Positions 1-29,782 of a stretch of 29,782 nucleotides of DNA are shown in pieces. The first letter of the stretch is position 1; each line of letters opens with the position of its first letter. This DNA is from an uncultured bacterium (GTDB lineage: Bacteria > Calescibacteriota > Calescibacteriia > Calescibacteriales > Calescibacteriaceae). Made by a program: the position numbers and the translations under genes. A model generated the notes under the pieces. The model was not told the DNA's origin, ran no database searches, and saw only the letters and a program-made list of their open reading frames with translations. The stretch lies in contig CALHPK010000032.1 in assembly GCA_938036315.1 (NCBI GenBank), positions 1 to 29,782 on the forward strand, in the 5' to 3' direction.

Positions 1-2
1 AA

Positions 3-230
3 TTCAAGGTTGTGGGGGATGGGATTGATAAGAAAAGAGGCAAAGTGGGGAGGGAAAGGAAGTTAAAATCAGCGAAGAAGATATCAGCGCTACAGCAGAT
101 AAAGGAAAGGAGATATTGGGAGAAATACACCGATTTTGAAGGAATTTACATAGTAGGAGTTGAGTTCAGTAAGAAAAAGAGAAACATTTTGAATTTTGAG
201 TGGGAAAAGCTAAATCTGAATCTGAGCTGA
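3..230 (+). CDS. PD-(D/E)XK nuclease domain protein, C-terminal end only (DUF1703/AAA-ATPase-like family)
   Basis: The reading frame is open from the left edge and stops at 228-230, so only the last 75 residues are visible. The pattern ALQQIKERRYWEKY, then a short loop, then IYIVGVEFSKKKRNI matches the typical C-terminus of bacterial AAA-ATPase proteins carrying a DUF1703-type PD-(D/E)XK nuclease domain. Those usually read roughly 'A(I/L)EQIKEKxYxEKY...IYLIGIEFxxxxRNI'. The N-terminal AAA part and most of the nuclease core lie outside the window. A GTG at 12 is an internal codon rather than a likely start. Family biology is poorly understood; these genes are often multicopy in anaerobes and candidate phyla. 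Assignment is by pattern recognition only. Confidence 0.65.
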   Translation, partial: FKVVGDGIDKKRGKVGRERKLKSAKKISALQQIKERRYWEKYTDFEGIYIVGVEFSKKKRNILNFEWEKLNLNLS

Positions 231-376
231 AGGGAAAGGATAATGCTATCACATATAGATTTCTGTTTCGTTTTCTTTCTGTTTTACTTTCTTAAAGATT
301 GTATCTTTGGCTTAACTCTTGTGCCTTAGTAACTTTTTTGATTTTTGCTAATACCAAAAAGGTCATCATATACTTT

Positions 377-404
377 GTTAGGTATATATTGTTAGGTATA
401 TATT
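377..404. repeat. Two tandem copies of a 14-bp unit
   Basis: GTTAGGTATATATT occurs twice back to back (377-390 and 391-404) with no mismatch. It resembles the other short tandem duplications in this window near 4792, 18824 and 23828. Confidence 0.9.
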
Positions 405-443
405 GGTATTGCGAATATTTAGTATATTGGTTTTGAGTGATGC

Positions 444-457
444 ATTCATTGATGAAT
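444..457. promoter_or_regulatory. 14-bp palindrome upstream of the atp genes, possible operator
   Basis: ATTCAT-TG-ATGAAT is a perfect inverted repeat with a 2-nt centre, 56 bp before the first ATP synthase start. Its size suits a dimeric repressor, but AT-rich DNA produces such palindromes by chance and no regulator is visible nearby. Confidence 0.25.
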
Positions 458-512
458 TTGATAGTGTTCTTAGTTTGATTTACTGATTTGCATGTATGGG
501 AGGGTGTAAGTA

Positions 513-968
513 GTGCTTCAACCTGACATAACATTTATATTGAGTACGGTTATTTTTGTGATCGCTCTGATAATAATTATAAAGTATATCATTGGACCGA
601 TAAGTAGAAAAGTTCTTGATGTTGGTAAGATGGTAGCGAAAAATAGGGAGGAGGCGAGGAAACTTATTGAACTAGCGAAGAAACTTGAGGAGCAATCGGC
701 AGAACTTATATCTGAGGCAAAAGAGATTGCTTTCTCTGACTACACTGCCAAAGTTGAAGAAGCTAATAAAAAAGCTGATGAGATAGTAAAACAAGCTCTT
801 GAGTCATATGAGAAGAAATTGAAGTCAAGATTGGAAGAGATAGAAGCTGAAAAACAGGAGATCTTAAGCAAGCTTGAAAGGTATGCTGAAGGTATCGCAA
901 ATGACTTGGTAGATATAGCTCTCGGGAGGAAAGACAAACGGGGAGGGCGAAAAGATGGAGCATCATAA
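513..968 (+). CDS. atpF: F-type ATP synthase subunit b (b' type, first of two)
   Basis: This 151-residue protein has one N-terminal membrane helix (about residues 8-30, rich in I, V and L). A long charged, Glu/Lys/Ala-rich coiled coil to the C-terminus follows, the classic build of ATP synthase stator subunit b. The start is GTG at 513, with a strong GGGAGGG Shine-Dalgarno 8 nt upstream. Its stop overlaps the next gene, a second b-type subunit, by 14 nt. Two different b subunits (b and b') in tandem followed by delta is a known arrangement in cyanobacteria, Aquificota and deltaproteobacteria-like lineages, where the stator is a b/b' heterodimer. Which copy is b and which b' cannot be decided by eye. 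Confidence 0.85.
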   Translation: MLQPDITFILSTVIFVIALIIIIKYIIGPISRKVLDVGKMVAKNREEARKLIELAKKLEEQSAELISEAKEIAFSDYTAKVEEANKKADEIVKQALESYEKKLKSRLEEIEAEKQEILSKLERYAEGIANDLVDIALGRKDKRGGRKDGAS

Positions 969-1452
969 TTTCATTTCGACTCTGATTTTCTCAGCAATAA
1001 ATTTTATCATTTTCCTTATTATTGTTTACAAATTTGTGTTACCAAGGCTACTAGAGGCGGTGGAGAAAAAATCAATAGAAACTCTTCATGAGCTCTTGAA
1101 ATCGGAAAAAGAGTTGGAGGAAGCTAAAAGAATTTATGAGCAGGCTGAATTGAATAGAAAAAGAGCAGAAGAGGAGACCGAAAAAATAAAAAAGGATTTT
1201 GAAAATTACAGCAAAACCGAGTACAGCAGGATACTGAGGGAGGCCGAAAATTTTGCAAAGAAAAAAACAGAAGATTTAGAAAAGTTGATAAATATAAGAA
1301 TAAATGAGGCAAGAATAATCATTCAGCATGAGCTTATAGATCTTGTCGTGAAGTTAGCAAGTGAAAAGATTAAAAAATCGAAAACCTCTGCAGATGTAGA
1401 AAGATTTCTTGAAGAGATAAAAGGAAAAATTGAAAGAATGAGCAGAACATGA
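955..1452 (+). CDS. atpF: F-type ATP synthase subunit b (second copy)
   Basis: This 165-residue protein has the same architecture: a single N-terminal transmembrane helix (about residues 8-28) and then a long Glu/Lys-rich coiled coil. It forms the peripheral stalk that holds the alpha/beta ring static while the c-ring rotates. The ATG start (955) lies inside the end of the preceding gene. It has a GGGAGGG Shine-Dalgarno at 941-947, so the two genes are translationally coupled. The C-terminal segment (HELIDLVVKLASEKI) matches the 'dLa...a.kil' helix that contacts the delta subunit. The next gene encodes that delta subunit. Confidence 0.88.
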   Translation: MEHHNFISTLIFSAINFIIFLIIVYKFVLPRLLEAVEKKSIETLHELLKSEKELEEAKRIYEQAELNRKRAEEETEKIKKDFENYSKTEYSRILREAENFAKKKTEDLEKLINIRINEARIIIQHELIDLVVKLASEKIKKSKTSADVERFLEEIKGKIERMSRT

Positions 1453-1497
1453 TAAATGGGAATGTAAAAAGCAATATGAAAAAATGAATACTTAGCT

Positions 1498-2037
1498 ATG
1501 TTGCCTCAAAGATATGCAAAAGCTTTGATACTTGCAGGGAAAGAGGAAAATAAGCTTGAGATTGTATATGGGGATATAAAGAAGTTGCGACAGATAATCT
1601 CCTCCGAGCCCGTAAAATTCCTCTTGAAATCTCCTCTTTATTCAAAAAGGAGAAAGATAGAGTTTGTAGATTCTCTGGCTAAAGATTTTAAATTCTCTAC
1701 AATTGTAGCGAATTTCTTGAAGCTTGTTGTAAAAAAGGGTAGAGAGAATATCCTTGAGGAGATATTAATTTATGCAGACTTATATTATCATTCTGAAATA
1801 GGTGTAGAAAAGATCACATTATATACTGCCGATGATTTGGGTGCGCAAAAATTGGAAGAAATCAGAAGTAAGATTGAAGAGGTTTTGGGTAAGAAGGTTG
1901 AATTAGAGGTTGAGTCAGATTATGAGCTTCTTGCAGGTTTTCGTCTGGTTGCAAAAGATTGGATGATTTCTGCTTCAGCCTATGATTATATCGAAAAGTT
2001 CAAGAGACTGAATATTGAGCATCTTCCGCGTTTCTGA
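1498..2037 (+). CDS. atpH: F-type ATP synthase delta subunit (OSCP)
   Basis: This 179-residue protein begins with the RYAKAL signature (residues 5-10) and has the full OSCP plan. A helical N-terminal domain (PVKFLLKSPLYSKRRKIEFVD) is followed by a C-terminal domain with 'ITLYTADDL...KIEEVLGKKVELEVESDYELLAGFRL'-type spacing. It joins the b-stalk to the top of F1. It follows the two b subunits by 45 nt, so the three probably share a transcript. There is no clear Shine-Dalgarno before the ATG at 1498. Oddly, atpA, atpG, atpD and atpC do not follow. The next gene is pyrG, so the F1 catalytic genes must lie elsewhere. Confidence 0.9.
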   Translation: MLPQRYAKALILAGKEENKLEIVYGDIKKLRQIISSEPVKFLLKSPLYSKRRKIEFVDSLAKDFKFSTIVANFLKLVVKKGRENILEEILIYADLYYHSEIGVEKITLYTADDLGAQKLEEIRSKIEEVLGKKVELEVESDYELLAGFRLVAKDWMISASAYDYIEKFKRLNIEHLPRF

Positions 2038-2140
2038 ATTTTCTTGTCTGATTGTAGCAAAATTATAAACATCAAAAATGTGTGATAAGATAGAATTTGA
2101 AAAATGTGGTGAAAAAGGAGTAGCGATTACATCGTAAACA

Positions 2141-3784
2141 ATGGAGAGTTTCATATTTGTAACAGGTGGAGTAATGTCTTCTTTGGGTAAGGGTATAGTT
2201 TCTGCTTCATTGGGTGCTATCCTTGAGGATATGGGCTTTTCAGTGAACATAGTAAAGCTTGATCCATATATCAATCTCGATGCAGGAACTATGAATCCTT
2301 ATCAGCACGGTGAAGTTTATGTTACGGAAGATGGGGTAGAAACCGATATGGATCTGGGACACTATGAAAGATTTCTTAATATCACAACTAAAGGTGCTAA
2401 CAATATAACTGCAGGCAAGATATATTACTCTGTTATAATGAAGGAAAGAAAAGGTGAATTTTTAGGGCAAACTGTGCAGGTTATTCCGCATGTAACGGAT
2501 GAAATAAAAAGTTATATAAGAGCCTCCGCAAAGGGAGTGGATGTGCTGATAGCTGAGATTGGTGGAACAGTAGGGGATATAGAGAGTCTGCCATTTTTAG
2601 AGGCAATACGGCAGATGAAAAAGGAATCAAGAACATCTTACGTGCATGTTACATTCGTGCCACTATTGAGCAAAACAAGTGGAGAATTCAAAACAAAGCC
2701 AACTCAGCATTCAGTTATGAAACTGAGAGAAATAGGGATACAGCCAGATATTATAGTCTGCAGATCCGAAAAATTTATACCACAGGATATCAGGAAAAAA
2801 ATTTCTCTTTTCTGCGATGTAGATGAGGAAGCGGTGATCTCAGCTCCTGATGTTGATACCGTATATGAGTTACCATTAATATTCAGAAAAGAAGGGGTGC
2901 ACAAGATTATTGTAAAAAAACTGTTTGGGACAGAACCTGTAAAGATCTTCCCTCTGAAACCATGGGAACCTAAGCTTTCAAAATGGGAAAAGATAGTTAG
3001 TATAATGAAAAAAAGCGAAGCAGAATCGGTAAGAATAGCAATAGTCGGCAAATACATTTCGCAAGAAGATTCATATATTTCGCTTAAAGAGGCTATAAAG
3101 CATGGGGGAATTGCAAACGAACTTAAAACAGAAATAACACTTATTGATTCGGAAAAACTCGAGGAAGATGGAGTTGAAATCCTTTCTAATTTCGACGGGG
3201 TTGTAATACCTGGGGGCTTTGGTTCAAGAGGAACTGAAGGTAAAATAAATGCAATAAAGTATTGTAGAGAAAACAACATTTCTATTTTAGGGATATGTCT
3301 TGGAATGCAACTTATGGTTGTTGAATTTGGTAGAAATATCTGCAAATTAGAGCGGGCGCATTCAGTTGAATTTGATACTTCAACACCTTATCCTGTTGTC
3401 GACTTGCTCGAAAACCAAAGGGGCATCGATAAACTCGGTGGAACTATGAGACTTGGCTCCTGGAAAATAAAGATAAAGGAAAAAACAAAAATCTACGAAA
3501 TTTACAAAACAACACAGATATACGAAAGACACAGACATAGATACGAAATTTCTCCAAATTTCATAGATATACTTGAGAGAGGTGGACTTACCTTTTCTGC
3601 ATTTTCGTACATTGGAGATTTAATGATCCCTGAATCTATTGAATTACAATCTCATAGATGGTTTATAGGTGTTCAATTTCATCCTGAATTTAAGTCTAAA
3701 CCTTTTGCGCCACATCCTATTTTTGTTTCGTTTATTAAATCCTGCTACGAGTACAAAAACGAGAAAGAAAAATCAATATGTTGA
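2141..3784 (+). CDS. pyrG: CTP synthase
   Basis: PyrG converts UTP, ATP and glutamine to CTP. The 547-residue protein is full length. It has the N-terminal synthetase domain with the P-loop-like FVTGGVMSSLGKG (residues 6-18) and the KLDPYINLDAGTMNPYQHGE stretch (39-58). The C-terminal class I glutaminase domain has nucleophile Cys386 in GICLGMQ and His514/Glu516 in FHPEF. An in-frame TAA at 2135 fixes the start at ATG 2141. The nearest purine-rich element (AAAGGAG, 2114-2120) is about 20 nt upstream, too far to be a normal Shine-Dalgarno. It is 103 bp downstream of atpH and overlaps the next gene by 7 nt (ATGTTGA). Confidence 0.97.
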   Translation: MESFIFVTGGVMSSLGKGIVSASLGAILEDMGFSVNIVKLDPYINLDAGTMNPYQHGEVYVTEDGVETDMDLGHYERFLNITTKGANNITAGKIYYSVIMKERKGEFLGQTVQVIPHVTDEIKSYIRASAKGVDVLIAEIGGTVGDIESLPFLEAIRQMKKESRTSYVHVTFVPLLSKTSGEFKTKPTQHSVMKLREIGIQPDIIVCRSEKFIPQDIRKKISLFCDVDEEAVISAPDVDTVYELPLIFRKEGVHKIIVKKLFGTEPVKIFPLKPWEPKLSKWEKIVSIMKKSEAESVRIAIVGKYISQEDSYISLKEAIKHGGIANELKTEITLIDSEKLEEDGVEILSNFDGVVIPGGFGSRGTEGKINAIKYCRENNISILGICLGMQLMVVEFGRNICKLERAHSVEFDTSTPYPVVDLLENQRGIDKLGGTMRLGSWKIKIKEKTKIYEIYKTTQIYERHRHRYEISPNFIDILERGGLTFSAFSYIGDLMIPESIELQSHRWFIGVQFHPEFKSKPFAPHPIFVSFIKSCYEYKNEKEKSIC

Positions 3785-4644
3785 GAGAAACTGGATTAGC
3801 AAGTAAGGTTTCTCCGAGTATCAGTGTATCAGCTGAGTGGAAAAATTTAATAGATAAACTGAAAAGATATAGCAAGCGGAGAATAATGGTGGTAGGTCCT
3901 CCCGATTCCGGAAAAAGCTCTTTCTGTAAAGCAGTAGCAGACAATATACCATTTACAGCTATTGTGGATATGGATCCAGGTCAACAGAATGTGGCAATCC
4001 CCGGGGCAGTGGGAGCGGAAGTCAGAGGTAGTTTCGGATTGAAAAAGTTTATGTTCTTTATCGGAAGGAATTCCCCACGAGGTATAGGAGGTCTGATCTG
4101 TTTTTCTCTGAGATCGCTCCTTCTTGCAGTTGAGAGGTTTAATCCCAGAGTAATTTTGTTGGATACATCTGGCTATGTTGATGGAGACGAGGCTCTGATT
4201 CTAAAACTTACCAAGGCTTTTATTTTTCGACCTACAGATATTGTTTTCATAGAAGATGATTCTAAAAGAACATCTAAAATAAAGACTGTCTTAGGTTCAT
4301 ATTTTAGGTTACATCTTCTTCCAAGATCGGAGTTTGCTTGTCAGTTTGCACCTGAGGATAGAGCGGAAATAAGAAATAAGAAAATCTCGGAATATTTCTC
4401 TTGCGGACAGATCTTTCGTGTGAAGAAAGATGAGAGCAGGATTATTGATATAAGTAATAAACTTACTGCTGATGATTCTGAGTTCAAAAATCTTGTAGGT
4501 TTTTTCAAGAATGGATTGACAATTGCTGTGGGGTTGATAAAAAGTGAAAGCCATAATGAATTTGAGATTCTTTCTCCGAGGTTCCCAAAGGAGTGGGATT
4601 TTGCTATAAAGGGCTCGATGAAAATTAAGCTTGATTCGGTTTGA
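3778..4644 (+). CDS. Clp1/Grc3-like P-loop polynucleotide kinase homologue
   Basis: This 288-residue protein shows the motif order of the Clp1/Grc3/NOL9 family of 5'-OH polynucleotide kinases. It has Walker A GPPDSGKSS (residues 40-48), then DMDPGQ (64-69), FIGRNSPRG (94-102, like the family's 'G.tSP.g' stretch), and the Walker B-like LLDTSGYVDG (127-136). Known members phosphorylate 5'-hydroxyl RNA or DNA ends in eukaryotic and archaeal RNA processing; bacterial members are few and little studied. It overlaps pyrG by 7 nt and so is probably translationally coupled to it. A tRNA-Thr gene begins 53 bp after its stop. The C-terminal third (about 150-288) shows no motif I recognise. A different P-loop NTPase activity cannot be excluded. 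Confidence 0.7.
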   Translation: MLRETGLASKVSPSISVSAEWKNLIDKLKRYSKRRIMVVGPPDSGKSSFCKAVADNIPFTAIVDMDPGQQNVAIPGAVGAEVRGSFGLKKFMFFIGRNSPRGIGGLICFSLRSLLLAVERFNPRVILLDTSGYVDGDEALILKLTKAFIFRPTDIVFIEDDSKRTSKIKTVLGSYFRLHLLPRSEFACQFAPEDRAEIRNKKISEYFSCGQIFRVKKDESRIIDISNKLTADDSEFKNLVGFFKNGLTIAVGLIKSESHNEFEILSPRFPKEWDFAIKGSMKIKLDSV

Positions 4645-4697
4645 GCTTGATTTTAGTTTTTAGTATTTGCTCTGAGATTCAACATAAAATTTTTAGT

Positions 4698-4770
<73 letters not shown>

Positions 4771-4786
4771 CACTCTTTGTACATAA

Positions 4787-5944
4787 ATGGTAAAAGATCT
4801 CAGAATAAAAGATCTCAGAATGCTTAAAGCGAGAAGTAGTGAAAAAGCTAAAATTATTACTTCCCTATTTTTCCTTGTAGCAGGAATGTTTTTATCCCTT
4901 CACTGCACAAAGAGGAATGAGAAAACCGAAAAAGTTCCAACTTACTATGGCAGGCGTCAGGAAGTTGCGGTTAGAACTATAATTCTTCAATATGGAAGTA
5001 ACAGCAATAGCAAACAGGTCTATATAAATCTGCCGGGAATCGTCGTCCCAAAGCAAAGTACATTTATTCAACCGAAGGTATCTGGCAAGATTGTGAAGAT
5101 GTTCGTTGATGTGGGATATAAGGTAAAGAGGGGGCAACCACTTGCAAAAATAGATGATCGGGACTATATAAATTTTGTAGAAAGGGCAAAGGTTGAGGTT
5201 GAGAGATTGAAGGCTCAGCTGAAGTTTGCGGAGATAAGTTTCAGGAGAGCTGAAAATCTTATTGCTACAAAGTCTATACCTCAGTCGGAGTTCGATTCAG
5301 CAAAGGCAAACTACGAAAATATAAAGGAAGCATACAACTCTGCGGTCAAAACCTTGGAGAAAGCCGAGATAGATTTAGCTGATACACTCGTGGTGGCACC
5401 ATTTGATGGCATTATAGTAGAAAAAAGATTGGATATCGGAGCTTTTGCATCTCCCCAAACTCCGATATTCCTACTTCAAAGTGAGAATACATATTTTGTA
5501 GGAAAGATATCAGAAAGAGACTTGCTTAATATAAAGAAAGCTGAAGAAGTCCAGGTATTTTTCCCCACTCTTCAGAAAAGATATTTAGGAACTATCGATA
5601 GAGTCAAGCCATCTCAAGATGGAAGAAGCTATGATCTGATTGTGAGTTTTAGAGAAAGTATTCCATCGAACCTGCAAGGAATTGTATCATTGCCGGTCTC
5701 GGTGCTAGAGGGAGTTTATATTCCCTATGAATCGCTGATTGTAACTTCTGATGGAGAATATGTTTTTTCAGTTTCAGGGAATATAGCTGTAAAGACAAAG
5801 GTGGATGTTATAGATCAATTTGGAGATTATGCTGTAGTGAAGGTTCCAGAGGGAATTACTGAGATAATCTCCCCTGTAAGTGAGAGGCTTTATGATGGGG
5901 TAAAAATAAAAATAATTGAAAGAAGAAAAATTTTTGAAGATTAA
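4787..5944 (+). CDS. RND-type efflux periplasmic adaptor (membrane fusion protein)
   Basis: This 385-residue exported protein has a hydrophobic N-terminal segment ending near Cys40, possibly a lipoprotein. A lipoyl-like half-motif PGIVVPKQSTFIQPKVSGKI is followed by GYKVKRGQPLAKIDDRDY, a short helical hairpin, and the second half VVAPFDGIIVEKRLDIGAFA. A beta-barrel region follows. This is the HlyD/AcrA adaptor plan, which links an inner-membrane pump to an outer-membrane channel. No RND pump or TolC gene is adjacent, so its partner lies elsewhere. The first eleven codons contain a 15-bp in-frame duplication, and ATG 4820 (residue 12) is an equally plausible start. No Shine-Dalgarno is seen before either. 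Confidence 0.85.
   Translation: MVKDLRIKDLRMLKARSSEKAKIITSLFFLVAGMFLSLHCTKRNEKTEKVPTYYGRRQEVAVRTIILQYGSNSNSKQVYINLPGIVVPKQSTFIQPKVSGKIVKMFVDVGYKVKRGQPLAKIDDRDYINFVERAKVEVERLKAQLKFAEISFRRAENLIATKSIPQSEFDSAKANYENIKEAYNSAVKTLEKAEIDLADTLVVAPFDGIIVEKRLDIGAFASPQTPIFLLQSENTYFVGKISERDLLNIKKAEEVQVFFPTLQKRYLGTIDRVKPSQDGRSYDLIVSFRESIPSNLQGIVSLPVSVLEGVYIPYESLIVTSDGEYVFSVSGNIAVKTKVDVIDQFGDYAVVKVPEGITEIISPVSERLYDGVKIKIIERRKIFED
4792..4821. repeat. 15-bp tandem duplication at the start of the adaptor gene
   Basis: AAAAGATCTCAGAAT is repeated exactly (4792-4806, 4807-4821). It encodes the doubled KDLRI/KDLRM at the very N-terminus and creates or duplicates the context around ATG 4820. Confidence 0.95.
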
Positions 5945-5957
5945 ATTTTCAGTATAG

Positions 5958-7085
5958 ATGAATTTGGATATAGCCTTCTATACATTTTCTCTTTCGCAGG
6001 TAAGGGGTGTTGGATCGGTTATCGGTAAAAGGCTTATTGATTTTTTCGGCTCAGCCCGGGGTGTTTTTGAAGCTGACAAAGTGAAAATAGAGCAAGTGGC
6101 TGGTAAATTCGTTGCGGAGAATATAAAGAGATTTTCGGGCTGGAAAAATGCTGAGGAAACTATAAATCTAGCATTGAGGTTAGGACAAGGTGTGATTTGC
6201 TATGAGGAGCGAGATTCTTATCCTGAGCTTTTGCGTAGAATTTCTGATCCGCCTTTGTGTATCTTTTACCGGGGCAATGTAATAAAAGATATGCTATGTG
6301 TAGCAGTTGTTGGAACGAGGATGCCCTCTTCGTATGGTGTTGATGTTACAAAAAATATCGTATCTGTAATGGCATCTGTTGGAATATGTATAGTGTCAGG
6401 TCTTGCATTAGGGATTGATACAATCTCACATAAGGCTGCAATTGATGCGGGTGGAAGAACATATGCGATTTTGGCTTCATCTTGTGACAATATATATCCT
6501 TACAGAAATGAGCAACTTGCAAAAGAAATAGTAGATAAGGGGGGTGCCATTATTAGCGAGTTTCCACCTGGAACACCACCTGCAGAGCAGAACTTCCCAA
6601 GAAGAAATAGGATTATAGCGGGTATATCAAAAGCTATAGTTGTGACCGAAGCTCCAGAAAAATCGGGGGCTCTTATTACTGCCTATTTGGGACTTGAATA
6701 CGGCAGGGATGTATTTGCGGTTCCGGGCAATATAACATCGCAAAAATCAAAAGGCACAAACAGGCTAATAAAAGAGGGAGCATACCTTGTAGAATCACCA
6801 GATGATATTATGTCGGTAGTGGTTCCTCATATAGCAAGGTCAGAAAAAAGATCAGATTTCGGTCTAATTTCCCCTTATATAGAGATAAAAAATCCGAATT
6901 TATCAGACAAGGAGGAAGCAATCTTATCTGTTTTGAGTGAAGAAATTCCTATTCACGTTGATGATATCATAAAAAGGACATTGATTGATCCATCAGAAGT
7001 TCTTTCGACTCTTATAGCCCTTGAGATAAAGGGATTGGTAGTTGAAGATGGAATAGGATATTATAGGAAGCCACGTCCACTTTAA
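5958..7085 (+). CDS. dprA: DNA-processing protein DprA (Smf)
   Basis: DprA loads RecA on incoming single-stranded DNA during natural transformation. The 375-residue protein has an N-terminal HhH-like segment (about 12-35) and the Rossmann-like core. In the core are VAVVGTRMPSSYG (115-127), VSGLALGID (146-154), NFPRRNRIIAGIS (212-224), SGALITA (236-242) and VPGNITSQKSKGTNRLI (255-271). A DprA-type winged helix closes it (about 305-375). The usual Arg in 'SGLARGID' is Leu here. The start ATG 5958 is 13 nt after the adaptor stop and lacks a Shine-Dalgarno. No other competence gene is in the window. Confidence 0.96.
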   Translation: MNLDIAFYTFSLSQVRGVGSVIGKRLIDFFGSARGVFEADKVKIEQVAGKFVAENIKRFSGWKNAEETINLALRLGQGVICYEERDSYPELLRRISDPPLCIFYRGNVIKDMLCVAVVGTRMPSSYGVDVTKNIVSVMASVGICIVSGLALGIDTISHKAAIDAGGRTYAILASSCDNIYPYRNEQLAKEIVDKGGAIISEFPPGTPPAEQNFPRRNRIIAGISKAIVVTEAPEKSGALITAYLGLEYGRDVFAVPGNITSQKSKGTNRLIKEGAYLVESPDDIMSVVVPHIARSEKRSDFGLISPYIEIKNPNLSDKEEAILSVLSEEIPIHVDDIIKRTLIDPSEVLSTLIALEIKGLVVEDGIGYYRKPRPL

Positions 7086-7194
7086 TAAATTCTATTAAGA
7101 GCAATTTGATTTATCAGATACTTGATGAACATAATCAGAGTAATAAATTCTGAAAAAAATATATGGCTAATTCGTAAGTGTTAACTGAAAAGTT

Positions 7195-7488
7195 ATGATA
7201 AGAATTCGTGCAGAAAAAAGAGAGAAATTTGGCAAAGAGTACTCCAAAAAAATAAGAAGGGAAGGTTTTATACCAGCAGTGCTATATTCAAAAGGAAAAG
7301 TTTACTGTCATCTGAAAGTCAAATTGTCAGATATGAATGCTTTACTTAAAGAAGAAGCAACAAAATTTGAAATAGAAATCGATGGAAAAGTTTATTTAGT
7401 TTATCTTAAGGATGTTCAAGTGGACCCTATTACACAAGATCCGATTCACTTTGATTTTTATGTCATTGAAGAGAAAAATATAATATAA
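7195..7488 (+). CDS. rplY: 50S ribosomal protein L25 (short form)
   Basis: This 97-residue protein has the L25 pattern: a basic N-terminus (RAEKREKFGKEYSKKIRREG), then IPAVLYSKGK, then VYLVYLKDVQVDPITQDPIHFDFYVI. The last stretch matches the family's 'vlikdvQ.dp....i.HvDF..v'. L25 binds 5S rRNA. It is the short E. coli-like form without the C-terminal CTC domain found in many bacteria. The usual neighbour pth is absent. A 109-bp AT-rich gap separates it from dprA. The ATG has no clear Shine-Dalgarno. Confidence 0.9.
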   Translation: MIRIRAEKREKFGKEYSKKIRREGFIPAVLYSKGKVYCHLKVKLSDMNALLKEEATKFEIEIDGKVYLVYLKDVQVDPITQDPIHFDFYVIEEKNII

Positions 7489-7555
7489 ATCTTCCTTTTT
7501 GGGTGTATTAGTATTAGTAGCAATTTGTATAAATTTTCAATTAGATCTTCGAAGG

Positions 7556-9268
7556 ATGGAAAAGAAATTAGGTAGAAAATTGAATTGGAAGAAAAAGTTT
7601 GTAGATCAGAAGACTGCAGAGATAATATCTCGTGAAGTTAATATTTCAGAAATCTGTGCTAGAGTCATTGCATCTCGGGGAATTGGATCTCCATCAAAAG
7701 CATTCAAGTTCTTATATCCTCGTATTGAGGATGCTGAAAATCCATTTGTGTTTCCTGATATGAAGAAGTCGGCAGAGAGATTAGCCAATGCCATTTTAAA
7801 AAAAGAAATCATAGGAATTTTCTCGGATGCAGACGCAGACGGAATAACAGCGGGGGCTATCCTTCATAATTTTCTGAAAGAGGCTGGAGTTAGTCCAGAA
7901 AATCTGGTGGTAAGAGTACCATCTCGTGATAGAGAGGGTTATGGGTTAACCAAAGAATTCATAGACGAATTAAGGAGAAAGGGTGGTAGATTATTGATAA
8001 CCGCAGATTGTGGTATAAGAAACCATGAAGAGATAAAATATGCTAAACTCTTTGAGATAGATGTTATTGTCTGTGACCATCATCATGTTGACCGCGTATT
8101 GCCAACCGACGCGTTGGCTATCATTCATCCTGCAACTTTGAAGGAGGAATCCCCTCTGATGTATCTATCTGGCGCTGGTGTAGTATTTGAGCTCATCGCA
8201 GCAACAAGGGTAGTGTTGAAAAAATATGGCAAGGAACTCCCGCGACCAAGACAGTACCTTGATGTGGTCTCCGTGGGGACAATAGGTGATATGGTTCAAC
8301 TGAAGGGAGACAACAGAATATTCGTCAGATATGGCTTAGACCAGATAAAGCAGGGTATGAGCAATCTTGGTCTGAGTGTTATGCTTGAAAAGATATCTGC
8401 TGTGAAAAGAGGTATTTCGGCATGGGACATTCAGATGAGAATTGTTCCACGTATAAACTCTACTGGTAGAGCTGGTAAACCAGAATTATCATTCTATCTT
8501 CTCACCGAGGAGAATATAATCAAAGCGAGGGAGATATCCGATCAGATAGAAGGTATTAATCTATGGCGGAAAGAGAAGGTTCAGCAAATAATGGAGGAGA
8601 TAATGTTTCTTGGATTTAATTCCTCATCTCGCTATTCACTAGTGATATGGGGTGAAGATTGGCCTGAAGGGATCATAGGGCTTGTTGCTAATAAACTCCT
8701 TGAAGAAACTGGTAAACCCACATGCGTTATCTCTGTAAAGGGGGATCAAGCGCGTGGTTCTATAAGAGCTCCTGAATTCCTGAATATCATGGGTATCCTT
8801 GAAAAATTCCATCATATATTCTTAAAGTATGGAGGACACTCTCAGGCGGCTGGAATATTGTTGCAAAAGCAAAACATAGAGTTGTTTTCAGAACTCTTTG
8901 AGAAAGAGATAGCTTCTGCTTTAATGGTTGAGCATGAAACTGTTCTTGAATATGATGATGAGATTTATCTTGAAAGTTTGAAAATAAAGGATCTACAAGA
9001 TCTGTTAAAACTTGAACCATTCGGGGAGGGAAACCCATACCCTGTGTTTGTTCTTAACTGCGATATAGTCGAGGCTAAAACAGTTGGGAGGGATGATCAG
9101 CACATCAAGATGTTGGCAAGAGCAAGTGATGGAAAAGTTGAAATAATCGCAAGAGAGATGGGGAGAAAGTTCGATCCGTTCATTGGCAAGGTTAGACTAT
9201 TAGCTAGATTCAAATCGAGTCCCTGGACTGATTCAGGTTTTGAATTTGAGTTTATAAACTTTTTATGA
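7556..9268 (+). CDS. recJ: Single-stranded-DNA-specific exonuclease RecJ
   Basis: RecJ is the 5'-3' ssDNA exonuclease of recombination and mismatch repair. The 570-residue product carries all DHH-family motifs. They are SDADADG (residues 90-96), TADCG (149-153), CDHHH (173-177), VGTIGD (240-245) and the DHHA1 GGHSQAAG near 426. I place the start at ATG 7556, where GAAGG lies directly before it. This gives the usual RecJ N-terminus with an early 'W' and a stretch on skipped 'GIGSPSKAFKFLYP'. An upstream TTG at 7499 would add 19 residues of unlikely hydrophobic sequence. The gene follows L25 by 67 nt. Confidence 0.96.
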   Translation: MEKKLGRKLNWKKKFVDQKTAEIISREVNISEICARVIASRGIGSPSKAFKFLYPRIEDAENPFVFPDMKKSAERLANAILKKEIIGIFSDADADGITAGAILHNFLKEAGVSPENLVVRVPSRDREGYGLTKEFIDELRRKGGRLLITADCGIRNHEEIKYAKLFEIDVIVCDHHHVDRVLPTDALAIIHPATLKEESPLMYLSGAGVVFELIAATRVVLKKYGKELPRPRQYLDVVSVGTIGDMVQLKGDNRIFVRYGLDQIKQGMSNLGLSVMLEKISAVKRGISAWDIQMRIVPRINSTGRAGKPELSFYLLTEENIIKAREISDQIEGINLWRKEKVQQIMEEIMFLGFNSSSRYSLVIWGEDWPEGIIGLVANKLLEETGKPTCVISVKGDQARGSIRAPEFLNIMGILEKFHHIFLKYGGHSQAAGILLQKQNIELFSELFEKEIASALMVEHETVLEYDDEIYLESLKIKDLQDLLKLEPFGEGNPYPVFVLNCDIVEAKTVGRDDQHIKMLARASDGKVEIIAREMGRKFDPFIGKVRLLARFKSSPWTDSGFEFEFINFL

Positions 9269-9628
9269 TTTGGATTTACACTCTTGGTAAGGGAATTTAG
9301 CATATTGTTGTATCTACTTTTAGCTTTTGGCACTGAAATATGCTTGCCACAATCTGTTAAGAAAAATAGATATAAGACCAGGTACGAGTTTAGGTATAAG
9401 TAAGTGTAAGACGTTGTACCTTAACGCTATAAATCCTTTGCAGGAGTGTTTGATTATTCGATGATGGAAAGGTTTTTGTAAATGGCTCCGATATAAAAAT
9501 ATATTATATTCTAAAATTGTAAGGATACTACTTTTTATAGATTGGTTGCTTTGGGGATAGCCTGCTTTATAGATTGCTACTTTCGTTTTTTGTTTGTGTG
9601 AACTTTTTATTATGTAAGTTTGAGTTTT
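9269..9628. other. Intergenic region after recJ
   Basis: This 360-bp AT-rich gap has no convincing gene. It contains an inverted repeat AGGTAC/GTACCT (9380-9385/9416-9421, 30-nt loop). It also holds two copies of TTTATAGATTG about 32 bp apart around 9535-9576, and a TAAGTT box (9615-9620) 8 nt before the next start. Confidence 0.6.
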
Positions 9629-10318
9629 ATGAAGGATATAGTGGTTTCAGCTCATCAGCCACAGTATATGCCGTATTTAGGCTATCTTCACAAAATGAAG
9701 AATTCTGATGTGTTTGTTATTTTAGATGATGTACAATTCAAAAAGAACGAGTGGCAAAACAGAAATAGAGTCAAGGGAAAAACTCCAACAGGTGAAGATA
9801 CAATTATATGGCTTACTGTTCCAGTGATACATAACTTTGGAATGCTGATAAAGGATGTGAAGGTCAGGAATGATCTCCCATGGCAGAGAAAACATAAAAA
9901 CACGCTTATAACATACTACTCTAAAGCTCCGAATTTTCACTTTATCGAAAAGTTCAATAAAATTTGGGAGGGGCAATACCAATTCTTGATAGATGTAAAT
10001 ATGGATTCGATTAGGATACTTATGGACATATTCGACATCAAGACAAAGATCGTCTTTTCTTCGGAGTTGAAGATAAACCAGGCGAAAACTGACAGACTTG
10101 TTGCGATTTGTAAGGAACTTGGAGCAAAGATTTATCTTTCAGGTCAGGGAGCTTATGATTATCTTGAAGTAGATAAATTCAAAAGAGAGGGGATAGAGGT
10201 TGTTTGGCAGGATTTCAAATGTCCAGTGTATCCACAGCTTGGGAAAACTTTCATACCGAATTTATCATCAATCGATATTGTTCTTGTAAAAGGTGAGGAG
10301 TGTAAAAACATTATATAA
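9629..10318 (+). CDS. WbqC family protein
   Basis: This 229-residue protein opens with HQPQYMPYLGYLHKM (9-23) followed by DVFVILDDVQFKKNEWQNR, the hallmark of the WbqC-like family. Members occur mostly in O-antigen or other glycan gene clusters, and their biochemical role is not well settled; a transfer or modification step on a sugar nucleotide or glycan is usually proposed. No glycan cluster is adjacent here, since it lies between recJ and purF. I prefer ATG 9629 over the in-frame TTG 9620 because a TAAGTT box would then sit 8 nt upstream. The purF start follows 43 nt after the stop. Confidence 0.88.
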   Translation: MKDIVVSAHQPQYMPYLGYLHKMKNSDVFVILDDVQFKKNEWQNRNRVKGKTPTGEDTIIWLTVPVIHNFGMLIKDVKVRNDLPWQRKHKNTLITYYSKAPNFHFIEKFNKIWEGQYQFLIDVNMDSIRILMDIFDIKTKIVFSSELKINQAKTDRLVAICKELGAKIYLSGQGAYDYLEVDKFKREGIEVVWQDFKCPVYPQLGKTFIPNLSSIDIVLVKGEECKNII

Positions 10319-10361
10319 TATATATGTGGTAAGCTGAGATCTAACAGAAAGGGATAGCAAT

Positions 10362-11753
10362 ATGTGCGGCATTGTAGGAATTTTAGGTTCAGAGGATTCT
10401 CCGTATTATACTCTTTTAGCTCTCCATGCCATTCAGCATAGAGGACATGAAGGAGTTGGAATAGCTTGGTTTGAAAATGGTACTATTTTGCCAGAAAGAA
10501 GGGTGGGTCTTGTTTCGGACCTTGCTAAAAAGTTCCCAAAGGTTAAAAGTCATGTAGCTATAGGTCATGTTCATTACTCCACAACCGGCAGATCTGAAGC
10601 GAGGAATTTGCAACCATTTGTAATCAATGGGATGAATCTGAAACTTGCAGTTTGCCACAATGGGAATATAGTAAATTTCCTTTCATTAAGAAGGATGCGG
10701 GAAAACGAAGGTTCTGTTTTCACAACAGATTCAGATACAGAGGTTATACCTCATCTTATCGCGTCTTCCAAAGGGGATATTGTGGCAAGGATAAAGACTG
10801 CCCTGAGTATGGTAAAAGGGGCTTACTCTCTGGTTATGATGACTCAGGATTCTCTTATTGCTGTTCGTGACCCTTGGGGTTTCAGACCCCTTGTCTTGGG
10901 TAAGTTTAGAAATTTGAAGAATGCTTATATTGTGGCATCAGAGACTTGCGCATTAGATATTGTCGATTCTGAGTTTATAAGAGAAATAGAGCCAGGTGAG
11001 ATCTTGGTAATCTCAAGGGACAAGATCTACAGCGAAAGATTAAAGCCTGCTGATAAAAGGGAGTGTATTTTTGAGCTTATTTATTTCTCAAGACCTGATT
11101 CTCACATATTCGGAGTGGATGTTTGGTCTGTAAGGATAATGCTAGGAAGAATTCTTGCTCAAGAGCAGCCTGCAGATGCAGATATTGTCGTACCCGTTCC
11201 AGATTCTGGACTTTTTTCTTCCATTGGCTATTCAGAGGAGTCTAAGATACCATTTGCCTATGGGCTTGTAAGGAATCATTACATAGGTAGGACGTTTATT
11301 GAGCCATCCGCAAAGGAGAGGATTTCAGAAGTTAGTATAAAACTCAATCCTATAAAGGGGGTTGTCTCTGGAAAAAGGGTAGTTCTCGTTGATGATTCAA
11401 TAGTTAGGGGGACTACATCGAGGAAGATTGTAAAGATGCTGAAGGATGCTGGAGCACGTGAAGTTCACCTGCGCATATCCTCTCCTCCTATAAGATACCC
11501 ATGCTATTACGGTATAGATACCCCATCTGAAGGGGAACTAATTGCTTCATCACACTCTATAGAGGAGATCAGAAATTTTATAGGTTGTGATTCATTAGGA
11601 TACATAAGTGTTGATGGAATGCTTAAAGCTGTAAAACTTGTAGATAGTTCCGCTGATGGATTTTGTACTGCTTGTTTCACCGGCAGATACCCTGTGCCAC
11701 CTGAGGATGCCGAATTCATAAAACAGTTGAGGCTATTCAGGGACGATATCTGA
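10362..11753 (+). CDS. purF: Amidophosphoribosyltransferase, Fe-S type
   Basis: PurF makes 5-phosphoribosylamine from PRPP and glutamine, the first step of purine synthesis. The 463-residue protein starts MCGIVG, with the N-terminal glutaminase nucleophile Cys2. It continues with the Ntn-hydrolase fold (GHVHYSTTG) and ends in a PRPP-binding domain (VVLVDDSIVRGTT, 340-352). Cys235, Cys381, Cys435 and Cys438 fall where the 4Fe-4S ligands of the B. subtilis enzyme lie. No upstream in-frame start exists before an in-frame TGA, so there is no propeptide. A weak AAAGGG element lies upstream. No other pur genes are adjacent. Confidence 0.97.
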   Translation: MCGIVGILGSEDSPYYTLLALHAIQHRGHEGVGIAWFENGTILPERRVGLVSDLAKKFPKVKSHVAIGHVHYSTTGRSEARNLQPFVINGMNLKLAVCHNGNIVNFLSLRRMRENEGSVFTTDSDTEVIPHLIASSKGDIVARIKTALSMVKGAYSLVMMTQDSLIAVRDPWGFRPLVLGKFRNLKNAYIVASETCALDIVDSEFIREIEPGEILVISRDKIYSERLKPADKRECIFELIYFSRPDSHIFGVDVWSVRIMLGRILAQEQPADADIVVPVPDSGLFSSIGYSEESKIPFAYGLVRNHYIGRTFIEPSAKERISEVSIKLNPIKGVVSGKRVVLVDDSIVRGTTSRKIVKMLKDAGAREVHLRISSPPIRYPCYYGIDTPSEGELIASSHSIEEIRNFIGCDSLGYISVDGMLKAVKLVDSSADGFCTACFTGRYPVPPEDAEFIKQLRLFRDDI

Positions 11754-11763
11754 AAGAACAAAG

Positions 11764-11803
11764 ATTAACAAAAAATCAAGTTTTTCTTATATTTTTTATT
11801 AAT
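11764..11803. repeat. AT-only imperfect inverted repeat between purF and the next gene
   Basis: The arms 11764-11776 and 11791-11803 (13 nt each) match in 12 positions with a 14-nt loop. The hairpin ends in a U-rich arm, so it could serve as a weak purF terminator, but it has almost no G-C pairs. Confidence 0.35.
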
Positions 11804-11806
11804 GTG

Positions 11807-11812
11807 TAAAAT
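11807..11812 (+). promoter_or_regulatory. TAAAAT box, possible -10 element for a leaderless transcript
   Basis: TAAAAT lies exactly 8 nt before the ATG at 11821 and no Shine-Dalgarno intervenes. If used as a -10, transcription would begin at or next to the start codon. Confidence 0.4.
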
Positions 11813-11820
11813 TTATTACT

Positions 11821-13077
11821 ATGGATAGGAGGTTCTCATTTTTTCTTCTTTTCTCTTTCTTTTTTGTATTCGCATGTAGTAATAATCCTTCGGATGGCAA
11901 TGTTGATGCGTCACCAACTGAAATAGATTGTTCAGAAAATTCTCCAGCAGTAGTAAAGAAAATAGAGATACCCCCAGATAGAACCTGGGTGAACAGTGGC
12001 ATAACTTTGAAAAAGGGATATGAAATCGTAATAGAGGTAGAAGATGAGAGAACTTTCGGAAAGGAAGAGGTTTCATTTTCGAATCCGGTTGTGTTTGCTG
12101 GGAAAAATGCGATAATATTTAAAATTGGAGAAAAAGGTGTCCCCCAACCGGTCGGTAGAAAATTTTCTTTTGTAGCTGGTTCAGAACATGAGAATAAAGA
12201 TGTGCTTTTAGGTTGGAACTCAATTGAGCCGGTTATAGCTAAAAGGGTAACAGAGACCGGAGATGTGATAATTGAGAAGCCTGAATCTATAACCGCGGTG
12301 ATAAAGGTATTTCTCCCTTTATCTGATAAGCTCCCCAGAAGACCGGTGCTATATGCCCCTGTGGATAACTTCTGGACTGATGAGACGAATCCGAGATTTT
12401 ATTGGGATCCAATCGACAATGCTATAAGATATATATTCCAAATTTCAGATTATCCAGATTTTAGGAGGGTAGTTCAAAATATAGAGATTTCTGCATCAGG
12501 TGGGCAAGCAAACCCTGTATCTATAATAGGAGGAGGAGCTTCGCAGGAGGTACAATTCAATCTTCGAGAAGGAATATATTGGTGGAGAGTGATAGCTCAA
12601 GTCAACGTCGGAAGAGCATTAAATCCGATCCCTGTTTGGACCTGTTGGTCTCATCCCTTTAGGCTTGGTGTTGAGCTTGGAACTCCACCACAACCTCCAA
12701 ATTTTGTATCTCCGACAACTGCTGATGTTTTTAAACCGGGGGATAGTGTTACATTTGAGTTTGTTGTTAATGATGATCCATCTTTTGTTTTCTGGAGGTG
12801 GCGCCATGTGTATTCTGATTGTGATCAGCAACCCTCGATAAACCCGAATGATCCAAATTCCGGAAACCCTACTCCTTGGCATATAGGTAGAGTCAAGTTG
12901 GGCGAAGGTAATATAAAAGATTTGCCAAAGATAATAGGTTCGTTTACATACAAAAATATCGAAACTGGTAATCATCTTTTCAGAGTTGAAGTGAGAGACG
13001 GACAAGATATTCAGGAGATTGCTATAAGAAGTAGGGATTTTAGGCTTTCTGTTGGCTGTGAATCTGGTGAAAAATAA
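11821..13077 (+). CDS. Secreted lipoprotein with FN3-like domains, unknown function
   Basis: This 418-residue protein starts with a short basic-hydrophobic leader rich in Phe, ending at Cys19 (VFAC). A Ser/Asn/Asp-rich linker follows, which makes a lipoprotein likely though the lipobox is imperfect. Residues about 175-285 contain 'PVLYAPVDNFWTDETNPRFYW' style spacing and AIRYIFQISDYPDF, typical of FN3-like beta-sandwiches in envelope proteins ('F.W.pv..A..Y.lqis....F'). A second beta-rich unit begins near residue 285 (PPQPPNFVSPTTADVF). Trp residues are frequent. It sits between purF and rpsF. No enzyme motif is seen, so a structural or binding role is only an inference. Confidence 0.75.
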   Translation: MDRRFSFFLLFSFFFVFACSNNPSDGNVDASPTEIDCSENSPAVVKKIEIPPDRTWVNSGITLKKGYEIVIEVEDERTFGKEEVSFSNPVVFAGKNAIIFKIGEKGVPQPVGRKFSFVAGSEHENKDVLLGWNSIEPVIAKRVTETGDVIIEKPESITAVIKVFLPLSDKLPRRPVLYAPVDNFWTDETNPRFYWDPIDNAIRYIFQISDYPDFRRVVQNIEISASGGQANPVSIIGGGASQEVQFNLREGIYWWRVIAQVNVGRALNPIPVWTCWSHPFRLGVELGTPPQPPNFVSPTTADVFKPGDSVTFEFVVNDDPSFVFWRWRHVYSDCDQQPSINPNDPNSGNPTPWHIGRVKLGEGNIKDLPKIIGSFTYKNIETGNHLFRVEVRDGQDIQEIAIRSRDFRLSVGCESGEK

Positions 13078-13143
13078 GATGAAGATGTTGTTTCACAATA
13101 GTGGAGCGAATTATTTTGCTTTTTCGCATCTTATTCATCTTAT
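13074..13143 (+). promoter_or_regulatory. Possible structured leader before rpsF
   Basis: Three inverted repeats nest into a three-way junction. The outer stem pairs ATAAGATGAA (13074-13083) with TTCATCTTAT (13134-13143). Inside are the small hairpin TTGT-TTC-ACAA (13088-13098) and GCGAA/TTCGC (13106-13110/13123-13127). It ends 16 nt before the rpsF start. Ribosomal protein S6 mRNAs are autoregulated by S6:S18 in many bacteria, but I do not see the known bulged CCG element. The structure may be chance, or the end of the upstream transcript. Confidence 0.3.
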
Positions 13144-13144
13144 A

Positions 13145-13150
13145 TATACT
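13145..13150 (+). promoter_or_regulatory. TATACT box 9 nt before the rpsF start
   Basis: TATACT is a good -10 match and lies 9 nt before ATG 13160. No Shine-Dalgarno is present. A leaderless rpsF mRNA would follow if this promoter is used. Confidence 0.35.
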
Positions 13151-13159
13151 TTTTAGACT

Positions 13160-13669
13160 ATGGTGGAAAGTTCTGAGGGGATGGAAGTTGAGCTTCAAGG
13201 TGGTCAAAAGGGCGAATTGGCAGAGGAAAGGGATAAGGTAAGCTCAGAGCTAACCGAGGCTGAGAAGATACAAAAAGCTAGGCAAGAGGGTAAAAGAAGT
13301 ATTCTGGTTGGTGACAGATTCAAAATGATAAAGACTTATGAATTTACGGTTGCGGTAAGACCAGATTTACCTGAGAAACACGAGTCAGAACTTATAAGCA
13401 AGCTCGAGGAACTCATAAAGAACCATGTTGGAGATATCGTCAAGAAGGAGATCTGGGGGGTAAAGCCTCTTCAGTACAGGATTAGAAAATATGACAGGGC
13501 TAAATTCTATTACTTTGAGTACGAGTCAATAGGTATTGGAGAGAAGATTTTGAGAGCTTTTGTTGATACAAGCTCAGATTTTCTGAGATATCTTATAGTG
13601 AAAAAGGAGAATATCCTTACAAAGGGGCATATTTGGAGGAAAAAAGTGAAAGAACAGCTCCTCAGATGA
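13160..13669 (+). CDS. rpsF: 30S ribosomal protein S6 with N-terminal extension
   Basis: The last ~110 residues are S6: YEFTVAVRPDLPEK, then WGVKPLQYRIRKYDRAKFYYFEYE, then FLRYLIVKKENI. These match the family's 'YE....rP', 'wG.r.laY.I.k...g.Yv' and 'vlRy..vk' elements. S6 pairs with S18 on the 30S platform. Ahead of it lie about 55 Glu/Lys-rich, probably disordered residues. An internal ATG at 13325 (residue 56) would give a normal-length S6, but neither start has a Shine-Dalgarno. The usual partners ssb, rpsR and rplI are missing. The next gene is a lipid permease overlapping by 4 nt. Confidence 0.9.
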   Translation: MVESSEGMEVELQGGQKGELAEERDKVSSELTEAEKIQKARQEGKRSILVGDRFKMIKTYEFTVAVRPDLPEKHESELISKLEELIKNHVGDIVKKEIWGVKPLQYRIRKYDRAKFYYFEYESIGIGEKILRAFVDTSSDFLRYLIVKKENILTKGHIWRKKVKEQLLR

Positions 13670-14412
13670 TTTTTTCTTCACTTCAGAATGTCTATGGCAT
13701 TATCAGATTTGCATTTCTCATATCTGATCAGATTTTTAGACCTCCTTTTAGATTCTTTTTGATTTTGAAGGAGATTGAATTTGCTGGGGTAAAATCTATT
13801 CCAATAATAGCTATTACTTCTATTTTTTTAGGTATGGTTTTTACTCTCCATTCAATAAGAGCTTTTTCTATAGTTCGTATGGAGGGGTTAGTTGGACCAT
13901 CGGTAGTACTCTCGTTTGTGAGGGAACTTGCAAGTGGCTTCGGTGCTCTGATTATAACAGGTAGAGTTGGTGCAGCGTACACATCAAAGATCGGAACAAT
14001 GAAAATAACAGAACAACTTGATGTACTATTTCTGATGGGTATTTCTCCACTTCATTATATCGTTGTCCCAAAAATTATAGCATTGATGATAATCATGCCG
14101 CTTGTGTACTTTTTTTTCATATTCTTCGGTATTATCGGGGGCATAATTTCAGCTTATATGTATTCGATAGATCATAATTTATTTCTCAAGGATGTAAGTA
14201 ACTGGGTTGATTTATCCGATGTTATTTTAGGGGTTGTGAAATCTTCTGTTTTTGGATCAACAATTGCTATCACGTCTTGTTATTTCGGAACTACAGTTGT
14301 TGGAAGTGCAGAGTCAGTTGGAGAAAAAACCACAGAATCAATCGTATACACAATAATACTCGTTTTCATTCTTAATTATCTGATATCCGCACTGTACTAT
14401 GCTATAAAATAA
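13666..14412 (+). CDS. mlaE: MlaE-type ABC lipid transport permease
   Basis: This 248-residue membrane protein has the MlaE/TrnD permease pattern. ELASGFGALIITGRVGAAYTSKIGTMK-type sequence at residues 87-113 is followed by TEQLDVLFLMGISPLHYIVVPK (115-136). Near the C-terminus is GTTVVGSAESVGEKTTESIV. Five or so hydrophobic helices are visible. It belongs to systems that move phospholipid between inner and outer membranes. The start ATG 13666 overlaps the rpsF stop as ATGA; a TTG at 13633 would add 11 polar residues. The usual mlaF ATPase and mlaD substrate-binding genes do not follow, as the next genes are on the other strand. Confidence 0.92.
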   Translation: MIFSSLQNVYGIIRFAFLISDQIFRPPFRFFLILKEIEFAGVKSIPIIAITSIFLGMVFTLHSIRAFSIVRMEGLVGPSVVLSFVRELASGFGALIITGRVGAAYTSKIGTMKITEQLDVLFLMGISPLHYIVVPKIIALMIIMPLVYFFFIFFGIIGGIISAYMYSIDHNLFLKDVSNWVDLSDVILGVVKSSVFGSTIAITSCYFGTTVVGSAESVGEKTTESIVYTIILVFILNYLISALYYAIK

Positions 14413-14482
14413 TTTTATCTTCTTTTCTACTGTATGAGTATTATTATTTTATTTATTTTTTTCTTTTTTAGGAGTTTGTTAT

Positions 14483-14788
14483 TTATTCTTCTATTCCGAG
14501 AATCATTTTGGCTTCTTCTGACATCATAGATGGATTCCAGGGTGGATCCCATACTATTGAAACATCGACATCTCCGATCTCATCTATTGTGTACAGAACA
14601 GATTTTACAGCTTCTTCTATTGTTGCACCAAGTGGACAACCTGGAGTTGTTAATGTCATTTTTATTTTGACATTGTTTTTTTCATCAATACTGAGGTCAT
14701 ATATAAGTCCGAGATTGACTATGTCTATGCCGATTTCTGGGTCATAAACATTTTTCAGTGCTTCAAGAATTATCTCTTTTGTAATCAT
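14483..14788 (-). CDS. SufT/MIP18-type Fe-S cluster assembly protein (DUF59)
   Basis: This 101-residue protein is a single MIP18 (DUF59) domain. It has DPEIGIDIVNLGLIYDL (16-32), TTPGCPLGATIEEAV with the conserved Cys51, and a C-terminal DPPWNPSMMSEEAKMILG (81-98). Relatives (SufT, PaaD-like, CIA2/MIP18) help mature Fe-S proteins; the Cys is thought to be important. PurF in this window is a predicted Fe-S enzyme and could be a client, but that is only inference. It starts with ATG 14788. A TAAAAT box lies 8 nt upstream on the minus strand (14797-14802), and there is no Shine-Dalgarno. Its 3' end faces mlaE, 70 bp away. Confidence 0.92.
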   Translation of the reverse strand: MITKEIILEALKNVYDPEIGIDIVNLGLIYDLSIDEKNNVKIKMTLTTPGCPLGATIEEAVKSVLYTIDEIGDVDVSIVWDPPWNPSMMSEEAKMILGIEE

Positions 14789-14796
14789 TTCTTTCT

Positions 14797-14802
14797 ATTT
14801 TA
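14797..14802 (-). promoter_or_regulatory. TAAAAT box 8 nt before the sufT-like start
   Basis: On the minus strand TAAAAT precedes the ATG at 14788 by 8 nt. This is the same spacing as at 11807 on the plus strand. Possible -10 of a leaderless transcript. Confidence 0.4.
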
Positions 14803-14845
14803 GTCATTTATAGATTTGTTAATCATTTTTTCACTTCTGCATAGG

Positions 14846-14863
14846 TTCAGATTGGTATCTGAA
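14846..14863. terminator. Hairpin between two minus-strand genes
   Basis: TTCAGAT-TGGT-ATCTGAA is a perfect 7-bp stem with a 4-nt loop. A smaller hairpin, TGCAA-TGTG-TTGCA (14923-14936), lies directly after the DUF2505-like stop. Neither is followed by a U-run on the minus strand, so intrinsic termination is uncertain. Confidence 0.3.
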
Positions 14864-14946
14864 TATTATCTGCTGGCTTGATAGATTAGTAGAATTATTG
14901 TTGTGATTTAAACAGTATATGCTGCAATGTGTTGCACGATCACTTA

Positions 14947-15462
14947 TTATGCTTTTGCACTATATCTTTTTGACATCTCTTCTGCTAAAACTTTAGCTTC
15001 TGCTTCCATATTGCTCTCCAGGTATCCTTTCATATATCCCTCTACCGCTTTTTTTATCAGAGGGTTAAAGTTTATTGTAAGTTCTCCTTCTATTATTCGT
15101 CTTGTTTTATTTTTGCCTTCTGGAAGAAGTCTTATTTTCCCTTTGAATCTTATTTTATCTTGAAAGAAGGCTGGAACCATTTCAAATTCATATTCTTTTT
15201 TCGACGGGTAATATTTTGTGTACTCATACCACTTTAGCATGTCTGGTTTTATGGTATTTTTCAGAACAGATGGAATTTGCGCATCTCCTTCATACAGAAC
15301 TTTTCGGTATATATGATCTCCTTTGTTTTCTTCTTCTACAACCTCTCTTTTTTTCACATTAGGAAGTTTGTGTACTACAGCCTGAATTACATCTACATCA
15401 TTCCAAAGCCGATCAAACTCATCGACCGGTACATCAAATATATGTTCCATCTTTACCTTCAT
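14947..15462 (-). CDS. SRPBCC/DUF2505-like protein
   Basis: This 171-residue soluble protein has the look of a START/SRPBCC-fold domain, a helix-grip beta-sheet with a hydrophobic pocket. The N-terminal VKMEHIFDVPVDEFDRLWND is followed by alternating strands and a long C-terminal helix (PLIKKAVEGYMKGYLESNMEAEAKVLAE). It most resembles the DUF2505 group of unknown function, which may bind a lipid or other hydrophobic ligand. The start is certain: AAGGAGG lies at 15471-15477, 8 nt before the ATG. It is the best ribosome-binding site in the window. No signal peptide. The sufT-like gene follows 158 bp downstream on the same strand. Confidence 0.55.
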   Translation of the reverse strand: MKVKMEHIFDVPVDEFDRLWNDVDVIQAVVHKLPNVKKREVVEEENKGDHIYRKVLYEGDAQIPSVLKNTIKPDMLKWYEYTKYYPSKKEYEFEMVPAFFQDKIRFKGKIRLLPEGKNKTRRIIEGELTINFNPLIKKAVEGYMKGYLESNMEAEAKVLAEEMSKRYSAKA

Positions 15463-15470
15463 ATCTTCTA

Positions 15471-15477
15471 CCTCCTT
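15471..15477 (-). promoter_or_regulatory. Strong Shine-Dalgarno of the DUF2505-like gene
   Basis: AAGGAGG on the minus strand, 8 nt before the ATG. It shows that this organism does use canonical Shine-Dalgarno sites, in contrast to the many starts here that lack one. Confidence 0.85.
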
Positions 15478-15815
15478 ACATATTATTTTATATTTCTCTT
15501 TCTATTCACTTTCTATTCAATTCTTTATTTTTTATCTTTCTTTATTTTTTATCTTTCATATCTTTTTCATTCGCATTTTTATATTTTATTTTATTTATTT
15601 TATTTATTTTTTTCTTCCCTATTTTGTTCTCTTTTTGTTCGTTGTTCCTTCCTAAGGAAGTTCCCGGACAGGAAATTTTCACTGTAGATGTTAAAATAGA
15701 AAATCAACAAGTTTTATAAAGTAGGAAATTTTGAGAGAACTGATTAAATTATATTTAGCGTAAAATTTTATGGAAATTATATTTTATGGATTATTAGTTA
15801 AGGACTATTAGAAAA
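15478..15815. other. T/C-rich divergent intergenic region
   Basis: Between divergent genes, about 160 bp (15481-15640) is almost pure pyrimidine plus A on the plus strand. It contains overlapping tandem units: TTTCTATTCA twice, and a TCTTTATTTTTTATC-type unit twice. The DUF2505-like mRNA leader would therefore be purine-rich. A near-palindrome CTTCCTAAGGAAG lies at 15648-15660. Promoters for both genes should be here, but I cannot assign them. Confidence 0.6.
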
Positions 15816-18800
15816 ATGGGTAGTATAAAAAAGTTTGCTCTGAGCTTTGTTGTAATTATTTTTGTATTTTCCAGTTTATCATTCTCTTATGGGAGAATTG
15901 ATGAGAAGAAAACCACTGTAGGATGCTACTCTAAAAGCAAAGGTGGTGGTAGCTATTCTTCGGGAGGAGGTTCATCATCGGAGGAGCCCCCTCCACCTAT
16001 GGGATACATTCTTATTAAAGTTGTAAATGCAAGCTCGGGGTCTCCAGTTGAGAATGCTAACATATATGCAAATGGTGGGCTTGTCTCACAAACTTCTGAA
16101 AAGGGAACTGCATACTTTGGTGCATATCAAGGTGATTATTATATTAAGATAGAAGCGCCATCTTTTGCCCCAGCATTTATTAAATTGAGAAACCTCCAAG
16201 ATATAATGACATATGCTGAAGTAAAGCTAATACCAATAAGGTTCTCGACCGAATTCAATGCGGGAGTTGGAGGAAAAATTGAAGATAGAGCGGCAGGAGT
16301 AAGAATTACTCTGCCTTCAGGAGGGCTGAGAAAGGAAGGCACTGGTGAGATTTATACTGGTCAGGCAAAAATAGAGATAGCGTATCTTGATCCAGATAAT
16401 CCATTGCACCTTTTTGCTTTCCCTGGAAACTTTGTCGGTGTCCAGAATGGTCAGAAAGTTCTGCTTGAGACCTTCGGTCCCATTGAGGTTAGAATTAAAA
16501 CTCTGGCTGGGGAGAAGTTAAATCTCCCTCAGGGAGCTACAGCGGTTGTGGAATTCCCAGTTCCAGATAAATTTCAGACTCCAGACGTAGTCCCTTTATG
16601 GTCGTTTGATGAAAATACCGGGGAGTGGATTTATGAAGGGCTTCTTCACAAGGTAGAAAATGAGGATGGTAAACCAGTTCTTCGTGGATATGTGTCCCAT
16701 TTTTCCTGGTGGAATCCTGATGTGCCATCGGATACAACATGTGTGCAAGGAGTACTGAAAGATGATAAAGGAAATCCCATATCTGGAGCTCAGGTCTGGT
16801 CTGAAGGTATTGATTACCCTGGAGCTGATTTCACCGGTTATTCAAGGAAAACGGGACCAGACGGTAAGTTTTTTGTATTTGTCAGGAAGAATGGGAAAGC
16901 GAGAATTCTTGCATCAATAGGAGGTAAAAGAGCAGAAATCACTCAGGTTCAGACTAATAATTCATATCCATCGTATTACATTAAAGATTGGCTTTCGAAC
17001 CCATCTTCAGCGTGGAGTGTGTGCCCAAGTTTAGGGGATATACAACTTGGCGGTTATACAATTGTTCTGAGGTGGGGAAAGAAGAAATGCGATTTGGATC
17101 TTCATCTTACGGGACCAAAGCTTGATTCAGGAAGATTTCATATAGCAACAAAGCGGTGGGGGATGAGAAGTTTTTCACCGTATGCAGAGATTTTAGAAGA
17201 TGATAGTCCAGAGGTTTTAGTTTTAGATCCAAGCGTTCCGGGAGTATATCGCCTTTCAGTTTTTCACAACAATCCAAATAATACAGATTGTGGAAGGCTA
17301 CTTAAGGATTCAGGAGCAGTAGTTCAAGTTTGGAAGAATGGGCGTGTTATACATACAGAAAGTCCATATTCGCAAAGCTCGGGTAATCTGTGGAAAGTTT
17401 TAGATTTTATAGTTTGGTCGGGGGGAGTGACGATCTCAAGTATAAATGAGATAATAAGTGGGGATTATTGTTCTCCTTATCATCCAGATCCATCTTTTGA
17501 GTCACCTTGTCCCTCTAATGCTTCTCCGTTTTTACAGGTAGATGTTCCGGGTGAAGTTGAGTGTGCCTCTACCGTATTTATTCCTTATGTGGTATCTGAT
17601 CCTGATGGGGATCTTGTGGACATTAAAGTGTATGGCGGTATCGAAAGCGGGGAATTTTATGTGATGCAGGATTATATAAGATGGGAAACACCTGACTGTA
17701 GTGTTAATGATGCTGTTAGTTTGACGATTACTGCCGACGACAGAAGAGGGGGTAAAGTTTCTCAAAGTTATAATATTCCACTCTTACCAGCTCGGGGATA
17801 CAAAGTTTGGGAACGGGTGAGAAAGGATTCGGGCTTTGGTAAAGGTTTCTGTGATGTGGAGTTCGACTCTATGAAAAACTTCTATACTATACTGGAAAAA
17901 GAGTTTTCTGCTTCTGTGCTAAAGATAAGCCCATCTGGGAATATTCTGTTAAGTAGAGATTTTCCAAAAGTTGGTGATATAGCTATTGATTCAACTGGGG
18001 TTTATGTTGCTGTGGATTACGGGGTGGGAGTATACACTCTGGAGAAGTATTCTTTTGATCTTTCGAATCTCATTTGGCAGGTTAATATGACAACACAGGG
18101 CAGGAGATTTTTTAAGGTGCATGCTGATTCTAACGGGGTTTATGTCGTATTTTCGAACGGTTCAAATTATATCATAAGAAAATATTCCAGTAGTGGGAGT
18201 CTGTTATGGCAAGCAACGCAGCCGACCGGTGGGGTAGCTTCATACTGCTGGGATAGATGCATAGTAACCGATAGTAGCACTGGGGATATATACATCAGCA
18301 TCTACGAGGATGTGGCAGGTTTTAACGATTATTTCAAGATTTTCAGATATTCACAAAGTGGGAGTCTCCTTGCTTCTCGCTCAGGGACAGCCTGGGCTCC
18401 TGTTCAGATTTATCCGATGGGAGCTTCGGTGTATACCGTCAGAGCCTGGAAGGTTTTGGAAATACTTAATTCATCTTTGAATTTTATTCTGCATTCTGTA
18501 AATATATGTTCTGCTTTTGGATTATGCTCGCATGATATCGAGAGTATAAGAATAAAGGATGGATATATTTATGGTGGTGGAGGTAGAGCAATTTACAATT
18601 CTAATCTTGAGTGGATAAGAGATTCTTTAACTCTGTACAAATTTGATCTTGGACTTAACCTTGTATACAGCAAGGATATAGGTTTGAGTGTCGACTCTAA
18701 CTCTGAGTATTTGTGTAATATTGAGATATGTAAAGATTGTTCTACTACATATATGTATTTGGTCGGGACAGCTTATGATGTAGGGTGGACGCTCCGCTTC

Positions 18801-18830
18801 CCGTTCATATTAAAGTATAGATTGTACTAG
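15816..18830 (+). CDS. Large secreted multidomain beta-rich protein, unknown function
   Basis: The product is 1004 residues. A signal peptide (about 1-26) leads to a Gly/Ser/Pro linker (42-61). A carboxypeptidase-regulatory-like domain follows (62-125, YILIKVVNASSGSPVENANI). Next is a domain with 'GVRITLPSGGLR...LWSFDENTGEWIYEG...SHFSWWN' (about 150-300) that recalls FAM171/CILP-like ectodomains. A second regulatory-like domain spans 308-375. A DUF2135/YfaP-like sandwich with IVLRWGKKKCDLDLHLTGP (416-434) follows, then an Ig-like DPDGDLVDIKV unit. The C-terminal 350 residues have PQQ/beta-propeller-like repeats (SSGSLLWQ). Many Cys residues suggest disulfides. No Shine-Dalgarno precedes the ATG. 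Probably cell-surface or extracellular. Confidence 0.75.
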   Translation: MGSIKKFALSFVVIIFVFSSLSFSYGRIDEKKTTVGCYSKSKGGGSYSSGGGSSSEEPPPPMGYILIKVVNASSGSPVENANIYANGGLVSQTSEKGTAYFGAYQGDYYIKIEAPSFAPAFIKLRNLQDIMTYAEVKLIPIRFSTEFNAGVGGKIEDRAAGVRITLPSGGLRKEGTGEIYTGQAKIEIAYLDPDNPLHLFAFPGNFVGVQNGQKVLLETFGPIEVRIKTLAGEKLNLPQGATAVVEFPVPDKFQTPDVVPLWSFDENTGEWIYEGLLHKVENEDGKPVLRGYVSHFSWWNPDVPSDTTCVQGVLKDDKGNPISGAQVWSEGIDYPGADFTGYSRKTGPDGKFFVFVRKNGKARILASIGGKRAEITQVQTNNSYPSYYIKDWLSNPSSAWSVCPSLGDIQLGGYTIVLRWGKKKCDLDLHLTGPKLDSGRFHIATKRWGMRSFSPYAEILEDDSPEVLVLDPSVPGVYRLSVFHNNPNNTDCGRLLKDSGAVVQVWKNGRVIHTESPYSQSSGNLWKVLDFIVWSGGVTISSINEIISGDYCSPYHPDPSFESPCPSNASPFLQVDVPGEVECASTVFIPYVVSDPDGDLVDIKVYGGIESGEFYVMQDYIRWETPDCSVNDAVSLTITADDRRGGKVSQSYNIPLLPARGYKVWERVRKDSGFGKGFCDVEFDSMKNFYTILEKEFSASVLKISPSGNILLSRDFPKVGDIAIDSTGVYVAVDYGVGVYTLEKYSFDLSNLIWQVNMTTQGRRFFKVHADSNGVYVVFSNGSNYIIRKYSSSGSLLWQATQPTGGVASYCWDRCIVTDSSTGDIYISIYEDVAGFNDYFKIFRYSQSGSLLASRSGTAWAPVQIYPMGASVYTVRAWKVLEILNSSLNFILHSVNICSAFGLCSHDIESIRIKDGYIYGGGGRAIYNSNLEWIRDSLTLYKFDLGLNLVYSKDIGLSVDSNSEYLCNIEICKDCSTTYMYLVGTAYDVGWTLRFPFILKYRLY

Positions 18831-18851
18831 CAAATCTCGTACTAGCAAATC
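18824..18851. repeat. Direct repeat over the stop codon (15-bp period)
   Basis: GTACTAGCAAATC occurs at 18824-18836 and 18839-18851. The TAG stop of the large secreted protein lies inside the first copy, so the duplication extended the 3' end without changing the protein. Confidence 0.9.
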
Positions 18852-18920
18852 AAAAGCGAAAATTGCCTTGAGATCTACTGATAAAATTTCTCCCTAAAGC
18901 TTTCACTTTAAAATTTTCAC

Positions 18921-18926
18921 TAATCT
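18921..18926 (+). promoter_or_regulatory. TAATCT box 7 nt before the hflX start
   Basis: TAATCT lies 7 nt before ATG 18934 with no Shine-Dalgarno between. Possible -10 of a leaderless hflX mRNA. Confidence 0.35.
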
Positions 18927-18933
18927 TTCTGTG

Positions 18934-20100
18934 ATGGGAAATTCTTTTGCAAGAGAAAGTTTTTTTGCAAGAAATGAAGAGCTTCATCGCTTACCATATC
19001 TTGGCAAAAAATTTGTTATCGCTACTGTGATACAGAAGGGAATATCAAAAGGTGAGGAAATAGAGAAATTAGAGTCTTTTGAAGAGTTTGCTGAACTTAT
19101 AAAAAATCTCGGCGGAGTAATATCAGGCAGGATTATTCAGAAAAGGGAGAGATTTGATCCTACGTTTTTCTTGGGGCCGGGCAAGTTGAAAGAGATGATT
19201 CAAGAGTATGAGTTTGACATACTTGCGGTGGATAGTATCCTCAAGCCAGTTCAGATAGTGAATCTTGAGAAGGAGTTGAAAAAGGAGGTATTAGATAGGG
19301 AGTATGTTATAATCAAGATATTCGAAGAAAGAGCAACATCAAGAGAAGGGAAGCTACAGGTCAAGCTAGCTGAACTCAAATATAAGCTGTCGAAATTATC
19401 CGGGATTGGTAAGGAGATGTCTCAGCTTGGCGGGATGTTGGGGACTCGTGGACCTGGGGAGACCAAGACCGAAGAGCTCAGAAGACACATAGTTAACCAA
19501 ATAAGAAGTATAGAAGCAGAGCTTGAATCGATTAAACATACAAGATTTCTGCACAGAGAAAGAAGGAAAAAAATGGGATTCGTAACATTTTCTCTTGTAG
19601 GGTATACAAATGTTGGAAAATCTACTCTGCTTAGGGCTCTTACTGGGGAGGACGTGTTGGTAAAAGATCAGCTATTTACAACTCTTGAGACTCGCGTAGG
19701 GCTTCTTAAAGATTCCAAATTTTCTGATAGCAATAAAATCCTCATCTCAGATACAGTTGGTTTTATAAGCAATCTCCCGCACTCTCTTGTATCTGCCTTT
19801 AAATCTACTTTGGAGGAGGTGATATTCTCAGATGCTTTGATTGTGGTTCTTGATGCAAGCCGAGATTGTGATAAACAGTTTTTGACGATAAAATCAGTCC
19901 TTGATGATATAAAAGTCCCACAGGTAAAACCAAGGATTGTGGTTTTTAACAAAATAGATAAAGCTCAGCAAAGAATATATCAACTGAGAAGGGACTATCA
20001 AGATGCTGTATTTGTATCTGCGCTCAAGGGGGTAGGTATTAGTGAATTAGTAGAAAAGATTATAGACTTAGCTCAGAAAATATGTACAGATGGGAAATAG
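18934..20100 (+). CDS. hflX: GTPase HflX
   Basis: HflX binds the 50S subunit and splits stalled or hibernating ribosomes. The 388-residue protein has the HflX N-domain: DPTFFLGPGKLKEM at 75-88 and the 'AVDSILKPVQIVNLE' strand. The Gly-rich hinge LGGMLGTRGPGETKTEELRR (165-184) follows. The G domain has G1 GYTNVGKST (223-231), the Phe-Thr-Thr switch FTTLETR (248-254), G3 DTVGF (273-277), G4 NKID (339-342) and G5 VSAL. I take ATG 18934; a GTG at 18931 would add one residue. The usual partners hfq and miaA are absent. The stop overlaps the next gene by 19 nt. Confidence 0.97.
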   Translation: MGNSFARESFFARNEELHRLPYLGKKFVIATVIQKGISKGEEIEKLESFEEFAELIKNLGGVISGRIIQKRERFDPTFFLGPGKLKEMIQEYEFDILAVDSILKPVQIVNLEKELKKEVLDREYVIIKIFEERATSREGKLQVKLAELKYKLSKLSGIGKEMSQLGGMLGTRGPGETKTEELRRHIVNQIRSIEAELESIKHTRFLHRERRKKMGFVTFSLVGYTNVGKSTLLRALTGEDVLVKDQLFTTLETRVGLLKDSKFSDSNKILISDTVGFISNLPHSLVSAFKSTLEEVIFSDALIVVLDASRDCDKQFLTIKSVLDDIKVPQVKPRIVVFNKIDKAQQRIYQLRRDYQDAVFVSALKGVGISELVEKIIDLAQKICTDGK

Positions 20101-20996
20101 TTGGAATAGCAAGCTTGAGCCTTTTGGTTCTTGTTTTAGGTGGACTTCCCTCAGAGGCTCAGCAGGCTGATGCTGAGAAATTTTTTCACCCATCTGAGGT
20201 TGAGGTTTTTTCTATCTCACTGACTTTTGATCTTGGAACTCCATCAGCTGAAATTTTCAGAAGGGCATCTTTTGAATTTGTCAACTCAGCTATAAATTTT
20301 TTACCATTGGATGATGGTGTCAAGATAGATATGAGCGGTGTTCTCCCTGATGAGTTATTATCAAGATTATCTATTCAGAGGAGAGTTCCGACAAAGGAAG
20401 GGAGGGTTCAGTATCAGCTTTCAGCGTATATAGATATGAGAAAATTTCTTTTATTTCTATCGTCCAGGCAAACTTCAATTCTTGTTGATATAAAAGGATG
20501 TGCGGAACTTACTCCATTTTTGAAAAAAGCGCTATTTGAGTTTTCCGCATCCGCAACATTTACTTGTGTACTGAAAAGAGAGGAGAAAAAAAGTCCTTTT
20601 TACCCGAACAGCGAGATTATCAAAGTAGATGGTATCGTGTTCTCCAATCAGAAAAGAGTACCTATATCCTTGAGAAAGGAACTCTTGTTCTTTTCGGTGC
20701 CACCTTACTATGAATTTTATGAGGAGTTGCGGGATATTTTATCAAAGAATTTTCTACCAAAATACAAAAAGAAAGAGTATGTAATTTCAGCGATGAAAGA
20801 CAAGTTTATTTCGTTTATGTCCTCCATATCTAAGAAGGCTTACTTTATAGCCGTGATTCCAGAGTATTACAAAAGGAAGAAGGATTTTGTGGAATCGAAA
20901 ATTGAATTCCTGTACTTTCCAGTTGTCAGAGACGAAGCTGTGGAAGATCTGATAATAAAGGAAGTAGAAAAAATTCAGGGTAATATAGTCAGATAG
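20082..20996 (+). CDS. Exported protein of unknown function
   Basis: This 304-residue protein begins inside the end of hflX in another frame. It has a clear signal peptide: positive start, hydrophobic core VGIASLSLLVLVLGG, and a likely cleavage after SEA near residue 26. The mature part alternates beta strands and charged helices and has just two Cys (about 158 and 175), which could pair. The C-terminus is Lys-rich. I recognise no family. The overlap suggests it is translated with hflX, though a ribosome factor and a periplasmic protein have no obvious link. The overlap makes ATG 20082 the only start that keeps the signal peptide. Confidence 0.75.
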   Translation: MYRWEIVGIASLSLLVLVLGGLPSEAQQADAEKFFHPSEVEVFSISLTFDLGTPSAEIFRRASFEFVNSAINFLPLDDGVKIDMSGVLPDELLSRLSIQRRVPTKEGRVQYQLSAYIDMRKFLLFLSSRQTSILVDIKGCAELTPFLKKALFEFSASATFTCVLKREEKKSPFYPNSEIIKVDGIVFSNQKRVPISLRKELLFFSVPPYYEFYEELRDILSKNFLPKYKKKEYVISAMKDKFISFMSSISKKAYFIAVIPEYYKRKKDFVESKIEFLYFPVVRDEAVEDLIIKEVEKIQGNIVR

Positions 20997-21014
20997 TAAG
21001 AGGGTGAGATTACA

Positions 21015-22517
21015 TTACTTGTAGAGAGTTTCATCTAGTGAGAGATCTGCTATAGCGATGGTGGATATATAGTTATTTTCCATCTCTCCATTCTTGGTGA
21101 GTTTTTTTGACATTTCAACTGCTATTTTCCTCTGTTCTTCGATGGGCAAGTTTTTTTCGATATCAAAGTGCCAAGGTCCTAGTACTATAAAGCCCCCAGA
21201 TTTGAAGTTTGGGATCCCCTGCAGGTTCATCCTATCAAGCGGAGGGTTACCTATGTAGTTAATATCTCTTTTTGCTCGTTTGTCTAATCCTGTGATTGCT
21301 GTTTGCCCGTCGAATGAGTTATCGAAAAGATTTCCAACCATCATAGGGTTCACGTTGTATCGGATATTTTTAGTCCATTTGATCTCTATCTTTTGAAATT
21401 CACATTTTACACCTTCTCCTCTGTAAAACAGAGCTTGATGGGGATTTGTACAGCCGATATAGTACTCTTTTTGGATGCTTCCCATAACAGATGCGAGCCA
21501 TTCTTCTGGTTGCCAGTATCCTAGTCCTCCCTGTGAAGCCCACAGTCCTGAGTTTGCATCAGGCTGAAGAAGAACGTCACAACCTTTTTCATCCAGAACC
21601 TTTATGTATTCAGGAACAAAAGCATCAAGACTTATAGCTATGCATACATCAATTTCTGTTTGCGGGATTCTATAGACGCTGAGTTCTTCATAACTTCCAG
21701 ATGAAAACATAAGATCATTTTTTTCAGTTGGAACTAAATTCACTTTTTTGGTTGTATGTACTATTTCCCCTTTGGGTGAGAAAATGAAGCAGGTGTTCCA
21801 GATATCGTACGTTACTGATTCATAGTAGTATGTATTATCCTCGACCCATTCATCTACCAGAATTTTCATATTGTCATCTGGATTTTTCTTTTCTATATGT
21901 GGGTATGGGGAGTTCTGGCAGGATACAACGAAAACTTCGTACTCCCTTGCAAGGCGTGAAAAAGTATTGTAAAATACTCTCCATAAGGAATCAGTGAGCG
22001 ATAAGAATAATTGTCTTGCAGGCGCGATGTTTGGAAATTTTTCCTCATAGTATTCCATGGGAATTGAAAGAGCAGTAAAGAGATTGACTTCAGCTGCTAG
22101 AAGATTTGGACTTTTTCTTGCAGATTCCCCCCTTGATCCGAAAAATACTAAGGGTAATCCTGCGTGTTCTTCAAAAACAACGATGTTCTGATATTCTTTT
22201 GATAAATAAGGTTTTATAATTTCCATAAATTTTCTAAACGATTCATAGTAACTTTTTTCTGAGGTTATATCATCTGGGAAGTTGAATTTGTGACCGACTG
22301 CGAAAAATCTTGCGGTTTTACTTCTGTCAAGTCCACTGTAAAGTTCTGCAGTTATTACGTATCTATCGTTATTTTCGAATTTCCCTGTTTTTGTGAATGA
22401 TGGTTTTTCTTCTTTTTTCCCGCAGAATGTTATAAGAAGGAGTAGGAAGAACGGTAGCATTCCCTTACTTTTCTTGTTCTTTTTCTTTTTATCATCCCTT
22501 GCTGATTGATCTTTCAT
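21015..22517 (-). CDS. Nitrilase-like (carbon-nitrogen hydrolase fold) lipoprotein, catalytic Cys replaced by Ser
   Basis: This 500-residue protein has a Lys-rich start, a hydrophobic run and Cys32 followed by GKKEEK, which suggests a lipoprotein although Phe precedes the Cys. The body has carbon-nitrogen hydrolase landmarks. NIVVFEEHAG gives the Glu site (117), VHTTKKVNLVPTE the Lys site (258), and IAISLDAFVPEYIKVLDEKGCDVLL aligns with the family's 'v.ICyD..fPE......Ga..l'. Ser296, codon AGT, is where the nucleophilic Cys should be. It may be inactive, altered or a binding protein. AAAAGGAAAT precedes the ATG. It follows lpxC by 51 nt on the same strand and ends 18 bp from the convergent exported-protein gene. 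Confidence 0.7.
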   Translation of the reverse strand: MKDQSARDDKKKKNKKSKGMLPFFLLLLITFCGKKEEKPSFTKTGKFENNDRYVITAELYSGLDRSKTARFFAVGHKFNFPDDITSEKSYYESFRKFMEIIKPYLSKEYQNIVVFEEHAGLPLVFFGSRGESARKSPNLLAAEVNLFTALSIPMEYYEEKFPNIAPARQLFLSLTDSLWRVFYNTFSRLAREYEVFVVSCQNSPYPHIEKKNPDDNMKILVDEWVEDNTYYYESVTYDIWNTCFIFSPKGEIVHTTKKVNLVPTEKNDLMFSSGSYEELSVYRIPQTEIDVCIAISLDAFVPEYIKVLDEKGCDVLLQPDANSGLWASQGGLGYWQPEEWLASVMGSIQKEYYIGCTNPHQALFYRGEGVKCEFQKIEIKWTKNIRYNVNPMMVGNLFDNSFDGQTAITGLDKRAKRDINYIGNPPLDRMNLQGIPNFKSGGFIVLGPWHFDIEKNLPIEEQRKIAVEMSKKLTKNGEMENNYISTIAIADLSLDETLYK

Positions 22518-22568
22518 ATTTCCTTTTTTCTTTCTTTCTTTTTTTATCTTATTTTTATCTTATTTTAG

Positions 22569-23402
22569 CTATAAAATTTCATATTTTAGAACATTTAGCA
22601 TTTTTCTTGATAGTTTGTGAGAGGAGTTGTATAGGAAAAATTTTCCTAATATTCTGAGGTTTAGTACGAATATATCTCCGAGGAAGTCAAGTATTTTGTG
22701 CCTTGCTCTTTCGTTGTCAAATCTGAGTTCTGTATTCAGGGGGGTATCTCCTCTAAAAACTATTGCTGAATCTTCATTACCTCCTTTGAATAATCCTGCT
22801 TCTAAAGCGTTTTTGAGTTCATCCTCATATATGAATGTTCTGGCAATAGCTATTTCATCAGCATATGACATATCTTGGGTGAATGTGAATTCTTCTTCTT
22901 TGTTGGTCGGGGATCTGTAAACTGCTGTTACTATGAACTCACCCGAAGGCTCAGCGACAATATATCCTCTTTCATCTTCTACCTTTACTTTATCTTTTAT
23001 GATGCAGTATTTTCTCAGTGAGTTTTGCGGTTCTACTCCAATCTGGAGAAGCCTTTCAGAAAATATCAGAGCAGAACCATCAAAAAAAGGAACTTCACTT
23101 CCAGATATTTCAACAATAGCATTATCCACACCGAGTCCCCAGAAAGCGGATAAAAGATGCTCAATATACATTATATCTCCCGATGAGGTTTTTAGGGTTA
23201 AGTTATGAAATCCTGGATATGTAGTTGAGACAGAAAGTTTTATGTATTCTCCATTAGATTTGAAGATTATCCCTGAGTCTCCCTGTGTAGGTTTGACTCT
23301 TATGGTTGATATCTGACCAGACAATAGCCCCAATCCGAAGAATTCGAACTCCTGAGATAAGGTGTGCTGGACTCCAAAAAATAGATCTTTTTCATCTACC
23401 AT
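22569..23402 (-). CDS. lpxC: UDP-3-O-acyl-N-acetylglucosamine deacetylase
   Basis: LpxC catalyses the committed step of lipid A synthesis, which shows the cell has an LPS-type outer membrane. In the 277-residue product the catalytic Glu81 and zinc ligand His82 are in IEHLLSAFWGLGVDNA. EVPFFDGSA follows at 103-111, IARTF at 186-190, zinc ligands His235 and Asp239 in HKILDFLGD, and His262 in SSHKL. The N-terminal 'GLHSG' motif reads GLLSG here, so its His is Leu. I choose ATG 23402 because it gives the usual LpxC N-terminus and has a TAAATT box 7 nt upstream. A TTG at 23426 would add 8 residues. lpxC leads the two-gene unit with the nitrilase-like gene. Confidence 0.92.
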   Translation of the reverse strand: MVDEKDLFFGVQHTLSQEFEFFGLGLLSGQISTIRVKPTQGDSGIIFKSNGEYIKLSVSTTYPGFHNLTLKTSSGDIMYIEHLLSAFWGLGVDNAIVEISGSEVPFFDGSALIFSERLLQIGVEPQNSLRKYCIIKDKVKVEDERGYIVAEPSGEFIVTAVYRSPTNKEEEFTFTQDMSYADEIAIARTFIYEDELKNALEAGLFKGGNEDSAIVFRGDTPLNTELRFDNERARHKILDFLGDIFVLNLRILGKFFLYNSSHKLSRKMLNVLKYEIL

Positions 23403-23409
23403 CTGAGAA

Positions 23410-23415
23410 AATTTA
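23410..23415 (-). promoter_or_regulatory. TAAATT box 7 nt before the lpxC start
   Basis: On the minus strand TAAATT precedes ATG 23402 by 7 nt and there is no Shine-Dalgarno. Possible -10 element of a leaderless lpxC mRNA. Confidence 0.35.
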
Positions 23416-23859
23416 ACACTGTACAATTTAATTGGATTACTTACAGTGAAGATTTACAGAGAATAGGAGGATACTATTGAAATTTGCTTGCATATTTTGT
23501 TTACCTATTTAGGAGTTTAAGGGCAGAAAGGGAGGAGACTTATTTCTGAAATTTGCTGTGTCGGGATTGAAAGTTTGAAAAGCTTCAATAAAATTAGCCA
23601 TTTCATAAGACGTAACTTCTGCTTATTTTTATAGATTGAAATGCTCTTTTGCTTTGTGATAAAAAGAGTTTAAATTTAGATTATTATCACTGAAGGTGGC
23701 AACTTGGATTACATTATTATATATATAACATTTAAAGATACAGAATGAATAAAAGAAGAGAAAAAAGAGGGTAAGATAGCAAATTTGCTTAATGTTTTAC
23801 GATTATATTTATTTAGATAATTATTGAATAGGTGCGATATAGATAGGCGCGATATAGAA
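23416..23859. other. Divergent intergenic region between lpxC and the giant lipoprotein gene
   Basis: About 440 bp with no confident gene. It has two degenerate copies of a segment in which a strong Shine-Dalgarno-like AGGAGG (23465-23470) or GGAGGAG (23531-23537) precedes GAAATTTGCT. It also has a long AT run (23710-23740) and a 15-bp tandem duplication ending at 23857. It should contain promoters for both flanking genes. Confidence 0.55.
23828..23857. repeat. 15-bp tandem duplication just before a start codon
   Basis: ATAGGTGCGATATAG (23828-23842) is followed directly by ATAGGCGCGATATAG (23843-23857), one mismatch. The ATG of the giant lipoprotein is 3 nt further on. Confidence 0.92.
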
Positions 23860-26800
23860 ATGATTTTACCAAGGGTGAAGAAATTATCAAGGCTGGTTTT
23901 AATAGCTACTTTCTTATCTTCATGTGCTTCAATTTGTGAGAACATAGAAAGCCCACCCAAGGAGATATTGATATCTGGGAAAGTTAGAGAGGAGTCTCTT
24001 TCTCGGCCTATTTTTGGGGTTAGAGTTAGAATTGAAAGTGGGGATAAAGTTATCGAAACCCAGACGGATGATCTTGGAGTTTTTTCTGCTAAGATTTTCC
24101 TTGATGATATTCGCGACATAAAGATCTCATTTGAGAAATTTGGATTTTCTCAGGCTCACAAGGTAATAGATGAGGATTTTATAAAGAAGTTAAGTACAGG
24201 TTCTTCAATAAGCTTAGATATCTCTATGAATTATTTGGCTGGTAATTATATTTTCAGGCGTCCAGCTTATATGTCGCTCGGTAATGTAGCTTATTTACCG
24301 TCGCCGTCGATGGCAAGTAATTTCCCATTTGTGAGGACAAACTTACCGGAGATTTTAGTTGCGTACAATCAGTTCGGGTTTCCGTCACTTGTTGCTAACT
24401 TATCGCTGGTTTCAAATGAGTTTTCGTATCTATCTTATATAAGCCAATATCCTTTTATTGGGAGATTTTTTGCTCTGGTTCAGCCTTTTGTTTTTCGGAA
24501 TATTTTTGGGCTCGGGGCATTTGGTATATTCTTCAGAGATATTTCTATGAATCAAAGATACGTTATCTTTGATGTCCCCGCTAATGTTTATGTCAGGGTC
24601 CCAAATAGATTGCAGGATTATGCTATACATTTATATTCTCAGGGCTCCAAGTCAATTCCTCTGTACATATACGATGAAAAGATGGGGATGTGGAGAAAAC
24701 TTTTCCTTGACTCGCAATTAGCAGTGGTCCAGGAAAGAGGAAATTTATTTGCCTACCTTTACTCACCCGTTATATCTGATGGTTTCTACGGAGTTGGACA
24801 TATAGCTGATAATAGAAATTTTTGTGTTCACGGACATATAAAATATAGTCCCGGAGATGTTCCAGCAAGAGGACTATATGTTGTAGCTAAATCTGAAAGC
24901 TCATATTTTTATAGTAGGACTGACTCTAAGGGTTACTTTAGGATGGATCTTCCGACCTGTTTTTTTAGCTTGTGTGAAAAATTTGAAGAGTATGAATTTT
25001 TCGCCGGTAATTCTATGGCAAAAGCTCCTGTGTGTGTGAAATTTGCTAACTATTGCCCTGAATATCCAGCTTACAGTTTATTTGTTCAGAATATACTTCA
25101 CCAAGATCTTCAGAAGATTGCCGATGTAAACGTAGATGTTATGGAATCATCCAAGTGCTGGTATATTGGGACCATAAGTATTAGAAAGCCAGAGGAAATA
25201 GATTGTCATCTGAAAGATGAGAACAACAAACCGATCACATCTGCAGTAGTTCTTACATCAGATGGTAGAATACATCCTATAAAAGATGGAGGAAAATTTA
25301 CCATAAGTACATTTGACACCAATGATATCATATCAATATATGCTCAGAATGGGAATAAAATTTTTTCATTCAGATTGACAATGGGTGAGTTACTTCCAAA
25401 TTGTGAGATACGCTTGAAATATTCTGTCGTTTCTTTGGCTGGTAAGATCGTTTTGGATCCAAAAGTTCCAGCAAAAGTCTTTGTGACTGCTGAAGGTAAT
25501 ATCACTAAGGTATCAGAAGATGGAAATTTTAACATTGATATACCAATTGCAGATTGGAGGAAGAATGTAACTTATGTAGTCCTTTCCTATCTTGTTGAAT
25601 TTCCCGATGGCTCAAACGATTTGGTTTCTGAGGTTGTTTATTTAAACTCAGCAGGTAGTTCCTCAGGTAGGATTAAGCTATCGGCTGGGAGAGAGGCTAC
25701 AAGTGAAAATACATCAAGGATTTTTACTTCTGAAGTCGGTAAGGTGGAACTCAAACCGCTTAACCTCAAATATCGGGAGGTTTGTGTTGAAGGAAGGGTA
25801 AAAAATATATTCGCGGATTATTTGCGAGGCATTATAGTTGTTCCCAAAGGTGGTTTACCGACCGTCACAGATGAGGACGGTTACTATAAAGCAGTAGCAA
25901 GGATCAGAGAAGATGAAATTCATATGATCCCCAATTTCATAAGATTTTTGGATATTGTGGGTCAGATTTCTCAAACGTTCGAGTGCGAACTTATCCAAGC
26001 CCCAGTAGACGATTGCGTATGGATTGAGGAAACTTTATTACCTCACCCTGCTATAGGGTATACTCGCTTTATTACTGGGGTTGTTACAACTGCGAAGGGA
26101 AAACCAATAGGTGGGGCTAAGATAGGTACAGATTTTGGCGATGTTACATATTCAGGAGATGACGGACGCTTTCTTATAAGGATTCCGTTATCTGAGGTAG
26201 ATATTTTTTCTGAGTATGCCGGGGTTCGGTTTTATCAGCGTGTGACTTCAGGGGATCACAGTTTTGTCAGCTTTGTGTTTCCTATAGAAGATGCCAAACC
26301 ATTTGTGAGAGTGTATCAGCAAAACGTAACTAATTCTGGAGGGAAGATAAGAGTGAAGTTGGAAATTTCAGATGATTCCGAGTCAGCTACCTACAAAATT
26401 TTGATAGCTGATTGGGGTTACAGAAGTGAAAGGAACATAAACCTTACCAATGGAAAGTTTGTGGAAGAGATAGATATTGATGTCCCGCAAGATGCTAAGT
26501 CTTCAGTTGCTCTTTTTGAGGTTGTTGATAGTTTCGGTAACATAAGCACTGCTACTACTTTTATTTTGGTTGATGCTCCAGATGGACATATGCCTAAGAT
26601 TCTTTGGGTGAGCATAAAGGATGAAATTAAGAAGGGGGCTAAATTTACTGCGTCTGCAGCCATAGAGAGAAGGTTTGGAGATCTACAAAGTTTCTACGTT
26701 CCGGTAGAGTGGACAATTTTGAAGGATGGGATGAAGCTCAATTGGATAGAATCGGTAGATTTTTCGAGAACAGAGATTACTGTGAATGTACCTAAGGATG

Positions 26801-29782
26801 CTCCTGATGGTTTATACGAGATCAGGGCTGAGCTTCCTTGGTGGCAAAGTGTACCTGTTCGCAAATTTGTCAGGATTGCTTCAGAAAGAACACTCTGCAG
26901 AATTGTTGAGAAGAAAAAATTCTACAAAGATAAAGACGGAGATGGTTACGGGGATCCGAGTGACTATATATTCGCAGAGAGTAAGCCCTACGGATATGTC
27001 GATAATCCAGATGATTGCGATGATTCAGATTCGAGTATAAACCCTCAGACAGTTTGGTACAAAGATTTGGATAATGACGAGTATTCGGATGGGGTAAGTC
27101 AGATTGGATGTGAAAGACCAGTAGGGTATAAATTAGCAAGGGAATTGAGGGGGATATCTGGAGACTGTGATGATGCGGAAGCCAAGTTCAATCCATCAAC
27201 AGTATGGTACAAGGATCAAGATAATGACAAGTATTCGGATGGGGTAAGTCGGGTTCAGTGTGAAAGGGTTGTGGGTTTTAAACTTGCTGAAGAACTTATA
27301 GATACAGCGGGAGATTGTGATGATACCAATGCCCTGTTGAACCCCCAGACAGTGTGGTACAAAGACGCAGACTCAGATGGATATTATCCTACTGGAGGAT
27401 CTCAAGTTTCCTGCACTGATCCATACCCTGAGAATTCTACATATGCTGTTTTATCTCCTGGAGATTGTGATGACAATAACGCTAATCTGAATCCTGAGAC
27501 TGTCTGGTTCAAGGATGCTGACTTTGATAATTACTATCCTGTGGGGGGTTCACAGGTCTCCTGCACTGATCCATACCCTGAGAACTCTACATATGCTGTT
27601 TTATCTCCTGGAGATTGCGATGATAATAATGCTAATCTGAATCCTGGGACTATTTGGTACAAAGACGCAGATTCAGATGGATATTATCCTGCGGGAGGAT
27701 CTCAAGTTTCCTGCATTGATCCATATCCTGAAAACTCTACTTATGCTGTTTTATCTCCTAGAGATTGTGATGATTCTGATGCCTCGATTTATCCGGGGGC
27801 TCCCCTGAACTGCAACAACGGACAAGATAATGATTGCTCAGGACAGGTAGAAACTTGGTTTTGGCAAGATCAAGATTCCGATACTTGGACGACATCGGTT
27901 TCGCAATGTGCGAATACGATGCCTGTGGGGTTTACATCGGTTAATAAACCTCTTGATTGTGATGATAACAATCCCATAGTTAATCCAGGGCAAACCGAGG
28001 TATGTGATGGATTTGATAATAATTGTTCCGGAGAGGCTGATGAAGGTTTCCCACCATGTCAGTGTCCGGATTTACAGATTTCATCCTTTGGACTAACCTA
28101 CACATCATTACTGTGGAGTTATCCAAATCTTCCTTCTAATGTTGCCGAGTTTGTCATTGAACGCTCTATGGACGGAGTTTACTTCTCCACAATAAGAGTT
28201 TTACCTTACTCAGTGACTTCATATACAGATAGAATATATACTTCGGGGGGAAGATATATCTATCGCGTCTATGCCAGAAACTCGACGGGAGATGGTCCAC
28301 CTCAAGCACCTAGAAATTGCCCTGCAAAGCAGGTTCCGATTTTTGCATCATCTCTTATTGAAAAATCTATCGGCACTAACTTAACAGATATTGCCTACTC
28401 GATATCTCCCACATATTCGGGTTATATTGTTGCTGGAGCAACATATTTGCAGAAAAAAGATATGAGCGTTATTTTGTTGGATGACAATGGTACTGTGCGG
28501 CTTGTCAGGAGAATAGGAGGTTCTGATGACGAAGAAGCTATGTATGCTCGGCAGACAACTGACGGGGGATACATAATTGTCGGATATACGCAAACTCCGC
28601 AGTTAAGAGCAGCAGGTAAGAAAGATATATTTGTAGTCAAGCTATCTTCAGGTTTTACCAGTCAGTGGACAGCATCAGTTGGTGGTGCGACAGGTGATGA
28701 GGTTGCAAAATACGTATTGCAGGCGTCTGATGGGGGGTATCTTATAGTTGGATACACTGATTCCCCAACTATGTCAAATGGGGGGAAGGATATCTTTGTT
28801 GCTAAGCTCACATATGGGGGAGGCTATCAGTGGTCATCGGTAATAGGTGGAGCTACTGGAGATGAGGAGGGTAACTTTGCTCTTGAGACTTCTGACGGCT
28901 TCATAATTGTAGGGTATACAAATTCTGCGACTCTGAGTTCAGGAGGGAAAGATATTATAGTTGTAAAGATAAATACGTCCGGAAATTTACAGTGGGCAAA
29001 GCGAATTGGTACGGCATCAAACTCAGACGAAGAGGGGAAGTCAGCAGTTTTTTCTCAGGACGGTGGACTTGTGGTTGTTGGAAATTCTGGACAAGATGCT
29101 TATATTGTAAAAATTTCTCCAAGCGGGACATTGGAGTGGTCAAGGACCTTTGGAGGAGATCTTACCAGTTTTGCAAGTTCTGTGACGCTGGCGTTTGATG
29201 GAGGGGGATATATAGTTGTTGGCGGAACTGCTGCAAGCTTTGGTTTTGGTCTGACAGATGTATTTATTGTAGCTGTTGATGAATGGGGTAATATTAGGTG
29301 GGCAAAAGTTGTTGGCGCTAATTTGGAGGACTACGCAAGCTCTGTTCAGCAAAGCTTATACGGAGGAGGATACCTGATTCTGGGAAATACTTATAGCTTT
29401 GGAGCAGGACTGACTGATTTTTTCCTTTTAAAGATAGATAAAGATGGAACATTAGACTGCCATAGTTCATATGTGAATCCTTCTTCTTTCTCCATCATAA
29501 GTAATATCGGGGATATTTCTCCATCTGCTGGGCTAACTTCACCACAATTTACAAAAGGAACAGTTACAATATATCAGTCGCTTGCTACTGATTACGCCCT
29601 GTGTATAACAACTTTTTCAATATCCTGGGGAGGTTCAGGTGCTGAGGAAGTAAGACAGGTGATTGAAACAGATGACCAAAATTTCTTAGTTGTGGGATGG
29701 ACAAATTCTTCTGGAACCTTTGGAAGTTACGATTTTTATGTTGCAAAGATTAGCGCTACCGGAGGAATTCTGTGGCAGAAGA
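23860..29782 (+). CDS. Giant secreted lipoprotein with MopE-like metal-binding repeats, FN3 and beta-propeller repeats (3' end outside the window)
   Basis: The frame is open from ATG 23860 to the right edge, at least 1974 residues. A leader ending LSS-Cys22 is a good lipobox. Several carboxypeptidase-regulatory-like domains follow, near 23950-24180, 24820-24960, 25780-25900 and 26070-26200. From about 26920 to 28060 come Asp/Cys-rich repeats of the MopE-type 'putative metal-binding motif' family: KDxDxDGY, then GDCDDxxAxxNP, ending in EVCDGFDNNCSGEADEGF. An FN3 domain follows (28080-28310). From 28340 on there are at least eight ~50-residue blades of the type DGGYIIVGYT...KDIFVVKL. Calcium or copper binding at the surface is plausible from the family. 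No Shine-Dalgarno precedes the ATG. Confidence 0.85.
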   Translation, partial: MILPRVKKLSRLVLIATFLSSCASICENIESPPKEILISGKVREESLSRPIFGVRVRIESGDKVIETQTDDLGVFSAKIFLDDIRDIKISFEKFGFSQAHKVIDEDFIKKLSTGSSISLDISMNYLAGNYIFRRPAYMSLGNVAYLPSPSMASNFPFVRTNLPEILVAYNQFGFPSLVANLSLVSNEFSYLSYISQYPFIGRFFALVQPFVFRNIFGLGAFGIFFRDISMNQRYVIFDVPANVYVRVPNRLQDYAIHLYSQGSKSIPLYIYDEKMGMWRKLFLDSQLAVVQERGNLFAYLYSPVISDGFYGVGHIADNRNFCVHGHIKYSPGDVPARGLYVVAKSESSYFYSRTDSKGYFRMDLPTCFFSLCEKFEEYEFFAGNSMAKAPVCVKFANYCPEYPAYSLFVQNILHQDLQKIADVNVDVMESSKCWYIGTISIRKPEEIDCHLKDENNKPITSAVVLTSDGRIHPIKDGGKFTISTFDTNDIISIYAQNGNKIFSFRLTMGELLPNCEIRLKYSVVSLAGKIVLDPKVPAKVFVTAEGNITKVSEDGNFNIDIPIADWRKNVTYVVLSYLVEFPDGSNDLVSEVVYLNSAGSSSGRIKLSAGREATSENTSRIFTSEVGKVELKPLNLKYREVCVEGRVKNIFADYLRGIIVVPKGGLPTVTDEDGYYKAVARIREDEIHMIPNFIRFLDIVGQISQTFECELIQAPVDDCVWIEETLLPHPAIGYTRFITGVVTTAKGKPIGGAKIGTDFGDVTYSGDDGRFLIRIPLSEVDIFSEYAGVRFYQRVTSGDHSFVSFVFPIEDAKPFVRVYQQNVTNSGGKIRVKLEISDDSESATYKILIADWGYRSERNINLTNGKFVEEIDIDVPQDAKSSVALFEVVDSFGNISTATTFILVDAPDGHMPKILWVSIKDEIKKGAKFTASAAIERRFGDLQSFYVPVEWTILKDGMKLNWIESVDFSRTEITVNVPKDAPDGLYEIRAELPWWQSVPVRKFVRIASERTLCRIVEKKKFYKDKDGDGYGDPSDYIFAESKPYGYVDNPDDCDDSDSSINPQTVWYKDLDNDEYSDGVSQIGCERPVGYKLARELRGISGDCDDAEAKFNPSTVWYKDQDNDKYSDGVSRVQCERVVGFKLAEELIDTAGDCDDTNALLNPQTVWYKDADSDGYYPTGGSQVSCTDPYPENSTYAVLSPGDCDDNNANLNPETVWFKDADFDNYYPVGGSQVSCTDPYPENSTYAVLSPGDCDDNNANLNPGTIWYKDADSDGYYPAGGSQVSCIDPYPENSTYAVLSPRDCDDSDASIYPGAPLNCNNGQDNDCSGQVETWFWQDQDSDTWTTSVSQCANTMPVGFTSVNKPLDCDDNNPIVNPGQTEVCDGFDNNCSGEADEGFPPCQCPDLQISSFGLTYTSLLWSYPNLPSNVAEFVIERSMDGVYFSTIRVLPYSVTSYTDRIYTSGGRYIYRVYARNSTGDGPPQAPRNCPAKQVPIFASSLIEKSIGTNLTDIAYSISPTYSGYIVAGATYLQKKDMSVILLDDNGTVRLVRRIGGSDDEEAMYARQTTDGGYIIVGYTQTPQLRAAGKKDIFVVKLSSGFTSQWTASVGGATGDEVAKYVLQASDGGYLIVGYTDSPTMSNGGKDIFVAKLTYGGGYQWSSVIGGATGDEEGNFALETSDGFIIVGYTNSATLSSGGKDIIVVKINTSGNLQWAKRIGTASNSDEEGKSAVFSQDGGLVVVGNSGQDAYIVKISPSGTLEWSRTFGGDLTSFASSVTLAFDGGGYIVVGGTAASFGFGLTDVFIVAVDEWGNIRWAKVVGANLEDYASSVQQSLYGGGYLILGNTYSFGAGLTDFFLLKIDKDGTLDCHSSYVNPSSFSIISNIGDISPSAGLTSPQFTKGTVTIYQSLATDYALCITTFSISWGGSGAEEVRQVIETDDQNFLVVGWTNSSGTFGSYDFYVAKISATGGILWQK
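27051..27800 (+). repeat. Five tandem 150-bp (50-residue) units in the giant lipoprotein gene
   Basis: Units begin at 27051, 27201, 27351, 27501 and 27651 with an exact 150-bp period. Each encodes (V/I)W(Y/F)KDxDxDxY, a Cys-containing middle, and GDCDD or RDCDD near the end. Units 1-2 share SDGVSxxxCERxVGxKLA; units 3-5 share GGSQVSC(T/I)DPYPENSTYAVLSP. Long stretches of units 3-5 are nearly identical in DNA. Shorter or diverged relatives flank the array at about 26920 and 27850. Confidence 0.95.
28340..29782 (+). repeat. Beta-propeller-like blade repeats (protein level)
   Basis: Blades of roughly 50-60 residues recur with the pattern GGxxxDE...(S/T)DGGYIIVGYT...GGKDIFVVKL...W. They continue to the edge of the window, separated by one variable insert (about 29450-29620, with Cys residues). 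The DNA of these repeats is much more diverged than that of the 150-bp array. Confidence 0.75.

Follow-up and report, generated by a model that had tools for sequence, protein, structure and literature searches.

A minus-strand gene at positions 22517 to 21015 of the window (the whole 29,782-nucleotide stretch of DNA analysed here) encodes an exported protein, hereafter P0001, that has the nitrilase fold and keeps the Glu and Lys of the nitrilase site but carries a serine, Ser296, at the position of the nucleophilic cysteine. Descriptions of the nitrilase superfamily present its members as thiol enzymes. We give roughly even chances to P0001 being a membrane-tethered nitrilase-fold enzyme of the cell envelope in which Ser296 replaces Cys as the nucleophile. 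The broader proposition, that P0001 represents a clade of natural Ser-nucleophile nitrilase-fold enzymes, derived once from Cys ancestors, anchored in the envelope and found in several phyla, falls just short of even in our estimate. If true, the nitrilase fold can run on Ser in a conserved, old clade with a site that is otherwise intact, and the Ser could reflect adaptation to conditions beyond the cytoplasm; natural homologues with Cys and with Ser could then be compared in pairs as a direct test of what the nucleophile determines. Taxonomy places the source organism in the Candidatus Calescibacterium lineage, alongside four relatives in its family (Ca. Calescibacterium nevadense OTU 1, Bacterium HR19, MAG BF2.bins.44 and Ca. 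Calescibacterium sp. SKYB43), and the group is of hot-spring origin and thought to be Gram-negative (PMC4791363).

The reading frame is genuine, spanning 21015..22517 (minus strand, stop included) and coding for 500 amino acids. Its sole Pfam match is CN_hydrolase (PF00795), just over the cut-off (24.4 bits vs 23.2, E=2e-5), and profile-profile comparison matched P0001 to nitrilases at E=1e-8, using five canonical Cys enzymes that included NadE and Lnt from the same genome. An AlphaFold2 model built from a five-row alignment had a mean pLDDT of 54 and a pTM of 0.64, with much of the core at 60–89. When this model was compared with solved structures (VIA aligner; Foldseek was also run), all 50 of the matches listed had the nitrilase fold, the best being the C-N hydrolase 6mg6 (VIA Z 14.7 over 217 residues). 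P0001 thus has the nitrilase fold that a sequence-only reading had recognised, predicted to be alpha-beta-beta-alpha in a model of moderate confidence, in a domain covering about residues 68–495 (21033..22316, minus strand) and containing family-specific insertions. It is a homologue of the nitrilase superfamily by descent and by fold, with the Glu and Lys of the triad and without the defining thiol. Also shared with PF00795 proteins are a candidate second Glu of the site and an elbow of the form I-[C/S]-x-D; unlike them, P0001 has Ser rather than Cys, is exported and exceeds a minimal nitrilase by about 200 residues.

Re-reading the sequence confirmed the residues first proposed for the site, all on the minus strand: Glu117 (GAA, 22167..22169), Lys258 (AAA, 21744..21746) and Ser296 (AGT, 21630..21632) fall on the nitrilase columns for the general-base Glu, the Lys and the Cys, respectively. 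Within homologues, Glu117 and Lys258 are each conserved in 22/22 Ser-type rows, and the profile-profile alignment places Lys258 on the catalytic Lys and Ser296 on the nitrilase Cys. Cys292 (TGC, 21642..21644), four residues before Ser296 and named earlier as a candidate whose placement at the elbow would overturn the assignment, is rejected as the nucleophile, as the profile alignment sets it against a Gly and it is present in Calescibacterium proteins only. We identified a candidate fourth residue that had previously gone unmentioned, Glu265 (21723..21725), which lies near the place of the second Glu in nitrilase-superfamily sites; it is invariant within the source phylum and present in 21/22 of the clade's Ser-type rows. 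In total, 14 reference positions are invariant in the 22 Ser-type rows (R70, E117, G250, K258, S296, A299, Q318, A321, W326, D403, Q405, G442, W449 and D491), although the invariance of S296 is partly definitional in rows chosen as Ser-type, whereas the homologue searches themselves were unselected for that residue. Seven of these invariants (R70, Q318, W326, D403, Q405, W449 and D491) are unlike the nitrilase superfamily and particular to the P0001 family.

Across the clade (n=25), the nucleophile column reads 23 Ser, 2 Gly and 0 Cys. In both Gly members, L046 and L047, the Lys is missing too, and in L047 the Glu as well, so the site is kept or lost as a whole; these two proteins look like true losses of the site. 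A whole-genome search found the Ser-type gene in 5/5 genomes of the source phylum, in 1/2 genomes of the phylum of G048 and in 2/2 of the phylum of G155. In the phylum of G377, which may be the myxobacteria judging from a truncated member from Myxococcaceae (L031), 21/377 genomes carry any relative, Ser-type or Cys-type, and in that of G023 the Ser type was seen in 2 genomes, among the best 20 of 90 matches. The Ser clade therefore spans about five bacterial phyla, the source phylum and about four others. Because Ser296 is present in all five phylum genomes and in distant homologues, it is neither a sequencing error nor a change confined to one genome. Among the Ser codons read, 14 were AGY and 8 TCN, with at least 5 switches between the two classes on the tree, meaning that Ser was retained through codon changes requiring either two steps or a double substitution. 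For the closest pair, dN/dS is about 0.1. Three further searches came back empty: a first contig scan of genomes with a single protein query and a plasmid search with P0001 gave no match, and a PHROGs search gave nothing significant. One Ser-type gene (L043/L056, on G751:C15) is seemingly split in two frames, a possible frameshift or assembly error.

Sister proteins with Cys in the nucleophile column also exist. These comprise L045, the pair L070/L071 and mostly unexported groups (L049–L055, L060, L065–L087), the latter shorter and occurring in the G377 and G023 phyla. They share with P0001 the elbow (reading I[CS]LDAF in the closest of them; IAICLDAF in L070 vs IAISLDAF in P0001), the Glu and Lys and a related FxGQ[ST] motif, and differ from it in having a Cys nucleophile and, except for the exported L070 and L071, mostly no signal peptide. 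L045 has Cys in the nucleophile column, aligns over nearly its full length and lacks a signal peptide. In a 60-row tree, Ser and Gly rows formed one group, at whose base stood L045 (82/96). Strict monophyly of the Ser and Gly rows was not established, given this Cys protein at their base, and the place of L045 is unsure because its branch is long; a single Ser and Gly clade was not rejected (AU test, p=0.32). On the simplest reading of these sequences, one Cys-to-Ser change would have been followed by two losses to Gly, with the placement of L045 uncertain. Since some genomes (G744, G751 and G753) have both a Ser-type and a Cys-type gene, neither type simply stands in for the other. In the G023 phylum 90/111 genomes have a match, and the Cys-type, mostly unexported relative is common there (e.g. 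L065–L087); L070, the sole member from that phylum tested, had no NCBIfam name above cut-off.

Export of P0001, proposed earlier, was borne out by its signal peptide (residues 1–31, 22425..22517, minus strand; a Lys-rich n-region followed by the hydrophobic LPFFLLLLITF) and by export signals in homologues. The proposed lipid anchor is likely for the family and less certain for P0001 itself: Cys32, the candidate lipidated residue (22422..22424, minus strand), is invariant in a six-row alignment and most members have canonical lipoboxes (e.g. LSC, SSC, GAC, VGC), whereas the box of P0001 is LITF-C, with an atypical Phe at -1. Signal peptides occur throughout the Ser-type proteins, in most cases with a Cys in a lipobox, though the export of L068 is in doubt. 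A strict rule by which Ser would mean exported and Cys cytosolic was rejected, both for this reason and because L070 and L071 are Cys-type proteins with signal peptides. Many Ser-type proteins of the G377 phylum have an extra C-terminal domain of roughly 350–400 residues with Asp-box-like motifs, for which there was no significant Pfam match; L068 and L069 have a C-terminal hydrophobic segment in its place.

The retained Glu-Lys-Glu and Ser suggest, at the level of sequence, acyl-enzyme chemistry with an oxygen nucleophile. From the observed fold, residue columns, conservation, clade distribution and export signals we infer a catalytic cycle, together with an orientation in the envelope and a class of substrate. 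Ser296, activated by Glu117 and Lys258, would attack the amide or ester carbonyl of an envelope or periplasmic compound, forming an oxygen-ester acyl-enzyme that Glu265 would then resolve together with water (or with an acceptor amine). What favours such an enzyme is, first, that Ser296 sits on the Cys column in homologues and profiles alike and that Glu, Lys and Ser are among the 14 invariants; second, the clade-wide Ser without a single Cys, the codon switches, the low dN/dS and the presence of the gene throughout the source phylum; and third, chemical precedent. In E. coli Lnt C387S an oxygen-ester acyl intermediate forms, though the acyl group is not passed on (PMC6828757), so a Ser site can work at least half-way. 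Natural E-K-S sites are also found in cephalopod vanin/pantetheinase/symplectin homologues, in which Ser arose several times according to the authors (PMC5541922); like P0001, these proteins combine a nucleophile-column Ser with the retained Glu and Lys, and are known from sequence, but they are an animal family. Weighing against a Ser enzyme, engineered Cys-to-Ser changes usually cripple enzymes of this fold, as in Lnt C387S and in MtCPA C158S, where binding is kept and reactivity strongly diminished (PMC4812014). A site that served to bind a ligand should be just as conserved, the gene has no conserved neighbour, and the low mean pLDDT of the model further weakens the case.

The sequence-only reading had left a pseudoenzyme, a Ser-nucleophile enzyme and a binding protein side by side; conservation of the Glu, Lys, Glu and Ser opposes the decaying pseudoenzyme and does not separate catalysis from binding. 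We rank a Ser enzyme somewhat above a non-catalytic binding protein or sensor, which we regard as a serious though rather doubtful contender. Such a protein would bind an amide-bearing ligand, its Ser keeping the pocket and abolishing turnover, and the second C-terminal domain of many members would be an output or binding platform. Cys-to-Ser mutants with the nitrilase fold offer parallels: MtCPA C158S holds its ligand without turnover (PMC4812014), and PDB titles describe yeast Nit2 C169S with ligand and an N-terminal amidase C187S. Export and, in many members, the large C-terminal domain with its Asp-box-like motifs are likewise consistent with binding. However, Glu, Lys and the second Glu are retained in nearly every member across about five phyla, and both members that lack Ser also lack Lys. 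That P0001 is instead a decaying pseudoenzyme or scaffold with a functionless site we consider very improbable: the weak Pfam score and the truly degenerate sites of L046 and L047 would suit it, but the site residues are among the family's most conserved, purifying selection is strong and all five phylum genomes have the gene. A literature search of limited reach found no paper on nitrilase pseudoenzymes.

As noted from the sequence, the gene follows lpxC (22569..23426, minus strand; PF03331, E=3e-66) on the same strand, the end of lpxC at 22569 lying 51 nt from the gene start. The suggested link to lpxC or lipid A found no support in a comparison with relatives, as lpxC was absent from the flanks of 24 homologous loci (at most about 6 kb, and less where a contig ended). 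The adjacency is therefore local to the source genome, and P0001 as an lpxC operon partner was rejected. The same flanks held no recurrent neighbour common to distant lineages, so the gene behaves as an orphan and its neighbourhood gives no pointer to a pathway. Lnt has the same fold with its site located in the envelope (PMC5500888), and in both Lnt and P0001 a Glu lies 7–8 residues after the Lys; unlike P0001, Lnt has a polytopic membrane domain and Cys rather than Ser. P0001 has one N-terminal hydrophobic segment only and no match to the NCBIfam equivalog TIGR00546, while another gene of the same genome (L114; E=4e-85 to TIGR00546) encodes a canonical Lnt that has membrane helices and Cys. 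The two are thus distinct, as originally proposed, and replacement of Lnt by P0001 was rejected. A role in the lipid A or lipoprotein pathway, as lpxC partner or Lnt-like acyltransferase, is accordingly very improbable: the 51-nt spacing and the shared fold and envelope site speak for it, against which stand the missing lpxC in all relatives examined, the canonical Lnt and the lack of an Lnt-like membrane-helix domain. This genome's Lnt and NadE both keep Cys.

Three plus-strand reading frames lie on the other side of the gene. The nearest, at 20082–20996, is convergent with it; the N-terminus of its product resembles a signal sequence, and Pfam gave no match. The others encode a 1004-amino acid exported-looking protein with a carboxypeptidase-regulatory-like domain (15816–18830) and an HflX-type GTPase (18931–20100).
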